A stretch of 64,000 bases of DNA from Fimbriimonadaceae bacterium (GTDB lineage Bacteria > Armatimonadota > Fimbriimonadia > Fimbriimonadales > Fimbriimonadaceae): contig JAHBTD010000004.1 of the NCBI GenBank assembly GCA_019638775.1, positions 186,001 to 250,000 on the forward strand, in the 5' to 3' direction. How positions within the stretch are numbered: position 1 is the stretch's first letter; each line of letters begins with the position of its first letter. Of the stretch, positions 1-64,000 are shown in pieces. Position numbers and translations under genes: made by a program. The notes beneath the pieces are model-generated. The model ran no database searches. It was not told the DNA's origin and saw only the letters and a list, made by a program, of their open reading frames with translations.

Positions 1-40
1 GCTCGTCTTTCGTGTCAAGGTTTCCGAAGTCGCCGAATAA
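1..40 (+). CDS. C-terminal tail of a gene cut by the window edge
   Basis: An open frame runs in from the left edge (codons from base 2) and ends at a TAA at 38-40, 8 bases before the PP2C gene on the same strand. The visible tail reads LVFRVKVSEVAE. It is too short to identify. The tight spacing suggests it is the upstream member of an operon with the phosphatase, but the frame could also be open by chance. Confidence 0.35.
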   Translation, partial: LVFRVKVSEVAE

Positions 41-48
41 CGAACCTC

Positions 49-879
49 ATGGAAGAAATTACTGCCGAATACGCCACCGAGTCTCTCATCGCGCCCGTGG
101 AACTGCGCTACCGTCCCAAGGTCACAGTTGCCTGTAAGACCGATCTGGGGCGCGTTCGCGAGAACAACGAAGACAAGATGGAGTTCTTCATTCCAGAGGA
201 CGATGCCAGCTTGGCTTCCAAAGGAATGGTTTTTGTTGTTTGCGACGGCATGGGCGGACATGAGGCAGGACAGATCGCCAGCGAACTGGCCTGTAAGACG
301 TTTATCGACGTTTATCTGAACCACCTTGGCGCTGACCCGGAAAATGCGATTCGAGACGCTGTGCGAGCCGGGAATCGATTTATCTTAGATATAGCCCATG
401 CAGTTCCCTCTCGACGTGGCATGGGAACAACGCTCAGCGCGATGATTCTCATCCAGGATTCGGCCTACGTTGGACAGGTTGGCGACTCGCGGGTTTATCG
501 ACTGCGCGGAGAGGAACTCACCCAGCTCACCACTGACCACACCTGGGTCGAGGACGTGGTGTCGGCGGGCATGATGAGCCGTGAGGATGCCGAACGTCAC
601 CAGTATAGACACGTCCTCACGCGAGCAGTTGGAACGGAGGCGAACGTCGTTTGCGACATCAGTCGACACGAAGTTGAAGTCGGCGACCTTTTCCTGCTGT
701 GTTCGGACGGATTGCTCAACCACGTACCAGACGAACTCATTCGAGAACATTTGATGAACTTCAGCCCGAGCGAGGCGACCTGGCGACTGGTTGGCAGAGC
801 GTTAATGGAGGGTGGAAGCGACAACACGACGGTGATGATCGTGCGGATTGACGAGCTTGAAGAGCCGAGCGAATCGTGA
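49..879 (+). CDS. PP2C-family serine/threonine protein phosphatase
   Basis: Cytoplasmic metal-dependent phosphatase of the PPM/Stp1 type, removing phosphate from Ser/Thr residues placed by Hanks-type kinases. The 276-residue length is normal for a single PP2C domain. Visible motifs in order: RENNEDK (about residue 37), FVVCDGMGGHEAG (about 62-74, with the metal-binding DGMGG), GMGTTLSAM, VGDSRVYR (about 143) and LLCSDGL with GGSDNTTV near the end, which supply the remaining metal aspartates. The N-terminal 25 residues are extra. No kinase gene lies in the window, so the partner is unknown. The ATG at 49 is the only sensible start before the domain. Confidence 0.93.
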   Translation: MEEITAEYATESLIAPVELRYRPKVTVACKTDLGRVRENNEDKMEFFIPEDDASLASKGMVFVVCDGMGGHEAGQIASELACKTFIDVYLNHLGADPENAIRDAVRAGNRFILDIAHAVPSRRGMGTTLSAMILIQDSAYVGQVGDSRVYRLRGEELTQLTTDHTWVEDVVSAGMMSREDAERHQYRHVLTRAVGTEANVVCDISRHEVEVGDLFLLCSDGLLNHVPDELIREHLMNFSPSEATWRLVGRALMEGGSDNTTVMIVRIDELEEPSES

Positions 880-926
880 AACAATGAACAAGGAAAGATG
901 ACTTCCTAATTCAGTGTTGAGGATCG

Positions 927-1706
927 TCACTCTTCCTTTGCGTCAGGGTCCTGTATCAGGCTCTTTTCAAACAGCTTCTTAAGCCGTTCCTTCTCTTCCC
1001 GCTCACGTTCCCGTTTTTCGACCTCGTCGAAGTACTCTTGGCTATACACTCCAGCGCCGCGCACTTTCGTTGCGCCTTGAGATTTCTGGAAAGGTCGTGC
1101 TGCACCCTTGGTGAAAGCCAAAGGCAGCTTGTTCGCGGCAAAGAAATATGCGAGGATGAGGGGCAAGGCGGCAAACAGAGCCAGCTTCGCATCGGTGCTA
1201 AAGAACGCGAAAACCCCCGCGAGCCACGCGATCCAACGACCGGTCAGCGGTAACACAAACAAAAGCGTGAGAGGGGCGTCAGGATTTCGAGTTCCCCAGA
1301 TCACGGTGACTGCGCCAAGAGCCACCCATGCTCCGGCTAGCGGTGCATCAACCCCAACGATTCTTGCTCCAACAAACAAACACAAAGCTGAAAGAACCGA
1401 AAACGCAGCCCATGAGATTCCGAATCGGACCGAACCCATCTCTCGCTCGACCGAGGCTCCAATGCCCCAAAGCCACAATGCCGCAAAGAGCACGCTGAAT
1501 ATCTCATTCGCAGCGAAGGGATAGGACAACAGCGACCAAGGCCTGGAAATTCCGTCGACAGTGAAGTAAGCCCAATCCCTGATTGGAAAGCTTTTCGGAG
1601 CAACGAACTGGGCCAAGAAAGTTACGATAATGAGGACAACAAGGGCTACGGTCACGGGCGCGCCGAGTCGGCGAGCGTTGGATTGGAAATCGGAAAGGAC
1701 GCTCAT
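927..1706 (-). CDS. rhomboid-like membrane protein lacking the catalytic serine
   Basis: Polytopic inner-membrane protein of 259 residues with about six hydrophobic segments and a charged C-terminal tail rich in E, R and K (about residues 215-255). The section ending GIGASVEREMGSVRF resembles the rhomboid L1/TM2 signature in which a G..lE...G motif precedes the protease core. Where active rhomboids have GxSGA, this protein reads APLAGAWVALGA with no serine, and a matching catalytic histidine is not evident. It is best described as a rhomboid-fold pseudoprotease. It is transcribed toward the PP2C gene and is probably monocistronic. Confidence 0.6.
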   Translation of the reverse strand: MSVLSDFQSNARRLGAPVTVALVVLIIVTFLAQFVAPKSFPIRDWAYFTVDGISRPWSLLSYPFAANEIFSVLFAALWLWGIGASVEREMGSVRFGISWAAFSVLSALCLFVGARIVGVDAPLAGAWVALGAVTVIWGTRNPDAPLTLLFVLPLTGRWIAWLAGVFAFFSTDAKLALFAALPLILAYFFAANKLPLAFTKGAARPFQKSQGATKVRGAGVYSQEYFDEVEKREREREEKERLKKLFEKSLIQDPDAKEE

Positions 1707-1886
1707 AGGCTTTACTCATTATGTCTTTACGCTCAATCGGCATTAGACGTCGGGCGAAAAACATGACTCTCCGCAGGCTGATACGATTGGCCTACAATGA
1801 TTGCTTTCACAACAGTTGTCAGACGAATCACAATTGAACATTAAACATTTGCTATTGCAATTACTGCTGGGTTATCATTAACGCTA

Positions 1887-2393
1887 ATGACCAAAGTCCA
1901 GCTCGGCCAAGCACAGAAGGAAGCATGGGGCAGTTTTCTCGTCGCCCATTCACGATTGACGAAGGCCATCGATGCGGCCCTGCTTGCGGAGGACCTTCCC
2001 TCACTCGAAGTCTACGACGTGCTCCTGGCGCTTGAGGACGCTCCCGATCAAAGATTGACCATGTCCGATCTTGCAAACGCGGTGGTTTTCAGCCGAAGCG
2101 GGCTTACTCGGCTTGTGGACCGTCTGGAGCAGCAGGACTTGGTCCGGCGGTGCGCACATCCCCGAGATCGGCGCAGCCTTTATGCGGTTCTCACACCCAC
2201 AGGATTAAAGAAGCGCGAGGAGAGTTGGCCGCGCTATGCGGAGCTAATTCACGAGCACTTCGGACGCTTTATTCCTAACGAAGAGGCCCAGGCAATGCGC
2301 GATGCCTTGAAACGTGCGACCTCTGCGCACGTAAACTCAGATGAGGCAGCGAGAGAGCCGAGCATTACAGGAGAATCCCCCGCGAAACGATAA
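1887..2393 (+). CDS. MarR-family transcriptional regulator
   Basis: Winged-helix DNA-binding protein of 168 residues, normal for MarR. The core reads LTMSDLANAVVFSRSGLTRLVDRLEQQ, the helix-turn-helix, followed by the wing RCAHPRDRRSLYAVLTP with the conserved D-x-R-S pair. Helices before and after would form the dimer interface. MarR proteins usually repress a neighbouring gene in response to a phenolic or oxidative signal. No obvious target operon is attached here, and the following GYF-domain gene lies 38 bases downstream. A TATCAT hexamer ends 8 bases before the ATG. Confidence 0.92.
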   Translation: MTKVQLGQAQKEAWGSFLVAHSRLTKAIDAALLAEDLPSLEVYDVLLALEDAPDQRLTMSDLANAVVFSRSGLTRLVDRLEQQDLVRRCAHPRDRRSLYAVLTPTGLKKREESWPRYAELIHEHFGRFIPNEEAQAMRDALKRATSAHVNSDEAAREPSITGESPAKR

Positions 2394-2431
2394 CGCCGGC
2401 GATTTCTTGGCGCTCGTGCCGAATATGAGCG

Positions 2432-2926
2432 ATGCAGTATTTTGTACTTTGGCCCGATGGACAGCGCTTTGGTCCTGCCAGTGAGGATGTCCTGCAGATG
2501 TGGGCGGCTGAGCGTCGCATCGGTCCTGAATCGATCCTTGTTGAAGCGCCGACCGGAAAGCAGATTCGCGCTTCCGACCTGCATGCTCTCAAGTCCGTTT
2601 TTGCATCGCCTAGCCTAACACCGCCAACGGTAGTTCAAGGCATGGCGCCACCGCAGCCGGGGCAACCAGGGCAATGGTATGCCCGCCCAGGGGTTCCTCA
2701 GTCTACATACCCAAACTACGCGCAGCGCACAAGCAGCACTGAGACCACGCTCGCGTGGGTTTTCTCCGCGATCGGCATTATCTGTTGCCCTCTCATGTCG
2801 ATCATTGGGATTGTATTAGCCGCTGTCGGCCTGTCGAAAAGGCAGTCCAGCGCTCTTGGGGCGCTTATCTTCGGCATCATTAGTCTTGTTGCCTCGTTCC
2901 TTTGGCACGCTGTGATCTCAATGTAG
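2432..2926 (+). CDS. GYF_2 and DUF4190 domain membrane protein
   Basis: A 164-residue protein of unknown role. Residues 1-50 match the GYF_2 pattern (YFVLWPDGQRFGPASEDVL, then a W and basic residues), a small module that binds proline-rich peptides. A proline/glycine-rich linker (about 60-105) follows, then two hydrophobic helices (about 107-163) with the DUF4190 style of glycines and a short polar turn (GLSKRQSSALGALIFG). It is probably anchored in the inner membrane with the GYF_2 domain in the cytoplasm. It follows the MarR gene by 38 bases, so co-transcription is possible. Confidence 0.8.
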   Translation: MQYFVLWPDGQRFGPASEDVLQMWAAERRIGPESILVEAPTGKQIRASDLHALKSVFASPSLTPPTVVQGMAPPQPGQPGQWYARPGVPQSTYPNYAQRTSSTETTLAWVFSAIGIICCPLMSIIGIVLAAVGLSKRQSSALGALIFGIISLVASFLWHAVISM

Positions 2927-2938
2927 GGCGTCAGCGTC

Positions 2939-2950
2939 TACAATCGGATC
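2939..2950 (+). promoter_or_regulatory. leaderless -10 element of csaA
   Basis: TACAAT at 2939-2944 is followed by six bases and then the ATG at 2951. Transcription would start at or next to the A of the start codon. Confidence 0.55.
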
Positions 2951-3289
2951 ATGCAAGAGATCAATTGGCCCGACTTCGAAAAGGTCGAGCTGCGCGTCGG
3001 AACGGTTGTCGCCGCCGAGGCGTTTCCTGAGGCCCGCAAACCCGCCTATAAGCTCACTGTAGACTTTGGGTCGGAGATCGGCACGCGACGTTCCAGCGCC
3101 CAAATCACCGTGCATTACACGCTTGAGGAGTTGGTGGGATGTCAGGTTGTCGCGGTTGTGAACTTCCCGCCAAAGCAGATCGGACCGTTCATTTCCGAAT
3201 GTCTTGTCACCGGTTTTGCCGACGAAAACGGCGATGTTGTGCTCGCCCGTCCGGATAAGCCGGTTCCAAATGGGTCAAAGCTGTTTTGA
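2951..3289 (+). CDS. csaA: CsaA-like tRNA-binding domain protein
   Basis: A stand-alone OB-fold tRNA-binding domain of 112 residues, the usual size of CsaA. Motifs include FEKVELRVGTVVAAE (about 9-23), a Y-K-L-x-V-D-F-G-x-E strand, a central RSSAQIT and the C-terminal VLARPDKPVPNGSKLF, which matches the family ending. CsaA homologues are dimers with chaperone-like activity and also bind tRNA. A TACAAT -10 element ends six bases before the ATG and no ribosome-binding site is visible, so the message is probably leaderless. The tRNA cluster follows 135 bases downstream. Confidence 0.9.
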   Translation: MQEINWPDFEKVELRVGTVVAAEAFPEARKPAYKLTVDFGSEIGTRRSSAQITVHYTLEELVGCQVVAVVNFPPKQIGPFISECLVTGFADENGDVVLARPDKPVPNGSKLF

Positions 3290-3424
3290 CGTGCTTACTG
3301 AGCATTTGACTCCGTTCTGCCAACTCATAAATAGGAGCGGAGCTGCTAACGTAGGTATGGCAAAGGCAATGGGGCCTAAACCATGCATTCCTAAATTAGC
3401 GAGAGGTATTATTCCTCTCCGTCT

Positions 3425-3510
3425 GGGGAGTTGCCCGAGTGGCCAATGGGAACAGACTGTAAATCTGTCGGCGATAGCCTTCGTAGGTTCGAATCCTACA
3501 CTCCCCACCA
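3425..3510 (+). tRNA. tRNA-Tyr (anticodon GTA)
   Basis: Acceptor stem GGGGAGT pairs with ACTCCCC at 3500-3506, and A plus an encoded CCA follow. The anticodon loop CTGTAAA is closed by ACAGA/TCTGT, giving GTA. A long variable arm is present, as expected for bacterial tRNA-Tyr. It is the first of three tRNA genes on this strand. A six-pair hairpin (GAGAGG at 3401, CCTCTC at 3414) lies just upstream. Confidence 0.97.
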
Positions 3511-3514
3511 TATC

Positions 3515-3589
3515 GCCCTCGTAGCTCAGCGGCAGAGCACTCCCTTGGTAAGGGAGAGGTCACGAGTTCAATTCTCGTCGAGGGCTCCA
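3515..3589 (+). tRNA. tRNA-Thr (anticodon GGT)
   Basis: Acceptor GCCCTCG pairs with CGAGGGC at 3579-3585, and T plus an encoded CCA follow. The anticodon loop TTGGTAA, closed by CTCCC/GGGAG, gives GGT. It begins four bases after tRNA-Tyr, so the two are certainly co-transcribed. Confidence 0.97.
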
Positions 3590-3636
3590 GTTTTCTCCGA
3601 AGAGACCCCTGGAACAAAGTAGAATACGGCAGCAAT

Positions 3637-3713
3637 CGGGATGTGGCTCAGCTTGGTAGAGCGCTTCGTTCGGGACGAAGAGGTCGGAGGTTCGAATCCT
3701 CTCATCCCGACCA
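3637..3713 (+). tRNA. tRNA-Pro (anticodon CGG)
   Basis: Acceptor CGGGATG pairs with CATCCCG at 3703-3709, and A plus an encoded CCA follow. The anticodon loop TTCGGGA, closed by CTTCG/CGAAG, gives CGG. A run of seven T directly after CCA (3714-3720) probably ends the cluster. Confidence 0.97.
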
Positions 3714-3836
3714 TTTTTTTGCCTGGAAAATCTGGAAAATCGAGTGTCCCGACTCTCAAGCCCGCCCGCCAATCGTGATGTGGCTGACGGCAATTCCGTC
3801 GGGCAGCTCTCCCGTGTCGTACTTGCCGACAATCTC

Positions 3837-4817
3837 CTACTTTGTCGTGTCCACAACCGCGACGGCTTTGGATGCGATCATCACGACATAGACGTACTTT
3901 CCATCCGGGCTCATCGCATAGTTCATGGGGATCGGCGCGGGCTGCCCTCCAAGCTCGAACTTGACCTTTTGATCGGATAGCTTGATCCTTTTGGAGATCT
4001 CCCACTTCTGCGGATCGATCAATGCAAGCTCGCCGCCCATCGCACAGGATACGAGTACCGTCTTGCCGTCCTTCGACCAGAAAGTGCGGATGGGACCCAT
4101 CGTGTCCTTCACCGTCTTCACGACCTCCATCTTTGCAACGTCAATGATTGAAACTGTGTTGGCAGCGACATTCCCTGCCGTGATCCATTTGCCATCGGGA
4201 GAGATGGCGATCCCTTCGCATCGTGCTTCGCATGGAATGTTCTTGACCAGCTTGCCCGCTTCCAAGTCGATCACTGAGACTGAGCCGGAGATCGCATTCA
4301 CGGCGTATCCTTGCTTCTTGTCGGGCGAAAGCACAACCAGGTGCGTTCCCTGCTGCTCGGTCGAGATCGCCTTCTCGACCTTGCCTGTCGTGATGTTGAC
4401 GACGATCACGGAGTTTGTGGCGTGGGACGTGCCCACAACCCGATCCTTGTCGATCCACACAACGCCGTGCGGTCCTTCATGCGGGGTCAGCTCGATATGC
4501 TTGACCACACTCATGTCCGGCAGAGAGACGACCGTGTACGTTTTGCCTGCCTGCTGTCCATTGCCCGACCCGAGATTGGCGATGACGGCGGTCTTGCCGT
4601 CGTCGGAGAAGGCGACTTCGTTCGGATTCGGCCCGCTTTCGATCTTCTTGAGTGTTTCGCCTGTGCGCATGTCGATGACCGAAGCAGTGTTCTCGCGTTT
4701 GTTGAGGGCGATCATCGTGCCCGGGATCCCGTATTCGAGCGGGTCGGAGGCGGTCGGCTTTTCACCGATGCAGCCGAGCAGCGCGAGCAAAGAGAGGGAA
4801 ATCAAAGTAGCTTTCAT
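3837..4817 (-). CDS. beta-propeller (YVTN-repeat) lipoprotein
   Basis: A 326-residue secreted protein. The N-terminus MKATLISLSLLALLGC is a lipoprotein signal with a cysteine at residue 16, so it should be membrane-anchored. The rest is a chain of about six to seven blades of the YVTN/YncE type: repeated IDMRTGETLKKI, VVNITTGKVEKAI, VIDLEAGKLVKNI and IIDVAKMEVVKTV strands, each followed by SPDGK or SDDGK turns. Such propellers bind proteins or, in YncE, DNA, and no catalytic residues can be assigned. The gene is divergent from the acetyltransferase. Its 3' end lies about 120 bases from tRNA-Pro, which is transcribed toward it. Confidence 0.85.
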   Translation of the reverse strand: MKATLISLSLLALLGCIGEKPTASDPLEYGIPGTMIALNKRENTASVIDMRTGETLKKIESGPNPNEVAFSDDGKTAVIANLGSGNGQQAGKTYTVVSLPDMSVVKHIELTPHEGPHGVVWIDKDRVVGTSHATNSVIVVNITTGKVEKAISTEQQGTHLVVLSPDKKQGYAVNAISGSVSVIDLEAGKLVKNIPCEARCEGIAISPDGKWITAGNVAANTVSIIDVAKMEVVKTVKDTMGPIRTFWSKDGKTVLVSCAMGGELALIDPQKWEISKRIKLSDQKVKFELGGQPAPIPMNYAMSPDGKYVYVVMIASKAVAVVDTTK

Positions 4818-4921
4818 GTGCCCGCAGATACGCTTGGTTGCTCACCGTCGGTTCCATGAGATGCACGGTGTGCAGCGGGACTCCTGACCGCTCGCCCAAG
4901 TCCGCCCGTCATAATCCATCT

Positions 4922-6010
4922 GTGCTGAGCGTTCGGGTCTTCGACAAACCGGACTGGCCGGAAACCCTTGGACCGGCTTGGCGCGCGCTATTCCAAGACG
5001 CCCCCGACGCAACGCCCTTCCAAACATTTGAATGGCAATCGACGTGGTTCAAGCACTACGGCACCACCAAACGCCCGATGATCTTTGCCGCCTTTGAAGG
5101 CGACGATCTTGTGGGACTGATGCCAATGGTTCGCAAGTTTGGGGCCTGGCGAACTCTTCGCCCGATGGGCTGTGGTCCCTCTGACTACCTTCATCCGCTC
5201 GCGCGAAGTGGATACGCGGAAGAGGTTGCTCAAACGTTGATGGGAGCCTTTGAAAGTGCAGAGGGTGTTGACCTCGTTGATATACACCAGGCTCGTGAGT
5301 CTCACCCTTTTGCCCAGGTCTGGCCCAAAAACGACGAAAACGTGCGGATACTTTCACAGGCCAAGTGTCTCGTTCTCGATTTGCCAAAAACCTACGAGGA
5401 ATATCTCCAGATGCTCGGCAAGAGTCTCCGTCAAGACGTCAGGAAACTGGACAAAACCATATTCAGCGAAGGCAAGGCAAGCATCATCCCTTGCACGAAA
5501 GAAAACGTACAGGATCACCTTGACCTCTTCTTCGAGTGCCACAAGCTGCGATGGAAGCAAAGGGGGCTTCCAGGAGCCTTTATCGGCAAGCGAACATTAC
5601 GATTTCATCAAGAATGGGGGCAAAAAGCTGTCGATAACGGATGGCTTTGGCTAAGCGCCCTGATGGTTGAGGGTGAGGGCATCGGGGCGATCTACGCCAT
5701 GCGCACGCACGATACATGCTACTTCTACCAAAGCGGATTCGATCCTGCCCACAAGGCTATCTCACCGGGGACGCTCCTGGTCGCCTCAACTATCCGGAGA
5801 GCCATTGAAGAAGGCTGCGGTCAGTTCGACTTTATGCGGGGAGATGAACCGTACAAACGACGGTGGAAGCCACAGCACTGCCATGATAACCTCCGCCTTC
5901 TAATGCCCGTCAAAGCGTTGCGCGGAAACATCGGGAAGGCCGTGAATACGGCAGGCTTTAAGGTCGAATCTAAGATTCGTGCACGGCTTGAGGGCAAAAG
6001 CCTCCGGTAA
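4922..6010 (+). CDS. BioF2/CelD-like GNAT acetyltransferase
   Basis: About 362 residues from the GTG at 4922. An ATG at 4838 is possible but would add an unconserved segment over the divergent promoter. The fold is the double-GNAT FemAB/BioF2 type seen in proteins for polysaccharide, cellulose or peptidoglycan decoration: an N-terminal half with TPFQTFEWQSTWFKHYG and a C-terminal half with SLRQDVRKLDK, a W-K-Q-R-G motif, and GIGAIYAMRTHDTCYFYQSGFD leading to FDFMRGDEPYKRRW. The last block is highly typical of CelD/BioF2. The substrate is unknown. No exopolysaccharide cluster surrounds it. Confidence 0.82.
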   Translation: MLSVRVFDKPDWPETLGPAWRALFQDAPDATPFQTFEWQSTWFKHYGTTKRPMIFAAFEGDDLVGLMPMVRKFGAWRTLRPMGCGPSDYLHPLARSGYAEEVAQTLMGAFESAEGVDLVDIHQARESHPFAQVWPKNDENVRILSQAKCLVLDLPKTYEEYLQMLGKSLRQDVRKLDKTIFSEGKASIIPCTKENVQDHLDLFFECHKLRWKQRGLPGAFIGKRTLRFHQEWGQKAVDNGWLWLSALMVEGEGIGAIYAMRTHDTCYFYQSGFDPAHKAISPGTLLVASTIRRAIEEGCGQFDFMRGDEPYKRRWKPQHCHDNLRLLMPVKALRGNIGKAVNTAGFKVESKIRARLEGKSLR

Positions 6011-6093
6011 GGGAACCTCCGACCGCCAGAGTTGTTCGTCTATCATGAGAAGGCTTGGCAAATCGCCAAGCCCACCTCAGTGAGGTTGCGTCG

Positions 6094-7218
6094 GTGAAAA
6101 TTCTTATGTTGTTATCTGCCCTGTCGATTTGTCTGATCACATCCTGTTCACAGCCTTCTCCCGAGCTCACCGTTAATCGCCCAGTCGAAAGCACGACCAC
6201 TTATCAGCAGGCAAGCCCCGATGCCCGACGTGTTCTTGTGGTCATGAACAAGGCCAGCGAAGCAAGCCGACAAATTGCCGAGTTCTATATGGTCCGGCGT
6301 AAGATCCCAAAGGACAACCTGCTCGAAGTCAATATGTCCACTTCGGACAACGTGCCGGACAGCGAATACAAGACCTTTCTCGAAGACCCCATTCGGAAGA
6401 AGATCGCGGGATTGAGGCAGCAAATCGACTTTATCGTTCTTACCAAAGGTGTACCGATCCGCCTGCGCGACAACAATGGGTACAGCGTGGACGGGCACAT
6501 CGCCACCATGAACCTGCCCATCAAGCCGATTGAGAAGCTTGAGGAGACTCAAATTCGCAGCAGCATGAACCCTTACTTTGGCAAAGCCGAAAAATTCGAC
6601 AGCAAGAAGTTTAATTTCTATCTAGTGACTCGGCTTGACGGTTACACGATTGAGGATGCCCTCCGGCTGGTGACAAACTCGCTCAAAGCTGAAGTACAGA
6701 AAGGACCGTTCCTTTTTGATTGCGACCCCGGGCGAAAAGGCGGCGGATACAAAGACATGCAGGACGGCATGCTGACCGCGGCGAAGGGACTACGTGATCG
6801 TGGCTTTGACGTCAGTGTCGACGAGACAATGACCTTCACCGGCAGCAACAAACCACTTGCCGGCTATTGTTCGTGGGGGAGTAACGACGGAAACTTCGAT
6901 GCCAATGTGTACAAGTCATTACGGTTTGTACCGGGGGCTATCGGGGAGACATTCGTTTCAACTAGCGGGCGGACATTTAGCCCAACCACCGGCGGGCAAA
7001 GCCTTGTTGCCGACCTTATTGCGGGTGGGCTCACTGGCATCAAAGGGTACGTAAGCGAGCCCTACACGTTTGCCCTTGCGCGGCCTGAGATTTTGTTCGA
7101 CCGTTACACCAAGGGCTTCAATCTTGCCGAGAGCTTTTACATGTCAAGCCAAGTGCTCAAGTGGAAAGACTTGGTAATCGGGGACCCGCTTTGCAGTCCG
7201 TACGCGACAAAGGGGTAG
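6094..7218 (+). CDS. TIGR03790-family lipoprotein
   Basis: A 374-residue protein read from the GTG at 6094, whose product MKILMLLSALSICLITSC is a clean lipoprotein signal peptide. The upstream ATG at 6055 would bury it. The body matches the TIGR03790 family: VLVVMNKASEASRQIAEFYMVRR, KIPKDNLLEVN, DFIVLTKGVPIRL and, near the end, GWGSND-like YCSWGSNDGNFD followed by GLTGIKGYVSEPY. The family occurs in environmental bacteria with PEP-CTERM systems and its activity is not established. The fold resembles caspase/gingipain-like cysteine peptidases, but I cannot assign a catalytic Cys/His pair with confidence. Confidence 0.75.
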   Translation: MKILMLLSALSICLITSCSQPSPELTVNRPVESTTTYQQASPDARRVLVVMNKASEASRQIAEFYMVRRKIPKDNLLEVNMSTSDNVPDSEYKTFLEDPIRKKIAGLRQQIDFIVLTKGVPIRLRDNNGYSVDGHIATMNLPIKPIEKLEETQIRSSMNPYFGKAEKFDSKKFNFYLVTRLDGYTIEDALRLVTNSLKAEVQKGPFLFDCDPGRKGGGYKDMQDGMLTAAKGLRDRGFDVSVDETMTFTGSNKPLAGYCSWGSNDGNFDANVYKSLRFVPGAIGETFVSTSGRTFSPTTGGQSLVADLIAGGLTGIKGYVSEPYTFALARPEILFDRYTKGFNLAESFYMSSQVLKWKDLVIGDPLCSPYATKG

Positions 7219-7359
7219 GAGTTAGGAACGGCGCTAGGGAGTTGCTGTCCACCGGAGATTTGAAGTCAAAAGTGGGACTCTGAGGGAAAGGCAAACGGTC
7301 CGAACTCCAATCTGCGAATGCCTCGGCCTCCCCGTTCAGCACTCATCGTTCTCCCTTTA

Positions 7360-8406
7360 CTACCCCCTCTTCAAAAGGGCCAAGAGGAAGGGAGCCCCAA
7401 CCAGCGCTGTAATCACGCCAACAGGCAGCTCACCGCCTGGCACACCCCACTGGGCCAGAACATCGGCAAAGCACAGAACAAAAACGCCGACCAATCCCGA
7501 AGCTATCATCGACCAGCGCCAGTCCACCCCAACTAAGCGACGCGCCACATGCGGCGAAACAAGTCCCAAAAAGCCGATGATCCCAACCGCGCCAACACAA
7601 ACTGCGGTCATGGCGGTCCCCACACCCAAGACCACTGTCTTGAGTCGCTTCGTTGGAACGCCAAGGCGGTGGGCGGTCTCTTCTCCCATCGCAAAAGCAT
7701 TGAGGGCTTTCGCTTGGCCAAGCAAAGGGACGACCCCAAGAACAAGCGCGCCAGATAAAATCGCGAGCTTGGTCCATGTCATCGGCGTCATGCTTCCCAA
7801 CAACCAGCGCAACATCTGATTTGTGTCTTGTCCGGCCAAAGCCAACATTAAGGTCAGGATCGCGGAAAGCATTGCCCCGACGACCACTCCCGCCAGCAGC
7901 AACCGCTGAACGTCTACCGCTTGACGCGTGCGAGCGAGCCCAAAGACTAGGAGGAGCGTCAGCACCCCACCCATGAACGCAAGGGCCATCATCGCAAGCC
8001 CTCCCCACAAGCCTGCTATCCCTAAAAGCAGCGCTGCAGCTCCACCAACAGCCGCTCCCGACGATACGCCGACGATGTAAGGATCGGCGAGTGGATTGCG
8101 AAACAGCCCTTGAAAAGCCGAACCCACAATCCCAAGCAGAGCCCCTACGAGCGCGCAAGCCAGTGCACGTGGCAGGCGCAACCTCCAAACGATCACGTTG
8201 TGCGCTTCGCCAGAGTCTGTGTCACCACGCAAAATCTCCTGAACAACCTCAACCGGCGTGAGCCTGAGCATCAGGCGATGAGAATCTGAGCTGCCTGCCC
8301 CAATGTGAATACAGAATGCGAGAATCGCAACGATGCAAAGGATAACGAGTGTGCGCACCGGCAGAAACGCCTTCCTCTGTGGACCCTCAGACTCTGCTCG
8401 CGACAC
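7360..8406 (-). CDS. FecCD/BtuC-type ABC transporter permease
   Basis: An inner-membrane permease of 348 residues with about ten hydrophobic helices. It carries the family block WRLPRALACALVGALLGI and FRNPLADPYIVGVSSGAAVG, and the coupling-helix region LGVPTKRLKTVVLGVG. BtuC/FecCD/FhuB permeases form dimers that import vitamin B12, haem or iron-siderophores with an ATPase and a binding protein. Neither partner gene is adjacent, so the transporter is split over the genome or this subunit is an orphan. A perfect TATAAT ends six bases before the GTG start at 8406, and the gene is divergent from the aminotransferase. Confidence 0.93.
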   Translation of the reverse strand: MSRAESEGPQRKAFLPVRTLVILCIVAILAFCIHIGAGSSDSHRLMLRLTPVEVVQEILRGDTDSGEAHNVIVWRLRLPRALACALVGALLGIVGSAFQGLFRNPLADPYIVGVSSGAAVGGAAALLLGIAGLWGGLAMMALAFMGGVLTLLLVFGLARTRQAVDVQRLLLAGVVVGAMLSAILTLMLALAGQDTNQMLRWLLGSMTPMTWTKLAILSGALVLGVVPLLGQAKALNAFAMGEETAHRLGVPTKRLKTVVLGVGTAMTAVCVGAVGIIGFLGLVSPHVARRLVGVDWRWSMIASGLVGVFVLCFADVLAQWGVPGGELPVGVITALVGAPFLLALLKRG

Positions 8407-8438
8407 GTTGGGATTATAGCCGTCGGTATACTAATCGC
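8407..8438. promoter_or_regulatory. back-to-back leaderless promoters
   Basis: The 32 bases between the two divergent GTG start codons hold TATAAT on the minus strand (8418-8413) and TATACT on the plus strand (8427-8432). Each ends exactly six bases before its own GTG. The two -35 regions must lie inside the opposite gene, so transcription of one gene may interfere with the other. Confidence 0.65.
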
Positions 8439-9626
8439 GTGAGTCACCCAGGTCTCGCTGCGCGATGCAGCTTGCTCAACCCTTCCCCTACGCTTTCGAT
8501 CTCCGCAAAGGCGAAGGCAATGAAGGCCGACGGCAAGGACGTGCTCAATTTCGGCGCAGGTGAGCCCGACTTTGACACGCCAACCGTTGTGTGCGATGCC
8601 GCCGTAGAGGCCATTCGATCCGGCTTTACAAGGTACACGCCAACGTCAGGCATCCCCGAGCTCAAGTCTGCGATTGCGGCAAAGCTCTTCCGGCAGAACG
8701 CATTTAAGGCGGAACCAAACCAGATTGTCGTGAGCAGCGGCGCAAAGCAAAGTTGTTTCAATACTCTGACAGTCTTGCTCGATCCTGGTGATGAAGTCAT
8801 CCTTATCGCGCCCTACTGGATGACCTACTACGAACAGATCGTTCTCAACGGCGGCGTTCCGGTCATCGTCCAGACGGATTCGTCCACCTCCTTTGTGCCC
8901 AGCTTTGAAAGCATTCGTGAGAAGGTCACACCCAAAACAAAAGCGATCCTCATCAACAGTCCGAGCAATCCTACGGGCGCAGTGTACACGCGGGAGACGC
9001 TCAAAGAGATTGCAACGCTTGCCTTGAGGCACAACTTTTGGATCATCTCCGATGAGATCTACGAACAGTTGGTGTACGGCATCGAGCACACGTCCATCGC
9101 CTCGTTTAGCCCTGAAGTTGCCGAGCGCACCATCACCATTGGGGGATGCAGCAAGTCCTTTGCGATGACCGGGTGGCGAATCGGATATGCCGTCGCACCC
9201 GCAGAGGTCGCCAAGAAGATGACCAACTTTCAGGACCAGGTGACGAGCAATCCAAACTCGTTTGCCCAGAAAGGAGCCGTCGCGGCCTACACCATGCCCG
9301 ATGACGCCGTAATCGCGATGAGGGAAGAGTATCGGGCGAGAAGAGACCAGATCGCCGCCAGCATGAACTTGATTCCGGGTGTTTACGCTCCCGAACCGCG
9401 CGGAGCATTCTATCTGTTCGCCGATATCAGTAAACATCTTGGCGAAAGATTTTCCGATGACTGTGCATTGGCAGAATATTTGTTGGAAAATGCATTAGTG
9501 GCGACAGTGCCCGGCTCTGTGTTCTGCGGTCCCGGTCACATTCGCCTCAGCTACGCGACGAGCCGAGAAGACATTCATCGCGGGGTTGAGCGAATTGCCA
9601 ATGCCTTGAGCGCTGCATGTGTTTGA
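8439..9626 (+). CDS. aspC: class I aspartate/aromatic aminotransferase
   Basis: PLP-dependent cytosolic aminotransferase moving the amino group between aspartate (or similar amino acids) and 2-oxoglutarate. About 395 residues from the GTG at 8439, the usual size of thermophile-type AspAT (subfamily 1-gamma). Visible signatures: FGAGEPDFDTP, YTPTSGIPELKSAIA, NSPSNPTGAVY, DEIYEQLVYG and the PLP lysine in GGCSKSFAMTGWRIGY, with a late GAFYLFADIS and GPGHIRLSYA. Some relatives also make prephenate aminotransferase. The start sits six bases after a TATACT element. The stop overlaps rnc by ten bases, so the two genes are translationally linked. Confidence 0.93.
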   Translation: MSHPGLAARCSLLNPSPTLSISAKAKAMKADGKDVLNFGAGEPDFDTPTVVCDAAVEAIRSGFTRYTPTSGIPELKSAIAAKLFRQNAFKAEPNQIVVSSGAKQSCFNTLTVLLDPGDEVILIAPYWMTYYEQIVLNGGVPVIVQTDSSTSFVPSFESIREKVTPKTKAILINSPSNPTGAVYTRETLKEIATLALRHNFWIISDEIYEQLVYGIEHTSIASFSPEVAERTITIGGCSKSFAMTGWRIGYAVAPAEVAKKMTNFQDQVTSNPNSFAQKGAVAAYTMPDDAVIAMREEYRARRDQIAASMNLIPGVYAPEPRGAFYLFADISKHLGERFSDDCALAEYLLENALVATVPGSVFCGPGHIRLSYATSREDIHRGVERIANALSAACV

Positions 9627-10330
9627 TTCCTAAAGCTATACCGTTAAAAAGCGAAGAGCTGTTTCTGCTCGCGATGCGGCACAGGTCTGCAGCAGCCGAT
9701 CCGGTGCTGGAGAGTTATGAGCGACTTGAGTTTTTTGGCGACTCCGTTCTGGGGCTCGTCATTGCCCAGTACCTCTATGAGAATCATCCCGACTGGGATC
9801 AGGGAATGCTCAGCAAAGCCAAGTCGAGCGTTGTCCAAGAAGGCCCTCTTGCGGAAGCGGCGGCCTCGCTTGGCCTCACCGAATTCATGGAGTTGAGTGC
9901 GTCGGAGGAGGCCACCGGCGGACGAAATCGCCCCTCCATTCTTGCCGATGTTTTGGAGGCGATCTTCGGTGCGATCTATTTAGAGTCCGGGTTAGAAGCG
10001 GCACGCTGGTTTATCCTTGAACAGTTGCATCCTTACTTGATGAGGGTCAGTGAAGGTGATGTTAATCCTAACGACTTTAAGTCAAAGCTCCAAGAGATTG
10101 CACAGGCGACTTGGCATAAAACCCCAACTTACAAAGTAGCCCGTGAGGCTGGTGTGGCTCACGACAAGCGCTTTACAGTGCAAGTGCTGTTCGATAACGA
10201 AGTGATGGGAGAAGGGACAGGGCGGTCAAAGAAGGAAGCGGAGCAGGCCGCTGCTCAAGACGCGATCGGTCTGATCCAGCGTCATGTTCGCGCCAGAGAG
10301 ATCGCAGAACTCCACCTAGATCCATCGTAA
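9617..10330 (+). CDS. rnc: ribonuclease III
   Basis: Double-strand-specific endoribonuclease that processes rRNA precursors and structured mRNAs. 237 residues, normal for the family. The catalytic signature ERLEFFGDSVLGL (about residues 35-47) and the second acidic cluster LADVLEAIFGAIYLE (about 113-127) supply the metal ligands. A dsRNA-binding domain follows (about 155-225) with DFKSKLQEIAQA and GRSKKEAEQAAAQDA. The ATG at 9617 lies inside the end of the aminotransferase gene (10-base overlap), which suggests co-translation. Confidence 0.97.
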   Translation: MCLIPKAIPLKSEELFLLAMRHRSAAADPVLESYERLEFFGDSVLGLVIAQYLYENHPDWDQGMLSKAKSSVVQEGPLAEAAASLGLTEFMELSASEEATGGRNRPSILADVLEAIFGAIYLESGLEAARWFILEQLHPYLMRVSEGDVNPNDFKSKLQEIAQATWHKTPTYKVAREAGVAHDKRFTVQVLFDNEVMGEGTGRSKKEAEQAAAQDAIGLIQRHVRAREIAELHLDPS

Positions 10331-10485
10331 TCTGTATAATGTAGTTGGACCTAGTGAAATTGCTGGATTTAGCCTCCGAGTTGCCCGATTTCAGATAGAA
10401 GTTGACTATTGGCATTGGAGATGCAGTCCAATTGAATGTAACTGCGCACGGAAGGGTGTCCATACGTTCGTGTCGGTGGTGTGTT

Positions 10486-11247
10486 ATGCGATTGAATTAT
10501 TTGAAATTGAGCTTTCTGGGGATGTTCGCGTTCCTATGTATGGCGGTGTCCCACGCACAATTACCCACAAATTCTTATATCAACAGAAAGGTGACTTCGG
10601 TCAATGACTTGATTCTTCATATCACGACCGACCCCGAGGTTTTTTCTCGCTATAGCCGACACTTTGCTATGGACCGGGAAGAGTTGATTGCCTACATCGG
10701 AACTCTGCATCGTGCTGTCCTCGACAAAGATGGGCTGTATGTGGTTTACAACGTTCCGGCAACGGGCGAACTGCGATCAAAAGCCCGAATGCTTAAGAAA
10801 GGGACTCCCGTATTTGCCGATCCTCACGGCACGGCCGTCATGATGGTCATTTGCGGAAACCCAATGACTCGAGGACCGAAAAAGGAAACGACCATCGTTG
10901 AGTTCATCGAGCCGAATACGACGATCTCTACGGAGATTGCCGAAGTACCAGTAACCATGCAAAGTGAACTGAGCGAGGCGGTCGCATCGGTGATTCCTCC
11001 GGGTTACAACCCTGTTGAAACCATCCCTTCAGCCGTCTATACACCTCCGACCGTAACCGGTGGCGGCAGCGACATCCAGATCATTGGCGGTGGCGGATTC
11101 CCCTGGGCGATTCTTCCCGCGCTTGGTTTGGTAGGAGCGGTTGGCGGAGGCGGGTCCAATCCGCCCGTGCCGGAGCCTGCAACGATCGCGATCCTTGCAG
11201 CCGGTGTAACGACCCTGGTTGTTCGAAGACGCAAACGATCTTCCTAA
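10486..11247 (+). CDS. PEP-CTERM sorting-signal protein
   Basis: A 253-residue secreted protein of unknown function read from the ATG at 10486 (MRLNYLKLSFLGMFAFLCMA signal peptide ending at SHA-Q). The C-terminus has a classic PEP-CTERM signal: VPEPATIAILAAG, a hydrophobic helix, and the basic tail RRRKRSS. It should be processed by an exosortase and linked to exopolysaccharide or outer surface. The central part contains SKARMLKKGTPVFADPHG, suggesting a small SH3-like or FecR-like beta domain, but I cannot name it. Glycine-rich stretches precede the sorting signal. A hairpin terminator follows directly. Confidence 0.82.
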   Translation: MRLNYLKLSFLGMFAFLCMAVSHAQLPTNSYINRKVTSVNDLILHITTDPEVFSRYSRHFAMDREELIAYIGTLHRAVLDKDGLYVVYNVPATGELRSKARMLKKGTPVFADPHGTAVMMVICGNPMTRGPKKETTIVEFIEPNTTISTEIAEVPVTMQSELSEAVASVIPPGYNPVETIPSAVYTPPTVTGGGSDIQIIGGGGFPWAILPALGLVGAVGGGGSNPPVPEPATIAILAAGVTTLVVRRRKRSS

Positions 11248-11265
11248 GAAAATCAAAACACACCG

Positions 11266-11303
11266 AACAGTCCAAGAAGCAGTCCTTCTCGGACTGTTTT
11301 TTT
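11266..11303 (+). terminator. Rho-independent terminator after the PEP-CTERM gene
   Basis: The stem AACAGTCC-A-AGAAG pairs with CTTCT-C-GGACTGTT around a short loop, and a run of seven T (11297-11303) follows. The gene on the opposite strand ends three bases beyond, so the stem may also serve it. Confidence 0.85.
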
Positions 11304-11305
11304 GA

Positions 11306-12409
11306 TTAGCCAATCACAGTTAGCGTGGGACTCGGTTCATCGTTGAGACTGACACAGCCTCGTTCCTCCATCGCCACGATGTTTTCGATCCTTACGCCAA
11401 AGCGTCCTGGCATATAAATGCCCGGCTCCACGCTGAAACAGTTGCCAACTTCAAGCCTGTATTTATTCCCCTCAACGATATTGGGCTCTTCATGGCCTTG
11501 CATCCCAATGCCGTGCCCCGTTCGATGAATGAAATACTTGCCGTACTCGGCTCGGTCAATGACTTGCCTTGCGGCTTGATCGACCGATTCGCAGGTTGAT
11601 CCCACCTTCGCATGTTCCCGCGCGGCCATGTGTGCCTTATACACAATCTCGTAAACTCGGTGAGCTTCCAGACGTGGCTCACCGCAGGCTACGGTTCGCG
11701 TGATGTCGCTCTGGTATCCGCCGAACTCACAGCCAAAATCGAGGATGACCACATCGCCGTCTTGGATGACTGTGTCGTCGCTCAAATGATGCGGTTCTGC
11801 TCCATTTGCCCCGGTCGCAATGATGCAAAACTTGGGCAGCCCTCCGCGCTTCGACATCTCTGCCTCAAGCTCTATCGAAACTTGGCGCTCAGTTTTTCCA
11901 GCTTTAAGGATGTGTGGTATCTGAAGCCATGCGTCATCGGCGATACGCGCGGCCTTCCGCATCAAGTCAATCTCTTCTGCCGACTTCACTCGCATCAATG
12001 CGGAAAGCACGAAACGACCGTTCACAAATCGTGCGTTGGGCGCTGAGATGTGCATAGGAAGCAGCATGTGGGCAGGCAGATCGGGGTCTACCGCGATAGT
12101 GCTGCGCTCGATGCCCCAGTCATGGACCAGCTCTTGAAAGTGGAGCAGCGGGTCCTCGCCATCCTGCCATGTCCGCACGTCCTTAATCCCCACTCGGGTC
12201 GCCTGGTTCGCGCTCAAAGCCGGGCAGATCATTCTGACTTTGCCCTCGTCGGTCACGGCAAGAGCCAGGAACCGCTCGTGACCACCCTCGTGGAATCCAT
12301 GGATATAGCCCATTGCGACCGGGGTCCAGGCAAAGAAAGCCGAGCATCCGTTCAGCCGAAGCTGCTCAGCCAGCGCTTCGATACGCGACTCGTAAACTGG
12401 TGACGACAT
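11306..12409 (-). CDS. M24-family aminopeptidase (Xaa-Pro type)
   Basis: Cytosolic dinuclear-metal peptidase of 367 residues, removing N-terminal residues before proline. An N-terminal creatinase domain (about 1-130) precedes a pita-bread catalytic domain with all five metal ligands visible: D and D in ILDFGCEFGGYQSDITRTV, H in HRTGHGIGMQGHEEP, E in FSVEPGIYM and E in RIENIVAMEE. The ATG at 12409 is preferred over a TTG nine codons upstream because a TATACT element ends six bases before it. Confidence 0.92.
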   Translation of the reverse strand: MSSPVYESRIEALAEQLRLNGCSAFFAWTPVAMGYIHGFHEGGHERFLALAVTDEGKVRMICPALSANQATRVGIKDVRTWQDGEDPLLHFQELVHDWGIERSTIAVDPDLPAHMLLPMHISAPNARFVNGRFVLSALMRVKSAEEIDLMRKAARIADDAWLQIPHILKAGKTERQVSIELEAEMSKRGGLPKFCIIATGANGAEPHHLSDDTVIQDGDVVILDFGCEFGGYQSDITRTVACGEPRLEAHRVYEIVYKAHMAAREHAKVGSTCESVDQAARQVIDRAEYGKYFIHRTGHGIGMQGHEEPNIVEGNKYRLEVGNCFSVEPGIYMPGRFGVRIENIVAMEERGCVSLNDEPSPTLTVIG

Positions 12410-12421
12410 AGGAAAAGTATA
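12410..12421 (-). promoter_or_regulatory. leaderless -10 element of the M24 peptidase
   Basis: TATACT (minus strand, 12421-12416) followed by six bases and the ATG at 12409. No Shine-Dalgarno sequence is present. Confidence 0.55.
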
Positions 12422-12507
12422 TCGGGTCTTCGCCAAGGAGGTGGCTCATGTAGACAGGTAAACAAGAGCCAAAGGCGCAGAGATTGCTCCGGCCTATCGA
12501 AGACCCT

Positions 12508-12539
12508 ATGTAGCCGCAGTCTTAAACCTGCGGCTACAT
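12508..12539. repeat. 12-bp inverted repeat hairpin
   Basis: ATGTAGCCGCAG and CTGCGGCTACAT pair perfectly around an eight-base loop, with no T run. It lies in the gap between two minus-strand genes and looks like a dispersed palindromic repeat, not a terminator. Confidence 0.7.
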
Positions 12540-12561
12540 CTCACCAGAAGGCAGGACGTTC

Positions 12562-12595
12562 AATCCAAAATCGTAAATCCAAAATCCAAAAATTG
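12562..12595. repeat. degenerate heptamer repeat (ATCCAAA)
   Basis: A run with period seven: ATCCAAA, ATCGTAA, ATCCAAA, ATCCAAA. It lies directly after the stop of the giant amidohydrolase. Similar period-seven runs occur at 16729, 40926, 45145 and 54846. Confidence 0.6.
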
Positions 12596-12597
12596 GA

Positions 12598-15500
12598 CTA
12601 TCCTGCTTTCTTCCATGTGTTCGGCTTCGGCTTCGTGTTGTACTTGTTGTAGAGCCGGGTCTGTTTGTTCTCCAGGCTCGTCTCCTTGCCCCGAATCCAG
12701 GCGTGCAACACTCGCGTGGAGGTCTCCAGCAGGTCTCCATCGGTAACGATCAGCGTTCCTTCATAGCCCGTTTGGATCGCGCCAAGACGCTTGCCGAGAC
12801 CGAGGATCTCAGCCGGCCAAAGCGTGACCGATCGCATCGCGTCTTCGGGGTCCATCCCGTAGGCGGCCGCGAATCCTGCTTGGTCTCGGAGCTGACGAAC
12901 GTCAAAGTCGGAGTTCGTCGAAAGCGCGACCTTCACACCGGCAGCTCTTAGCTTCCCTGGTGCAGCGTAGAACTCATGAGGATGAGAATCGTTGCCGCCG
13001 GGCAGGTTCATCGTCGCCGTAAAGATGATGGGAATGCCCTTCTCAGCAAGCCAATCCGCGATCTCGACCGCGTTGGTGCAGCCAAGCAGCTGGATGTTCA
13101 CTCCCTCCTTCTCGGCCCATGCAACTGTCGCCTTCATATCGCTGGCGCTATGGGCAATCGCAAGGATGGAGCACTTTTTGTCCAGAACCTTCGCAAGCTG
13201 CTCCATTCGGTCGTCGCGAGGAGTGAGGGGTCCCTTCCCAGAGGCGTAAGCATTGCGGGCTTCGATATAGTCTCTAGCTTGTTGGAGCCAAGTCGATGCT
13301 TGGCGTAGTGAAGACGTTGTGTCGCCACCGCCACCACCACCGCGACGGCCCTGCCCTCCTTTATCGTCCTCGTGTTCGTCATGGCTGTGCTTCACCGCTG
13401 AGCCAGCGCCGAAATGCTCTTCTCCGCAAAGATCTTCATCCTCGCCGAAGCCAAAACCGCCTCCACCACCGACCGTAAGCATCACGCCGATACCACCTTG
13501 GATGGTCATATCCTCCCAGGTGTAACCGTCCAGGTAAATCAGAGATGCCTGCCCGGGCATGCCCCCGCCAGTCGGGTGGGTGACCGCCGTGAGCACACCC
13601 TGCGCACGAGCGACGCCAAGAAGCTCGCTCTCGGGATTTACCGCGCGTTCGGGTCGATAGTCGGGATGGAAATTGCCGCGCTCCGAAGAGTCATTGCTCG
13701 CCGGGACTTGACCGATTTCGTTGAGTCCCAAGGTAGTAGAAGCATCGATGAGGCCAGGGTAGACGTGCTTGCCCTTGCCGTCGATGCGGGTCACACCATT
13801 CGGAATCGCTGCCCGAGGCCCGACAGCCTTAATCAGACCGTCGTCACCCACAACCACATTTCCGACAAACGGATCGCCGATCATCGGATGGATCGTGGCA
13901 CCCACGATAGCAAACGCCTTTGCTTGGTACTTCGCGATTCCGGGGATGCCTGTTACTTCGCCGATTCCCGAAACCTTTGCGGTCTCCCCCGCTGTGAGCT
14001 CTCCTGCGGCTGCGGCCTCCGCAGCTTTGGGCGGCTCGTCCTGTCCAAGCACCTGCTTTGCTGTAGCGAGGAAAGCATCTCGCTCGGCGCGCTGCTTGGC
14101 ATCGTCGGCAAGGTCAAACAGCTTCACGCCATCGACATAAGTTGCCAAACACTTGGTAAAGATCGAAGTCGGGGGCGCGGTCCAGATCGCAAGATCGGCA
14201 TCTTTGCCTGCTTCGAGTGAGCCGGTCCGCCCAGAGATTCCCATCTGCTTCGCCGGCCCAGTGGTGACAAAACTCAGTGACGCCTCTGGCGTGGAAGCTC
14301 CATAACGGATTGCCTTCGCCGCTTCGATGTACAGTCTTCGAGCGTGGTTGTTGCTGTCGCTGTTGACGCTGGTCACCACTCCTCGATCCGCCATCAGCGA
14401 CATATTGTAAGGGATCGCATCATACGCTTCGAGCTTGAATCCCCACCAGTCGGCAAACGTCGATCCGCCGATGCCCTGCTCCGCCATTTCATCAGCGATC
14501 TTGTAGCCTTCAAGAATGTGCTGGAACGTCGCAATCTCGGCCCCAACCTCCTTCGCCACACGCATCAGCATCAAGAATTCATCTTGGCGATAGCCATGGC
14601 TGTGAATCTTGATCGTGCCATCGGCGATCATGCTTAGCGCTTCGAGCTGGAGATCTCGCCGGGGCTCAACCTTTGTTTTGCCGGCTTTGAAATCGGCCCA
14701 AGCTTGGGCGTACTCTTTGCCCGCGTAGAATGCACGACGGATCGAATCCTCGTTGCCCATACGACTTTGAGGACGCCAGGTAAGCAAGCTATCCCACGAC
14801 GGCTCGGGAGCTTGATTGCCGCCGAAGCCACCTTCAGGCTCGCGGATCGGATTTTGCCCGAGGGCAAACTTCACTCCCATCGGTGCGTAGTCTATTCGGA
14901 AATCCTCGGGGCGCTGCCCCCATCTCCATTTGACCGGGTTTGCTTGTCCACCAATGACGTTCGCGGAGCCATGAAGCTGCTGCGCCCCTACCACACCACC
15001 GGCAAGCTGTCTGTACACGTTCACGTCTCGGTGGTTCACGACATCCTGAATCCGGCACTCCGCCGTGATCATGTTCGTCGATTCGTTGACGCTGCCTGTG
15101 ATGGCTGTGTGGCTGTGGCAATCCCACAGACCTGGCGAAATATGAAGCCCTTTGGCGTCGATAACTTCACACCCGTCAGGAGCCGTCAGCCCTTTCCCAA
15201 TCGCTGCGATCTTGCCATCTTTGATGATGATGTCGGCATTTTGAAGAACGCCCTGCCGCGACATCGTCCAGATCGTTGCGTTCTTATAGAGTCGGAACGC
15301 CTTCTTCGTTTCGGCGGGGCGTGGGAAGGACTCGTAGTTTGGAGGCATCAACTTCATTGGCGCTTCCGGTCCAAGCTGATCTGCCTCCTTCTTTTTGGGC
15401 ATGTCAAACGCCACTCGCTGGCCTTCGACGAACGCTGCCATGATCTGCGAAGATTGGCTGAGTAGGTCTCCTTGAACGATAAGCAGGTTCCCAAGCTTTC

Positions 15501-16698
15501 CTTCTTCGACCGTTCCAACACGCTTGTCGATGCCAAGAAGCTTGGCTGGGCGAGTCGTCATTGCCGCAAGTGCGCCATCGCGGCTGAGTCCGCATCGCAC
15601 GAGCATACGGATCCCTTCAAACGGGTTACTGGAGCTCGACGGAGCATAGCAGAACTCAATCCCCGCTTTCTCTAACTCCGCTCCAGCCTGAAGTTCATTG
15701 AAATACGCGCGGATGTTGGCCACATCGTTTCGACTGTCGTCCGGGCTGATGGTTGGCTTTGAAATGAGATCGCCATCGAGCATGACCTGAATGCGCGGAT
15801 TTTTGAGAAGGTCAAGAATTGCCCCGGCGCTGCGCCGCATCGTATATATGGACTTAAGATTGAATTCTCGCGAGATTGCCATCGCCTCAAGAGCCGATAG
15901 TTCACTCATATCGTCAAAGAGCGCGTAGTCTTCGCCCTTTGCCAAAGCAACGAGTCGCTCCAGGGCAAGGTCGCGCTCTGGGCGTGCGACGTTTGGATTA
16001 GCCGCATAGTACGATTGCATCCTGCCGTACCACCCAGCATCAAGAATCGTCTGTCGGATAAAGGCGATTGCACCCATCGTCGAGCCGGGGTATTGTCCGT
16101 TTCTCGGCGCGGCAAGGGAGATCGGGAATCCCAACCCCTCTCTCATCATGTTTGCCGGAGCGATGTCGGGCGATGAGAGGCTGAAGATGCCGGATTTGGG
16201 TCCTACCAACCCGCCTCGGGCATAGGTGTGAGCCACAGCATAGCCGTTCTTCACCAGCGACTCGAAATCACTCACGCCCTTCTGCCCCATCTCTGCAATG
16301 CGCTTGTCGGAAAAGAGGTTGACGGCCTTTCCAAACGGGTCGGCGTCGCGATTAACCTGGGTGCGACCTCCACCCCCACCGGGACCGACTTGTCCTGCTG
16401 TCGGCGTCTGGGTCACTCCCTCGACGGTCACTCGCAGAAGCGGGTGGATCAAGCCTGGATAGACGGAGAGGCCCGAGCAGTCGATCGTTTCTGCACCTCC
16501 CGATGCCTCCAGATTGTTCCCAATCTTTGCGATCACGCCATCCTTCACCAGGATGTCGGCTTTCTCGATCACCTTTCCGGGCGAAACGATGACGCGGGCG
16601 CCCTTGAGCAGATAGGTGGGGCGAGGCGAGTCCTGGGCGATCGCGATCAACGGAAGTGTCGCCAGCAGTGCGAGCACTGGCAATCTTTTCAGCTTCAT
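12598..16698 (-). CDS. giant secreted amidohydrolase with three tandem modules
   Basis: A 1366-residue exported protein (signal MKLKRLPVLALLATLPLIAIAQ) about three times the usual length. Three amidohydrolase modules follow: about 25-440, 470-890 and 925-1340. Each starts with the composite beta-sandwich line (GARVIVSPGKVIEKADILVK; NATIWTMSRQGVLQNADIII; GATIHPMIGDPF). Only the middle module has an intact metal motif (PGLWDCHSHT). The first reads PGLIHPLLRV and the third PGLIDASTTLGL, so they probably do not bind metal the same way. A glycine-histidine-rich segment (about 1115-1150) interrupts module three. The substrate is unknown; relatives include imidazolonepropionase-like hydrolases. TAGAAT ends seven bases before the ATG. 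Confidence 0.85.
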   Translation of the reverse strand: MKLKRLPVLALLATLPLIAIAQDSPRPTYLLKGARVIVSPGKVIEKADILVKDGVIAKIGNNLEASGGAETIDCSGLSVYPGLIHPLLRVTVEGVTQTPTAGQVGPGGGGGRTQVNRDADPFGKAVNLFSDKRIAEMGQKGVSDFESLVKNGYAVAHTYARGGLVGPKSGIFSLSSPDIAPANMMREGLGFPISLAAPRNGQYPGSTMGAIAFIRQTILDAGWYGRMQSYYAANPNVARPERDLALERLVALAKGEDYALFDDMSELSALEAMAISREFNLKSIYTMRRSAGAILDLLKNPRIQVMLDGDLISKPTISPDDSRNDVANIRAYFNELQAGAELEKAGIEFCYAPSSSSNPFEGIRMLVRCGLSRDGALAAMTTRPAKLLGIDKRVGTVEEGKLGNLLIVQGDLLSQSSQIMAAFVEGQRVAFDMPKKKEADQLGPEAPMKLMPPNYESFPRPAETKKAFRLYKNATIWTMSRQGVLQNADIIIKDGKIAAIGKGLTAPDGCEVIDAKGLHISPGLWDCHSHTAITGSVNESTNMITAECRIQDVVNHRDVNVYRQLAGGVVGAQQLHGSANVIGGQANPVKWRWGQRPEDFRIDYAPMGVKFALGQNPIREPEGGFGGNQAPEPSWDSLLTWRPQSRMGNEDSIRRAFYAGKEYAQAWADFKAGKTKVEPRRDLQLEALSMIADGTIKIHSHGYRQDEFLMLMRVAKEVGAEIATFQHILEGYKIADEMAEQGIGGSTFADWWGFKLEAYDAIPYNMSLMADRGVVTSVNSDSNNHARRLYIEAAKAIRYGASTPEASLSFVTTGPAKQMGISGRTGSLEAGKDADLAIWTAPPTSIFTKCLATYVDGVKLFDLADDAKQRAERDAFLATAKQVLGQDEPPKAAEAAAAGELTAGETAKVSGIGEVTGIPGIAKYQAKAFAIVGATIHPMIGDPFVGNVVVGDDGLIKAVGPRAAIPNGVTRIDGKGKHVYPGLIDASTTLGLNEIGQVPASNDSSERGNFHPDYRPERAVNPESELLGVARAQGVLTAVTHPTGGGMPGQASLIYLDGYTWEDMTIQGGIGVMLTVGGGGGFGFGEDEDLCGEEHFGAGSAVKHSHDEHEDDKGGQGRRGGGGGGDTTSSLRQASTWLQQARDYIEARNAYASGKGPLTPRDDRMEQLAKVLDKKCSILAIAHSASDMKATVAWAEKEGVNIQLLGCTNAVEIADWLAEKGIPIIFTATMNLPGGNDSHPHEFYAAPGKLRAAGVKVALSTNSDFDVRQLRDQAGFAAAYGMDPEDAMRSVTLWPAEILGLGKRLGAIQTGYEGTLIVTDGDLLETSTRVLHAWIRGKETSLENKQTRLYNKYNTKPKPNTWKKAG

Positions 16699-16711
16699 GA
16701 AATTGATTCTA
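16699..16711 (-). promoter_or_regulatory. leaderless -10 element of the amidohydrolase gene
   Basis: TAGAAT (minus strand, 16711-16706), seven bases, then ATG at 16698. Confidence 0.45.
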
Positions 16712-16728
16712 CTGGAAACGCGGAAGTA

Positions 16729-16797
16729 GCTGAGAGCTTGTGCTAGGAGCTGGGAGCTACAGACTGCAAGCTCCTAGCTCATAGCTCCCGACTCACA
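16729..16797. repeat. degenerate heptamer repeat (GCTNNNN)
   Basis: About ten units of seven bases, nearly all containing GCT (GCTAGGA, GCTGGGA, GCTACAG, then GCTCCTA, GCTCATA, GCTCCCG). The two halves are partly complementary and could fold into a hairpin. The run fills the gap between lutC and the amidohydrolase gene and just reaches the last codons of lutC. Confidence 0.6.
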
Positions 16798-17471
16798 AAC
16801 AGCTCTCTCGGCCCGTGGACGCCGTGAACGAGCGTTCCTTCGATGTCGGCGGTCCGGCTGGGACCGGTGATGAAGACGCTGCTCCGCTCGGAAACGAACG
16901 GCATCGCCTCTTCCAGGCTCTCGACGATGCTCTCCCTACTGACCAACACGATGTGACGGGGTGGAGCAAGGCTGGCGAGGCGGGACTTATCGGGGCCGGT
17001 TTCCAGCAGCAGAGTGCCGGATTCGGCAATAGCGAGCTTGGCGGTGGTGATAGAAAGGTCGGCGGTCCAGGGGTCAGTCACGACGGACAAGTCTAAACTA
17101 GGATCGCCTCCCCCTTGATGGGGGAGGCTGTGAACGGAGTGAACAGGGTGGGGGTGATCGCCAGACATCTGTTCTTCACCCCTCTCCGGTTCGCTGCGCT
17201 CACCGACTCTCCCCCTCAAGGGGAGAGTATTGAGGTCGATGCCATGTTCATTGAGGTCGATGCCATGTTCGACGAGGATGTTCCCTCTAAGGAGACTCTG
17301 AAGGTCCTCTGAGGTCGCCATCTTCCCCCCGACTGCCTTAAGCCTCTCCTCAAAGATGGCCCACAGCTCATCGATGGATCGCTCCGACGACCGCCGTATC
17401 GGCTCGGGAAGCGCCTTGCCTTTAGATTGGACAGCGCTCAGGGCTTGCAGGATTTGTTCACGCTCGGCCAC
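16779..17471 (-). CDS. lutC: LutC/LUD-domain lactate utilization protein with an internal repeat insertion
   Basis: Third subunit of the LutABC L-lactate oxidation complex. About 230 residues from the GTG at 17471, overlapping the lutB stop by 14 bases; an earlier in-frame start would run deep into lutB. The family core is intact: WTADLSITTAKLAIAESGTL, LLETGPDKSRLASLAPPRHI and FITGPSRTADIEGTLVHGVH. Between residues about 80 and 130 lies unconserved low-complexity sequence (LPLRGRVGERSEPE, then SLPHQGGG) encoded by palindromic repeat DNA at about 17101-17230. Next to it is a tandem EHGIDLN duplication. Function is likely kept because the insertion lies in a surface region before the core. Confidence 0.85.
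   Translation of the reverse strand: MAEREQILQALSAVQSKGKALPEPIRRSSERSIDELWAIFEERLKAVGGKMATSEDLQSLLRGNILVEHGIDLNEHGIDLNTLPLRGRVGERSEPERGEEQMSGDHPHPVHSVHSLPHQGGGDPSLDLSVVTDPWTADLSITTAKLAIAESGTLLLETGPDKSRLASLAPPRHIVLVSRESIVESLEEAMPFVSERSSVFITGPSRTADIEGTLVHGVHGPRELFVSREL
17101..17230. repeat. double palindromic repeat inserted in lutC
   Basis: Two hairpins, GCCTCCCCC/GGGGGAGGC at 17106-17128 and ACTCTCCCC/GGGGAGAGT at 17208-17229, joined by sequence of the kind also found next to the intergenic hairpin at 21480-21535. It is in frame within lutC. Confidence 0.75.
17229..17271. repeat. 21-bp tandem duplication in lutC
   Basis: ATTGAGGTCGATGCCATGTTC occurs twice in a row and encodes EHGIDLN twice on the minus strand, at the edge of the palindromic insertion. 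Confidence 0.85.
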
Positions 17472-18825
17472 GCCACCACCTCCTGAAGTCTCGCCCCTGC
17501 TTTTCGGGTCGAGAGCGGTGCTCGTCCCATCCCTTCGTCGCCGGGTTTGGCAGTCCACCTGCAAGCGGAAGCAGGGCCAAGCCCGCTTTCCACTTCTTGC
17601 TGTCCTCCGCCGCCATGCCAAACCACTGCCAAGGAATCCCCGAATCTTTTGCCCCCTTCTGAACCGCTTCATGCCGAAGCTTCAGCAACAGATGGGGGAT
17701 CGGAATCTTGACCGGACAGACCTCTTCGCACGCCCCGCAAAGGCTGGAAGCTTGGGCAAGATCGCCCATGCCCTTCACCCCTTCCAGCGCAGGAGCGAGC
17801 ACAGCCCCGAGCGGCCCGCTGTAGACGTGCCCGTAGCCATGCCCCGAAGCCTGCCGATACACAGGGCAGACATTCAGGCATGCGCCGCAGCGGATGCACC
17901 GGAGGATGTCTTTGTACGGGCCATTGAGGATTCGGGACCGTCCGTTATCGAGCAGCACGAGGTGAATCTCTTTTGGACCGTCCTGTTCATCGGCTTTGCG
18001 CGGGCCAGAGATGAGATGCACGTAGGTGGTGAGTCGCTGTCCCGTCGCTGAGCCGCCGAGAATCTTGAGAAAGATGGGCAGCTGGTCCTCGCTGACCAAA
18101 AGCTTCTCGATCCCCATCAGCGCGATATGAACGTCTGGCGCGGTGGTGGAAAGACGATTGTTGCCCTCGTTCTCCACGAGCACGATTCGCCCGGTTTTGG
18201 CAATGCCGAAGTTCACCCCGCTGATGCCGACTTTGGCCTGCTGGAACTTGCCCCGCAGGTGGTCGCGGGCTTGCAGGGTGAGTTCTTCGGCATTCTCACT
18301 GGGCGGGCCGATGCGGTGGTGCGCGAAGGTCTCCGCCACCTGTTCCTTGGTCTTGTGGATGATGGGCGTGACGATGTGGCTGGGGGTGTCGCCATCGAGC
18401 TGGACGACGAACTCGCCAAGGTCGGTTTCGATCGGGTGATATCCCGCTTCTTCCAGCGCATGGTTGAGGTGAATCTCCTCCGTCGCCATGGATTTGGCTT
18501 TGACGATCGGGCTCTCCTTGTCCGTGCTCTTCTCGACAATGTCCAGGATAATCTTGCGGGCGGATTCGGCGTCCTTGGCCCAATGCACGGTGATGCCGTT
18601 GGCCGTGCAGCTCTTCTCGAACTCGAGGAGTAGGTCGTATAAGTCATCTAGGACGTATTCTTTGACTTGCGCGGCGTAGGCTCTGGCAGATTCGATGTCG
18701 CCGTCGAATACCGCGCTCAGGGTCTGGAGTCGGCCCGTGGTTTTGGCGACGGAGGCCGAACGGACAGCCTTGGTGGTGCCCTGATCTAAGGCTTCAGCAA
18801 ACTTCTCGACCCGTGAACCTTTCAT
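17458..18825 (-). CDS. lutB: LutB iron-sulfur lactate utilization protein
   Basis: Second subunit of the LutABC L-lactate oxidation system, 455 residues, normal length. The N-terminal two thirds is a LUD domain (VHWAKDAESARKIILDI, FGIAKTGRIVLVENEGN, DQLPIFLKILGGSATGQ). A ferredoxin-like region with two 4Fe-4S motifs follows: CIRCGACLNVCPVY (about residue 312) and LCGACEEVCPVKIP (about 360). It lies between lutA and lutC, overlaps lutC by 14 bases, and is separated from lutA by a 106-bp palindromic repeat. Electrons would pass from lactate to the quinone pool. Confidence 0.93.
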   Translation of the reverse strand: MKGSRVEKFAEALDQGTTKAVRSASVAKTTGRLQTLSAVFDGDIESARAYAAQVKEYVLDDLYDLLLEFEKSCTANGITVHWAKDAESARKIILDIVEKSTDKESPIVKAKSMATEEIHLNHALEEAGYHPIETDLGEFVVQLDGDTPSHIVTPIIHKTKEQVAETFAHHRIGPPSENAEELTLQARDHLRGKFQQAKVGISGVNFGIAKTGRIVLVENEGNNRLSTTAPDVHIALMGIEKLLVSEDQLPIFLKILGGSATGQRLTTYVHLISGPRKADEQDGPKEIHLVLLDNGRSRILNGPYKDILRCIRCGACLNVCPVYRQASGHGYGHVYSGPLGAVLAPALEGVKGMGDLAQASSLCGACEEVCPVKIPIPHLLLKLRHEAVQKGAKDSGIPWQWFGMAAEDSKKWKAGLALLPLAGGLPNPATKGWDEHRSRPEKQGRDFRRWWRGRA

Positions 18826-18840
18826 GCGGGCAACACCTTC

Positions 18841-18946
18841 GTAGCATGAGCGTCTCGCCCATGTGTCCCATGACCGTCTCGGTCATGGATTCCGGCAACC
18901 ACGGGCGGGACGCCCGTGGAACGCTTGGGCGGGACGCCCATGCTAC
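18841..18946. repeat. 106-bp palindromic repeat, intergenic copy
   Basis: A dense set of small hairpins (GTCTCGCCC, ATGACCG/CGGTCAT, GGGCGGGACGCCC, GGGCGGGACGCCC) bounded by inverted ends GTAGCATG and CATGCTAC. It differs at about six positions from the copy at 19260-19365 inside lutA. This copy sits between lutA and lutB. Confidence 0.9.
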
Positions 18947-18967
18947 GCCGTGACTTCCATAGTCTCG

Positions 18968-19789
18968 TCATACGGGCAACACCTCCGCAAGCAACTGCGC
19001 ATAGTGCTTCGTCTTGAGAGGCAGCCGCTCTTTGTCGATCAACCCTTGGAGGTGCATCAGGCAACCCATGTCGCCGCTGACGACCGTATCCACCCCCGCA
19101 TCCATCAGACAGCGGAGTTTCTCCATGCCGATGCCTGCGCTGAGGGTGCCGTGGGTGGCGGAGAAGGCTCCGCCGAAGCCGCAACACTGTTCTTGCTGGG
19201 CGAACTGGACGAGTTCGAGTCCGGGGATGAGGGTGAGGAGGCGTTCTTGGGGGGATTCCGTGGCATGGGCGTCTCGCCCATGTGTCCCATGACCGTCCCG
19301 GTCATGGATTCCGGCAACCACGGGCGGGACGCCCGTGGAACGCTTGGGCGAGACGCCCAAGCCACGCCCACTCGCTGATAATTCCCGCATGTGGCACGAC
19401 CGATGAAATGCCACCTTTTGCTTCCTCGTCACGCAAGACCCGCGCAAAGGCCAGCGGTCGATGCCGAGATGGTCGATAAGGAATTCGGAAAGCTCGAATG
19501 CTCGGGGGGCTTCAAGGCCAAGCATCGGGTAGCCCGACCGCAGCATCGCCGTGCACGACCCGCTGGGGACGATGATGGGCAGGCCCTTGTCAAACGTGCC
19601 GAGGGTGCGTCTGGCGATGGGGCGGGCAGTGTCCCAGTCGCCCGAGTTGAACGGGGGCTGTCCGCAGCAGGTTTGGCCTTTGGGGAACTCGACGGTGCAG
19701 CCGCAATGCTCCAGGATGCGCGCCGTTGCGATGCCGACCTCTCCGTAGAAAGCGTCGCAAAGGCAGGTGAGCATGAGGCTAACGCGCAT
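18968..19789 (-). CDS. lutA: LutA lactate utilization protein with an in-frame palindromic insertion
   Basis: First subunit of LutABC, with CCG-type cysteine motifs that bind Fe-S clusters or a heterodisulfide-like centre. 273 residues from the ATG at 19789 (MRVSLMLTCLCDAF, matching the family start). Both motifs are present: CCGQPPFNSGDWD and CCGFGGAFSAT. About 36 extra residues (RSTGVPPVVAGIHDRDG, then HGRDAHAT) sit between SCHMRELSA and the following helix. They are encoded by the palindromic repeat at 19260-19365, and without them the length is the usual 237 or so. A TACAAT element ends seven bases before this start and overlaps the alternative ATG at 19798. Confidence 0.9.
   Translation of the reverse strand: MRVSLMLTCLCDAFYGEVGIATARILEHCGCTVEFPKGQTCCGQPPFNSGDWDTARPIARRTLGTFDKGLPIIVPSGSCTAMLRSGYPMLGLEAPRAFELSEFLIDHLGIDRWPLRGSCVTRKQKVAFHRSCHMRELSASGRGLGVSPKRSTGVPPVVAGIHDRDGHGTHGRDAHATESPQERLLTLIPGLELVQFAQQEQCCGFGGAFSATHGTLSAGIGMEKLRCLMDAGVDTVVSGDMGCLMHLQGLIDKERLPLKTKHYAQLLAEVLPV
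19260..19365. repeat. 106-bp palindromic repeat inside lutA
   Basis: About 94 percent identical by eye to the intergenic copy at 18841-18946, in the same orientation, with inverted ends GTGGCATGGG and CCAAGCCAC. It is read in frame as part of LutA and encodes HGRDAHAT-type peptide. Confidence 0.9.
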
Positions 19790-19802
19790 TGGGGACATTG
19801 TA
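19790..19802 (-). promoter_or_regulatory. leaderless -10 element of lutA
   Basis: TACAAT (minus strand, 19802-19797), seven bases, then ATG at 19789. This suggests lutABC has its own promoter within the rhamnose operon. Confidence 0.45.
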
Positions 19803-19891
19803 TCGGAGATCGGTGATGGGCGACTACAGATCAGAGTTTGCAACTCGGTTCTCTGAAGTCGATTCACCGATAACGGACGCCGAAATCCATT

Positions 19892-19965
19892 TTTCGCCAA
19901 GGCGCAAAGACGCAAAGCCCAAACTCTGTGCCTCTGTGGTTCTCAGTGCCTCTGTGAGAAATCTC
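19892..19965. repeat. dispersed repeat downstream of rhaB, copy 1
   Basis: About 74 bases (GGCGCAAAGACGCAAAGCCC, then CTCTGTGCCTCTGTGGTTCT and GTGAGAAATC) nearly identical to 21608-21681. The two copies are direct repeats flanking rhaB. Confidence 0.85.
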
Positions 19966-21466
19966 AACGGAGAGTTCGGCAACGACAAATCGTTGCCCTC
20001 TCTTCCGAGAGACAGATATCAGATCTCGGATTTCTAATCACAAATTCCGTACTCGCTTCCAGCGCCTTCGCCACCTCATCCCACGACTTCAGGACCCCTT
20101 GAGCCAAGAACTGCGCCCCGAGATTGCCTAAAAGCGTCGCCTCCTTCGGGCCGGAGATGACGGGGATTTGGAGCCGGTCGGCAAGACCCTGGCACAGCTC
20201 CCGGCTTGCCGCGCCGCCGCCGCCAACCTTCAGCGATTTGAAGGTTCGGCCCGTGATCTTCTCCATCAGCCGAAGCTGATCGGCAGTGGTGTCGATGAGC
20301 GAATAGAGGGCCAAAGCCGCCCAGTCCTTCTTGGATTCGGGCTTGCAAATGGCGAAGTCGAGCGCGGCTTCCACCATCGAGGAAGGATTGAAGAACCGCT
20401 CATTAAGAAGGTCGATCCTGCCATCAAACTTCTTGTTCGCTTCGCTCAGCCAAACGGAGACGGGCGCGTCGACTTTCAGCTCTTCATGAAGGCGGTTGAC
20501 GACAAAAAAACCCGGCACGTTCTTGAGGAATCGGATGCGACCATCGACGGCGCGCTCGTTGGTAAAGTTAGCAGCTTCGGCAGCGTCGCTGGTGTCCACC
20601 TCGTCCCGCAAGCATCCCAGCAGCGACCACGTCCCTGCGCTGAGGAAGGCTTGATCGTCGGCAAGCTGGCCCAGACCGTAAACCGCCGAGGCCGTATCGT
20701 GCGTGCCTACTCGTGCCACAGGAACGCCCAAACGGGTCTTGCCTTGGATGGTGCCCGGGGGTTGCGGCTGGTCGGCGGGCACAGGCCAGCCCGCGATCTC
20801 AAAAGCCTCCTTCGACCATGTGCCATCCACGCCGAGGAGTTGTGTGGAGGAGGCGTTGGTCAGTTCGTGGCCTGCGTTTGCACCAAGAAGATGAGCGATC
20901 AGTTCGGGGAGCATAAGCCATCTTTGGGCTTGGTTGATGAGACCGGAGTGTTGCTCTCGTCGGGCGATGAGCTGGTAGATGGTGTTGAAGGGTTGGTGTT
21001 GGACGCCGGTCGATTTGTATAGTTTTTTCTTGATTTTTTTTACACTTTCGGGATCGTGATGTTCGTCACCCCCACCCTGCCCTCCCCCGTCAAGGGGGAG
21101 GGTAGCCGCCGAACCAAACCCGTGAAAGACAGCCACGTGCGAAGGGTCGCGGTAGCAGACCACTTCATCCAGCAGGTTTCCGTCCTTATCCAAAAACCCG
21201 TGATCGACCGCCCAAGAGTCGATGCCGATGGTGGTTTCTGGGCCAAGAGCCCGCGCGTATGCTTCAGCTCTCTGGCAAAGCGAGAGGATCAGCGGGAGGT
21301 CCCAGACCAGCCTTCCGGCGTGGTCCTTGGGCTCGTGGGGCACCTGCTCCACCACCTCAAAGCCGACCTTCTCTCCGTCGAACCAGCCATGAGCAAATCG
21401 AATGCTGCTCGCGCCAAGGTCGATGGCGACGGCTTGGGATTTAGAGTTTATTTTTGGAATCACCAT
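19964..21466 (-). CDS. rhaB: rhamnulokinase (FGGY family) with a repeat-derived insertion
   Basis: Phosphorylates L-rhamnulose to rhamnulose 1-phosphate in the cytoplasm. 500 residues, slightly longer than usual. FGGY-family motifs: AIDLGASSIRFAHGWF at the ATP-binding N-terminus, GIDSWAVDHGFLD, VPVARVGTHDTASAV and SLKVGGGGAASRELCQ. Between YRDPSHV and YKSTGVQHQPFNTIYQ there is an unusual stretch (ATLPLDGGGQGGG) encoded by a palindromic repeat at about 21065-21115. Downstream of the aldolase gene rhaD in the same direction; the 247-base gap between them holds two other repeats. Confidence 0.9.
   Translation of the reverse strand: MVIPKINSKSQAVAIDLGASSIRFAHGWFDGEKVGFEVVEQVPHEPKDHAGRLVWDLPLILSLCQRAEAYARALGPETTIGIDSWAVDHGFLDKDGNLLDEVVCYRDPSHVAVFHGFGSAATLPLDGGGQGGGDEHHDPESVKKIKKKLYKSTGVQHQPFNTIYQLIARREQHSGLINQAQRWLMLPELIAHLLGANAGHELTNASSTQLLGVDGTWSKEAFEIAGWPVPADQPQPPGTIQGKTRLGVPVARVGTHDTASAVYGLGQLADDQAFLSAGTWSLLGCLRDEVDTSDAAEAANFTNERAVDGRIRFLKNVPGFFVVNRLHEELKVDAPVSVWLSEANKKFDGRIDLLNERFFNPSSMVEAALDFAICKPESKKDWAALALYSLIDTTADQLRLMEKITGRTFKSLKVGGGGAASRELCQGLADRLQIPVISGPKEATLLGNLGAQFLAQGVLKSWDEVAKALEASTEFVIRNPRSDICLSEERATICRCRTLR
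21065..21115. repeat. palindromic CCCTCCCCC repeat inside rhaB
   Basis: CCCTCCCCC and GGGGGAGGG pair around GTCAA at 21080-21102, preceded by a C-rich flank like that at 33771-33792. Read in frame by rhaB. Confidence 0.8.
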
Positions 21467-21479
21467 AGGATTTCGTATG

Positions 21480-21535
21480 CGTCACCCTCTCCCTGTTCGC
21501 TACGCTCACAGCCTCCCCCATCAAGGGGGAGGAAC
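21480..21535. repeat. palindromic CCCTCCCCC-family repeat, intergenic
   Basis: GCCTCCCCC and GGGGGAGG pair around ATCAA, preceded by a flank that resembles part of the lutC insertion. It lies just upstream of the rhaB start. Confidence 0.75.
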
Positions 21536-21607
21536 TTAAAACTAGCGAAGGATTGCCCTCCCGATCCGTGCGCATCACAGATTACCGATCACTGTGTACT
21601 TTTAGTT

Positions 21608-21681
21608 TCTCGCAAAGGCGCAAAGACGCAAAGCCCAAACTCTGTGCCTCTGTGGTTCTCTGTGACTCCGTGAGAAATCCC
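21608..21681. repeat. dispersed repeat upstream of rhaB, copy 2
   Basis: Second direct copy of the 74-base repeat at 19892, between rhaD and rhaB. Confidence 0.85.
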
Positions 21682-21713
21682 GTTCAGGCAACGACAAAGA
21701 GTTGCCCTCCGAG

Positions 21714-23783
21714 TTACCGCACGAACGCTTCACGGACCCCTCCGTCGACGGGTATCACGCACCCGGTGGTGCGGCTGCTGCGCTTTTCGCTGCTCAGCCA
21801 TGCGATCGCCTCGGCGATGTCGTCGGTACTGACAATTACCCCCAGCATCGAGCGCTTTCGATAGTGCTCTTCGAGTTCGTCCGGCTGGATGCCCAGACTT
21901 CGAGCCGACTCTTCACGCCAAGCTCCCTGCCAAATCGCCGAGCCCTGAAGAACCGCGTCTGGGTTCACTGCGTTGCAGCGAATGTTATACTTGGCAAGGT
22001 CGCTAGCAGACGTTCGCATCAGGTGAAGCTCGAACGCCTTGGCCGCCGAATAGATCGCCGCGTTCTGACCCACGGCAACCGCATTCTTTGATCCCACCAC
22101 GATCAACGACCCGCCCGTGCCCTGCTTGATCATCAGTCTTGCGGCTTCGCGCATGGTCAAGAAGTAGCCCTTCATCAGCAGATCGCTCAGGAATTCGTAA
22201 TTGGCGTCATCGGTATCGGCAATCGTTCCTCGCCGGGCGTTCCCGGCGCAGGCCACAACCACATCTACCCCTCCGAACTTGCGAATCGTCTTCTCAAAAG
22301 CTTCGACTAGCGACTTACCGTCGGTCACATCGCAACGGCACGTCAAAACGGAGCCAGCGTTAGCAGCGGTCTGGTCGATGTCATGCGCCGCCGCTTCCAG
22401 CTTTTCGTCATTGATATCGAGCAGCACAACACACGCGCCCTCGCTGGCAAGCCGCTTTGCTGTGGCAAACCCGATGCCCTGGGCTCCACCCGTGATGACG
22501 GCGATCTGCCGCGCAAACTCTTTTTCCGGTGGCATGCGCTTAAGCTTTGCTTCTTCCAAAAGCCAATATTCGATGTTGAATGCCTCCTGCTCCGGCAGGG
22601 CCACATACTTGCTGACGGCCTCGGCTCCGCGCATGACCGCGATCGCGTTTTTATAGAACTGCCCGGTGACCTTGGCCTCTTGGGGGTTCTTGCCAAAACT
22701 CACCATGCCCACGCCGGGGACCAGAACAACGCTCGGGTTGGGGTTGCGCATGGCTGGGGAATCAGAGTGTTTGCACCGCTCATAGTAGGCTTTGTACACT
22801 TCCCGGAATTGACTTAGAGCGCTATCCAGGGAGTCGTCATCTGTTGCCGTCAAAACGAGTGGGCGAATCTTCGTTCGCAAAAAGTGATCCGGGCAGCTTG
22901 TGCCCAGCTTTGCCAGTTCGGGCATTTTCGACCGGGAAAGGAAATCCATGACCTCGGGCGAGCCGTCGACATGGGCGATCAGCCGCTGGCCGTTGTAAGC
23001 GATGCGTCCACGCAGTCGTGGAAGGAGTTCAGCCATGACGCCTTTGGGGTCGGGGTGAGCCTCTACCACCGGGTTGCCAAAGGGGTGTTGACGGGTGCGC
23101 TCGTTTAGATAGGTCTGCGCTTGGTTGATCATGCGGAGGGTCAGTTCGTAGCACTCCTGCCAAGTGTCGGCCCAGCAGATAAAGCCGTGCGACTGCATGA
23201 TCGCGCCCTTGGCTTTGGGGTTGGAGGCGATCAGGTCGCGGAGCATCAGACCAAGATCAAAACCGGGACGCTTCCACGGCAGGATGCCCATCTCGTCGCC
23301 CCAAATCTCCTTGGTGATCGCTTCGCAATCTTCGCAAGCGGCGATGGCGATGACGGCGTCGCTGTGCATGTGCGAAACGGCGTCGGCGGGGACGAAAGCG
23401 TGGAGTGGAGTGTCGATGCTGCAAGCCGTGGGATTGAGGTTAAAAGTGCAGTGGTTGTAAAGCGCAACTATGGCGTCCTCGGGGAGCCCTTCGGCTTTCT
23501 GCTTGTACTCCAGCTTGAGGACACGGTCGAGATAGAGCGAGGCGAAGTTCTGCATCTTCGCCGAACCAAGGTCGCCGCCCGAGCCTTTCACCCACATCAC
23601 GCGAACGGATTCGCCGGTGAGGGGGTCGGTCGCAGTGAGCTTGGCGCTGGTGTTGCCGCCGCCGAAGTTGGTGATGCGGGGGTCGGAGCCGAGAAGGTTG
23701 GATGCGTAGACGAGCTGTTCTACCGGGTCCATCGCGGCGGCTTTGGCGGAATCCCAAACGCTTTCGATCATCGACGAAGCCAT
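21714..23783 (-). CDS. rhaD: bifunctional rhamnulose-1-phosphate aldolase / short-chain dehydrogenase
   Basis: A 689-residue fusion known from Bacteroidetes, Planctomycetes and Bacillus rhamnose operons. Residues about 20-400 are a class II aldolase (zinc HMHSDAVIA; NFGGGNTSAKL near the start) splitting rhamnulose 1-phosphate into DHAP and L-lactaldehyde. Residues about 430-689 are a short-chain dehydrogenase with the NAD motif TGGAQGIG and the catalytic Y-x-x-x-K in IYSAAKAFE, converting lactaldehyde to lactate. Downstream rhaB and lutABC complete the route from rhamnose to pyruvate. The isomerase gene (rhaA/rhaI) is not in the window. Confidence 0.92.
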   Translation of the reverse strand: MASSMIESVWDSAKAAAMDPVEQLVYASNLLGSDPRITNFGGGNTSAKLTATDPLTGESVRVMWVKGSGGDLGSAKMQNFASLYLDRVLKLEYKQKAEGLPEDAIVALYNHCTFNLNPTACSIDTPLHAFVPADAVSHMHSDAVIAIAACEDCEAITKEIWGDEMGILPWKRPGFDLGLMLRDLIASNPKAKGAIMQSHGFICWADTWQECYELTLRMINQAQTYLNERTRQHPFGNPVVEAHPDPKGVMAELLPRLRGRIAYNGQRLIAHVDGSPEVMDFLSRSKMPELAKLGTSCPDHFLRTKIRPLVLTATDDDSLDSALSQFREVYKAYYERCKHSDSPAMRNPNPSVVLVPGVGMVSFGKNPQEAKVTGQFYKNAIAVMRGAEAVSKYVALPEQEAFNIEYWLLEEAKLKRMPPEKEFARQIAVITGGAQGIGFATAKRLASEGACVVLLDINDEKLEAAAHDIDQTAANAGSVLTCRCDVTDGKSLVEAFEKTIRKFGGVDVVVACAGNARRGTIADTDDANYEFLSDLLMKGYFLTMREAARLMIKQGTGGSLIVVGSKNAVAVGQNAAIYSAAKAFELHLMRTSASDLAKYNIRCNAVNPDAVLQGSAIWQGAWREESARSLGIQPDELEEHYRKRSMLGVIVSTDDIAEAIAWLSSEKRSSRTTGCVIPVDGGVREAFVR

Positions 23784-24005
23784 GCGTTATTCTGGCGCGG
23801 ATGTGAATAGGGATGCCCGCACAGTTTCTGTTTCTCTCAAACACGGTCGAAAATGCCACGCCATGAAATCTTGCTAAATCTCGCTCTTTGATGAGTACTA
23901 TATTAATGATTGGGAATCTCGTAGAGATTCAGGCGCAAGCTAGACCTGGTCTCTTCACCTTTCCTCTCAGACGTTACGAATGAAGTTTGAAATTGAAGGT
24001 GTAAT

Positions 24006-25634
24006 TTGGACGCTACAACATTAACAACAATTCTTCTCGCAGTTGTCGCGCTGTTCTCATGTGCAACAGTTGTTTGGCTCATTAAAGCGAAAACTGAGTC
24101 CGCAAAAGTACACAAGCAAGAGATTGACACTCTAAACGACAAACTAACGGAGGCTGCAAAAAGTGTTGGCAAGGCTGAGGAGTTAAATCGGACGCTGGAC
24201 TCTGTGAGGCAAGACAGGACAACAATTGACGACAAGTTACAAACAGTTCTGGAAGAAGTCAATCGACTTACAGAGGAGCTTTCAATCGCTCGAACAGAAC
24301 GAGACAGCGCACAAAGAAACTCTGAACAACAGATCCAGGCAGAAAGAGAGACTTGCGCCACGACGATCGAGCGTGAAAAATCGACATGCGCAGAACTTAT
24401 CCAAAGAGAAAAAGAAGCATGTCAAGACATCCTTTTGGCAAAGGACCAGGAGATCAAAGCCAAAGATATCCAAATTGAAAATTTGAAGCTGTTCATCGAT
24501 AAGGCGAGTGAAACCCTTGGAACACATTTTAAGGCTCTTTCACATGAAACGCTCAAAGACGTGTCAGCACAATTTGAGAAAGCCGCCAAGCAGGTCATCG
24601 AGCAAAACTCAGAGACGACGGCGCAGAATGTAAAGCTCCACAAAGAACAGATAGAAAAACTGCTGCAGCCTGTTGGCTTGACTTTGGATCAACTCAACCA
24701 GCTTGTCAAGGACACCAATGAAAAGCGAGGCGAAGCCGAGGCTGTACTAATGGAGAAGATCAAAGATTTTGCAGGCGCCAACGAAAAGTTAGCAAATGCG
24801 CTCAACAAGCCAGTCATTCGGGGATCATTTGCTGAAACCAAGCTTGAGTCACTTCTAGAAGCCGCCGGGTTAGTTCGCGGCGAGAACTTCGAATTACAAG
24901 TACCTGTGAAGGACGGTGACCAACAGCGCACTGTAGACGCATTGGTGGATATGGCTCAGGGCAAGAAGTTAGTAATTGATAGCAAGAATCTTTTGTTGCC
25001 ATTCGTCGAATACGCAAATGCACCTGAAGATCAGCGTGAAGCGCGTCTATTAGACTTCCAAAGAGCCTTTCGAACTACTCTCAAAGCTCTTAGCATTAAA
25101 GATTATGCAAAGCACTGGGAGGGTATAGATGCTGTAATAATGTTTCTACCTGACGAAGGAATGTACATGGCAGCTATTGAGTCAGATCGCCAACTCATAG
25201 CAACTATGTTCGAGCAACGGGTTTTCACTGTAAGTCCTGTCTCCCTGTTACCGATCCTCAAATCTGTAGCTTACATTCTTGGTCTCGAAAAACAGAATCG
25301 AGATACACAAACTATCGTCGACGCTGGACGTGCCCTTTATGAATCTCTTGGGGTCATTCTTGGCAAAATAAATACACTTGGCGACAGGATGGAAGCTAGC
25401 ATGGAAGCGTACAATGGAGTCATAGCTAGCTTTGAAGGTAACGTGTTACCTAAAGCTCGGCAACTCCGTGAGCTAGGTATTCAACGTGGAGCGGCACACA
25501 AGGACATACCCATTAGAGAGCCGCTACGAAGGGAATTTAAAGATAGAGTCACAAAGGAGTTGGCTGGCTCAATGGCGATCGTACGGGATGAGAAAACATC
25601 AGAAGTTAAATCTGCCGAAAAGAAGGATAGATAG
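24006..25634 (+). CDS. rmuC: RmuC-family DNA recombination protein
   Basis: A 542-residue protein with one N-terminal membrane helix (about 3-25), a long coiled coil (about 30-190) and the RmuC nuclease-fold domain (about 225-510; KPVIRGSFAETKLESLLEAAG, VDALVDMAQGKKLVIDSKN, VIMFLPDEGMYMAAIE). E. coli RmuC limits inversion at short inverted repeats, which is notable here because the window is full of them. The start is a TTG at 24006 with GAAGGTG upstream. The gene is visibly more AT-rich than its neighbours, with many AAA, CAA and ACA codons. Confidence 0.92.
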   Translation: MDATTLTTILLAVVALFSCATVVWLIKAKTESAKVHKQEIDTLNDKLTEAAKSVGKAEELNRTLDSVRQDRTTIDDKLQTVLEEVNRLTEELSIARTERDSAQRNSEQQIQAERETCATTIEREKSTCAELIQREKEACQDILLAKDQEIKAKDIQIENLKLFIDKASETLGTHFKALSHETLKDVSAQFEKAAKQVIEQNSETTAQNVKLHKEQIEKLLQPVGLTLDQLNQLVKDTNEKRGEAEAVLMEKIKDFAGANEKLANALNKPVIRGSFAETKLESLLEAAGLVRGENFELQVPVKDGDQQRTVDALVDMAQGKKLVIDSKNLLLPFVEYANAPEDQREARLLDFQRAFRTTLKALSIKDYAKHWEGIDAVIMFLPDEGMYMAAIESDRQLIATMFEQRVFTVSPVSLLPILKSVAYILGLEKQNRDTQTIVDAGRALYESLGVILGKINTLGDRMEASMEAYNGVIASFEGNVLPKARQLRELGIQRGAAHKDIPIREPLRREFKDRVTKELAGSMAIVRDEKTSEVKSAEKKDR

Positions 25635-25796
25635 GCATTTTTCGCGTAGGTAAGCCGGAACTTATTACCGTCATGTAGCGACTCTGAGATTCAGAAGCCG
25701 ACTCAGATTGCGGTTGGACAGATAGGCGAGAAGAGTATTATCTTCTTTTCCACAGCCCTTTTCCTGCCCGACCCGCGCCCGGTAACCTTTCAAGCG

Positions 25797-27185
25797 ATGT
25801 CCACCGCAACCTCCCACCTCGACCACGTTCGCCCCGACGAAAAGCTCGGCCTGCCAGGCCAGATGCGCCGAAAGATCAACGTCATGATGATCGGCGCGGG
25901 CAGCTTCTTTACGACCTCCGTACTGAAGGACGTCGTGCTGATTCCCGGCAACCAAGGCGGCGAACTGCGTCTGGTCGATATCGACGGTGAGCGGCTGGAA
26001 CTGAGCCGGCAGCTGATGGTCAAGACCCTGGAAAAGCTTGAGGTCACGCATAAGTGGTCGGTTGTGGCGAGCACGGATCGGACGGAGCTGCTTCCCGGCA
26101 CGGATTACATCGTCAACGCGATCGAGGTGAGCGGCGTGGACTGTGTGCGGTTCGACAACGACATCCCGCTTCAATACGGCGTCAGTCAGAACATCGGCGA
26201 CACGATTGGTCCTGGCGGATTATTTAAAAGTTTACGAACGATTCCTGTTTATATCGAAATTCTCAAGGACGTCGAGAAGCTGGCCCCCAAAGCCGTCTTG
26301 CTGAACTACACCAACCCGATGAACACGATGTGTCTTGCGGCGGCGCGGACCAGCAACATCCACACGGTCGGGCTCTGCCACAGCGTTCAAGGAACGTCGC
26401 GGATGCTGGCACGCTATGCGGATGTGGAGTATGAGCAGGTGCAGTGGAAGTGCGCGGGTATCAACCATCTGGCGTGGTTCACGGAGTTCAACGGTCCGGA
26501 CGGGGCATCGCTTTATCCCAAGCTGATGGAGATGGCCCGCGACCGCGAAAGCGAGTTCGCGAAGAACGAGCCGGTGCGCTCGGACATGATGCTTCACTTT
26601 GGCGCGTTCATCACCGAATCTAGCGGGCACCTGAGCGAATACCTTCCCTACTATCGCAAGCGCAAAGACCTGATGGACAAGTACACCGACACTGGCTATC
26701 GAGGTGAAGAGAGCTTTTACGCCAACAACTGGCCGACATGGCGCAAGGGCCAAGACGAGTCACGATTGAAGCAGATCAGCGGTGAAACGGAGATCAAGCT
26801 GGAGCGGTCGTATGAATACGGTGCATGGATCATCGAGTCGATCGAGAAGAACGTGCCGATCATGGTCCACGGCAACGTGGCGAACGACGGTTGCATCGAG
26901 AACCTTCCTCAAGATGGCTGTGTAGAGGTGGCTTGTCTGGTCAACCACAACGGCATTCAGCCGACGCGGTTTGGACGCTTGCCCAAACAAATGGCAGCGA
27001 TCTGCGACTGGAATATGCGGTTCTTCGATATCGGCGTGGATGCGTGCATCCACAAGTCGAAGGAGCTTGCCGTTCAGGCACTGATGCTGGACCCGCTGAC
27101 GGCGGCATGCCTCTGCCCAGCAGAGATTAAAGAGATGACGCTGAAGATGTTTGAGGCCGAGGCGCAGTGGCTGCCTGGGTTCTGA
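25797..27185 (+). CDS. GH4 glycosidase, probably alpha-galactosidase
   Basis: NAD- and metal-dependent glycoside hydrolase of family 4, 462 residues, cytoplasmic. The nucleotide fold is visible in [17 protein letters not shown], and the sugar/metal region in [13 protein letters not shown]. The diagnostic tetrad reads CHSV (in [12 protein letters not shown]), which in this family marks MelA-type alpha-galactosidases. [12 protein letters not shown] follows. GH4 enzymes act by an oxidation-elimination mechanism. No sugar transporter is adjacent. It starts at the ATG at 25797, with TAACCT ending eight bases upstream. Confidence 0.9.
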
Positions 27186-27205
27186 TCGAGGCGCTCCTCT
27201 AAACA

Positions 27206-27233
27206 TTTACAAAAATCGGCGCCTGATTAAAAT
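27206..27233 (+). promoter_or_regulatory. sigma-70-like promoter upstream of the chemoreceptor gene
   Basis: TTTACA at 27206-27211, a 16-base spacer and TAAAAT at 27228-27233. An imperfect stem-loop (AATTCCGA.TCAGGA / TCCTGA.TCGGAATC, 27253-27290) lies between it and the gene. Confidence 0.5.
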
Positions 27234-27363
27234 ATATTGCTTAAGAATACGCAAATTCCGAAGTCAGGACCTCCTGATGATCGGAATCTCACGTTTCAAT
27301 AATTGTTTTTGCGTCATCGGGGAGTCGCACTTTGGCATGTTCCTATGCCGTCGGGAGAACCAC

Positions 27364-29331
27364 TTGAAACTATTTAGAAACTTGCGTATTTCACAAAAGC
27401 TTTTGCTTGGGTTTGCAATCGTCGTCACCATTACGTCTGTACTTGGTTTTAACTCCATTCGGGCTCTGCTTTCGATGAAACAGGACTACGCGTTGATCAC
27501 CCAGGATGTCCTTCCTGGAATCGAAACGGCGAAAGACCTAAGCTACCAAGTTGCTCGACACAGATCCAGAATTTTCCAGGCTATGACCACTACTGGTGAA
27601 AAAGGGATCAACGACATCAATAAGAAACTAACCTCTACCGAAGAAGAGGTCAACCAAATCGCATCAACCTACGAAAAGCAGAAATCGAGCAGCCAAGAGA
27701 AGGCAGCTTTCGCAAAGTTCAAAGAGGCCTGGGCAGGGTATGAGAAAGAGATCGAAGGCGTGAAAGCCCTCATCAAGCAGGGCAAAATCACAGAAGCGAA
27801 CGCACTCAACTCGGCTAAGGCTCGCGATCATTGGGAAGAGGCCAACGATGCCGTTGAGAGCATCGTCAAGATGAACTCGGACGAGTCGGTCAATTCGGCA
27901 ATGGAAGCAGCCAAAACGTATGACCGCAATCGAAGCATCGTCATCTTCAGTTTGCTAAGCTGCCTCCTTGCAGGTGTGGGCATCGCCTTGGTTACAGCCA
28001 GAAGCCTCTCCAAGCCCATCGCCAAGGTGGTCGACGTTATGGGCAAGTGCGCTGTTGGCGACACAAGCGAAACCATTGACATTGACACCAAAGAAGAGAT
28101 TGGGCAGATGGCTCGCTCATTCCGAGACCTTATCGCCTACCAACAAGAGATGGCCGATGCCGCCAAAGCGATTGCTTCGGGCGACCTCACCCAGCAGATT
28201 CATCCTAAGTCGGAGAAAGATACTCTCGGCGTAGCCTTCAAGGAGATGAGCGAAAACCTGCGAACAATGGTGCGCGAAGTCTCCGGTGCTGCGCAAAACG
28301 TTACGGAGGGTTGTACCGGTGCAGCGGCATCCTCTGAGCAAGCCACCTTGGCGGCAAACAACATCGCCATGTCGATTCAGCAAGTCGCGACGGCATCAGA
28401 CAACGCCGCCCAGGGCAGTTCACAGATCGCTCAAGGCAGTGAGCACCTCGCCAACATCGCCACAAACGCAGCTGTTTCAATGGAGAAGCTCCAAAACGGC
28501 GCGGGCGAAGTTGCATCGGGGGCAAAGAAGCAGCAGGGCGCGGTCGAGGATGCTCTTGCCGCAGTGCAAGAGGGCAACAAAGCCGTCGAGATGACCGTCA
28601 AGAGCATGGACCGTATCCGACATCAGGTTGAAGTCTCGTCCGATACAGTTGCTGAACTTGGGCAAAAGGGTGAGCAGATCGGCTCCATTGTGGTGACGAT
28701 TGAAGAGATCGCTCAACAAACAAATCTTCTCGCGCTCAACGCTGCCATCGAAGCGGCAAGAGCCGGCGACCAGGGCAAAGGCTTTGCCGTCGTCGCGGAA
28801 GAGGTGCGCAAGCTTGCCGAGCGAGCTGCGTCCGCAACCCACGAAATCTCAGAGCTTATCGACGCCGTCAAGACCGGTGTTCATAGCGCCGTCAGTTCGA
28901 TGGAGATCTGCAGCGATGAAGTGAAGCAGGGCTCCGAGTTGAGCGCAAGCGCTGGCTTGTCGCTCAAGAAGATTACGACCGCCGCCGAGTCCGTCGGCGA
29001 GCATGGACGTGCGAACCTGGAACACATCGAATCGATGGTTTCGGATTCTCGCGATGCCGCAGAAGCGATCAGCGCCGCCGCGTCCGTGAGTGAAGAATCT
29101 GCCGCGACCGCAGAGGAGCTTAGCGCGACCGCTCAGCAAGTCTCTGCCTCGGCGCAAGATGTTTCAGCTGCAACAGAAGAGCAGAGCGCGGGCCTTGAGG
29201 AGATCAATTCCTCTCTCGCCCACCTCAGTTCAATGGCCAAAAGTCTTCAGGGCCTTGTTGCACAGTTCAAGATCGAGAAGTCGACTCCTGCTCATCCCCA
29301 AGCAGAGCACGACACGAAGCTCGCCGCTTGA
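27364..29331 (+). CDS. methyl-accepting chemotaxis protein
   Basis: Transmembrane chemoreceptor of about 655 residues from the TTG at 27364 (preceded by GGGAGA), which gives a proper N-terminal membrane anchor. Order: TM1 (about 12-32), a four-helix-bundle periplasmic sensor (about 33-190, 4HB_MCP-like), TM2 (about 195-215), a HAMP domain ([22 protein letters not shown]) and a long cytoplasmic signalling coiled coil. The hairpin tip is [22 protein letters not shown], binding CheA/CheW. No other chemotaxis gene is nearby. The ligand is unknown. Confidence 0.95.
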
Positions 29332-29353
29332 TGCCCAACGCTGAGATCAATGA

Positions 29354-29385
29354 GCCCTCCGAGAGATCGGGGGGCCTTTGCTTTT
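29354..29385 (+). terminator. Rho-independent terminator after the chemoreceptor gene
   Basis: GCCCTCCGA and TCGGGGGGC pair around GAGA, followed by a T-rich tail (CTTTGCTTTT). Confidence 0.75.
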
Positions 29386-29441
29386 GGATGTTCGAGAAAG
29401 ACATCCGGCATCGCATTACTCTCTAAAACACCGGACTCAAG

Positions 29442-30593
29442 TTAGGGCACAGGCACGATCCGATAAACCCTATCCCCATCCCCTCTCTCCGACGTTCCGA
29501 TCAGCAGGTAGCCGTCCTTGTCGATCCCGATCCCCCTTAGCCGCCCAACCTTCCCAAGCAGCAGCGTCTCAAACTCCACCACCTGGCTTCCATTCACCGA
29601 AAACCGCTGGAGCGACTGCCCTGCCAGATTGCACACAAAGAGGTGGTTTTGCCAGGTGGCGTAGCGGTTGCCCGAGTAGAACGCACACCCTCCGGGGGCC
29701 GTCGCCGGCGTGAACTGGATCATGGGCGATTCCATCCCGGCCTGGGTCTGGTCGTGGTGGATCACGGGCCAGCCGTAGTTCTTCCCCGCTTCGACCATGT
29801 TGATTTCGTCGCCTCCCCCAGGAGCGTCGTTGCCGCTGGGGCCGTGCTCGGCGGAGTAGATCTTTCCGGTAATGGGGTGGAAGGCCAGCGACTGCGGGTT
29901 GCGATGCCCATAGCTGAAAATCTCTGGCTTGGCCCCGCCCACGCCCACAAACGGGTTGTCGCCAGGGATGCTTCCGTCGTCATTCAGGCGCAGGAATTTT
30001 CCCTCGACGCGGTCAAGGTCTTGGGCTGGGGTCAGTTCGCCGCGCTCGCCCAGAGTGAGATAAAGCTTGCCGTCGGAGCCAAAGGCAAGCCGCCCGCCGT
30101 AGTGTTTGTCGTGCCCGTCGGTGTCGGCGTCGTAAATGACGGTGTAGTTCGACAAGCCCGATCCAGTGTCGGTAAAGCGGGCGACCCGGGTGACGAATTT
30201 GCCGCTTTTGGAAGCTGAGTAGGCGACGTACTGGAATTTGTTGGAGGCATAGTTTGGGTGCGGCTGAATGTCGAAAAGCCCCTTCTGCCCGCCTGTCGCA
30301 ATGCCGGGGAAGGCGCCGTAGCTGCCCGTGTTCAGCTGTCCGCTCTGCCACACCCTCAGCCTTCCGGCGCGCTCGGTGATGAAGATGCGCCCGTCGGGCA
30401 TCGGCTGGATGTCCCAGATCGTATTCAGTCCGGTGGCGATGGTTTCAAGGCGAAACTTTTGGCCTGTGCTGCTGGTGTAGACCGTTCCCTCCACGGATCC
30501 GGTGCCGCCCGATCCTCCCGAACCGCCGCATCCAAAGGCAAGGATTCCCACGCCAGCCGCCAAGCCTGCGATCATATAGAGTCTTGCGGCCAT
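29442..30593 (-). CDS. PQQ-type glucose/sorbosone dehydrogenase-like lipoprotein
   Basis: A six-bladed beta-propeller of the soluble aldose sugar dehydrogenase (Asd/YliI) type, about 383 residues. From the ATG at 30593 the product begins MAARLYMIAGLAAGVG with a lipoprotein cysteine in ILAFGCGG. Family blocks: NTIWDIQPMPDGRIFITERAG, RLAFGSDGKLYLTLGERGE, RNPQSLAFHPITGKIYSAEHGPSG, NYGWPVIHH and GIGIDKDGYLLIGTSE. Homologues bind PQQ and oxidise sugars in the periplasm. It is divergent from the orphan-gene array that begins just upstream of it. Confidence 0.87.
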   Translation of the reverse strand: MAARLYMIAGLAAGVGILAFGCGGSGGSGGTGSVEGTVYTSSTGQKFRLETIATGLNTIWDIQPMPDGRIFITERAGRLRVWQSGQLNTGSYGAFPGIATGGQKGLFDIQPHPNYASNKFQYVAYSASKSGKFVTRVARFTDTGSGLSNYTVIYDADTDGHDKHYGGRLAFGSDGKLYLTLGERGELTPAQDLDRVEGKFLRLNDDGSIPGDNPFVGVGGAKPEIFSYGHRNPQSLAFHPITGKIYSAEHGPSGNDAPGGGDEINMVEAGKNYGWPVIHHDQTQAGMESPMIQFTPATAPGGCAFYSGNRYATWQNHLFVCNLAGQSLQRFSVNGSQVVEFETLLLGKVGRLRGIGIDKDGYLLIGTSERGDGDRVYRIVPVP

Positions 30594-30657
30594 ATATTTC
30601 CAGACGCTTGCGGCAGGGCGCTCCGTGCGGGCATTTGATGTTGCGGCTGTTTGGTGG

Positions 30658-30788
30658 GCGGTGGCTTGCCGACTTTTCAAGCTGAGATTGGGGGAGTCCG
30701 TCGTATACTGTGAGGGGGAGTTCTTAGCCTCAGGACTGTAGGATGAGACAGGATGCGCGTTAAGCTATGCGCGTCCTGAGGCATCAAA
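30658..30788 (+). repeat. cassette element A (promoter-like part plus hairpin)
   Basis: Left part contains TCGTATACTG (TATACT at 30704-30709). Right part is a hairpin whose arms are TTAGCCTCAGGAC (from 30725) and GTCCTGAGGC (30773-30782), ending in ATCAAA. An inner hairpin (ATGCGCG around TTAAGCT) is specific to this copy. It precedes orphan gene 1. Confidence 0.75.
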
Positions 30789-30837
30789 CATCTGGTTAAA
30801 TATGCGATGATCTTCGACCTGTTTAAGGAGGTGCTAC

Positions 30838-31668
30838 GTGCTAATTGTTAGCATTATTTCTCTAATTTACCTGCAATCTGACGCATTTAAGCTTCCCGTT
30901 GTGGACGCAAGAGTCACTTCCGTATCATATTCAACTTCGCTCAGTGGTGTCTTGGTTACCCAAGATGTGGCACATTCTGAAAAAAGTAATAGTCGAACTT
31001 CTATAGGAATTGTTAAGAATTTGAGTCCTTTTGTCAGCGAAGAGTACATTAGCACATCAGGTTACATGGTTATCAAAAGCGATCTGTCTCGCATCACCGT
31101 CGCAAATTACTTTGAAATGGCGACGGCTTTGACACCCAATGAATACAGTGAGCCTGAGAGAAAATGCGTTAAGCTTATTGAGCGGCAAGGCTATGCGTTT
31201 CAAAATCGTTACAAGTGCTGTTCGCGCATCACCGACAACTTGTCAGTGTGGGTTACCAAAGATCGAACTATAGGTCAATCAAAAGTACCTGAAGTTCGAA
31301 GAGACAGCGAAGGTAGCTATCGACTTTATCTAACAGATGACTTAATTGAGAAAGATGATGAAGTGAGCTACATCATCTTGCTTGTAGATAGTAAAGAAGA
31401 GACAGCAAAGGAAGTTTTACGGCTACGTAAAAAACCCCTGCATATAGAAAGAAAAGTAAGTAGCGAAGTCGCAATAGATCCGCAATCCAAGATACTATAT
31501 TCATGTTACGATGGACTTTTTTTTGCGCTTCAGTTAGATAGCTTTTTCCGTGTTACCGGAGTTGCTTCAAAACAAATGATGTGTGGTGCCGCAACTTTTG
31601 ATGCCTCAGGGCTGCAGGCCGTAGCCGGAGAGAGGATGAGAAGTGCGCACCCTGAGGCATCAAAATGA
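30838..31668 (+). CDS. AT-rich orphan gene 1, exported protein
   Basis: A 276-residue protein that I do not recognise. The start is a GTG at 30838 with a perfect Shine-Dalgarno (TAAGGAGGTG) six bases upstream. The N-terminus VLIVSIISLIYLQSDAFKLP is hydrophobic and may be a signal peptide or anchor. The body is beta-strand-rich, with a KCCSR pair. The last 24 residues (from DASGLQAVAGERMRS) are encoded by hairpin element B, so the C-terminus is repeat-derived. Its stop overlaps the start of the next gene (ATGA). Base composition is far more AT-rich than the chromosome around it. Confidence 0.65.
   Translation: MLIVSIISLIYLQSDAFKLPVVDARVTSVSYSTSLSGVLVTQDVAHSEKSNSRTSIGIVKNLSPFVSEEYISTSGYMVIKSDLSRITVANYFEMATALTPNEYSEPERKCVKLIERQGYAFQNRYKCCSRITDNLSVWVTKDRTIGQSKVPEVRRDSEGSYRLYLTDDLIEKDDEVSYIILLVDSKEETAKEVLRLRKKPLHIERKVSSEVAIDPQSKILYSCYDGLFFALQLDSFFRVTGVASKQMMCGAATFDASGLQAVAGERMRSAHPEASK
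31596..31665 (+). repeat. cassette element B (hairpin only)
   Basis: A perfect 16-bp inverted repeat: TTTTGATGCCTCAGGG at 31596-31611 and CCCTGAGGCATCAAAA at 31650-31665. The loop starts CTGC and ends TGCGCA, so pairing can continue past one bulged C. The last A is the first base of the next start codon. Confidence 0.85.
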
Positions 31669-32078
31669 GGGCATTTCGCGGCGTTCTGTTGCTACTGGCG
31701 ATTGGGCTAGGATTTTTGCTCCCAAGCATGGGCACGCCTAACAATGTTCGTGGTGTACTCCTCTTTGTTACAGCCTTTATTATCCTTGGCCATGCAATTC
31801 TCTATCCTAAATCCATCAACATGGAGGGCAAATACCGCCGATCAAGGAAAGCTGAAGCGTCCTTGCTGCTTGCATTCCCTCTATTATATTTTATTACTAG
31901 TGTTATTGCAGCATTCCTGACTGAAATCAGTTTGAGATCAAAATTCACAGCTGGACTTTTGTATAGTTTATTCATAATAATGATAGTAAGTATAGTTCAT
32001 GTGATAATCATACACTACTATCGAGCGCTGATAGCTGCGAAAAATAGTAGTGAAGACCTCGGCCAAGAAGGACCTTGA
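31665..32078 (+). CDS. AT-rich orphan gene 2, small membrane protein
   Basis: A 137-residue protein with four hydrophobic helices (about residues 5-22, 28-46, 65-85 and 92-115) and a short polar tail. The ATG overlaps the stop of orphan gene 1 (ATGA), implying translational coupling across the hairpin. No family is recognisable. The size and membrane character would suit an immunity protein, but that is a guess. Its last dozen codons run out of frame through the Rhs remnant, so the original C-terminus may have been different. Confidence 0.6.
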   Translation: MRAFRGVLLLLAIGLGFLLPSMGTPNNVRGVLLFVTAFIILGHAILYPKSINMEGKYRRSRKAEASLLLAFPLLYFITSVIAAFLTEISLRSKFTAGLLYSLFIIMIVSIVHVIIIHYYRALIAAKNSSEDLGQEGP

Positions 32079-32280
32079 TCTCACCACCTATGTGTACGAT
32101 TGGGGGATCGCCTGATTGGGCAGCAGATTGCGAATGCGTGGGCGACGCATTCGTCCATGATGAAGTTGGGAACATCCTAGGGAAACAGCATCAGGCCAAG
32201 GCTCCCATGACCATGGTCTATGACCTTGCCGGAAGGAATACCACCCTGATCCAAGGCGAGATGATGACGACACTTGGATG
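32041..32280 (+). pseudogene. Rhs/YD-repeat gene remnant
   Basis: Two frames hold typical Rhs repeats: DLDLTTYVYDWG (from 32071, then a stop) and, in the next frame, FVHDEVGNILGK and TMVYDLAGRNTTLIQG. The change of frame falls near a GGGGG run at about 32092. The remnant is bounded on the right by element C'. It is the relic of a large Rhs/wall-associated or polymorphic-toxin gene. Confidence 0.7.
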
Positions 32281-32341
32281 CCTCAGGACGCACTTACCTC
32301 CTCAGTCCACCCATGCAGGCATACAGTCTTGAGGCTAAGAA
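32274..32341 (-). repeat. cassette element C' (hairpin only, inverted)
   Basis: Read on the minus strand it begins TTCTTAGCCTCAAGACTGTA and ends GTGCGTCCTGAGGCATCC, matching element A in the same order. It abuts the Rhs remnant and faces element C head to head. Confidence 0.75.
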
Positions 32342-32364
32342 CAGGGCCTGCCAACTGCAAGAAA

Positions 32365-32508
32365 CGCAGCGCGGCTACCTTCTAATATCTCTGACCGGGC
32401 GTGTCCGTCGTATACTGAGAGGGTGAATTAGGAGTCGGCAGTCTCAGCCTCAGGGCTGCGGACAGGGACAGGAGAAGGAGGGCGGAGTACGCACCTTGAC
32501 GCATCAAA
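32365..32508 (+). repeat. cassette element C (promoter-like part plus hairpin)
   Basis: The left part CGCAGCGCGGCTAC aligns with element D, then GTCCGTCGTATACTGAGAGG with TATACT at 32411-32416. The hairpin arms are GCCTCAGGG (32447-32455) and CCTTGACGC (32494-32502), followed by ATCAAAA and directly by the ATG of orphan gene 3. Confidence 0.8.
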
Positions 32509-32509
32509 A

Positions 32510-33058
32510 ATGAGACTACCTCATATCCTAATCTTACTTGCAATGACAACAGTAATCATTACCACTAGCGTAGTGTTAAATCATTATTCGCACTCCCAAA
32601 CACAGAAGATACGAACACACAGTTATATTACTGATGGGTTTCTAAAACTTTCAAAGACAACTATCTTTGATTCACCGATCATTATTGACAAGTCTGATCC
32701 TACGAAAATGAAATTGTGTCGACAGTTATCGAACATCATTGACCGCCATGGGGCCTATCCAGCGACACCGATGGCGGAGGTCGAAAAGCAAAGCGAGGGT
32801 AAAGCCATTGTAACTATTGTGGATCCATCCGTGTGCGATTCCATGTTTGCAAGCACTGACGACTGCTTGGCTACAGCCGCATCTTGCCAATGGATGATTG
32901 AAACACATCCACAAGTTGAACAATTTGAGCTGCATGTCTATTACTCAGAGGTTCAGCAGTGCTGGTTTGGCGTCATTACGCCGTTTCCGGCAAAGCCTGA
33001 TCTGTATCACGAGTTGACATTGGTAAGGTCACCCGACGGTTCATATATGGTTCGGTAA
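32510..33058 (+). CDS. AT-rich orphan gene 3, single-pass or secreted protein
   Basis: A 182-residue protein with one N-terminal hydrophobic helix (MRLPHILILLAMTTVIITTS) and a polar remainder containing four or five cysteines. I do not recognise a domain. The ATG comes immediately after the ATCAAAA end of element C, with no Shine-Dalgarno in the usual place, so the 5' leader would be about 90 bases if TATACT in the element is its promoter. AT-rich like the other orphan genes. Confidence 0.6.
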   Translation: MRLPHILILLAMTTVIITTSVVLNHYSHSQTQKIRTHSYITDGFLKLSKTTIFDSPIIIDKSDPTKMKLCRQLSNIIDRHGAYPATPMAEVEKQSEGKAIVTIVDPSVCDSMFASTDDCLATAASCQWMIETHPQVEQFELHVYYSEVQQCWFGVITPFPAKPDLYHELTLVRSPDGSYMVR

Positions 33059-33081
33059 AGTTGATAACGGATACATATGGC

Positions 33082-33128
33082 TTTGATGCCTCAAAACGCG
33101 CACTCAGACACGCAGTTTGACGCCTCAG
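33082..33128 (+). repeat. two half-arms of the cassette hairpin
   Basis: TTTGATGCCTCAAAACGCGC (33082) and GTTTGACGCCTCAGGACACA (33115) are two direct copies of one hairpin arm without matching partners, immediately before element D. They look like the debris of an older element. Confidence 0.55.
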
Positions 33129-33132
33129 GACA

Positions 33133-33269
33133 CACAGCGTGGCTGCTTTCTGAAATCTTTGATTGGCTTGTCTATCGTATACTGAGGGCGTGGATTCGGC
33201 GGTCTTAGCCTCAGGGCTGCAGGCCGGGACTGGAGCGAGGATGAGAAGTTCGCACCCTGAGGCATCAAA
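33133..33269 (+). repeat. cassette element D (promoter-like part plus hairpin)
   Basis: CACAGCGTGGCTGC aligns with element C, then CTATCGTATACTGAGGG with TATACT at 33178-33183. The hairpin arms are GCCTCAGGGCTGC (from 33208) and CGCACCCTGAGGCATCAAAG (33251-33270). It is almost identical to element B from GCCTCAGGG onward. Confidence 0.8.
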
Positions 33270-33294
33270 GTTATTCCAACGCGCAATTTGCAGC

Positions 33295-33660
33295 ATGTCG
33301 CTTGCGGTGTCTGCCTTACTGACCTATATGCTCAAGTTAGAACTCGTTGCTTTTGGTGGTGCAGCAATACTGTCAACCATTGGATTGCTATTTTGGCTAT
33401 TAAGCAGATGCCAGAGGTCAAGGATAGAGCTTGTAACTTCATGCTTGTTTGTGTCTACTTTATCAGTTAGTTTTCTCTTTTGTGGTTTCAATCGATTTTC
33501 GGTGAACTTGCTTGCCCTAAACATTGCCATCATCGTATGCCTTGAGGTGGTGCTGAAAATCTTTGCCAAAAGGTTTGATCATTGGGGTATTGCGGCGTTG
33601 ATTATTTTCGGAGGATTGATTACTGCATCCATAGTTCAAAATAGTTACAGTAGTATATGA
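33295..33660 (+). CDS. AT-rich orphan gene 4, small membrane protein
   Basis: A 121-residue protein from the ATG at 33295, with four hydrophobic helices separated by short basic loops (RCQRSR, AKRFDHW). The frame is open upstream through element D, so a longer form that includes repeat-encoded ASGLQAGTGARMRS is formally possible. The shorter start gives a normal membrane protein. No family recognised. AT-rich, in the same orientation as the other three orphan genes. Confidence 0.55.
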   Translation: MSLAVSALLTYMLKLELVAFGGAAILSTIGLLFWLLSRCQRSRIELVTSCLFVSTLSVSFLFCGFNRFSVNLLALNIAIIVCLEVVLKIFAKRFDHWGIAALIIFGGLITASIVQNSYSSI

Positions 33661-33674
33661 TTGTTAGAATTATC

Positions 33675-33735
33675 TTGATGCCTCAGGATGCGTAGGACTC
33701 GTGTTACGGTGCATCCTTAAGCCAAAGTCCTGAGC
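33675..33735 (-). repeat. cassette element E (hairpin only, inverted, diverged)
   Basis: On the minus strand it reads GCTCAGGACTTTGG and later CGCATCCTGAGGCATCAAG. It closes the array on the right, opposite in orientation to element A on the left. Confidence 0.65.
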
Positions 33736-33770
33736 TATTGACAACCATACAAGGGCTATATCCCCGAGTA

Positions 33771-33817
33771 GACGGGCCACCCCCACCCCGTCCCTCCCCC
33801 GTCGAGGGGGAGGGGGA
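33771..33817. repeat. palindromic CCCTCCCCC-family repeat
   Basis: CCCTCCCCC and GGGGGAGGG pair around GTCGA, with a C-rich left flank as in the copy inside rhaB. Together with element E it accounts for most of the gene-free stretch 33661-33999. Confidence 0.75.
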
Positions 33818-33987
33818 CATAAACGGACTATACAGGCCAGGTGGAACTGGATGTTCGATATCGGTCGGAAGCTTGCCCAGACTCACGCTGAACAGCCGCC
33901 AAGCATCGCTGCAACATCGAGAGGACAACCCCCAACCCCCGCAAAAAAGTCCTGCGAAGAATCTGCATCGGCAAGCTGTCCCTATGC

Positions 33988-33999
33988 TAAAATGCACTC
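33988..33999 (+). promoter_or_regulatory. leaderless -10 element of gatC
   Basis: TAAAAT at 33988-33993, six bases, then ATG at 34000. Confidence 0.55.
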
Positions 34000-34290
34000 A
34001 TGTCGATTTCGTTGGATGAGGTGCGGCACGTCGCTCGTCTCGCCCGCCTTGAACTGGATGACTCGGAAGTTCTTGCGCTTCAAGGTGAGTTGAACGCCCT
34101 CCTCGGACATTTTGCCGATATCCAAGCTATCGACGTCACGGGAATCGAGCCCCAATCTCACGCCGTTGCGCTGCATTCGGTTTGGGCTGACGACTTCCCC
34201 ATCGAGGGTCTTGCCCGCGAAGCCGTTCTTCGCAACGCGCCGCTTTCAAAAGCGGGCCTCTTCGTCGTTCCCACGATCATTGAGGACTAA
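34000..34290 (+). CDS. gatC: glutamyl/aspartyl-tRNA amidotransferase subunit C
   Basis: Small 96-residue subunit that stabilises GatA in the GatCAB complex, which converts Glu-tRNA(Gln) or Asp-tRNA(Asn) to the amidated form. The typical opening is SLDEVRHVARLARLELDDSE, and the C-terminal half carries the RxD-like linker replaced by WADDFPIEG and VLRNAP. gatA follows seven bases after its stop. gatB is not in the window. A -10 element ends six bases before its ATG. Confidence 0.95.
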   Translation: MSISLDEVRHVARLARLELDDSEVLALQGELNALLGHFADIQAIDVTGIEPQSHAVALHSVWADDFPIEGLAREAVLRNAPLSKAGLFVVPTIIED

Positions 34291-34296
34291 TAAGCT

Positions 34297-35745
34297 TTGC
34301 TCACCCGACTGACTGCATCCGAACTGGCTGCCAAACTTCGCGCCAGAGAGGTTTCGGCGGTCGAAGTCGCCCAAGCCCACCTTGAAGCCATTCGTGCGCA
34401 CGATGGCAAGATCGGCGCTTTCTTACACGTTGCCGAAGAGAAAGCGATGGCCCAAGCTGCGAAGGCCGATGAGGCTCTCGCCAAGGGCGAAGGCGGACCG
34501 CTTACCGGTGTCCCCATCGCGATCAAGGACAACATGTCCACGTTGGACATCCCCACCACCGCCGCATCCAAAATTCTTGAAGGCTACATCCCCCCTTACA
34601 ATGCGACCGTTGTCGAAAAGGTCGAGCAGGCTGGCATGGTGATGCTCGGCAAGACAAATCTCGACGAGTTTGCGATGGGCAGCTCCACCGAGACCAGCGC
34701 CTATCAGTTCACCCACAACCCTTGGAATCTTGAATGCTCACCGGGGGGAAGCTCCGGTGGTTCGGCGGCGGCTGTGGCTGGGGATTTGGCTCCGCTGTCG
34801 CTCGGCTCTGATACGGGTGGGTCGATACGTCAGCCCGCGGGACTGTGCGGAGTGGTTGGATTTAAGCCGACTTATGGCCGCGTCTCCCGGTACGGCCTTA
34901 TCGCTTTTGGCTCCAGCCTCGACCAGATCGGACCATTCGCTCGATCGGTGGAAGACGCCGCCCTACTCAGCAGCGTGATCAGCGGGCACGACCATCACGA
35001 CAGCACATCCCTGCCCCATGCCCCCATCAGCACAGAAGGTCTTAAAGACGGCTCCCTCAAAGGGAAACGGTTTGGTCTGCCCAAAGAGATGTTCGATCCT
35101 TCCATCGACGCCGGAGTGCTTGAGAGTGTGCACAAAGCTATCGACGCGCTGAAGGCGGAAGGGGCGGAGTTTGAAGAGATCAGCATTCCGGAAATCCGTC
35201 TGGGAGTGACCACCTACTACATCATCGCCCCCGCCGAAGCCAGCAGTAACCTGGCGCGGTTTGACGGCGTTCGTTACGGTCCGAGGCATGAAGGTGTGGG
35301 GCATGTGGGGACCGCAGAAAAAACGCGAGCCATGGGCTTTGGGCATGAGGTCAAGACGCGTATCCTCATCGGCACCTACACGCTCTCAGCGGGCTATTAC
35401 GATGCTTATTACACAAGGGCGCAGCAGGTACGCAGCATGATGACTGCTGGGTTCAATCGTGAGTTTGCCAGGTTCGATGGCATCGTCACGCCGACGAGTC
35501 CGTCACCCGCCTTCAAGATCGGTTCGATGAACGACGACCCCATGGCGCTCAAGATTCTCGATTACTGCACCATCCCGGCAAACATGGGCGGTTTTCCGGC
35601 GATCTCTTTGAACTGTGGCCTTACTGAAGGTCTGCCCGTGGGAATTCAGATCATCGGCCCCGCGTTAGAAGATGAGAGAGTGTTCCAGCTTGCTTACTGC
35701 TTTGAGCAAGTTTTAGGCGCATCTCCGCGCCCGCCTACGGCGTAG
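34297..35745 (+). CDS. gatA: glutamyl/aspartyl-tRNA amidotransferase subunit A
   Basis: Catalytic amidase subunit of GatCAB, 482 residues, normal length, cytoplasmic. The Ser-cisSer-Lys triad is visible: lysine in GVPIAIKDNM, and the serines in SPGGSSGGSAAAVAG and LGSDTGGSIRQPAG. It releases ammonia from glutamine and passes it to GatB. The start is TTG at 34297, seven bases after the gatC stop, with no clear Shine-Dalgarno. Translational coupling with gatC is likely. Confidence 0.97.
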   Translation: MLTRLTASELAAKLRAREVSAVEVAQAHLEAIRAHDGKIGAFLHVAEEKAMAQAAKADEALAKGEGGPLTGVPIAIKDNMSTLDIPTTAASKILEGYIPPYNATVVEKVEQAGMVMLGKTNLDEFAMGSSTETSAYQFTHNPWNLECSPGGSSGGSAAAVAGDLAPLSLGSDTGGSIRQPAGLCGVVGFKPTYGRVSRYGLIAFGSSLDQIGPFARSVEDAALLSSVISGHDHHDSTSLPHAPISTEGLKDGSLKGKRFGLPKEMFDPSIDAGVLESVHKAIDALKAEGAEFEEISIPEIRLGVTTYYIIAPAEASSNLARFDGVRYGPRHEGVGHVGTAEKTRAMGFGHEVKTRILIGTYTLSAGYYDAYYTRAQQVRSMMTAGFNREFARFDGIVTPTSPSPAFKIGSMNDDPMALKILDYCTIPANMGGFPAISLNCGLTEGLPVGIQIIGPALEDERVFQLAYCFEQVLGASPRPPTA

Positions 35746-35750
35746 GAGTA

Positions 35751-36704
35751 TTGATGGATGACATCCAGAGACAAGATCGAAAGCTGTTTGTGCGGGAACT
35801 CTTGTCTCCGGCGCGCATCTTTCTAAGCATTCTGTTGCTGCCTGCGGCATGGTTCTTTGTCGGTTTAGCGACCGATTTTGCCCTTCAATTTCAGCTTGCG
35901 GGAATCTTTGCCATCTTCATAGGACACGGGCTCGCTTCCTACAACGCCAGTCTGGGCCGCCGGTTTATCGACAAGCGCTATGAAATCCTATGGAACGGAT
36001 GTCAGGAACGGTTGAAGCTGTTTGAGGAAGTGCTGAAAAAGCTCCGTAAGGAGCGCGTCGCCGACCTTCAAGAGATGCCCCGCACGATCTATCGCATCTC
36101 CCAATCCCTTTACATGGCCCTGCGCCGGGCCGACATGATCTGCGATGAGATTCGAAAGACCGAGAAGGGGTTTTATAGCCGCCCAACATCGTGGGCTCCC
36201 GCAGCGCTGGACGCTCAGGCCAAGGAGCTTTATCGCATTGCCGACAAGAATGTTGCCGAATACCGAGCCCATTACGCGGGGGTGATGGGAGGGGTAGAGC
36301 GAACGGAGGCTCAGGCGGCTGTTTTCATGACCACGGTCGATTCTTTGCGTATGAAGATGATCGGGTATCGCTTGGTGGGCAAAGCTCCCGAGATGTCGAG
36401 TCAGGACTTCCTGGAAGCAATCACCGAAACGAAGATGCAGCTTGATTCGATCGACCGTGCCCTCGAAGAGCTGGAGTTGACCCCGTTCCCAAAAACAATC
36501 TCTGTAATGCCGCCACCCCACCTGCCCGCGGACATTGCCGAGCAGATTGAGGAGTTGGATGCCCCGCCCCCTCACCGCCCCATCGATTCACACCCGGACG
36601 GAAATATGTCCCCTCCGCCCTTGCCGCCAGATATTGCTGCCAAATTGCAAGCGGCTCCTCCGCCCCAACCGCCGGTTTCTGATCAGGAGGAGCAAACGCT
36701 TTGA
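35751..36704 (+). CDS. membrane-anchored protein with a proline-rich tail
   Basis: A 317-residue protein that I cannot assign to a family. Residues about 20-65 form two hydrophobic helices. A helical, probably cytoplasmic region follows (about 75-235, charged, with coiled-coil-like stretches). The last 80 residues are proline-rich with repeated PPPHLPADIAEQI and PPPLPPDIAAKL segments, likely peptide docking sites. The gene starts five bases after gatA and its stop overlaps the ispE start (TTGA), so it belongs to the gatC-gatA-ispE operon. Confidence 0.7.
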   Translation: MMDDIQRQDRKLFVRELLSPARIFLSILLLPAAWFFVGLATDFALQFQLAGIFAIFIGHGLASYNASLGRRFIDKRYEILWNGCQERLKLFEEVLKKLRKERVADLQEMPRTIYRISQSLYMALRRADMICDEIRKTEKGFYSRPTSWAPAALDAQAKELYRIADKNVAEYRAHYAGVMGGVERTEAQAAVFMTTVDSLRMKMIGYRLVGKAPEMSSQDFLEAITETKMQLDSIDRALEELELTPFPKTISVMPPPHLPADIAEQIEELDAPPPHRPIDSHPDGNMSPPPLPPDIAAKLQAAPPPQPPVSDQEEQTL

Positions 36705-37537
36705 CGTTGCGGGTCCTCTGCCCAGCCAAAATCAACACGTTTCTCGCCGTAGGGCCGAAGGATTCCATCGGCTACCATCCGATCCGGACAATCTTTCAGG
36801 CCGTATCCCTCTTTGATGAGTTGCTGCTTGCTCCTTCAACTGACGGGACGACACGCATCGAATCGGACTGGTCAGAACTGCCCGAATCGAACACAATGAC
36901 CAAGGTCTTGAGCCTTGTTCGTGAGTACGTCAATGTGCCTCCACTCCATATCCATCTGACCAAGCGGATACCCTCCGAGAGCGGCTTGGGTGGGGGGAGC
37001 TCTGATGCAGCCGGGCTATTGCGAGGTATCCAGGAGTTGCTTGGAAATCCAATCGGGGATTCGTTGCTGAAGGACATCGCTTTTGCGGTTGGAGCCGATG
37101 TTCCGTTCTTTCTGGTTGGAGGTCGTGCGCAAGCGGAGGGCTATGGGGAGATACTGACACCCTTGCCGGACAAGCCAACGACTTGGATCGTGATTGCACG
37201 ACCCTTTGAAGGGTGCTCAACCAAAGAGGCCTATGAACAGCTTGATGCAAAGGTGCGTCCGTGGCGAGAGTTTCCCGAAGGCGACGAGCTTTACAACGAC
37301 TTTGAGCGAGTCGCCCCGTGCGGATCGCTGGACCTCAGCGAGCGTCTACAGGTTTTGGGAGCGTCGGGGGCGATGATGACGGGCTCGGGGTCGGCGGTTT
37401 TCGGGGAGGTTGAGTCTTCAGAGGCGGCCTTTGGGGCCTGTGAGAAATTAAAGGCGGAAGGCTCAGCTTCGTTTGTGATGGCTGCGAGAACCTTGGGAAG
37501 AGAGGAATCGTTGGCTCTGGAAACGGTTGGCAAGTAG
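36701..37537 (+). CDS. ispE: 4-diphosphocytidyl-2-C-methyl-D-erythritol kinase
   Basis: GHMP kinase of the MEP isoprenoid pathway, phosphorylating CDP-methylerythritol. 278 residues. N-terminal LCPAKINTFLAVG, the ATP-binding glycine-rich loop PSESGLGGGSSDAAGLL (about residues 88-104) and the C-terminal GASGAMMTGSGSAVFG are all present. The TTG start at 36701 overlaps the previous stop and has AGGAGG upstream. Confidence 0.96.
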   Translation: MTLRVLCPAKINTFLAVGPKDSIGYHPIRTIFQAVSLFDELLLAPSTDGTTRIESDWSELPESNTMTKVLSLVREYVNVPPLHIHLTKRIPSESGLGGGSSDAAGLLRGIQELLGNPIGDSLLKDIAFAVGADVPFFLVGGRAQAEGYGEILTPLPDKPTTWIVIARPFEGCSTKEAYEQLDAKVRPWREFPEGDELYNDFERVAPCGSLDLSERLQVLGASGAMMTGSGSAVFGEVESSEAAFGACEKLKAEGSASFVMAARTLGREESLALETVGK

Positions 37538-37693
37538 TTGGTGGGTTGTCAGCAGGAGGTGGCTATACGTGTCACGTACCAAGCAGGACGCGCCTGCTCG
37601 CACAAGAGACAACAATGCCCGCCACTTGCCGACTACCTGCCAACCACTTGTCAACGTTCCCAAAGAAAATGTAGACATTTTTCTGCTTACCTC

Positions 37694-37728
37694 TTGCAAC
37701 GCGGACAAATGCCGGATATAGTAGTGAC
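37694..37728 (+). promoter_or_regulatory. leaderless sigma-70-type promoter of the PUR-family gene
   Basis: TTGCAA (37694-37699), a spacer of exactly 17 bases, TATAGT (37717-37722), six bases, then ATG at 37729. This is the best full example of the leaderless arrangement in the window. Confidence 0.7.
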
Positions 37729-38094
37729 ATGTCTACTGTTACTACGACCAAGTCTGTGAAGCTCAGCTCACAATATGTCCAAGCCGGAAAGCGAAGTTAC
37801 TTCTTCGATTTGAAGAAGTCGGGCTTCGGCGAGGTGTATTTCACGATCAGTCAGCTCGTACCCGAGGGGAATACGTGGACCCGAAGCACCGTGCTCATTC
37901 CCGCCGAGCACGCCCGCGCGTTCTACGACGGTTTGTGCGCGACGATCAAAGAGATGCGCCAGGCGATGGCACTAGAGCAAGCCGCATTAGAGGAAGTCGA
38001 GCAACGGTCGCCAGCGAAGACCCCTTCGCGAAAGGCTACGTCGAAGCAACCGCCCGCCCAATCCCGCTCTGTCGGGACGGCAAACGTGGCCTGA
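37729..38094 (+). CDS. PUR-family (DUF3276) nucleic-acid-binding protein
   Basis: A 121-residue protein. The first 80 residues fit the bacterial PUR-alpha-like domain: VQAGKRSYFFDLKKSGFGEV, YFTISQLVPEG, STVLIPAEHARAFYDGL. Such domains bind single-stranded DNA or RNA as dimers. The tail (about 88-121) is rich in K, S, T, P and A and probably disordered. It is monocistronic, with its own promoter, and is convergent with the CoA-transferase gene whose stop lies five bases away. Confidence 0.8.
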   Translation: MSTVTTTKSVKLSSQYVQAGKRSYFFDLKKSGFGEVYFTISQLVPEGNTWTRSTVLIPAEHARAFYDGLCATIKEMRQAMALEQAALEEVEQRSPAKTPSRKATSKQPPAQSRSVGTANVA

Positions 38095-38099
38095 CCCTC

Positions 38100-38759
38100 C
38101 TAAACGGCGACGGTGGCGAGGTTCGGGCTGACGTTGAAGTCCGCTTCGGTTTTGGCTTTGACCTCGTCTACCGTGACATCCGGCGCAAGCTCCACCAAAG
38201 TTAAGCCCTTTCCTCGGGCAACCTCAAAGACACAAAGATCGGTGATGATGAGGTCGACGCATTCTTTGCCTGTGAGCGGGAGTTTGCACTCCTTAAGCAC
38301 CTTACTCTCGCCGGCTTTGTTTGTATGCTCCATCACGACGACCACACGTCGTACGCCAGCGACGAGGTCCATCGCCCCGCCCATTCCCTTCACCATCTTT
38401 CCAGGGATCATCCAGTTCGCGAGGTCGCCGCTGCCGCTCACCTCCATCGCTCCAAGAATCGTTAGGTCGATGTGTCCGCCGCGGATCATTCCAAAAGAGT
38501 CGGATGAGGAAAAGTAAACCGAGCCGGGAAGTTCCGTAATGGTCTGTTTGCCTGCATTGATCAGGTCGGGATCGGCTTCCCCCTCATAAGGGAACGGCCC
38601 CATACCCAGCATCCCATTCTCCGACTGGAACACCACATCCATGCCGTCGGGAATGTAGTTTGCCACGAGAGTGGGGATACCGATTCCCAGGTTCACATAG
38701 AATCCGTCGTGCAGCTCTTTCGCCGCTCTTTGTGCCAATTGCTCGCGAGTCAGGGGCAT
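38100..38759 (-). CDS. scoB: 3-oxoacid CoA-transferase subunit B
   Basis: Beta subunit of a class I CoA-transferase (succinyl-CoA:3-ketoacid or acetate/acetoacetate type), 219 residues. [16 protein letters not shown] and the active-site glutamate block [13 protein letters not shown] are visible, as is [20 protein letters not shown]. Subunit A is encoded 870 bases upstream on the same strand with an unrelated plus-strand gene between them, which is unusual because the two subunits are normally adjacent. Confidence 0.95.
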
Positions 38760-38841
38760 TTTGAATCGTCCTCGTTGATCGTAACGTTACTCATAAGGAT
38801 AGCGTATTCAGCCTTAGCCCGACCGTGATGAATTGGATGTC

Positions 38842-39630
38842 ATGCGTAGTAAAACCCTCGTTCTGTTGCTCACTGGGTCCGCACTCTGTATCGCTTCCCT
38901 TATCCTGAATTCCCGAGGAGATGGCTCAACCATGCAAGCATCCGATCCTCCACGAGTTGCCGAAGCGCGTAGGGCGAAAGAAAAGAAGCTTACAGAGATG
39001 AGCCGCAAGATCGGCATCCCCTATCCTGCTCCTGAGATTCTTATTCGAGCATTCAAGGGAGAGAGCGAGTTAGAGATTTGGGCCGCGCCCAAGAAAGGGG
39101 CTGCCATGAAGCTCCTCACAAGTTACAAGATCGCCGCACAGTCGGGAGAGCTTGGACCGAAGCGAAAGCAAGGGGACAGGCAGGTGCCTGAAGGCTTCTA
39201 TCACATCGAACGCTTCAATCCTCAAAGCCGGTTTTTACTGTCCCTCGGCCTGAACTATCCAAACGGCTCTGACCAAAAGCTCTCTGACAAGGAGAAGCCC
39301 GGTGGCGACATCTTCATCCACGGAGATCAAAAGAGTATTGGTTGCCTGGCGATGACCGATGACAAAATCCAGGAGATCTATCTGATCGCCTATGGCGCTC
39401 GCAAAGCTGGACAGGCAAGAATTCCAGTCCATATCTATCCCATGCGAATGACACGTGCCAATGCGAAAATACTCGCCGAGCACTCGGTGTCCGATCCGGC
39501 ATTAAGCAAACTATGGGCACAGCTTCAAAAGGGTTACGATGCTTTTGAAGCTACCAAGCGCCCGCCCAAGATTGCAGTCAGCGCCGATGGAGCTTATCGC
39601 GTCACGAAGGTACAGCCGAGTTCAGGCTAA
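38842..39630 (+). CDS. L,D-transpeptidase (YkuD/YafK-like)
   Basis: A 262-residue exported protein with an N-terminal membrane segment (MRSKTLVLLLTGSALCIASL). The catalytic YkuD region reads FIHGDQKSIGCLAMTD, with the HG...GC.. motif holding the active histidine and cysteine. PEGFYHIERFNPQSRF upstream is typical of the YafK/DpaA branch, whose E. coli member cuts the lipoprotein-peptidoglycan bond. ATG at 38842; a TTG three codons earlier is possible. It lies between, and opposite to, the two CoA-transferase subunit genes. Confidence 0.88.
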   Translation: MRSKTLVLLLTGSALCIASLILNSRGDGSTMQASDPPRVAEARRAKEKKLTEMSRKIGIPYPAPEILIRAFKGESELEIWAAPKKGAAMKLLTSYKIAAQSGELGPKRKQGDRQVPEGFYHIERFNPQSRFLLSLGLNYPNGSDQKLSDKEKPGGDIFIHGDQKSIGCLAMTDDKIQEIYLIAYGARKAGQARIPVHIYPMRMTRANAKILAEHSVSDPALSKLWAQLQKGYDAFEATKRPPKIAVSADGAYRVTKVQPSSG

Positions 39631-39632
39631 GG

Positions 39633-40334
39633 CTACTCACGGGGTCGGGTCGTCTCGCGCTCGATCCGCTTTTCGTAGACAGGACCCTTTAACAGCCGCT
39701 GAACGAAAATACCAGGCGTATGAATGTCGTCAGCCCCCAACTCTCCCGGCTCCACGATCTCTTCTACTTCGGCGATCGTGACTTTGCCCGCGGTCGCCAT
39801 CATCGGGTTGAAGTTTCGCGCAGTCTTCCGATAGAGCAGATTTCCGGTGGTGTCGGCTTTCCAAGCTTTGACGATGCTCAGGTCGGCAACCAACCCCGAT
39901 TCCATCACATACCATTCACCGTTGAACTGGCGGGTTTCCTTGCCTTCGGCGATCATGGTGCCATAGCCGGTCTTGGTGTAGAAGGCGGGGATTCCTGCGC
40001 CTCCAGCGCGAATGCGCTCGGCAAGAGTGCCCTGAGGATTGAATTCAAGCTCGAGTTCCCCGCTGAGGAATTGCCGCTCAAACTCGGCGTTCTCACCCAC
40101 ATAGCTCGAAAGCATCTTCTTGATCTGGCGGGTTTGCAGGAGGATGCCAAGGCCAAAATCGTCCACTCCGCAGTTGTTGCTGATGACGGTGATGTCTTTC
40201 ACACCCGATTCACGCAACGCGAGAATCAGATTCTCGGGAATTCCGCACAGGCCAAATCCCCCTGCCATGATCGTCATTCCATCAAAAAGCAAACCATCGA
40301 GCGCTTCAGTGGCGCTGCCGTATACCTTGTTCAT
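39633..40334 (-). CDS. scoA: 3-oxoacid CoA-transferase subunit A
   Basis: Alpha subunit, 233 residues from the ATG at 40334 ([20 protein letters not shown]). Motifs [26 protein letters not shown] and, near the end, [17 protein letters not shown] fit the family. An upstream extension to 40529 is open but not conserved. Together with the subunit at 38100-38759 it would move CoA between succinyl-CoA and acetoacetate. Confidence 0.95.
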
Positions 40335-40540
40335 CGTTGAATCCCGCCTTCGGTGTCCCTTAGATTCTACTTGGTTTGAGGGCGGGCGTGGGTTCGGAGA
40401 TATGGAGGGTCCAAACGCAAAAATGGGAGCGGAATCCCGCTCCCAATATAAGTTCAATGATTGTAGAGAATGGCTTCTACTCTTGACGAAGCCACTTATA
40501 TAGACGCAAATGAAACGAAAACGTTCCAATCTGTAGAGAG

Positions 40541-40873
40541 TTATTTTGAAAATGCTGTCGAAATCAGGGTCTCGATCTTAAAAGTGATCTCGCTGTTGGT
40601 CGCCAAGCGGTCGCAGCCAATCTCCGCGCCAAGGGCATGAAGCTCTTTCTCCTTGTGCCCCGCATGACCGATCACGTAAATTCCCTTTTCGCGAAGAAGA
40701 GGGACGATTTCGGACGGGCACAGAGTTGTGGAACCGAGATTGACGATGGCGACTTTTGCTTCGGTGGTTTCAGGAACGGCTGATGCAACAACCGGATCGT
40801 GTCCAAGGCCCTTCAAAGAGTGTGTAAAGCGTCCGCTCCAGATAAGGTTGTCTTCGAAGATGAGAACTTGCAT
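40541..40873 (-). CDS. receiver-like domain without the phosphorylation aspartate
   Basis: A single-domain protein of 110 residues with a CheY-like strand pattern: VLIFEDN at the start supplies acidic residues, and later strands are [17 protein letters not shown] and [11 protein letters not shown]. The strand that should end in the phospho-accepting aspartate reads VAIVNLG, with N in that place. It is probably a pseudo-receiver acting without phosphorylation, or a protein of another Rossmann-like family. It is monocistronic, transcribed away from mtnA. Confidence 0.5.
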
Positions 40874-40925
40874 GAGATGAGGTGAAGTTTACTTCGACGT
40901 GGGATTTCAATGATCGCTCTCTGCA

Positions 40926-40953
40926 ACTCACGACTCACGACTCACGACTCACG
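40926..40953. repeat. tandem heptamer ACTCACG x4
   Basis: Four exact copies of ACTCACG, ending six bases before the mtnA -10 element, that is in the -35 region. Confidence 0.9.
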
Positions 40954-40959
40954 ACAAAG

Positions 40960-40972
40960 TATTCTATCCCCC
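40960..40972 (+). promoter_or_regulatory. leaderless -10 element of mtnA
   Basis: TATTCT at 40960-40965, seven bases, then ATG at 40973. Confidence 0.45.
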
Positions 40973-41944
40973 ATGTCCGTCGTACCGATGCGCTGGGATT
41001 CCGGCAAGCTTTTGATGCTCGACCAGCGGCTCTTGCCCCAAACGACTGTTTGGATAGAACTGACAACTTGGCAGGAGGTACACGACGCGATTAAGGACAT
41101 GGCTGTGCGTGGCGCTCCTGCGATCGGCGTTGCTGCCGCATATGGCATGGCGCTGGCTGTGGCTCAAGGCGCGGACTTTGAAGAAGCTCGTGCGGGTTTA
41201 GCAAGCTCCCGCCCAACAGCGGTGAATCTCTTTTGGGCGCTCGACCGAATCGCCTCCCTGCCCAACCACTCCTTTGACAGCGTGCTTGCCGAGGCACAAT
41301 CCATCGAGCGTGAAGACCTGGAGATGAACCTGAAGATTGGGCGCAATGGGGCCGAACTGATACCGAACAATGCCCGCATCCTCACCATTTGCAACACAGG
41401 TGGGCTTGCAACGGCAGGACACGGAACCGCGCTTGGGGTCATCCGCACCGCCCACGCCGACGGCAAGGGCATCTTCGTCTATTCGTGTGAGACGCGCCCC
41501 CGACAGCAGGGCCTGCGGCTGACCGCCTACGAACTGGTGCAGGAAGGCATTCCCTTTGAGAGCATCGCTGACGGCGCTGCCGCTTCCCTGATGCGCGCGG
41601 GCAAAGTGGATTTGGTCATTGCGGGGGCCGACCGCATTGCGCGGAACGGCGACACCGCAAACAAGATCGGCACCTATATGCTTGCGGTCTGTGCAAACCA
41701 CCACGCCATTCCGTTCTATATCGCGGCGCCGTCGTCGACGTTCGACCTTGAGTTAGAGGACGGCGGTGGCATCCCGATCGAAGAGCGCGACGCTTCAGAG
41801 TTGACGCATATCGAAGGTGTTGCCGTTGCGCCGGAAGGCTGTCCGGTTTACAATCCAGGGTTTGATGTCACGCCCGGAGAGATCGTTTCCGGCATCATCA
41901 CCGAAGAAGGAGTTTATACACAGCCGTTTGCTTTCACAAAATAA
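40973..41944 (+). CDS. mtnA: S-methyl-5-thioribose-1-phosphate isomerase
   Basis: Methionine-salvage enzyme converting methylthioribose 1-phosphate to methylthioribulose 1-phosphate, related to eIF2B. 323 residues from the ATG at 40973 (MSVVPMRWDSGKLLMLDQ). Family blocks: DMAVRGAPAIGVAAAYG, the catalytic cysteine region ILTICNTGGLATAGHG, ETRPRQQGLRLTAYEL, and the catalytic aspartate in VIAGADRIARNGDTANKIG. No other methionine-salvage gene is nearby. Confidence 0.96.
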   Translation: MSVVPMRWDSGKLLMLDQRLLPQTTVWIELTTWQEVHDAIKDMAVRGAPAIGVAAAYGMALAVAQGADFEEARAGLASSRPTAVNLFWALDRIASLPNHSFDSVLAEAQSIEREDLEMNLKIGRNGAELIPNNARILTICNTGGLATAGHGTALGVIRTAHADGKGIFVYSCETRPRQQGLRLTAYELVQEGIPFESIADGAAASLMRAGKVDLVIAGADRIARNGDTANKIGTYMLAVCANHHAIPFYIAAPSSTFDLELEDGGGIPIEERDASELTHIEGVAVAPEGCPVYNPGFDVTPGEIVSGIITEEGVYTQPFAFTK

Positions 41945-41988
41945 CCCCCGCCGAGGATTTCTCGACGGAGGTCTGCATTCCAAAAGAC

Positions 41989-42183
41989 TTAATAGTCTTT
42001 CGGAATCGTGAGTCGAACCACTTCTGCAAACATTCTTTCGTACTGCTGGAAGAAACCCTCGTCAGATACCTTCCGTTCAATCTTGCTTCCTTGCAAAGAC
42101 TGAACAGCTTTCTTGATGAAAGAGGATGCTCTTGTAATCAGGGGATAGCCCACTGTAGGGCGTGCCTGGGTTCTGATACTCAT
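41989..42183 (-). CDS. small protein of unknown function
   Basis: A 64-residue basic protein with no recognised family. Support comes from its signals: AAGGAGG seven bases before the ATG at 42183, and a promoter further upstream (TTGAAC, 17 bases, TATACT). The C-terminal half is amphipathic (FFQQYERMFAEVVRLTI). It is convergent with mtnA. Confidence 0.6.
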   Translation of the reverse strand: MSIRTQARPTVGYPLITRASSFIKKAVQSLQGSKIERKVSDEGFFQQYERMFAEVVRLTIPKDY

Positions 42184-42233
42184 GTCTGGCCTCCTTTCAA
42201 GGCGACACGTCTACCCGTGCCACGGCCGGACCG

Positions 42234-42262
42234 AGTATAGGTCCGCTATGGTCGGAGTTCAA
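42234..42262 (-). promoter_or_regulatory. sigma-70-type promoter of the 64-residue gene
   Basis: TTGAAC (minus strand, 42262-42257), 17-base spacer, TATACT (42239-42234). Confidence 0.65.
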
Positions 42263-42369
42263 CATTGAACCCAATGAAATGTGAGTGTACTGGCTGGGTT
42301 TTTCCCAACCATAAGCTATAAGGCGACTTGCCCAGTTAAGATTTCTTAATCCCTAGGACTCACAGATGT

Positions 42370-43557
42370 TTATGCGGCCTTTTTAAGCGTAGGCGGGAGC
42401 ATCTTTAGGCTAATCTCTTCGGCCTCACGAGGGGCCAAGACGACCACGCGTTCCATCATATTCTCCAGCTCGCGCACGTTTCCAGGCCAGCGATAATCCG
42501 TCAAAACACGCTCGGCCTCAATGCTCACATCCAGCTTCGTACGTTCGTTCTCGGCGCAGAATTTTTCCAAGAAGTGCCGAGCGAGGGGCAGGATATCCTG
42601 CTCGCGCTCGCGCAAGGGTGGGATGAAAATCTCAACGACTTGCAGTCGGTAGTAAAGGTCAAGCCGGAAGACGCCCTGATCCACTGCCTCCATCAGTTCG
42701 CGGTTTGTGGCTGCAAGCAGTCGAACGTCGACTCGAGTTGGCTTTGATCCACCCAGGCGTTCGAACTCCCGTTCCTGCAAGACGCGAAGAAGTTTGACTT
42801 GAGTGGCGAGCGGAATCTCTCCGATCTCGTCCATAAACAAAGTTCCGTTATCCGCAAGTTCAAAGCGTCCTGCTTTCGATCCATTGGCGCCCGTAAACGC
42901 ACCCTTTTCATAGCCGAACAGCTCGCTTTCAAGCAGTGTTTCGGGCAGAGCCGCACACGAAACGGCAACAAAGGCATGGTCTTTTCGCACGCTCAAATCA
43001 TGCAGGGCACGAGCGATCACCTCTTTTCCAGTGCCGCTTTCTCCGGTAATGAGAACTGTGGCGCGGGAATCGGCGACCTGCTCAATCGTCTCCAGAATCT
43101 CCAGCATCGCAGGAGATTCGGCGATAAAGGTTTTGCCCTTCTTTTTCGGCAGACGCTTTGTCGCGGTTGGCGCAGACATGGGAGTAGCCGCTTCTTCGAG
43201 TGCGCTGGCAACGACACGTTTGAGGGATTCGATGTCGAAAGGCTTGGTGACGTACTCAAACGCACCCTCGCGGATGGATTGCACGGCAGCAGGGATCGTT
43301 CCGTAGGCCGTCATGATGACGACTTGGATATCGGGAGCAAAATCTTTAATCTCACGAAGCAGTTCATAGCCGGTCTTGCCGGGCATGGTGACATCGGTAA
43401 GCACGACGTGGGGGCTGTGTTCCTTCACCGCGCCCATCGCCTTATGAGCATCTTCAGCAATCCAAACCGAGTAGCCCTCTTTCTCAAAGGCTACTTGCAG
43501 GATTCGCCGAATATGCGGCTCGTCGTCAACTATTAAGATCCCAATGCGTTCGTTCAA
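42370..43557 (-). CDS. NtrC-family sigma-54 response regulator without a DNA-binding domain
   Basis: A 395-residue regulator. A receiver domain (about 1-120; IVDDEPHIRRIL, phospho-aspartate in VVLTDVTMPGKTG) is joined to an AAA+ sigma-54 activator domain (about 145-385) with Walker A GESGTGKEV, the sigma-54-contacting GAFTGA loop, Walker B GTLFMDEIGE and the arginine-finger region WPGNVRELENMMERVV. The protein stops soon after (SLKMLPPTLKKAA), with no Fis-type helix-turn-helix, so it cannot bind enhancers in the standard way. Its start overlaps the kinase stop by four bases (ATGA). Confidence 0.93.
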   Translation of the reverse strand: MNERIGILIVDDEPHIRRILQVAFEKEGYSVWIAEDAHKAMGAVKEHSPHVVLTDVTMPGKTGYELLREIKDFAPDIQVVIMTAYGTIPAAVQSIREGAFEYVTKPFDIESLKRVVASALEEAATPMSAPTATKRLPKKKGKTFIAESPAMLEILETIEQVADSRATVLITGESGTGKEVIARALHDLSVRKDHAFVAVSCAALPETLLESELFGYEKGAFTGANGSKAGRFELADNGTLFMDEIGEIPLATQVKLLRVLQEREFERLGGSKPTRVDVRLLAATNRELMEAVDQGVFRLDLYYRLQVVEIFIPPLREREQDILPLARHFLEKFCAENERTKLDVSIEAERVLTDYRWPGNVRELENMMERVVVLAPREAEEISLKMLPPTLKKAA

Positions 43558-45098
43558 CGATCTCCCCTAGGTTTTAGCTGGATGGTAAACCTTGTTCCGC
43601 TTCCTTCTGTGGACTTCACTTCGATGCTGCCGCCGTGTGCATCGATCACTTTTCTCACATTGCTTAAGCCCAATCCTGTTCCCTTTGGCTTCGTCGTAAA
43701 GAACGGTGTGAAAAGTTTCGACTGTTGTTCTTCCGTCATTCCACAACCGTCGTCTTCAACGCTTAGCCAACCGTTCCCTACCGTCAATTCCACTGTTCCG
43801 CCTGGCTCACATGCCTGGAGCGCATTCAACAATAAGTTGCGGACCGCCTGTTCAAGCCGGAACGGGTCACCCCATATTTTCGGCTCTTGCGCCGAGATTT
43901 CCAGGCTCAATCGTACGTTTGCGTCATCAAATTCTTTTTGATGTTGATCAATCAGTTGGCTAGCAAGCTCATTCAGTCGGATTCTGGACTCTCTGAGCTC
44001 AAGAGGGCGGGCAAAATCGAGGAAGTCATCACACAATGAATTCAGCTTCATCGCTTCCTCTTCGATGATGTTTGCAAACTCCTTTACATGCTCCTCCGAC
44101 TGTCGCACCATTTGCGCCGATCCGCGGATGCTGGCGAGCGGGTTCCGTATCTCGTGAGCAATTGCGGCGGTCATCTGACCGATCTCGGCAAGACGCCGAA
44201 CACGGTCGAGCTCCTTGAGCGTCTGGTCATACTCGCTGACGTCTTCGATCGAGACAGCCGCGCCGCCAGAAGGCATCGGGGTCGCGATGATGGACCAAGC
44301 ACGCTGAGTGTCTGGGTCATAAGCTCGGCGAGGCGCGCGACGGCCTTCGAGAGCGGCTTCAAAGGATTCCTGAAGGGGGCCTGCGAGCGCTTTTGAGGCG
44401 TTGGCAATATAGCCTTCCCACTCCATTCCATCGTCGGGCGACCATCCTATCAAACTGCGGGCTTCGGGGTTCACCTCTTCGATGCGGCCCTGCGCATTTA
44501 CGACGATGACACCGACGCCGAGGCAAGAAACCACCGCTTCCAGTTTTTCGTGCAACGCCGTCGACTCCCCTAGCGCCTCATTGAGACGGTTGATAAGCTT
44601 GGCATTGCCGACGGCTAAGGCAACGTAATGGGCCACCGATTCGGCGTGGCGCAAATCCTCCTGGACAAAGGGCTCCTCCCCGCACTTGCGCGAAAGGTTC
44701 AGCACACCAATGCAACCCGTTTCGGGGGCAATGAGCGGCAGAACGAGCGAGCTGGCGATGTCGGCTCGCTTTCGTCGAACTTTGAAAGCAAGCGCCGGAT
44801 GGGCGTCGGGATCTCCGATAAGCATCGGCTCGCCTCGCACGATACAAGTTCCCGCAATCCCAACCCCCGGCATAAGCCGAGCACCGTCGGGAACGCGCAT
44901 GTCCGTACCGGCCTTTACGGCGACTTCGTAGGTATTGGTAAGGTCATCCCTGAGGAAAAGAGAGGCTCCAGACGCCTGAAACCAGGCGGCACACCGTTCG
45001 AGGGTGGTCGACAGAAAGCGGTCCAGCCCTTCGCTGCCGACCGTCAAAGACGCATCAAACAGACTCCAGACGTCACGTACAAGAAGCTCGCGCGGCAT
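43554..45098 (-). CDS. soluble sensor histidine kinase (GAF-PAS-HisKA-HATPase)
   Basis: A 514-residue cytoplasmic kinase without membrane helices. A GAF domain (about 20-165; PGVGIAGTCIVRGEPMLIGD) precedes a PAS domain (about 180-285; GVIVVNAQGRIEEVNPEA), a dimerisation/phosphoacceptor helix with AAIAHEIRNPLASIRG (H at about 308) and a catalytic ATPase with N, G1 and G2 boxes (LLLNALQACEPG, VEDDGCGM, KGTGLGLSNV). The organisation is NtrB/AtoS-like. It is co-transcribed with the sigma-54 regulator and is the obvious partner. Confidence 0.95.
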   Translation of the reverse strand: MPRELLVRDVWSLFDASLTVGSEGLDRFLSTTLERCAAWFQASGASLFLRDDLTNTYEVAVKAGTDMRVPDGARLMPGVGIAGTCIVRGEPMLIGDPDAHPALAFKVRRKRADIASSLVLPLIAPETGCIGVLNLSRKCGEEPFVQEDLRHAESVAHYVALAVGNAKLINRLNEALGESTALHEKLEAVVSCLGVGVIVVNAQGRIEEVNPEARSLIGWSPDDGMEWEGYIANASKALAGPLQESFEAALEGRRAPRRAYDPDTQRAWSIIATPMPSGGAAVSIEDVSEYDQTLKELDRVRRLAEIGQMTAAIAHEIRNPLASIRGSAQMVRQSEEHVKEFANIIEEEAMKLNSLCDDFLDFARPLELRESRIRLNELASQLIDQHQKEFDDANVRLSLEISAQEPKIWGDPFRLEQAVRNLLLNALQACEPGGTVELTVGNGWLSVEDDGCGMTEEQQSKLFTPFFTTKPKGTGLGLSNVRKVIDAHGGSIEVKSTEGSGTRFTIQLKPRGDR

Positions 45099-45144
45099 TC
45101 GGAATTCTTAGTACAGATTGTCGGCGAGTTGGGCGGAAATCTTA

Positions 45145-45200
45145 GCTATCAACTATCAGCCATCAGCTATCGGCTATCGGCTATCGGCTATCGGCTATCA
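45145..45200. repeat. tandem heptamer array (GCTATCG), 8 units
   Basis: Eight seven-base units in register: GCTATCA, ACTATCA, GCCATCA, then GCTATCG four times and GCTATCA. It lies 47 bases upstream of the histidine-kinase start. Confidence 0.9.
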
Positions 45201-45233
45201 AGCTTCACCGATGGCTGATTGCTGATGGCCGCG

Positions 45234-47723
45234 TTACTTCAACATCGCATTGAACAGCAGCTTGAACGTCCCGTGCGACTGTGCACGGAAGGTGATTTCC
45301 GGCCCGAACAGATACAGCGTTCCCTTCCCGACCGGGGCCTGCGCCATCGCGACACCCTTATCCAGATACTTCGCGCCCCACGCCCAGCCGCTGCGCAGAG
45401 GGTTCGGAGAATCGAACCATGCAATCGGCTTCACGCCATCGCCGGTGATCTTGAACACGGGCGAGTTGTCGAACATGACGTTCGCCCGTTCGCCCATCCC
45501 GCGCGACACGGGAAGCGTGTTGTCCACCGCCACGCTCAGCACCGATCCAGGGACGTAATACTTCTCACGCCCCAAGGGCTTACCATCCTCCATCAGATGG
45601 CTCTCGATGGGCAGCTCAAGGTGTTTACCCAGTGAGGTGGACCCGCCGATGGTGACGACCGTTCCGCCCGCCTCAAGGAAGTTCTTCAGTTGCAGGACGG
45701 TGGCCTTCGACACCGACCCCAGCATGTGCCAATAGCTGGCAGGGATGCCCTCATAGTTCGGCTCGGACGGGTCGCGCAACGTCGCCGGGATCGCGCCGTC
45801 GACGAAGATGATGACGTCGTACTTCTCCTTCAGCAGTCCCGTATCCAGCTCGCGCGCAAAGACGACGGTGTAGGGGATGCCCCATTGGTCGAAGATCCAC
45901 CGAATCCAGCCGGAGTCCATCGACCCGCCATAGCGGTCCCACAAAGCGATGCGCGGCAGCTTGATCTCGACGTCGCCGTTTCCGTTGGAAGTGGACGCAA
46001 ATCCGTTCGCGTTTCGATAGACCTTCTTGCCAGCCTTGAACCACTCGAAAACCGCCTTATAGGAGTAGTTGCTTCGATCGCTTAGCTGCGTCGCGTCCGA
46101 TGAGAAGTCCGACTCCTTCCAATCGACGATCTTCTCAAACGGCCCCTCAAAGGCGTCCAAAATCCGGTCGAACTTCACGCCCATCTGATAGGCCAGCGTA
46201 TAGCCCGCGTTGTCGTAGGGCGGGGTGGGGGGAGCCCCCGGCGCCGTAATGTCGTTCGGGTGATCCTGCGGCTCGAACATATCGAGGATGTGCGCGCGGA
46301 AAGCCTGCGCAGACTTTACGATCAGCGACCCAGCCGGGTACTTTCTGCCCCCGACCTCAAATTCGGCAGTGGCACGGTGAATGTCGATCCCGTTCTCCAC
46401 AAGCGCGGTCACAAATTTCTCAGCGGTAAAGAAGTCGTCCTGGTCGCGGGGGATGATATATCCCCGGGGAGAGCGAAGCTCCGGCTTGCGCACGTCCTCC
46501 AGATTCCTTACTCCGTTCAGCCGCGAAGGATAGTCGATCCAGCTGTCTTTCGATCCGTTCTCGATCTGCCGACGACCCATCTGATACATGCCGTAAAGCC
46601 ACTCGCTGCGATAGCGCGATGCGATGTCCAAAATCGCATAGTTGGCTGTTACCGAGTAATCGACCGACTGCCGAAACTTCCATTCTTGGGGTCCGATGGG
46701 GAAAATTAGATTTCCCTTAGGCTCCAGCCGGTTCGCCACGAACGGGATACGCATGGGTGTCGGACTGCCAATGGTTTCGGTGAGGATGCCGACTATATTG
46801 TGAAAATAGGCTGTGGTGCGCAGGCCGCCGTTCCACCAAGTCGAATACGACGCGCCATCGCGCATGGTCACGCCCGGCTTATTCTCCCGAATGAAGCGCG
46901 TGTGCATGGCAATACCCACCTGCTCGATGCCCGCCATCACCTGCGGGTCGATGTTATGGTTGAACGGATCGCGGAATGGCGGCGCAAACATGACGGTTCC
47001 ACGCGGTCCGGTCTGGTGATGGTTGTACATGATCTGCGGGTACCACTCCCGGTACATCACGCGGTTCATGTTCTTGGTTTCGCGTTGGGTTGCCGCGTAA
47101 AAGTCGCGGTTGTTGTCGTGCCCGATATATTTCTGATACAGCCGGGGGATATTGAAACCTCGTTTGTTTGGGTCGGATTCCTGCATGTACCAGTCGCTCA
47201 TCAGGTCCATCCCGTCGGGATTTGCGTGGACAAACAGGATGATCACGTCATTCAGAATGCGCTTGGTCTCTTCGTCGTTGTGGCTGATCAGCTGATAAAC
47301 CGACTCCATCAGAACCTGGGCACACAGCACCTCGCTGGCGTGGAGGCCACCATCAATCCAGACTACAGCCTTCCCTTCCGCAGCGAGCTTCTTGGCTTCG
47401 GCGTCGCTAAGGTTCTCCGCCCGGGCGAGCTTCTCGGAAATCTTTCGATAATGCTCAAGCTTCTTGATGTTGTCCGGCGAGCTGACAATAGCCATCAACT
47501 GGTCGCGGCCCTCCTCTGTCTTGCCCATGACCTTGACGGTCATGCGGTCCGACTCCTTATCGAGCAGCGCCCAGTACTTGCTCAGAGCTTGGTAGTTGGG
47601 GAGCTGATAATCCGCGCCGATCTCGTGGCCGAAGAAGATTTTGGGGTCGGTGACCTTCTGCTGGGCAAGAGCAAGGGTCGGGATCAGAGCGAGCAGAAGC
47701 AAAAATGTCCGGGCATGCCGCAT
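45234..47723 (-). CDS. M14-family zinc carboxypeptidase, secreted
   Basis: About 829 residues from the ATG at 47723 (MRHARTFLLLLALIPTLALA signal peptide). The M14 catalytic domain occupies about 25-350. Zinc ligands are likely H and E of GGLHASEVLCAQ (about 140) and a later H in MYNHHQTGP, with NPDGMDLMSDWY typical of the family. A long C-terminal part (about 500-829) includes a glutamine-amidotransferase-like region (EAGGTVVTIGGSTSLGKHLE), as in other large bacterial M14 proteins. TAATCT ends seven bases before the ATG. Confidence 0.88.
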   Translation of the reverse strand: MRHARTFLLLLALIPTLALAQQKVTDPKIFFGHEIGADYQLPNYQALSKYWALLDKESDRMTVKVMGKTEEGRDQLMAIVSSPDNIKKLEHYRKISEKLARAENLSDAEAKKLAAEGKAVVWIDGGLHASEVLCAQVLMESVYQLISHNDEETKRILNDVIILFVHANPDGMDLMSDWYMQESDPNKRGFNIPRLYQKYIGHDNNRDFYAATQRETKNMNRVMYREWYPQIMYNHHQTGPRGTVMFAPPFRDPFNHNIDPQVMAGIEQVGIAMHTRFIRENKPGVTMRDGASYSTWWNGGLRTTAYFHNIVGILTETIGSPTPMRIPFVANRLEPKGNLIFPIGPQEWKFRQSVDYSVTANYAILDIASRYRSEWLYGMYQMGRRQIENGSKDSWIDYPSRLNGVRNLEDVRKPELRSPRGYIIPRDQDDFFTAEKFVTALVENGIDIHRATAEFEVGGRKYPAGSLIVKSAQAFRAHILDMFEPQDHPNDITAPGAPPTPPYDNAGYTLAYQMGVKFDRILDAFEGPFEKIVDWKESDFSSDATQLSDRSNYSYKAVFEWFKAGKKVYRNANGFASTSNGNGDVEIKLPRIALWDRYGGSMDSGWIRWIFDQWGIPYTVVFARELDTGLLKEKYDVIIFVDGAIPATLRDPSEPNYEGIPASYWHMLGSVSKATVLQLKNFLEAGGTVVTIGGSTSLGKHLELPIESHLMEDGKPLGREKYYVPGSVLSVAVDNTLPVSRGMGERANVMFDNSPVFKITGDGVKPIAWFDSPNPLRSGWAWGAKYLDKGVAMAQAPVGKGTLYLFGPEITFRAQSHGTFKLLFNAMLK

Positions 47724-47736
47724 GAAGGGGAGATTA
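47724..47736 (-). promoter_or_regulatory. leaderless -10 element of the M14 peptidase gene
   Basis: TAATCT (minus strand, 47736-47731), seven bases, then ATG at 47723. Confidence 0.4.
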
Positions 47737-47843
47737 CCTGGAGGTTGTCGTTGTGAGGAACACGAAGGGATCTGCTGACCCTTGGCTTCGGCCTGATCCA
47801 GAATGCCACGCATACGCGGCAATATTCTTCAAATCGCTCTACC

Positions 47844-47895
47844 TTGATTCAAAAAACCGAATCCTTTATACTGGCAGCAGAAGCCGTCGGCTTCT
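47844..47895 (+). promoter_or_regulatory. promoter and leader hairpin of the 711-residue secreted protein gene
   Basis: TTGATT (47844-47849), 17-base spacer, TATACT (47867-47872). A hairpin AGAAGCC/GGCTTCT (47879-47895) would lie at the 5' end of the message. GGGGAGG stands seven bases before the ATG. Confidence 0.7.
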
Positions 47896-47929
47896 GATAG
47901 CCGTCGGCGAACCTTAGGGGAGGTTCCTG

Positions 47930-50065
47930 ATGAAATCACTTTTACGCAAAGTTGGGCTATGTCTGCTCTGCGGCAACTTCGCCGCAACCGTTGCATTCAG
48001 CTACACGCCCACAGTATCGTTGTCTGCGCCCGTCGCTCAAGTCGGCGTTCGCGGAGCCGAAAACCGAGCCACCGAAGCTTTGGGCACGGCTGCCGTCAAG
48101 GTGGACGATGCCCTGAAAGCCGCCGGACGAGCGGAAGCTGCCCGACCCCTCGGTGAGGCGAAAGCACAGATTGGAGGGGCGCTAGGAGCCGCGAAAGCTG
48201 GCGACTTCGACCGCGCCGCCACACAAACCCGTCTTGCACAATCGGCTTTGCAACAGGCAGCCGCCGGAGCGCGCAACGCCAGCGCGGCAATCCAAGGTGC
48301 GATCAAGACAGCGGCAGAGGCCGTTGGCGCGGGCCTGAACGCCGTTCTGCTCACCCCGACCGGGTTTGACGTGATCATGCCCAGCGTTGCTGCAGAGGGG
48401 GAATCGTTTACCGGCCTTGTTGTGGGTGAACTTCCAGAGGGTCGCATCGACCCGACCGCTTTGGCGGGCGAAGAGGTCGCCGTCTATTCCGGCACTGTCG
48501 CGGGTGTTGAAAAGGTTGGACCGAAGGGACAAGTGGGCGGAAGCACGCTCAGCAACTTCCTGCCCCTCGCTGCCATCCCGATCATCGTCACGATGTCGCA
48601 GCAGTTCGGCGGAAAGAAGTCGAAGCCGAAGAGCGATCCCTGCACCATCGTTCCAATGCCGAAGGAGGAGTTGCCTCCCTCGATCGTCAACTCGACGCCT
48701 ACGATTGGCACCGACGGCGTTGTTCGAGCCACCGGCACGAACTTGAATGGACTGAAGAATCCCGCTCTGGTCTCGTCCACTGGGCAAACGATCCCCATTG
48801 GCGACACCGACGCAGGCTCTTCAATGGAGCAGCTCTTTGTCGCGCAGAACGTGCCCGCTGGCGAGTACACCTTCCAGGCGGAAACCCCCGACGGCAAACT
48901 GCTCAAAGCCCCCAACAAGTCGGTCAAGCCTTCGCTCAGACTGTCGGGACCAGGTACGGTTCAGCGTGGTGCGACGGGCGAGATTGAGATCGCCTCCAAT
49001 GCGTCTGGATTCGTCACGCTGCGTGGTGGTCAGCCGCAGATCGCGCTTCAAAAGAGCTATGCCTACGTGGAAGCAGGAGGCTCGGCGAAGATTCCGTTCA
49101 CAGCAAACGTGACCGGAAACTACACCGTCACCGCTGTCATCTCCGACGAACCGCCGCAAGAGGAGATCGAAAACCCCGGCGTCTTCTCAGTTTCAGACCC
49201 TAAGGTCGAATGTACGCCGAACTCAGGAACGAATACGACCAAGGTTGACGTCTCCACAACCCTAAAAAGCGACAAACCCGTTCCAAACGGCATGGTCGAC
49301 GTCATGGTCACGTACCCTGGTGGCGTCGGCTATGAGCGGGCGATGGTCAACCGCAACAACATCGCTAACTGCTCGCTTACCGTTCCGAAAATGATCCAGC
49401 CGTCTCTGGTCAATGCTTACGTTGTCAACGCGGGCGGCCCGAACATGATGTGGAATCAGGTGGGTTCCGTTTTTCCCGGAATCCTCTGCGGCTCGGGCCT
49501 TGGCGGCAGCAGCAAGAAGCCACCGGCAACCCCTGAAGCGTGGGATCCTGTGAAATGGATCGACGACTTCAACGCCGCGACGAAAGATGTCGCCGAATTC
49601 GAGGTCACCGTCTATTGCGACCAGCCTGGAAATGGCGGCGACAGAGACGCTTATGAAGATGGCGATGTCGGACACACCTTCATTGAAATCTCGGGTGGCG
49701 GAAAGTCGATTATGGGTGGATTCTATCCGGGCAGTCCGGTGAGCACGGTGGACGTCCTCACTGGCGCCGACAAAGATGGCAAGCTCGTCAACGATAAAGA
49801 TCACCCCTGGGATGTCAAGAAGACGTTCAAGGTGAAGTTTGCCGACGTCGAGAAGATGAAGCAGGAATGGAAGAAGTGGAAGGATAAGAAGTACAACCTT
49901 GCGAAGGCGAACTGTACGGACTTTGTGAAGGAGGTCTGCAAGGCAGGTGGAGTTACCCTTCCAGACGGCAAGAGCAATTGGCCCGCACCTATGTCGGGAA
50001 CGTCCTCTTCCAACCCCGGTGCGCTGGGTGAAGACCTCGCCAAGGATGGTGGCACGAGGAAGTAA
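47930..50065 (+). CDS. large secreted protein with a C-terminal papain-fold-like domain
   Basis: A 711-residue exported protein (signal MKSLLRKVGLCLLCGNFAAT). Residues about 25-140 are alanine-rich helical heptads, followed by a hydrophobic stretch near 210. Several Ig-like beta domains come next (about 240-520). The last 150 residues contain VGHTFIEISGGG followed 80 residues later by YNLAKANCTDFVKEVC. This H-then-NC order suggests a permuted NlpC/P60- or LRAT-like cysteine hydrolase fold, common in amidases and in secreted toxins. No immunity-like gene is adjacent. Strong promoter and Shine-Dalgarno. Confidence 0.65.
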   Translation: MKSLLRKVGLCLLCGNFAATVAFSYTPTVSLSAPVAQVGVRGAENRATEALGTAAVKVDDALKAAGRAEAARPLGEAKAQIGGALGAAKAGDFDRAATQTRLAQSALQQAAAGARNASAAIQGAIKTAAEAVGAGLNAVLLTPTGFDVIMPSVAAEGESFTGLVVGELPEGRIDPTALAGEEVAVYSGTVAGVEKVGPKGQVGGSTLSNFLPLAAIPIIVTMSQQFGGKKSKPKSDPCTIVPMPKEELPPSIVNSTPTIGTDGVVRATGTNLNGLKNPALVSSTGQTIPIGDTDAGSSMEQLFVAQNVPAGEYTFQAETPDGKLLKAPNKSVKPSLRLSGPGTVQRGATGEIEIASNASGFVTLRGGQPQIALQKSYAYVEAGGSAKIPFTANVTGNYTVTAVISDEPPQEEIENPGVFSVSDPKVECTPNSGTNTTKVDVSTTLKSDKPVPNGMVDVMVTYPGGVGYERAMVNRNNIANCSLTVPKMIQPSLVNAYVVNAGGPNMMWNQVGSVFPGILCGSGLGGSSKKPPATPEAWDPVKWIDDFNAATKDVAEFEVTVYCDQPGNGGDRDAYEDGDVGHTFIEISGGGKSIMGGFYPGSPVSTVDVLTGADKDGKLVNDKDHPWDVKKTFKVKFADVEKMKQEWKKWKDKKYNLAKANCTDFVKEVCKAGGVTLPDGKSNWPAPMSGTSSSNPGALGEDLAKDGGTRK

Positions 50066-50092
50066 ATTCCACGCAAGCCATCAATCCACTAT

Positions 50093-50118
50093 GCCTCCAC
50101 CCTCCTTAGGGTGGAGGC
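50093..50118. repeat. 11-bp perfect hairpin
   Basis: GCCTCCACCCT and AGGGTGGAGGC around CCTT, without a T run. Probably a palindromic repeat, possibly stabilising the 3' end of the upstream message. Confidence 0.65.
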
Positions 50119-50248
50119 GAATCAGTTGGAGAGCAATGCCCTGTCGTGCCTTCCCCAAAATCAATCTCATAATTCCGGAAACACTTTTGGACTGCCAGGG
50201 ATTCCCCTCTCCGCATGAACGTTGTGTCAGCGCCATGCGGAGGAAATG

Positions 50249-50998
50249 ATGAAAGGAAGTCTACGAATACTATCACTCGCATTAATTGCGTCGGCTGGCG
50301 TTGCCCAGGCGGCGGATTTTCAAATCACGATCACCAACGTCGGTCCCCAACCCCTGAGCCCCTTCTACTTTGCCGCTGCCGATAACAGCTTCAATATCTT
50401 CAACGTCGGCGGGACGTCCTCGCTCGGCATCAAAGACATCGCCGAGACGGGAAATACAGCTGAGATGCTGAACATCACGAACGCGGCCGGCGGCGCGGTG
50501 GGGGCGTTCGGTGTGATCGGCATGTCCCCGCTGGGGCCTGGCGACACCCGCATGATGAGCTTCTCGACCGACATGAGTCACGGGTTCTTCTCGTTTGCTA
50601 CGATGCTTGGCAAGACCAACGATGGATTCCTTGGCGAGTCGTTCAGTTCGATGGGGCTCTCGCTATTTAGCGGCTCGAATCCGGTGGGATTTGATCTGAC
50701 AATCACCGGTGCACGAGCATGGGATGCGGGCACTGAGCTGAACACCCAGAACGCCGCCGACCTAGCCTTCCTTGGCGGTAACGGCAACCCGGCGGAGAAC
50801 TCTGGCGACGACCACATTCGGGTTCACGCCGGTATCATCAATGGAGTAGGAGACAGCTGGGACCAGATGCCAGCATGGTCGCAGAATACCGATCTGCTAC
50901 GTGTGCAGGTCACCCCCGTTCCAGAACCGGCAAGCATGGCAGTGCTCGGTTTGGGCGCTTTGGCGCTTATCCGTAAGAGGAGAAATCGTAAATCGTAA
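50249..50998 (+). CDS. spondin-domain PEP-CTERM protein
   Basis: A 249-residue secreted protein. GCGGAGGAA precedes tandem ATGs at 50246 and 50249; the second has better spacing. After the signal peptide (ending VAQA-A) comes a spondin_N-like domain (ITITNVGPQPLSPFYFAAAD, MLGKTNDGFLGESF, DAGTELNTQNAADL). The C-terminal sorting signal is VPEPASMAVLGLGALAL plus RKRRNRK. An exosortase should process it at the cell surface. The sigma-factor pair follows 17 bases downstream on the same strand. Confidence 0.88.
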   Translation: MKGSLRILSLALIASAGVAQAADFQITITNVGPQPLSPFYFAAADNSFNIFNVGGTSSLGIKDIAETGNTAEMLNITNAAGGAVGAFGVIGMSPLGPGDTRMMSFSTDMSHGFFSFATMLGKTNDGFLGESFSSMGLSLFSGSNPVGFDLTITGARAWDAGTELNTQNAADLAFLGGNGNPAENSGDDHIRVHAGIINGVGDSWDQMPAWSQNTDLLRVQVTPVPEPASMAVLGLGALALIRKRRNRKS

Positions 50999-51015
50999 AG
51001 GAAACCACGGTATCC

Positions 51016-51534
51016 ATGCCTCTCGGCATGAGCACACGTCCCAAATTTGAGGACGTGGCTCTTGCCGAGATGGCAGTCCTCTATCGAGTCGCTCGACGGC
51101 TGACGATGGATGATGTGTGGGCGGAGGACCTGGTCGGGCAAACTCTCCTGCAAGCGGCTAAAGGTTGGAGTGGATTCGACGGCCGCTACCCCCGAAGCTG
51201 GCTGATCCGAATTTTGCAGAATGTGTATCGAAAAGATCTCCGGCGAGCTTCTTCCCGTCCTGCGACAGTTCCCCTCGAAGACTATATCCCAGAGTCGTCC
51301 GACACTTGGGCAAGTGTGAATTGGAGGCTCGTAGGGGAGTTCATTCAGGAGGAGCTTGACAAGCTGCCTGACGAATACAAACTTGCTGTCACTCTTTGCG
51401 ATGTTGAAGAAATGACTTATGATGAAGCTGCAGAAGCGCTTGGCGTACCGCAGGGAACGGTGAAGTCACGATTGTTCCGGGGCCGTCGACTCTTACGACA
51501 AAGGTTGGCTGTGATTCAGCCGGGTTTAGAATGA
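51016..51534 (+). CDS. ECF-type RNA polymerase sigma factor
   Basis: A 172-residue extracytoplasmic-function sigma factor with region 2 (WAEDLVGQTLLQAAKGW and WLIRILQNVYRKDLRR) and region 4 (LPDEYKLAVTLCDVEEMTYD, GVPQGTVKSRLFRGRRLL). Region 3 is absent, as expected. The four-base overlap with the next gene pairs it with a zinc-type anti-sigma factor. The upstream PEP-CTERM gene may belong to its regulon, but I see no clear autoregulated promoter. Confidence 0.94.
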   Translation: MPLGMSTRPKFEDVALAEMAVLYRVARRLTMDDVWAEDLVGQTLLQAAKGWSGFDGRYPRSWLIRILQNVYRKDLRRASSRPATVPLEDYIPESSDTWASVNWRLVGEFIQEELDKLPDEYKLAVTLCDVEEMTYDEAAEALGVPQGTVKSRLFRGRRLLRQRLAVIQPGLE

Positions 51535-51794
51535 CCAACATCTTCCGCCGCAAACGGTCCGTCCACAAGCCCTGTCGGCATATGGAGGGCCTCCTTAATC
51601 GCACCGCTGACGGGACCTCCCGTGGCTTTGCGAAATGGTATGCATTGGCCCACGCCGCGCGATGTCCGGGATGCCGGAAGTTCTTGGAGCACCTGGAAGA
51701 GATGATCGCCCAGTTGAAGAAGAATAAGGGTCCCGAAGCTAGCCCTGAGGCGCTGGATCGGTTGACGGCGTTGGTCAGAGAGAGTGGGGAATAG
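51531..51794 (+). CDS. small zinc-type anti-sigma factor
   Basis: 87 residues, soluble, with no membrane helix. The spacing HAARCPGCRKFLEHL gives the H-x3-C-x2-C motif of zf-HC2/ChrR-like anti-sigma domains, and CRHMEGLLNR precedes it. Its start overlaps the sigma-factor stop (ATGA), which strongly implies that it binds the upstream ECF factor, perhaps sensing redox through the zinc site. Confidence 0.8.
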   Translation: MTNIFRRKRSVHKPCRHMEGLLNRTADGTSRGFAKWYALAHAARCPGCRKFLEHLEEMIAQLKKNKGPEASPEALDRLTALVRESGE

Positions 51795-51915
51795 GGTGAC
51801 CCTATTCGTAATCAACGGGTGGGGCAGTTTTCTTGGCGGTGCGACATCACGAGGCATTGTCACGATCAAGCAACGCACGTCGCTACGGCTAACACTTCAA
51901 TCTCAATCAACGCCT

Positions 51916-52812
51916 CTATTCATCCAAAAATATGACATCGTCAGCATCTAAATGCCACATCAATGTTAAAGACCGTAGACTTAACACATCTAGTTTTGCG
52001 CCACCCAATTGACGTCTGCGTATTACAAACCAATTTTTTGATAGTTTCATCTCGTCTATCGAAGAAACTACGCCAAATTCATGTAGTAAGTAATTATCGT
52101 TCTTCTTGAATACAAACAATCGAGTGCTGCCAGCGGAATAATCGACTCTTCTTAAGCCGCGGATAATTACTGTCCTATCTGAATCAGTAACAATCCAAGG
52201 CCCTCGTTTTTCACCAATCATATGTTCACGGAAATCAGGTGATACTAGTCCTTCACCTACGGTCCCGACAAGATCGTGTTTCTTCACTAACGCCATCGGC
52301 AATGATTTATCTTTAACTCCCGTGGACGACGAGTTCCCACCCATCCGTTCAGTCTTGCGCCATTGAACAGTTCCATCTCTCCGTACTTCCCCAGTTGATA
52401 CGACAGCCTGCCTGGAAATCATAGAAACAGGTTCTTCGATCTCGAACTCTGTATTGGATAGCCACTTCGGATTCTTTGCGGTCATTCTATATGAAATAGG
52501 TCCCTTTACAGCAAACGTTTTCGTGTTGAGAATCCATAACTTATAATCATACATTTCATTTGCCCATACGAGAGCAGTACTAAAATCTGAATTTTCCCAG
52601 AGCGTTACTGACTTGAATACTTTTTCGCCCTTCAATCGGACCTCATCTGGCTCTGGATTAATGGTCCATTTATCAGCATCGAACAGATTTTTTCTTACAA
52701 GAATACTTCCGTTTTTTTCTACTTTCGCAATGACAGCCGTATCTGCTTTTACAGTTGGAGATTTCTCATCTACTCGGCTACAAATAATTGTGCATATTAC
52801 CAAGCTAATCAT
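51916..52812 (-). CDS. AT-rich orphan gene 5 (distant member of the cassette group)
   Basis: A 298-residue protein of unknown family. The N-terminus MISLVICTIICSRVDEKSP could be a short lipoprotein signal (Cys near 11). The rest is beta-rich with many W and K residues (KPGPWIVTDSDRTVIIRG style repeats), compatible with a propeller. AGGTGA stands just before the ATG at 52812. It is far more AT-rich than its neighbours, and a diverged copy of the cassette element lies upstream in the same orientation, as with the orphan genes at 31-33 kb. Confidence 0.65.
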   Translation of the reverse strand: MISLVICTIICSRVDEKSPTVKADTAVIAKVEKNGSILVRKNLFDADKWTINPEPDEVRLKGEKVFKSVTLWENSDFSTALVWANEMYDYKLWILNTKTFAVKGPISYRMTAKNPKWLSNTEFEIEEPVSMISRQAVVSTGEVRRDGTVQWRKTERMGGNSSSTGVKDKSLPMALVKKHDLVGTVGEGLVSPDFREHMIGEKRGPWIVTDSDRTVIIRGLRRVDYSAGSTRLFVFKKNDNYLLHEFGVVSSIDEMKLSKNWFVIRRRQLGGAKLDVLSLRSLTLMWHLDADDVIFLDE

Positions 52813-52923
52813 AACTCACCTCATACTCAAACCCACGTATAAGTTGATCGTCGCGGCTGCAATAAACACGATCCCACGACATACTATCTTCTCGTTCACC
52901 ACAGTTACCGCCATCACACCTCC

Positions 52924-53050
52924 GATGCCTAAGAGTGCCAGTCCTTCTTCCCTTCGCTCCACTCCCGCTGCCAGAGCCTAAATCAACGGCAAGCCTCTCA
53001 CGAACTCAGTATACGATGGCTCAAGCTAGCATTCAGCCTCACGATCACAG
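52924..53050 (-). repeat. cassette element F, diverged copy
   Basis: On the minus strand it reads CCATCGTATACTGAGTTCGT (TATACT at 53013-53008), then GATTTAGGCTCTGG, GCGGGAGTGGAGCGAAGG and CACTCTTAGGCATC. These align in order with element D (CTATCGTATACTGAGGG, TTAGCCTCAGGG, CCGGGACTGGAGCGAGG, CACCCTGAGGCATC). The hairpin pairing has decayed. Confidence 0.7.
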
Positions 53051-53151
53051 CGAGTGCGTCACCCAAGCAGGCAACGGGCAAGAGCTCGGGGACGGGACGC
53101 AATACTTCAGCGCGGAGTGTAGGTGTGGGAACACAGGCGGCCTAAAAAACA

Positions 53152-53178
53152 AAAAAGCCGCCTCAAAGGCGGCTTTTT
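53152..53178. terminator. bidirectional Rho-independent terminator
   Basis: AAAAAGCCGCC and GGCGGCTTTTT pair around TCAAA, with A and T runs on both sides. It would end the tRNA-Asn transcript on the minus strand, 13 bases after the tRNA. Confidence 0.9.
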
Positions 53179-53191
53179 GAACCGAAAACGA

Positions 53192-53267
53192 TGGCTGCCG
53201 CAATAGGACTCGAACCTATGACCCGCTGATTAACAGTCAGCTGCTCTACCAACTGAGCTATGCGGCA
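53192..53267 (-). tRNA. tRNA-Asn (anticodon GTT)
   Basis: Acceptor TGCCGCA pairs with TGCGGCA, followed by G and an encoded CCA. The anticodon loop CTGTTAA closed by GCTGA/TCAGC gives GTT. A good promoter lies upstream and a terminator downstream, so it is a single-gene unit. Confidence 0.97.
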
Positions 53268-53279
53268 ACGCGAACGAAA

Positions 53280-53308
53280 GTTATACCTAATATTCTTGGA
53301 CGCGGCAA
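53280..53308 (-). promoter_or_regulatory. promoter of tRNA-Asn
   Basis: TTGCCG (minus strand, 53308-53303), 17-base spacer, TATAAC (53285-53280), ending 12 bases before the mature tRNA. Confidence 0.75.
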
Positions 53309-53441
53309 GGTCCCACATCAGGCAGAGAATGGGACCTCAGCCGAAATTTTGAACCGACCCGAGCTCTACCCAGCCCGAGGCAGTCTGAGGCAAGCCGCAC
53401 ATGAGCGCCCTAAGGCGGAGAAGCCGCAGAAATATAGCCCT

Positions 53442-53801
53442 TCAAGTGCAATCAGTCACCGACGGAACCTCCGATACAGACCCGAATACAGGCTTCCCCA
53501 CGCTCCGAAACTTCTCCACCTCTTCATGGGCACCTTTTGAGGGGCCACCAATGCGCAGCACTGCATCACACCGCTCTGCCAGAGCCAACGAAACCGGCAT
53601 CATGATCTCGTCGTAGCTGTCGCTTCCCACAGCTTCGATCATCGGCAACGCCATGTTCACGCCGATGATCGGAACATGCCCGAGACGAAAGACAGCAACA
53701 GCTGCGTCGTTCATCGCGCGCAAATTTGCTGCACGCTCTTCGGCAGTTTTTGCCCCATGCCGATACGGCCCCGAGATCATGATCCACATCTTTCGTCTCA
53801 T
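53442..53801 (-). CDS. DUF4406-like nucleoside deoxyribosyltransferase-fold protein
   Basis: A 119-residue protein from the ATG at 53801, preceded by AGGAGGAAGG. The sequence MWIMISGPYRHGAKTAEERA, then GHVPIIGVNMALPMIEAVG and ALAERCDAVLRIGGPSKGA fits the DUF4406 branch of the nucleoside 2-deoxyribosyltransferase fold, in which the S-G-P-Y/M loop binds the nucleoside or phosphate. The reaction is not known. It is divergent from glpX. A longer upstream frame inside glpX is a shadow. Confidence 0.8.
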   Translation of the reverse strand: MRRKMWIMISGPYRHGAKTAEERAANLRAMNDAAVAVFRLGHVPIIGVNMALPMIEAVGSDSYDEIMMPVSLALAERCDAVLRIGGPSKGAHEEVEKFRSVGKPVFGSVSEVPSVTDCT

Positions 53802-53882
53802 CCTTCCTCCTGTGAGGATGGCGCAGGCGATGGGTTCAAGTAAACTCTTTCCTAAGTCCAACCGCGACAAAGGAGTCCATTC

Positions 53883-54839
53883 TTGGATCATAGTCTTTAT
53901 CTTGATTTCGTCCGTGTCACCGAAAACGCCGCCCTTGGTTCTGCCCTTTGGGTAGGCAAAGGCGACCGCAACTCTGCCGACCAAGCTGCCTGCGAGGGCA
54001 TGCGCAATACGATGAACCAGATCGAAATGTCTGGGACGATCGTCATCGGTGAAGGCGAGCGCGACGAAGCGCCAATGCTCTTCATCGGTGAGGACGTCGG
54101 AACCGGCAAGGGTCCCCGCATCCAGATCGCCGTTGATCCGCTCGAAGGCACCAATCTGTGTGCGAACGGCACACCCAACGCCATCGCCGTCCTTGCGGCC
54201 TGCGTCGAAGGCGAAGGCCACCTCATGCACGCCCCCGACTGCTATATGGAAAAGCTGGTCGTTGGTCCAGAGTGCGCCGGTGTGGTGGATATCACGCTTC
54301 CGCCAAGGGTGAATGCTCGGCTCATGGCCAAAGCGATGGGCAAAGATATCGACGAGCTCATCATCGGCATCCTCGACCGCCCACGGCATGAGGCCACCAT
54401 TCGCGAGCTTCGCGAAGCGGGCTGTCGTGTCCACCTCGTCCCGGACGGCGACCTATCCGTCGCCATCGCCGCCCTCGACCCCGATTCGGGCGTCGACGGA
54501 CTCATGGGAATCGGCGGTGCGCCTGAAGGCGTCATCACCGCCGCAGCGGTGCTGTGCGTTGGTGGAGAGATGCAGGCAAGACTTGTATTTACCAAAGAGG
54601 AGCAGCGTGAGCGCGCCGAGAAGATGGCCGGGGGAGACGTGACCCGTATCTTCAAAACTGAAGATCTCGCCTCAGGAAATGTCGTGTTCTGTGCGACAGG
54701 CGTGACTCCTGGCGACCTCCTTCGAGGTGTGCGCTACAAACGCAGCGTAACGCTCACTGAGTCGATTGTAATGGTCTCGTCAGCCCGCACGATCCGTCGG
54801 ATTGAGACCTCACACCTTGATCCTGATAATGAAGAGTAA
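53883..54839 (+). CDS. glpX: class II fructose-1,6-bisphosphatase
   Basis: Gluconeogenic phosphatase, 318 residues, cytoplasmic. The start is TTG at 53883 with AAAGGAG upstream, giving LDHSLYLDFVRVTENAALGS as in other GlpX proteins. Metal and substrate motifs: VIGEGERDEAPMLFIGE, AVDPLEGTNLCANG and VGPECAGVVDI. GlpX enzymes can also act on sedoheptulose 1,7-bisphosphate. Confidence 0.96.
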   Translation: MDHSLYLDFVRVTENAALGSALWVGKGDRNSADQAACEGMRNTMNQIEMSGTIVIGEGERDEAPMLFIGEDVGTGKGPRIQIAVDPLEGTNLCANGTPNAIAVLAACVEGEGHLMHAPDCYMEKLVVGPECAGVVDITLPPRVNARLMAKAMGKDIDELIIGILDRPRHEATIRELREAGCRVHLVPDGDLSVAIAALDPDSGVDGLMGIGGAPEGVITAAAVLCVGGEMQARLVFTKEEQRERAEKMAGGDVTRIFKTEDLASGNVVFCATGVTPGDLLRGVRYKRSVTLTESIVMVSSARTIRRIETSHLDPDNEE

Positions 54840-54842
54840 TCA

Positions 54843-54876
54843 GAGATCGGATATCCGATTTCAGATATCTGATCTC
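54843..54876. repeat. interrupted palindrome with period seven
   Basis: GAGATC-G-GATATC and GATATC-T-GATCTC pair around an eight-base loop. The same DNA reads as heptamers ATCGGAT, ATCCGAT, TTCAGAT, ATCTGAT. It lies between the converging glpX and M48 genes and may act as a terminator stem, though there is no T run. Confidence 0.6.
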
Positions 54877-54879
54877 ACT

Positions 54880-55734
54880 CTAAGCCACATCCGACTTCTT
54901 ATAGTCGCCGCTCATGATCTTGTCATAGGCTCCTGACAAGACCCAGCGCTCCAACTCCTGGGTGCGGTGAACCGGCATCGGATGCGTATAGGTCGAACTC
55001 ATGAGGATAAAGATCAACACCTTACCGACCGCATCTAGACCCGAAGCATCCTGATAAGCACGCGCCTGATCCATGAATGCGTCGCGATTTTCTTCATGGG
55101 AGAGTCGATTGGGACCAGCCGTAAGTCGAAGGTTGGCGTCGATGGACGTATCCAGCGATTGCGAAACCAATAGCCCGGCACGGTCTGCGCTGATCTCGGC
55201 CTGCCTCGACCATTCATAAAACGCCAGCATCAGTCCAAGGCTCGCCACGTCCCCCAGACCGAACGTACGCCGTCCAATTGCCTCCAGCAAGGGTATCAGC
55301 ACCGCCGCGACAGATTTATAGAGCACATGGCCTGCCTTGATATGTCCAAGTTCATGACCCATAAGATGATACAATTCCTCGTCACTAAGTGTCTCCACGA
55401 TTGACGAACGCAGGGTTATGTACGGGCGCTCGACTCCGCCGGTAAGTGCATTGGGGAACGGGTTGCTCGTGATGTAAAGCTCGGGTTCGGGCATGTCCAA
55501 GACTTCGCAGGATTCGGCAAGGATGTCATAAAGCGTCTTGTACTGCGTCGGTCCACAACGGACCGACATCGACATGTTGTAGCAGTACATCCAGCGGTCA
55601 ATCCCCAGCTCATAGAACTTCTGGATCACCTTAGGCAAAAGCGGTACTTTTTTCAGCGCCTCAAGGGCAATCCGGTCCGTATCGGCGATGAAAGCGTCAG
55701 CCGAGACTCCTTTCAGAATCGTGCGTTCAGACAT
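54880..55734 (-). CDS. M48-family metallopeptidase
   Basis: A 284-residue protein with the zinc motif LMGHELGHIKAGHVLYKSV (HExxH form HELGH, about residue 128) and the third ligand in SRQAEISADRAGLL. Two weak hydrophobic segments flank the motif, so it may be a peripheral or membrane-embedded HtpX/Ste24-like protease. The N-terminus has no signal peptide. The C-terminal THPMPVHRTQELERWV is typical of this branch. TAACCT lies nine bases before the ATG. Confidence 0.9.
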   Translation of the reverse strand: MSERTILKGVSADAFIADTDRIALEALKKVPLLPKVIQKFYELGIDRWMYCYNMSMSVRCGPTQYKTLYDILAESCEVLDMPEPELYITSNPFPNALTGGVERPYITLRSSIVETLSDEELYHLMGHELGHIKAGHVLYKSVAAVLIPLLEAIGRRTFGLGDVASLGLMLAFYEWSRQAEISADRAGLLVSQSLDTSIDANLRLTAGPNRLSHEENRDAFMDQARAYQDASGLDAVGKVLIFILMSSTYTHPMPVHRTQELERWVLSGAYDKIMSGDYKKSDVA

Positions 55735-55877
55735 GGTTGCTTTAGGTTACGCCAGAATCATGCCCCCAGGTTGCAACTGCCTAGTGGCATGGTCCCAAAA
55801 ATTTTCTCAAACTTTCCGGGAACAAGCTCAAATCAAGCCTCGTCAAACAGGGACACACATTGCATTGAAAGGAGAGT

Positions 55878-55918
55878 GTGCCCTGCCGATTAAAACCCTC
55901 TCGGCGGGGCACTTTTTT
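55878..55918 (+). terminator. strong terminator without an obvious gene
   Basis: GTGCCCTGCCGA and TCGGCGGGGCAC pair with one mismatch, followed by six T. On this strand no gene ends within the preceding kilobase, so it may end a small RNA or a short leader in the 279-base gap between the M48 and DUF5916 genes. Confidence 0.75.
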
Positions 55919-56013
55919 GTGTGTGAGCCTGCCATTTGAGTACCTGAATGTCTAGGACGTTCTGCGCAGTCAGCCCATCCAGGGCCGCCTATTCGCCTAA
56001 TATGCTTAGGTCT

Positions 56014-57975
56014 ATGTCTCCCCGAATCCCCTTCGCCTGCCTTGCCATACTCCTTGCCAGTATTACTCTGGCCGGTGGACAAGATACGAGGAGGCTCGAC
56101 GCGGTCAAGGTCGTCAATCCGCCAAAAATCGATGGGATCATCGAAGACAGTGAATGGGCAAACCTCTCCACTTTTCAAGGCTTGCTCGACGAGGAGACGG
56201 GGCAACCGACGGACGAGACAGCCCAGTTCTGGATCGGATACGACGATAAGTTCATCTACTTTGCCGCCAAACTCGTCGACAAGCAGCCGCACACAATTCA
56301 GGCCACAGAGTACAGAACGAACGTCAGTCTCGGTGGTGATGACTCGGTCACGTTCGCCCTTGATCCCTTCAATACCTACCGCGACTTTAACCATTTCAGC
56401 ATCAACCCGCGCGGCGCGACCAATATCGACATCGCCGGTGGACGAGCCGCAAAGCGCGAATGGCTGGGTGAGATTCTCGCCAATGCACGAGTCACCGAGA
56501 CGGGGTGGGAGGCGGAGGCACGAATCCCCTGGGGCATCATGCGATTGCCATCTCAGGGCATGCACGACATGGCGTTCAACGCCTCTCGAAACCACAAACG
56601 ACTCCAGAGAGACTTTGTATGGGCTCACACAGGCGATGGCCGGGTCGAGAACAACGGTCGCTGGGTGGGCGTCGATGTGCCCGCGACAGACAGGAACTCT
56701 CTCAAGCTATTGCCCTTTGGATATCTTGGTTACGATGACGGCAAGACGATTTCAAACGCAGGCCTGGATGCCCGAATGGCCATCACCGATCAGCTCGAAG
56801 CAGTTGGTTCGATCAACCCCGACTTCCGAAATATCGAGAATCAAGTCCTCTCCATCGACTTTAGCTATTTTGAGAGGCTTGCCGGAGAGTCTCGACCTTT
56901 CTTTCTGGAGGGTTCCTCGTTTTTTGGTACGTCACGAGATGCCCCAATCTTCGCTTCCCAACGTATTGATAAGTTTGATACTGGGTTGAAGTTCTACGGA
57001 AAGATCAATCCCACAACAGACATCGGGATTATCAATGCCAACGACTTCGGAGATGAAAATGCCCTTGTTGGCAGAGCCAATATGCAATTCAGCCCTCGCA
57101 GCAACTTAGTCGTGGCTTTCACCGACCTTCAGCGCAAGGGCATTTCAAACTCAGCGGATTTCATCTCTTACTCACACGGGATCGACCGCCTCTCCCTCTT
57201 TGGTCAGATATCCACGTCGCGTGATACGGACGAAGGCGATGGGCACCGATACAACACAGGTCTGAGTTACCGCAATCAGGGGCTCTCATCAAGCCTTGAG
57301 TATGTTGAAATTAGCCCCAATTACAGACCGCGTTTGGGCTTTGTAAGAGAACGAAACTTAAGGGGCTATAACGGACGATTCAGCTTCGACAAGCCGATGG
57401 ACTGGAACGGCGTGATCGAGGCTGGCTATTCACTTGGTTTTGAGAAGCTCAATGATTTTGATGGAAACCCTTACCGCACAGAATTTAGCGCATCCACAAG
57501 CGTGACGATGAAGGACGGACTCGATATCGACATCGATTACGACTATGAGGAGTTTGAGGGAAACATTGATCGCGTTTTCGATTTCAGCATCGAAAAGCCA
57601 AGAGGCAACCCGTACCGTCGATGGGACTTCGGGTTCACGACTGGAAAAGTAGCCGGTGAAAACTACCAATCTGAGCGGATATCGATATCCTATCGCCCTG
57701 TCCAAAGGCTTCAACTGAACGGAAGACTCCAGCATGTGAAGTTTGGCAGCGAAGACAACAGCCAATTCATCCTCAGCGGCGTTTACGATATCGGAAACGA
57801 CCAGTCGATTAATGGCCGCCTCGTAAGTCGAGGGAGCGACACAAACGTCTATCTGGCCTTCCGACGAAGCGGCAACAAGGGCGCCGAATACTTCTTCATC
57901 CTTGGTGATCCGAACGCGCGGAGTTTTCGGATGAGCGTAACCCTAAAGGTTTCAGTACCTTTCGAGATTCGTTAG
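56014..57975 (+). CDS. DUF5916 protein with a CBM9-like domain
   Basis: About 653 residues from the ATG at 56014 (MSPRIPFACLAILLASITLA signal; ATG 56002 is also possible). Residues about 30-210 are a carbohydrate-binding family 9-like beta domain (PPKIDGIIEDSEW, DEKFIYFAA-type strand, WEAEARIPWGIMRL). The remainder is a DUF5916 region (RPFFLEGSSFF, then many alternating beta strands), likely an outer-membrane barrel with odd/even strand repeats to the C-terminal F. The role is unknown; relatives sit in sugar- or peptide-utilisation loci. It is convergent with the next gene, with a four-base overlap. Confidence 0.82.
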   Translation: MSPRIPFACLAILLASITLAGGQDTRRLDAVKVVNPPKIDGIIEDSEWANLSTFQGLLDEETGQPTDETAQFWIGYDDKFIYFAAKLVDKQPHTIQATEYRTNVSLGGDDSVTFALDPFNTYRDFNHFSINPRGATNIDIAGGRAAKREWLGEILANARVTETGWEAEARIPWGIMRLPSQGMHDMAFNASRNHKRLQRDFVWAHTGDGRVENNGRWVGVDVPATDRNSLKLLPFGYLGYDDGKTISNAGLDARMAITDQLEAVGSINPDFRNIENQVLSIDFSYFERLAGESRPFFLEGSSFFGTSRDAPIFASQRIDKFDTGLKFYGKINPTTDIGIINANDFGDENALVGRANMQFSPRSNLVVAFTDLQRKGISNSADFISYSHGIDRLSLFGQISTSRDTDEGDGHRYNTGLSYRNQGLSSSLEYVEISPNYRPRLGFVRERNLRGYNGRFSFDKPMDWNGVIEAGYSLGFEKLNDFDGNPYRTEFSASTSVTMKDGLDIDIDYDYEEFEGNIDRVFDFSIEKPRGNPYRRWDFGFTTGKVAGENYQSERISISYRPVQRLQLNGRLQHVKFGSEDNSQFILSGVYDIGNDQSINGRLVSRGSDTNVYLAFRRSGNKGAEYFFILGDPNARSFRMSVTLKVSVPFEIR

Positions 57976-59069
57976 CCCCGACCCCGACCGGAGGTCTTCT
58001 TGGGCTTTGCTGGAGGTTTGACCTCCGCCTTGGGTGTCCAGCGGGCAATCACTTCTAGGCGATTCATTTCCAGCAATTCGGCAAGAGTTGGGTTCTTTTG
58101 AGGAGACCAAACCAGCAAACCCTTGGGCGTTCGCATTATCCCTGCGTCGGCTGGGATCATCCTCTCGGCTCCGGTATCCGCGTTATGAAGGTCGCGACCG
58201 CGCTGGTCAGCCTCAACAAAGATCCAAGGCGTCTCGCTATCTAAAAGCCGAACATTGCCCTTCGTCTCAATCAAAGGAAGAGCGTTTCCCGACGCAAGCG
58301 AGACCTGACCCATAACCAGCGACCCGTAGGTCGTTCTGGACTTATAGTGAGCCAGGTTGTCAGATCGTTTCCGAACCTCAACCACCTGCTCGCCGAGCTT
58401 CTCAAACGTTAAAGTTTTCGCCTTCAGGTCAAGGACGGATCGCCCCCAACTCCCCGACCCCGAGACAAAAGAAACCAAGCCGCGCGGTGTGAGAAGAAGG
58501 CGGTCCCAGTCGTCGGTCACATCCAGTGCTATTCCCGGAATCTTGCCAATAACATTTACATCCGGTTTTGGTGTTGTCAGGTCTGCTTCGACGACGACAT
58601 GAAGCCAAGGGTCTCCAACAAAGTCCGTCCATTCGACGAGGAGATAGACGCTGTTTCCAACCCGCTTTGAGCCCACAACTTCGGCAGCCCGTAAATCGCG
58701 GCGTCCCAAGAAATACAGGCCAAAGTTCAAAGTGATCTCCTCTTCCGAGAAGAGCTTAGGAGACAGCGTGAGGTATTCAAGACCGGTCGTGATCACCTCG
58801 TCGCCCTTTCGTACGCTCAGCCCACGCGCATCCCAAACCACAAATGCGTCGTCCCTTCTAAAGAGCAGTTTTTCCGGTTGACGGGCGGTTTCTGTTTCGG
58901 TAGACGTTTGAGCAGATATCCGGGTAGTCTCCGATCCTGAGACGATTCGAAACACGCCATTGGCATACTGAAGTTGGATGGGCTGAGCAGTCGATCCTGC
59001 GCCCTGAGCCAAGCCCAGAGCGATCAGAGCCAATGCGGCGAGAGAACCGAATGCGAGGCGAAGATGCAC
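57972..59069 (-). CDS. secreted protein of unknown function
   Basis: 365 residues with a signal peptide (HLRLAFGSLAALALIALGLA). Beta-rich, no family recognised. The tail (KAEVKPPAKPKKTSGRGRG) is basic and disordered. The GTG start at 59069 lies five bases from the ATG of the divergent small gene, so the two reading frames overlap head to head by six bases. Confidence 0.65.
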   Translation of the reverse strand: MHLRLAFGSLAALALIALGLAQGAGSTAQPIQLQYANGVFRIVSGSETTRISAQTSTETETARQPEKLLFRRDDAFVVWDARGLSVRKGDEVITTGLEYLTLSPKLFSEEEITLNFGLYFLGRRDLRAAEVVGSKRVGNSVYLLVEWTDFVGDPWLHVVVEADLTTPKPDVNVIGKIPGIALDVTDDWDRLLLTPRGLVSFVSGSGSWGRSVLDLKAKTLTFEKLGEQVVEVRKRSDNLAHYKSRTTYGSLVMGQVSLASGNALPLIETKGNVRLLDSETPWIFVEADQRGRDLHNADTGAERMIPADAGIMRTPKGLLVWSPQKNPTLAELLEMNRLEVIARWTPKAEVKPPAKPKKTSGRGRG

Positions 59070-59270
59070 TGTAAAGATTGTGCGCGATTCGACGAAGAAA
59101 ACGGGAAATGTCGGGACGACAAGCTGAACCCAAAAAGCTACAGTTCAGCCGTTCAGATCGCTGACATGTTCGGCGTACGGGCCATTTGCATGTTCAACGA
59201 CCACCGCGAGAGCCTCGTCGATATCCGCGAAGCGGGACGTAAGTTAGCTCTTAGGCCGCGTCGTCGTTGA
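59064..59270 (+). CDS. small cysteine-containing protein
   Basis: A 68-residue protein beginning MHCKDCARFDEENGKCRD, a C-x2-C-x9-C arrangement that may bind metal. A further cysteine occurs in VRAICMFNDHRE. GAGGCGAAG precedes the ATG. I do not recognise a named family. It shares start-codon DNA with the divergent secreted-protein gene, and its 3' end overlaps the lysine-alanine-rich gene by 27 bases. Confidence 0.6.
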   Translation: MHCKDCARFDEENGKCRDDKLNPKSYSSAVQIADMFGVRAICMFNDHRESLVDIREAGRKLALRPRRR

Positions 59271-59645
59271 TGCCTTCTTGGGCTTTGCCGCAGACTTCTT
59301 GGCTGTCGACTTTGCCGCTGCTTTTGTCGCGGATTTTACGGACGATTTCTTTGCTGATGCCGGTTTTGCCGCTGTCTTCGTTGATGTTTCGGCTTCAGCC
59401 ACAGGTGCAGACGCATCCTTTGATTCTGCCGTCGCAGCGGCAGGCTTGGCTTTAACCTTGGCGCCGGATTGCTCGCTGCTAGGCGAATCCTTCTTTAGCT
59501 TCTCTCCAGCCTTCATCAGCGTATCGCCAAGCTGCTCGGCGACACGCTTGTTTTTCTTCAAAATGTACGGAACAGCAACCGCAGCGGCGACAACAAGCGC
59601 TGCCTTCGTCAGTTGAAAGAGTCCACGGATGGGTATCTGCGTCAT
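59244..59645 (-). CDS. lysine/alanine-rich protein with one hydrophobic segment
   Basis: A 133-residue protein. Residues about 12-28 are hydrophobic (LTKAALVVAAAVAVPYIL). The C-terminal 60 residues are made almost entirely of K, A, S and T with repeated AAKPASAKKSS and ATKAAAKSTAKKSA, like the tail of histone H1 or bacterial H1-like proteins. It could tether DNA to the membrane or simply be a cationic tail; no function is shown. AGGACA stands near the ATG at 59645 and a palindrome lies upstream. Confidence 0.65.
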   Translation of the reverse strand: MTQIPIRGLFQLTKAALVVAAAVAVPYILKKNKRVAEQLGDTLMKAGEKLKKDSPSSEQSGAKVKAKPAAATAESKDASAPVAEAETSTKTAAKPASAKKSSVKSATKAAAKSTAKKSAAKPKKASTTTRPKS

Positions 59646-59659
59646 GTGTATGTCCTACC

Positions 59660-59690
59660 TTTTAGAGTCTATACAGTAAGACGTCTAAAA
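59660..59690. promoter_or_regulatory. 31-bp near-perfect palindrome, operator candidate
   Basis: TTTTAGA-GTCT and AGAC-(G)-TCTAAAA flank ATACAGTA. It lies 14 bases before the lysine-rich gene and after lspA. It covers a -10-like TATAGA on the minus strand, so it could be a repressor site, or the stem that ends the ileS-lspA transcript. Confidence 0.45.
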
Positions 59691-59702
59691 TCGTTGCAAG
59701 CG

Positions 59703-60230
59703 CTAGGCCTTCGTCTCAGGCTCGGCAGATGAGATGGCGGCGGCTTCCGATTCCTTGGGTTGTGTCCACATCTCCCGTCCGAATTTCCAAACAAGCAGAA
59801 TCGCCGCCGAAGTGATGCAGATATCGGCGATATTGAAAACTGGGAAGTTGATGGCACGTACGTAAAATAGATCGGTGACTTTGCCAAGCCACATCCGATC
59901 GATCAGGTTGCCCACCGCTCCACCTGCCAAGAGCCCAAGCGTCACATGGGTGAGCGGACCCTCGTGCGGATGTTTGTGACTGTGCCACGCCGCCAATGCG
60001 ACAATGCCAATAGCCACTGGTGCAAGCAGTACGCCAAGCCCTTGGAGCATGCCAAAGGCGATGCCGTGATTATAGGTAAGCGTAAGCGTCAGGACATTGG
60101 GCCAGACAACCAAGAAGTCCCGACCCTCCACGCCGTCGGCAGCATGGCGTGCCCAAAACTTCACAAGCTGGTCGAGGACAATCATCCCGACAAACAGAAT
60201 CCAAAACCAGTGACGCCTATTCATGCCCAA
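59703..60230 (-). CDS. lspA: lipoprotein signal peptidase II
   Basis: Inner-membrane aspartyl protease that removes signal peptides from prolipoproteins, such as those predicted in this window. 175 residues, four membrane helices. The catalytic aspartates are in GNLIDRMWLGKVTDLF and FPVFNIADICIT. The C-terminal extension (QPKESEAAAISSAEPE) is polar and not conserved. It overlaps the end of ileS by ten bases, the common ileS-lspA arrangement. Confidence 0.95.
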   Translation of the reverse strand: MGMNRRHWFWILFVGMIVLDQLVKFWARHAADGVEGRDFLVVWPNVLTLTLTYNHGIAFGMLQGLGVLLAPVAIGIVALAAWHSHKHPHEGPLTHVTLGLLAGGAVGNLIDRMWLGKVTDLFYVRAINFPVFNIADICITSAAILLVWKFGREMWTQPKESEAAAISSAEPETKA

Positions 60231-63001
60231 AAGCCGATCTCCTCAAGGACCTTGCGATCCCGAGCGGTGAGCGGCGTACCGTTGAAATCTTCTACGTCTG
60301 GTCGGCGAAGCCGGCTTCGCTCGCACTTTCGGAAGGGACTTTCGGAAAAGCTCACCGTGGGTGTCCCGTGTGATAGCTCAACCCAACTCATCTTAAAGAG
60401 GACGGCTAGCTCCTCGTCGTCAAACTGTCGAAGCCATGCAAAGTCATTCTCAGACACCGTAACCGCGCAGCGCACATCTTGACTATCCTTGACTCCCGAT
60501 CCGACCTTCCACTTCTCGTATTCGGCAAAGACCCATGCACGAGTTTGAAGCAGAGAACCAAACTTCCTCTCGCGCTCTGAGCCCTGAATCTCGCCCAATC
60601 TCGCTCGGCTTACTCTCGGCAGAGTCTCCATGTGGACGCTTTCCAGCTTCTCCCCCGCAGCAAGCGGAAGCCTTTCATAAACCTCTTCGGCGGTGTGGCA
60701 GAGGATCGGGGCAATGAGTTTCACCAGACGCTCCAACACATAGAGACAAGCAACCTGGCCTGAACGCCGGGAGTTCCAATCTTTGCCATCGCAGTACATC
60801 CGATCCTTGGATGAATCGAGATAGAATCGCGACAACTCGTTCACACAGAAATTGTGAATAGCGATGAGCGCCGCACCAAAGTCAAACTCCTCGTAGCGGG
60901 TCGTGCAATCGGCAACGAGCAGATCGGTTTGCTCGATCACCCATTGATCCAACTCAAGAAGATCTGCAGTTGTACCGGGTGTGTAATCGCTTAGGTTCCC
61001 TAACAAAAATCGCAGCGTGTTTCGGATGGTCCGATAAGACTCGCCCATCTGCTTGAGCAGATTGTCTCCGCATGGAACGTCGTTCGCCCAGTCCACACTT
61101 GCCGCCCAATAACGCAAGATATCCGCACCGTAGGTATCGCAGGCCGCATTGGGATCGACGACGTTGCCAAACCGCTTTGACATCTTCATGCCTTTCTCGT
61201 CATTGACAAATCCGTGCGTCAATACAGTCTTGTAGGGGGCTTCACCTCGGATCGCGGTAGCAATCACGAGTGAGCTGTTAAACCAGCCTCGGTGCTGGTC
61301 CGAGCCCTCCAAGTACAAGTCGGCAGGCCAATTCTCTTTCCACTCTGGCTCGACGTTGCCCTCCAACACGCAAAGGTTGGTCGCGCCGCTATCAAACCAT
61401 ACATCCAGTACGTCCGTCTCTTTTCGGAACTCGGTCTCTCCCGTCATCGGGTGCTTGTAGCCAGTCGGCAAGAACTCTGCGGGTTCCTTTTCAAACCACG
61501 CATCCGAGCCCTCGTTTTCAATCAACTGCGCCACCGCTTCAATCACTTCGGCATCCAACACTGGTTCCCCGGACTCTTTTCCGTAGATCACCGGGATGCC
61601 GACGCCCCACGGCCTCTGCCGCGAGATGCACCAGTCGGGGCGATTGCGCACCATCGGCTCGATGCGGTTTCGGCCTGTCTCCGGCACGAACTGCACGTTC
61701 GCAATCTGCGCCAACATCTGATCGCGAAGATCATTGAAATCGATCCCAACGAACCACTGTTCCGTGGCGCGGAAGATCACAGGCTTGCCATCGCGCTCGG
61801 CGTAGGGGTAGGAGTGCTGGTAGTCGTACGCCTTCAGCAGATTGCCAACTTCAGCCAGGCGATCCACAACCACTTTGTCGCAATCCTTGTAAGAGACACC
61901 CTCGAACTCTCCGGCCTCCTTCGTGAGAATCCCCCTCTCATCCACTGGGCATAGAATATCGAGCTTGTTCTTGAGGCCAGTGAAGAAGTCATCGCGCCCA
62001 TGTCCGGGCGCTGTGTGAACCACACCCGTGCCGTCTTCTGTCGTGACATATTCCGCCATGACTGCGACCGAATCACGCTCGAAGATAGGATGCTTAAAGG
62101 AGCTGCCTTCAAGGCTCACACCCATGAGGGTTTCGATCTTGGTGAAATTCTCCCATCCAAGCTCAGTTGCGACCTTTTCAACGAGCGCATCTAGCAAGAG
62201 ATAGTGGTCCCCCTCTACCTTAACGAGCGAATACTCCAAGAACGGATGAAACGCACAGGCAAGGTTTGCTGGGATCGTCCAGGGAGTCGTCGTCCAGATG
62301 ATCGTGTAAACGTTCGGGAGGCTTCGCGACCATCCATTGGCGTCATACTTCAATGGAAACCGGACATAGATCGCCTTGCTCGTGTGGTCGTTGTAAACGA
62401 TTTCGGTATCGGCAAGAGCGGTGCGGCTGGTCGGACTCCAAAGAGTCGGGCGCAGGCCACGATAGATAAAGCCCCCCTCGACCAGACGCTTAAACACCCT
62501 CACGATCTCAGCTTCGTATTTGAAGCCCATCGTGGTATAAGGCTTCTCCCAAAGTCCAAACACGCCCAGACGCTTGAACTGTGCAGTCTGGATGTCCAAA
62601 TACTTGACGGCGTGGGCACGGCAAGCCTTGCGCAACGTCGTGATGTCCGGATTTTCCTTGCGCTCGTGAAACTCACGCATCACGGCTTGCTCAATCGGCA
62701 ATCCATGGTTATCGTATCCCGGCACGTACGGCGCACGGTAGCCGAGGAGCGTACGCGACTTCACGACAAAGTCCTTGAGGATTTTGTTCATCGCAGTGCC
62801 GACGTGGATCGGGCCGTTGGTATAGGGAGGACCGTCGTGCAGGACAAAGCTGGGGGCGTCTTTTCGCGCCTCCTGAATCCTGTGGTAAATCTCCATTTGA
62901 GCCCAGCGGGCTTGAATTTCGGGCTCGCGCTGGGGCAGGTCGGCCTTCATCGGAATGGTGAAGTTCGGGTCCGGCAAATGGAGCGTACTTTTGAGGTCCA
63001 T
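60221..63001 (-). CDS. ileS: isoleucyl-tRNA synthetase
   Basis: Class I synthetase of 926 residues charging tRNA-Ile. The HIGH motif appears as PYTNGPIHVGTAMNKIL and the KMSKS motif as MKMSKRFGN. The editing domain (about 185-400) includes TEDGTGVVHTAPGHGRDD. The C-terminal zinc ribbon is degenerate: the expected CxxC pairs read CERSRL and LTARD, leaving one cysteine. It starts with ATG at 63001; no T-box or other leader is evident upstream. Confidence 0.97.
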   Translation of the reverse strand: MDLKSTLHLPDPNFTIPMKADLPQREPEIQARWAQMEIYHRIQEARKDAPSFVLHDGPPYTNGPIHVGTAMNKILKDFVVKSRTLLGYRAPYVPGYDNHGLPIEQAVMREFHERKENPDITTLRKACRAHAVKYLDIQTAQFKRLGVFGLWEKPYTTMGFKYEAEIVRVFKRLVEGGFIYRGLRPTLWSPTSRTALADTEIVYNDHTSKAIYVRFPLKYDANGWSRSLPNVYTIIWTTTPWTIPANLACAFHPFLEYSLVKVEGDHYLLLDALVEKVATELGWENFTKIETLMGVSLEGSSFKHPIFERDSVAVMAEYVTTEDGTGVVHTAPGHGRDDFFTGLKNKLDILCPVDERGILTKEAGEFEGVSYKDCDKVVVDRLAEVGNLLKAYDYQHSYPYAERDGKPVIFRATEQWFVGIDFNDLRDQMLAQIANVQFVPETGRNRIEPMVRNRPDWCISRQRPWGVGIPVIYGKESGEPVLDAEVIEAVAQLIENEGSDAWFEKEPAEFLPTGYKHPMTGETEFRKETDVLDVWFDSGATNLCVLEGNVEPEWKENWPADLYLEGSDQHRGWFNSSLVIATAIRGEAPYKTVLTHGFVNDEKGMKMSKRFGNVVDPNAACDTYGADILRYWAASVDWANDVPCGDNLLKQMGESYRTIRNTLRFLLGNLSDYTPGTTADLLELDQWVIEQTDLLVADCTTRYEEFDFGAALIAIHNFCVNELSRFYLDSSKDRMYCDGKDWNSRRSGQVACLYVLERLVKLIAPILCHTAEEVYERLPLAAGEKLESVHMETLPRVSRARLGEIQGSERERKFGSLLQTRAWVFAEYEKWKVGSGVKDSQDVRCAVTVSENDFAWLRQFDDEELAVLFKMSWVELSHGTPTVSFSESPFRKCERSRLRRPDVEDFNGTPLTARDRKVLEEIGFWA

Positions 63002-63092
63002 GGGAGGCGGGAGTTTACCTTGGGGCCAAGTAAGGCTCCGGGCCGGAGAATCCTTCTATACATTTCCACGCAGTTAGTTACCAAATCCGGAG

Positions 63093-63131
63093 CCCTCCCT
63101 CCATCTCGACGCAGTCGAAATGGAGGGAGGG
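63093..63131. repeat. palindromic CCCTCCCTCC repeat upstream of ileS
   Basis: CCCTCCCTCCAT and ATGGAGGGAGGG pair around a smaller TCGA/TCGA stem, followed by a G-rich flank like the other CCCTCCCCC-family copies. The rest of the 63002-63260 gap shows nothing else that I can name. Confidence 0.75.
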
Positions 63132-63260
63132 GTTGGGGTGGGAGGTCCCTAGGCGACTACCAGCAGCCCCGGATACTACGCAGAACTCACAGAGAATCCT
63201 TTGCGTGAAAATCGTACGATTCGAGAATAACCGTAATAGGAGTATCCCAACTTAATGACG

Positions 63261-64000
63261 CTAAACCTGCCCAAGAATCAACGGGCGAGCGGCAACCTCC
63301 GCTTCAGAAATCAAAATGGCCTCTTGAACTGATCGGGCTTCGTCAGCCTGCGATAAGCGTGCATGCACTTCCGCCAACACATCCCCCTTCCCGACCTTGC
63401 TCCCCACCTCAACCTTCAGCACAATTCCAACCGATGGGTCAATCTCATCTGACTTCGTTTTGCGCCCCCCGCCAAGATCGACCACCGCCTGCCCGATCAT
63501 CTGAGCGTCGATCTTCTCCACCCAACCTTCCTGCTCCGCTCGGACTTCTACAACGTGCTGGGCTAGCTCCCAATCCTCAGTCTCAAAGACTGACATATCC
63601 CCACCCTGAGCCGCAAACCACACCTTTGCCTTATCCAACGCTTCCCCATGAATCAGTGCGTTGAGCGCCATTGCCTTCCCTTCCTCCTGGGATGCAGCTT
63701 TGCCACAAGCACAGAGCGTCAGGCCCGCAAGCTCAAGGCACAGCGTCTGGAACCTTCCCGACTCCACACCCTTCAACACCCGGATCGCCTCTTTCACCTC
63801 AAGAGCATTCCCTACCGCATAGCCCAGAGGCTGATCCATATCGGTAATAGCGCACCGTACATGCAGGCCCGCACGTTCACCAATCCGCTTGAGCCACGTT
63901 GCCAATTCCTGTGCCTCTTGCAGAGTCTTCATGAATGCCCCAGACCCGCATTTGACATCAATCACAACTGTTTCGGAGCCGCCGGCGATCTTCTTGGATA
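63261..64000 (-). CDS. thymidine/pyrimidine-nucleoside phosphorylase, C-terminal part
   Basis: Cut by the right edge, so only about 246 C-terminal residues are visible. The sequence running in from the edge (KKIAGGSETVVIDVKCGSGAFM) matches the hinge and phosphate-site region of family II pyrimidine phosphorylases. CAITDMDQPLGYAVGNALEV and the C-terminal domain with DLGGGRKTKSDEIDPSVGIV follow. The enzyme splits thymidine or uridine with phosphate into the base and (deoxy)ribose 1-phosphate. Whether it is DeoA or Pdp type cannot be decided from this part. Confidence 0.92.
   Translation of the reverse strand, partial: SKKIAGGSETVVIDVKCGSGAFMKTLQEAQELATWLKRIGERAGLHVRCAITDMDQPLGYAVGNALEVKEAIRVLKGVESGRFQTLCLELAGLTLCACGKAASQEEGKAMALNALIHGEALDKAKVWFAAQGGDMSVFETEDWELAQHVVEVRAEQEGWVEKIDAQMIGQAVVDLGGGRKTKSDEIDPSVGIVLKVEVGSKVGKGDVLAEVHARLSQADEARSVQEAILISEAEVAARPLILGQV

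Follow-up and report, generated by a model that had tools for sequence, protein, structure and literature searches.

Genes and repeats of the array

The window analysed in this work is a 64,000-nt stretch (G000:C4:186001-250000) of a 4.3-Mb draft genome. Between a minus-strand gene, named dehydrogenase-like from its sequence, and gatC, it carries four ORFs on the plus strand that alternate with copies of a repeat (Table 1). The GC content of g1, g2, g3, and g4 is 0.42, 0.42, 0.44, and 0.41, respectively, vs. 0.552 for the window, which confirms the first-pass annotation of four AT-rich, plus-strand orphan genes. No Pfam family over the cut-off and no PADLOC match was obtained for the genes of this array, and g1 had no homologue among other genomes in a search of the 113 genomes of its order. 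By eye, the products of g2, g3, and g4, as well as other orphan proteins encoded beside the elements (the 298-aa protein of the window, those of 202 and 265 aa at L029 and that of 106 aa at L238), look membrane-bound, exported or lipoprotein-like.

As had been noted from the sequence, g2 and g3 begin at the end of a hairpin: g2 overlaps the end of B, and g3 starts one base past C. The g1 ORF, which runs through B, shares an ATGA overlap with g2. All six copies named initially (A, B, C, D, C′, and E) were recovered. A, C, and D lie on the plus strand and C′ and E are inverted, as proposed, but B, listed as one more plus copy, proved to be a double-ended palindrome. A partial inverted copy at 33078-33131 and a possible remnant around 30634 had been missed.

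Table 1. Coordinates of the array features, of further element sites and of the RAYT genes in this genome
Feature	Position	Strand	Description
Possible remnant of inverted half 5′ of element A	about 30634-30676		by eye only
Element A	30677-30788	+	upstream of g1; spacer with −10-like TATACT (30704-30709), plus hairpin (30724-30788; repeat copy 30720-30792)
g1	30838-31668	+	276-aa orphan; ORF passes through element B
Element B	31596-31665 (repeat copy to 31668)	+	palindrome TTTTGATGCCTCAGGG...CCCTGAGGCATCAAAA; promoter-like part absent
g2	31665-32078	+	137-aa membrane-type orphan
Composite C′-C	32274-32508	+	inverted hairpin 32274-32338, spacer with TCGTATACTGAG (32408-32419), plus hairpin 32444-32508
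Repeat copy C′	32270-32342	−	repeat search and covariance model
Repeat copy C	32440-32512	+	repeat search and covariance model
g3	32510-33058	+	182-aa orphan
Composite D	33082-33269	+	degenerate inverted hairpin 33078-33131, spacer with TCGTATACTGAG (33175-33186), plus hairpin 33205-33269 (repeat copy 33201-33273)
g4	33295-33660	+	121-aa membrane-type orphan; start codon chosen by the analyst
Element E	33670-33743	−	inverted hairpin, closes the array
298-aa orphan	51916-52812	−	AT-rich (GC 0.41); downstream of the 53-kb degenerate copy
Degenerate copy	52917-53029	−	exact TCGTATACTGAG at 53005-53016; R2 E 1e-13 (in R2 training set); not found by R1
Possible inverted half of 53-kb copy	about 53021-53072		by eye only
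Second array	C2:183.7-185.0 kb		R1 matches
Third place	C2:1138.8-1139.7 kb		beside Mrr-type nuclease gene
RAYT genes of this genome	L136:3543-4109, L137:3638-4210, L138:3436-3936		palindrome types CCCTCCATAAC, GGCAGCG, GGAACC

Structure of the repeat

The repeat unit is an asymmetric hairpin of ~65 nt, TTAGCCTCAGG…CCTGAGGCATCAAA, in which TTAGCCTCAGGRCTG is followed by ~30 variable bases and then by G-C-rich bases with the CCTGAGGCATCAAA end. The hairpin and the promoter-like segment of the first-pass annotation are both real, yet the element to which they belong is larger. Two inverted hairpins whose ATCAAA ends point outward enclose a 57-117-nt spacer and form a composite of ~190-250 bp. The spacer contains GTATACT or ACAATACT, and in one copy TATATTCT. 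The composite structure was seen at junctions C and D, where the sequences can be aligned from the inverted copy via the spacer to ATCAAA and no homology is found outside TTTGAT/ATCAAA.

The six window copies gave E-values of 1e-11 to 1e-26 with the covariance model, all six being part of its training set. Independently of the model, CCTGAGGCATCAAA with at most one mismatch was found seven times within 2.9 kb of the window and 15 times in the whole 4.3-Mb genome, vs. once for the reversed control, while 210 kb sampled from other parts of the genome contained no occurrence with up to two mismatches. TCGTATACTGAG occurs exactly at 32408 and 33175 and with one mismatch at 30701; a further exact copy at 53005-53016 (−) had been overlooked. 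As its 5′ foot the hairpin has TTAG in most copies, but GTAG in three of those in the second array. Stem covariation inside this genome concerns one pair only. Between genera, the ends TTAGCCT/AGGCAT are kept and the inner stem, compared by eye, is altered on both sides, with compensatory examples CCTCAGGG/CCCTGAGG, CCTCAACAG/CTGTTGAGG, and CCTCGGGACC/GGTCCCGAGG. A search for known structured RNAs gave no Rfam match in the window array and one match far below the threshold in the second array. A role of the inverted copies as terminators was considered and rejected, as the terminator scan lists no T-run terminator at them.

Element B is a near-perfect palindrome in which the left arm of an inverted copy is fused to a plus copy. 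We infer, as the order of events, that the middle of one composite, including the promoter-like part, was deleted between two GCCTCAGG direct repeats. Such a deletion would have fused g1 and g2, the g1 frame then running through B and overlapping the g2 start. Double-foot REPs that result from central deletion of an inverted pair have been described (PMC6006769).

Distribution of the repeat and neighbouring RAYT genes

In this genome, covariance model R1 gave 19 matches with E < 1e-3, of which one is the reverse reading of B; strong copies number about 18, distributed over about a dozen loci. Apart from the two arrays and the third place (Table 1), the R1 matches are single sites. A 642-aa ORF resembling a large serine recombinase (L034:5861-7789, minus strand; C2:1139.9-1141.8 kb) adjoins the third site and is possibly an integrated element. 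In the second array, a possible gene for a 40-aa cysteine-rich peptide (L029:5994-6116, plus strand) lies between a plus hairpin and the next orphan. At another site a TIR-like protein with PADLOC PDC-S35 matches (L104:2301-3617, plus strand) is encoded after groEL, with an inverted hairpin closing it off; a hairpin likewise stands 3′ of groEL in G022 (L102). A defence-island reading was rejected: the orphans have no PADLOC match, and only the Mrr-type nuclease and the TIR-like protein, at two other sites, do.

Among the 113 genomes of the order, 17 matched R1, with most matches in G000 (this genome), G006, G004, and G061; for G004 and G006, 23 hits each were counted. Further genera of the family and order contain the same hairpin family. 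When 84,980 species were scanned with a pattern, the hairpin was detected in Armatimonadetes bacterium 55-13 (= G006), and two single matches fell in unrelated taxa.

In several relatives the repeat keeps company with transposase genes. Genes of the PF01797 family adjoin hairpins in G006, G018, G004, and G042, and the four adjacent proteins all pass the NCBIfam cut-off for REP-associated tyrosine transposase (RAYT). In a fifth genus (G010) copies lie within 1.5 kb of a PF01797 (Y1-transposase) gene, and in G006 an ORF with an HxH motif is directly preceded by five plus copies detected by the model, together with degenerate ones. By an estimate from match counts, only about 0.07 (G006) and 0.14 (G004) hairpins would be expected by chance within 1 kb of a RAYT. 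A co-occurring recombinase, which the first-pass annotation suggested looking for, exists beside copies in relatives in the form of a RAYT, whereas the three RAYTs of this genome each carry another flanking palindrome, as judged by eye. For the latter reason these RAYTs were rejected as the mobilising enzyme, yet C4:147662 is 40-43% identical to the element-associated RAYTs. In the window itself the claimed lack of a recombinase was borne out for Y1/RAYT transposase and integron integrase, the types searched. In the RAYT tree the element-associated RAYTs were not united as one clade, and a single 12-kb comparison inside the G006 genus yielded no element site that could be aligned.

Because copies flank RAYT genes in other genera, we assign the repeat to a REP/REPIN (BIME, MITE-like) family and not to integron-type attachment sites; RAYT adjacency combined with kept ends and an inner stem changing on both sides is typical of a REP family accompanied by its RAYT. 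This agrees with a MITE-like repeat or mobile 5′ leader, which had been named initially as alternatives. In an integron-type array the palindromes would serve as attC sites for recombination by a tyrosine integron integrase, and the 65-70-bp palindromes do alternate with single codirectional orphan genes as in integron cassette arrays. However, those arrays have an integrase and attC boxes, and neither was found here: no integrase passed the TIGR02249 cut-off in the draft assembly, weaker integrase matches were also present in 14 of 14 control genomes, no common GTTRRRY/RYYYAAC box was seen at the palindrome ends, and the bases after ATCAAA differ between copies. As the hairpin moreover adjoins RAYT genes in relatives, the integron reading was rejected as hardly credible.

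The repeat resembles REP/BIME/REPIN elements and their RAYT (TnpA_REP; PMC3116915, PMC3733652, PMC6006769) in that a short foot stands 5′ of a palindrome, copies are mostly intergenic and form inverted pairs, RAYT genes are flanked by copies (in relatives) and a central-deletion double-foot form exists. Against this reading stand several differences: about 18 copies are few for REPs, which usually number >100 according to the available text of PMC2817692; the loop, at 40 nt, is longer than the 2-15 nt described; most copies have TTAG and not GTAG as their foot; and no cognate RAYT was found in this genome. The long GTATACT spacer and the link to AT-rich orphans are further differences. Also opposed is a near-identical block of the second array, consisting of the spacer and the left half of the plus hairpin, which ends inside this hairpin and not at ATCAAA; simple copying of a whole composite does not predict this. 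On the other side, RAYT/TnpA_Y1 classes without a GT[AG]G foot have been described (PMC6006769), and the identification of the element as a REP/REPIN variant is well supported.

As a REP, each 65-nt hairpin is a long form with a TTAG/GTAG-like 5′ foot and a AGGCATCAAA tail, and the repeated unit is a composite of two such inverted REPs around the spacer. Its spread is attributed to a RAYT, a single-strand DNA transposase that recognises foot and hairpin. Since the copies have diverged from each other, we regard the family as old and its enzyme as probably missing from this genome, and the copies look orphaned, as the three RAYTs present carry other palindromes.

Association with AT-rich orphan genes

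The copies are strongly tied to AT-rich orphan genes in this genome. A covariance model of spacer plus hairpin (R2), in which nine of the ten full matches are its own training set, chosen by sequence, yielded ten promoter-bearing copies in this genome. Nine of them have a codirectional orphan gene next (g1, g3, g4, the 298-aa gene, two genes of the second array and single genes at C2:821, 1139, and 70 kb), whereas the tenth, at 796 kb, points at the end of a convergent gene. A GC content below 0.47 was determined for seven of the ten downstream genes (the nine and g2) vs. three of 168 background ORFs (Fisher p = 1.4e-8); counted by locus, as genes of one array are not independent, the ratio is four of six. 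Insertion at random places with no orphan link, which the first-pass annotation had set against its own proposal, thus does not describe this genome.

The accessory, AT-rich orphan genes follow the plus end of the element at a distance of 0 to about 150 nt. Spacer direction carries information only at junctions whose two neighbouring genes are codirectional; at all five of these the promoter-like side faces the next gene start (p = 0.03 under random direction). As the spacer has no conserved −35 and a sigma-70 scan gave no excess of sigma-70-type sites, the basis for promoter function is weak. We nevertheless consider it probable that the composites of this REP/REPIN (BIME-type) family served as mobile 5′ leaders or promoters that became fixed beside acquired AT-rich genes, a promoter activity suggested by the position of the spacer and its −10-like GTATACT. 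The array would then represent several composites between neighbouring accessory genes.

Chance or selection only, with an old REPIN family surviving mainly in weakly constrained accessory islands and doing nothing for the neighbouring genes, would account for the diverged copies, the lack of a cognate RAYT in this genome and the few copies that stand between ordinary genes here. Yet the spacer direction, though only at p = 0.03, and the nine of ten copies facing an orphan gene speak against it, and we regard this as rather unlikely.

A more far-reaching explanation is that the unit of promoter-hairpin, gene and inverted hairpin moves whole, being excised and inserted by a RAYT that acts in trans on the two hairpins, with arrays growing by cassette insertion. 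The window array opens with a plus and closes with an inverted copy, its units contain one or two genes each, and every gene points the same way; most inverted copies begin no more than ~25 nt from a stop codon; the genes are AT-rich orphans; and in the second array the near-identical block adjoins different genes. However, the first gene of the second array has no 5′ copy and the last one no 3′ copy, and the single genes at 53 kb, C2:70 kb, and C2:821 kb have a 5′ element and no clear 3′ inverted copy. Most copies in G004, G006, and G013 form inverted pairs around a short spacer, and the majority of these are flanked by genes whose GC content is ordinary. Furthermore, REPs commonly stand just behind stop codons anyway (PMC3733652), and a literature search, confined largely to journals outside subscription, gave no RAYT-moved gene cassette. 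Movement of whole units therefore appears quite improbable, and a REP/RAYT-type system in which single accessory genes, each enclosed by an inverted REP pair, travel as cassettes with a promoter of their own and build up integrase-free orphan-cassette arrays seems very doubtful. The preference of the first-pass annotation for a gene-cassette or module-exchange system was not sustained, given the missing integrase and GTTRRRY box, the single genes without a 3′ partner and the copies between ordinary genes in relatives.

Correia elements are one example of bacterial MITEs with outward promoters. MITEAba12 is another, according to the available text of PMC6382973. Such MITEs are alike in being short and non-autonomous with inverted ends and a possible outward promoter, but they derive from DDE-type insertion sequences, whereas the hairpins described here are shared with Y1 (HUH) transposase genes. 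In Thauera, GTAG-1 REP arrays flank exopolysaccharide genes, whose expression they have been suggested to direct or modulate (PMC3733652). There, too, REPs immediately flank clustered genes; yet these are known gene clusters, in contrast to the single orphans with the element's own promoter-like spacer found here.

Our results place a REP/RAYT family with its own ends (TTAGCCT...AGGCATCAAA) in Armatimonadota, for which no earlier report was found in the literature searched; the same search, again mostly of journals outside subscription, gave nothing pertinent on REP-bracketed orphan-gene arrays or RAYTs in Armatimonadetes. They also provide a clear case of such repeats preceding, and perhaps driving, foreign-looking genes that are AT-rich. 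Should the spacer be a promoter, silent incoming genes would have a simple route to expression, and if whole units move, they would constitute a new kind of gene cassette.

The palindromes beside the three RAYTs of this genome represent three further REP families. A second, short REPIN family with TTTAGCCTCAACCCTAAGAAGGATTGAGGCATAAAA pairs was observed in a tandem duplication (L140:3540-4060; C1:739.5-740.1 kb), and its outer ends are those of the long family.

Follow-up and report, generated by a model that had tools for sequence, protein, structure and literature searches.

REP elements are usually regarded as selfish, cargo-free repeats of intergenic DNA. The typical make-up of REP/REPIN repeats and their RAYT (TnpA-REP) enzymes is on record (PMC3116915, PMC3733652, PMC6006769): extragenic palindromes that fold as hairpins stand as inverted doublets with a spacer, the same repeat flanks a Y1 gene, and a GT[AG]G guide tetranucleotide lies 5' of the hairpin foot. 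In TIRtrons (TIRYT), RAYT-like genes are flanked by inverted, non-GTAG-REP repeats, which can form small dispersed families (PMC3733652). In integron cassette arrays, single genes are parted by folded attC sites, with little non-coding DNA. The repeat family described here was followed from a window of 64,000 nucleotides of a Fimbriimonadaceae bacterium (contig JAHBTD010000004.1, positions 186,001 to 250,000; the window is the whole stretch analysed) into the rest of the genome and into related genomes. The tRNA synthetases of the bacterium, about 65% identical to those in named genomes, point to the Fimbriimonadaceae (Armatimonadota). One eroded copy, termed F, and the AT-rich orphan gene behind it are the main subject; the features are compiled in Table 1.

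The intact unit of the family, TAGCCTCAGGR...YCCTGAGGCATCAA, is a hairpin repeat with the layout TAGCCTCAGGRCTG, about 32 variable bases and GYGCRYCCTGAGGCATCAA, almost always 63 nt in length and often arranged as inverted pairs. A single stem position alone changes on both sides, being A-U in seven and G-C in six cases, while the remaining covariation counts of the stem are modest. As single-stranded DNA, elements A, B and D fold much better than their shuffles, and E no better than its own. The covariance model picks out 20 sites in this genome and gives matches, some of them weak, in 13 of 60 related genomes. Inverted pairs occur in this genome and in three relatives (G004, G006 and G013); the usual form in G004 and G006 is R'L', a spacer of 10-18 nt, and LR. 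In this genome the spacer measures 60-120 nt and the right half also bears a TATACT block. The foot of most copies reads TTAG, and GTAG was found only in copies g, h and g_.

In the relatives the repeat is linked to Y1 transposases. In G004 and G018, two inverted copies closely enclose a Y1_Tnp (IS200-like) gene with their L ends. R1-like hairpins lie at nine Y1 transposase loci in nine relatives, in eight cases about 350 bp or less from the gene and in one case 1.2 kb off. Further transposases in relatives have flanking hairpins with the same feet (TAGCCTC...GAGGCAT) and other stems, and the members with R1-like flanks do not form a single clade in the transposase tree. None of the Y1 or other transposase genes examined in the bacterium's own genome is flanked by the 63-nt repeat. 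Three of its Y1 transposase genes (L075/L102, L076 and L077, at G000 C4:147.6k, C2:835k and C1:813k) each have a short repeat of their own alongside, such as CCCTCCATAACTGCAGTTATGG, which suggests further REP families. As a separate observation, copies of the 63-nt repeat recur in tandem about every 101 bp beside a Y1 transposase gene in G006 (C2:283622-284328; L081, L099).

The 63-nt repeat thus has a good but not complete claim to belong with the REP/REPIN elements. Extragenic hairpin repeats, inverted doublets, a Y1 transposase gene flanked by inverted copies in relatives, and different transposases going with different stems are shared features; membership is incomplete because the foot is mostly TTAG and no transposase of the own genome was found flanked by the repeat. 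Some published REP subclasses likewise lack the GT[AG]G guide (PMC6006769). Further differences are the length of 63 nt with a long loop, the long spacer with its TATACT block, the low copy number, and the strong association with AT-rich orphan genes. F itself neither folds as a hairpin nor stands in a doublet, apart from a possible trace of another half. From the TIRtrons, which the family resembles in having RAYT-like genes flanked by inverted repeats other than GTAG REPs, it differs in that each end is itself a hairpin. The likeness to integron cassettes lies in the arrays of single genes between folded sites with little non-coding DNA. An integron reading is rejected: the feet TAGCCTC / GAGGCAT contain no attC core GTTRRRY and the sites are inverted in pairs instead of all running in the same direction; a search for the integron integrase IntI (TIGR02249) gave no match above the cut-off, the best reaching 75 of 265 bits.

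Table 1. Repeat elements and neighbouring genes, in positions of the window.
Feature	Position	Strand	Basis
Element A (block, L, R)	30689..30789	+	covariance model, profile
Element B, two R ends forming a near-perfect palindrome	31596..31665	+	covariance model
Element E, left half of the inverted pair formed with C	32273..32341	-	covariance model
Element C (block, L, R), right half of the pair formed with E	32396..32511	+	covariance model, profile
Shortened left half, paired with D	33081..33129	-	covariance model
Element D (block, L, R); internal ATG at 33241 opens the next gene	33161..33273	+	covariance model, profile
Closing half behind the fourth array gene	33673..33741	-	covariance model
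AT-rich orphan gene, 298 aa, GC 0.408	51916..52812	-	composition and homology searches
Predicted 32-codon ORF, GGAGG upstream, in frame with the orphan gene, TGA GTT between	52816..52914	-	sequence, translation
F, eroded copy of the right repeat half (TATACT block, L arm, loop and R arm), without its hairpin	52924..53020	-	profile, Smith-Waterman versus D, fold z +1.8
Conserved block ATCGTATACTGAG in F	53005..53017	-	sequence
Candidate trace of left-half end and spacer (GTGAGGCTGAATGCTAGCTTGAGC)	53021..53053	-	collinear with copy h

A first-pass annotation of the window had read F as a diverged copy of the D-type element 20 kb away, with its blocks in the order of D on the minus strand, and all four quoted blocks were indeed found there in that order. 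A plain BLASTN search of the genome with F as query recovered no element below E = 5, so that the claim needed a better test. F scores 13.9 bits with the full-length profile built from six copies (E = 0.0015 for the window), and 30 locally shuffled windows gave no score above 7.1 bits. The local alignment of F with D, its nearest family member, scores 40, while 2008 other places in the window average 12.5 (sd 2.2, maximum 26). Since F may have been chosen for its exact ATCGTATACTGAG, this block was taken out before the comparison was repeated: F and D were still identical at 47 of 54 positions (gaps apart), and their score lay above those of all 3000 dinucleotide shuffles (Gumbel p 3e-5 to 6e-5) as well as all 3010 background windows. 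The part of F below the shared block is thus significant by itself (p about 5e-5), and the similarity to the array elements goes beyond chance. The block ATCGTATACTGAG is common to F and D, whereas C and A differ from it by one or two bases; TCGTATACTG occurs seven times in the 4.3 Mb genome, four of these being in A, C, D and F. The TATACT within ATCGTATACTGAG is a possible -10 box, and a promoter scan of F gave no complete sigma-70 pair.

A structure-aware comparison, of the kind that had been proposed as a check, went the other way: even with every filter off, the covariance model of the 63-nt core gave no match to F at E-values up to 10, and the single-stranded DNA of F folds worse than 199 of its 200 shuffles. 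A match of 55 bits to the R2 model is circular, because F had been included in that model. What is preserved in F is the TATACT block, the purine-rich loop and GGCATC; the stem is gone. The homology tests that F passes and the structural tests that it fails together argue that F is, as judged from its sequence, a true relative of element D whose hairpin has been destroyed. The stretch beyond F runs collinear to copy h (p = 0.006 before any correction for the five comparisons made) and is suggestive of a trace of the opposite, left half of the repeat.

Directly downstream of F, a GGAGG site precedes the short ORF that is in frame with the orphan gene. The composition of this gene, called AT-rich from the start, stands out as supposed: it has the lowest GC content among the 51 genes of the window, and the four next-lowest, at 0.42-0.45, are those of the array. 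Its description as an orphan is also upheld, as its product has no homolog above the cut-off in Pfam or in the searches of a genome collection (close relatives only), plasmids and phages, and no convincing one in the 60 related genomes, where a single 72-residue match reached E = 0.009. An AlphaFold model of the protein, computed without relatives, has a pLDDT of 31, too low to be of use. A reading of the locus as a tRNA-Asn island was rejected, as the window shows no tRNA end in duplicate; a search of the window against Rfam returned tRNAs only. The tRNA-Asn is absent from the homologous stretches of the named relatives, and hence no empty site can be demonstrated at F.

That the pairing of element and AT-rich gene recurs at an independent locus, and that the array at 31-33 kb is therefore not a local duplication only, has been borne out, the same pattern being present at four loci outside the array: F, C2:70 kb, C2:184 kb and C2:442 kb, the last without a block. 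The copy at C2:70 kb is eroded, was found via its block and precedes a small membrane-like protein; Pfam does not place the genes behind the four in one family. Six of the eight genes that lie behind a block-bearing copy and run the same way as it have a GC content of at most 0.45, a count in which copy g is scored by a 202-aa gene (GC 0.42) and not by the 73-aa frame (0.51) that starts within the repeat, and from which copy n is left out (gene GC 0.505; degenerate block). A strict count gives five of nine, still far above the 3 of 287 genes (1%) at or below 0.45 in 16 background stretches; the Mann-Whitney comparison of the genes behind block-bearing copies with this background yields p = 5e-6. 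The association of the repeat with AT-rich genes is accordingly real and far above chance, and it may in part reflect the tolerance of islands towards insertion.

The orientation of the copies relative to genes follows a rule that covers several loci. Block-bearing copies point at gene starts in 9 of 10 cases and the other copies at gene ends in 12 of 14, counts which overstate the evidence, since the comparison was made post hoc and the copies within one array are not independent. Element D was counted by hand: its gene begins inside the repeat, at the internal ATG, and was for this reason missed by the script. An ATG within the repeat, also in copies B and g (L097 7903-7971), starts frames reading MRS(S/A)HPEASK, so that the repeat provides the start of some downstream proteins. 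As regards the array itself, element B differs from every other copy in being a two-R-end palindrome with a 38-nt loop, and a defence or phage identity was found for none of the array genes.

On balance it appears somewhat more probable than otherwise that F represents the right half, now decayed, of a REP/REPIN-type repeat and acts in cis, its block and leader serving as promoter and 5' untranslated region of an acquired gene. Y1 (IS200-like) transposases would, to judge from the known family, presumably have spread the hairpins as single-stranded DNA; a repeat would have settled, or have been kept, in front of the acquired gene, where the TATACT block and the leader may drive its expression, and the hairpin of F, no longer needed for movement, could then have eroded. 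The homology of F, the existence and inverted pairing of the family, its link to transposases in relatives and its association with AT-rich genes and gene starts are shown, whereas promoter activity, transposition by a Y1 enzyme and the order of events are what we infer. The total of about 20 copies in the genome, few for a REP family, counts against it, as do the mostly TTAG foot, the lack of a complete sigma-70 pair in F, the failure to find the repeat beside any of the own-genome transposase genes examined, the mutual dependence of the array copies and the possible tolerance of islands towards insertion. If correct, copies of a REP family would flag, with a fixed polarity, where acquired orphan genes begin and end, a route by which repeats could supply promoters to new genes or carry them, and F would illustrate that the link between repeat and gene can outlast the hairpin.

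A rather unlikely, purely passive origin would make F a REPIN-like remnant without function for its gene, the repeats simply landing in poorly constrained intergenic DNA, of which AT-rich islands offer more. The random distribution reported for REP doublets in extragenic space (PMC3116915), the decay of the hairpin in F and the several copies at the ends of ordinary genes (GC 0.55-0.59) are in line with such an accumulation, which, on the other hand, predicts no rule of orientation of the kind observed at gene starts and gene ends.

The polarity, together with the genes enclosed by inward-facing halves, would be accounted for if the hairpins were the ends of movable single-gene cassettes, with a promoter carried by the 5' half but not by the plain 3' half, mobilised as a unit by a Y1 transposase in trans; we regard this as distinctly improbable. 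The term cassette, used for the element from the outset, holds in so far as R> and <R halves bracket a gene or gene pair in six cases (A-B, B-E, C, D, g-h and n-n3). These enclosed genes are AT-rich and mostly without a Pfam match, their ends are mostly no more than 100 nt from the repeat ends, some of their starts lie within the element, and the 5' and 3' halves differ consistently. The term is unproven for F, behind whose gene no closing half was detected and a short ATGCCTC-like stretch near 51850 gave no score, so that F would have to be an old, immobilised cassette that lost its closing end. Furthermore, the transposase gene of the relatives is found on the L side of the halves and not on the R side, and no empty site or target duplication could be established. 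Y1 transposases are not known to mobilise inverted-end cassettes like these. Were it true, AT-rich orphan genes would be carried about the genome as an integron-like collection that needs no integron integrase.

Finally, it is very improbable that F is no copy at all, but a common promoter region whose likeness to D is due to chance or to shared promoter and ribosome-site motifs: the failures of BLASTN and of the core covariance model at F, as well as the frequency of TATACT-like and purine-rich stretches in leaders, would fit, but the similarity runs collinearly for some 100 nt, stays significant once the block is removed, and exceeds that of every background window.

Two further genes may be mentioned. 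An RmuC-family gene in the window (24006-25634) has an unusually low GC content (0.455), and no repeat was found adjoining it. An AT-rich gene for an Mrr-type restriction endonuclease (L096 11728-12765) ends 8 nt from a repeat half.
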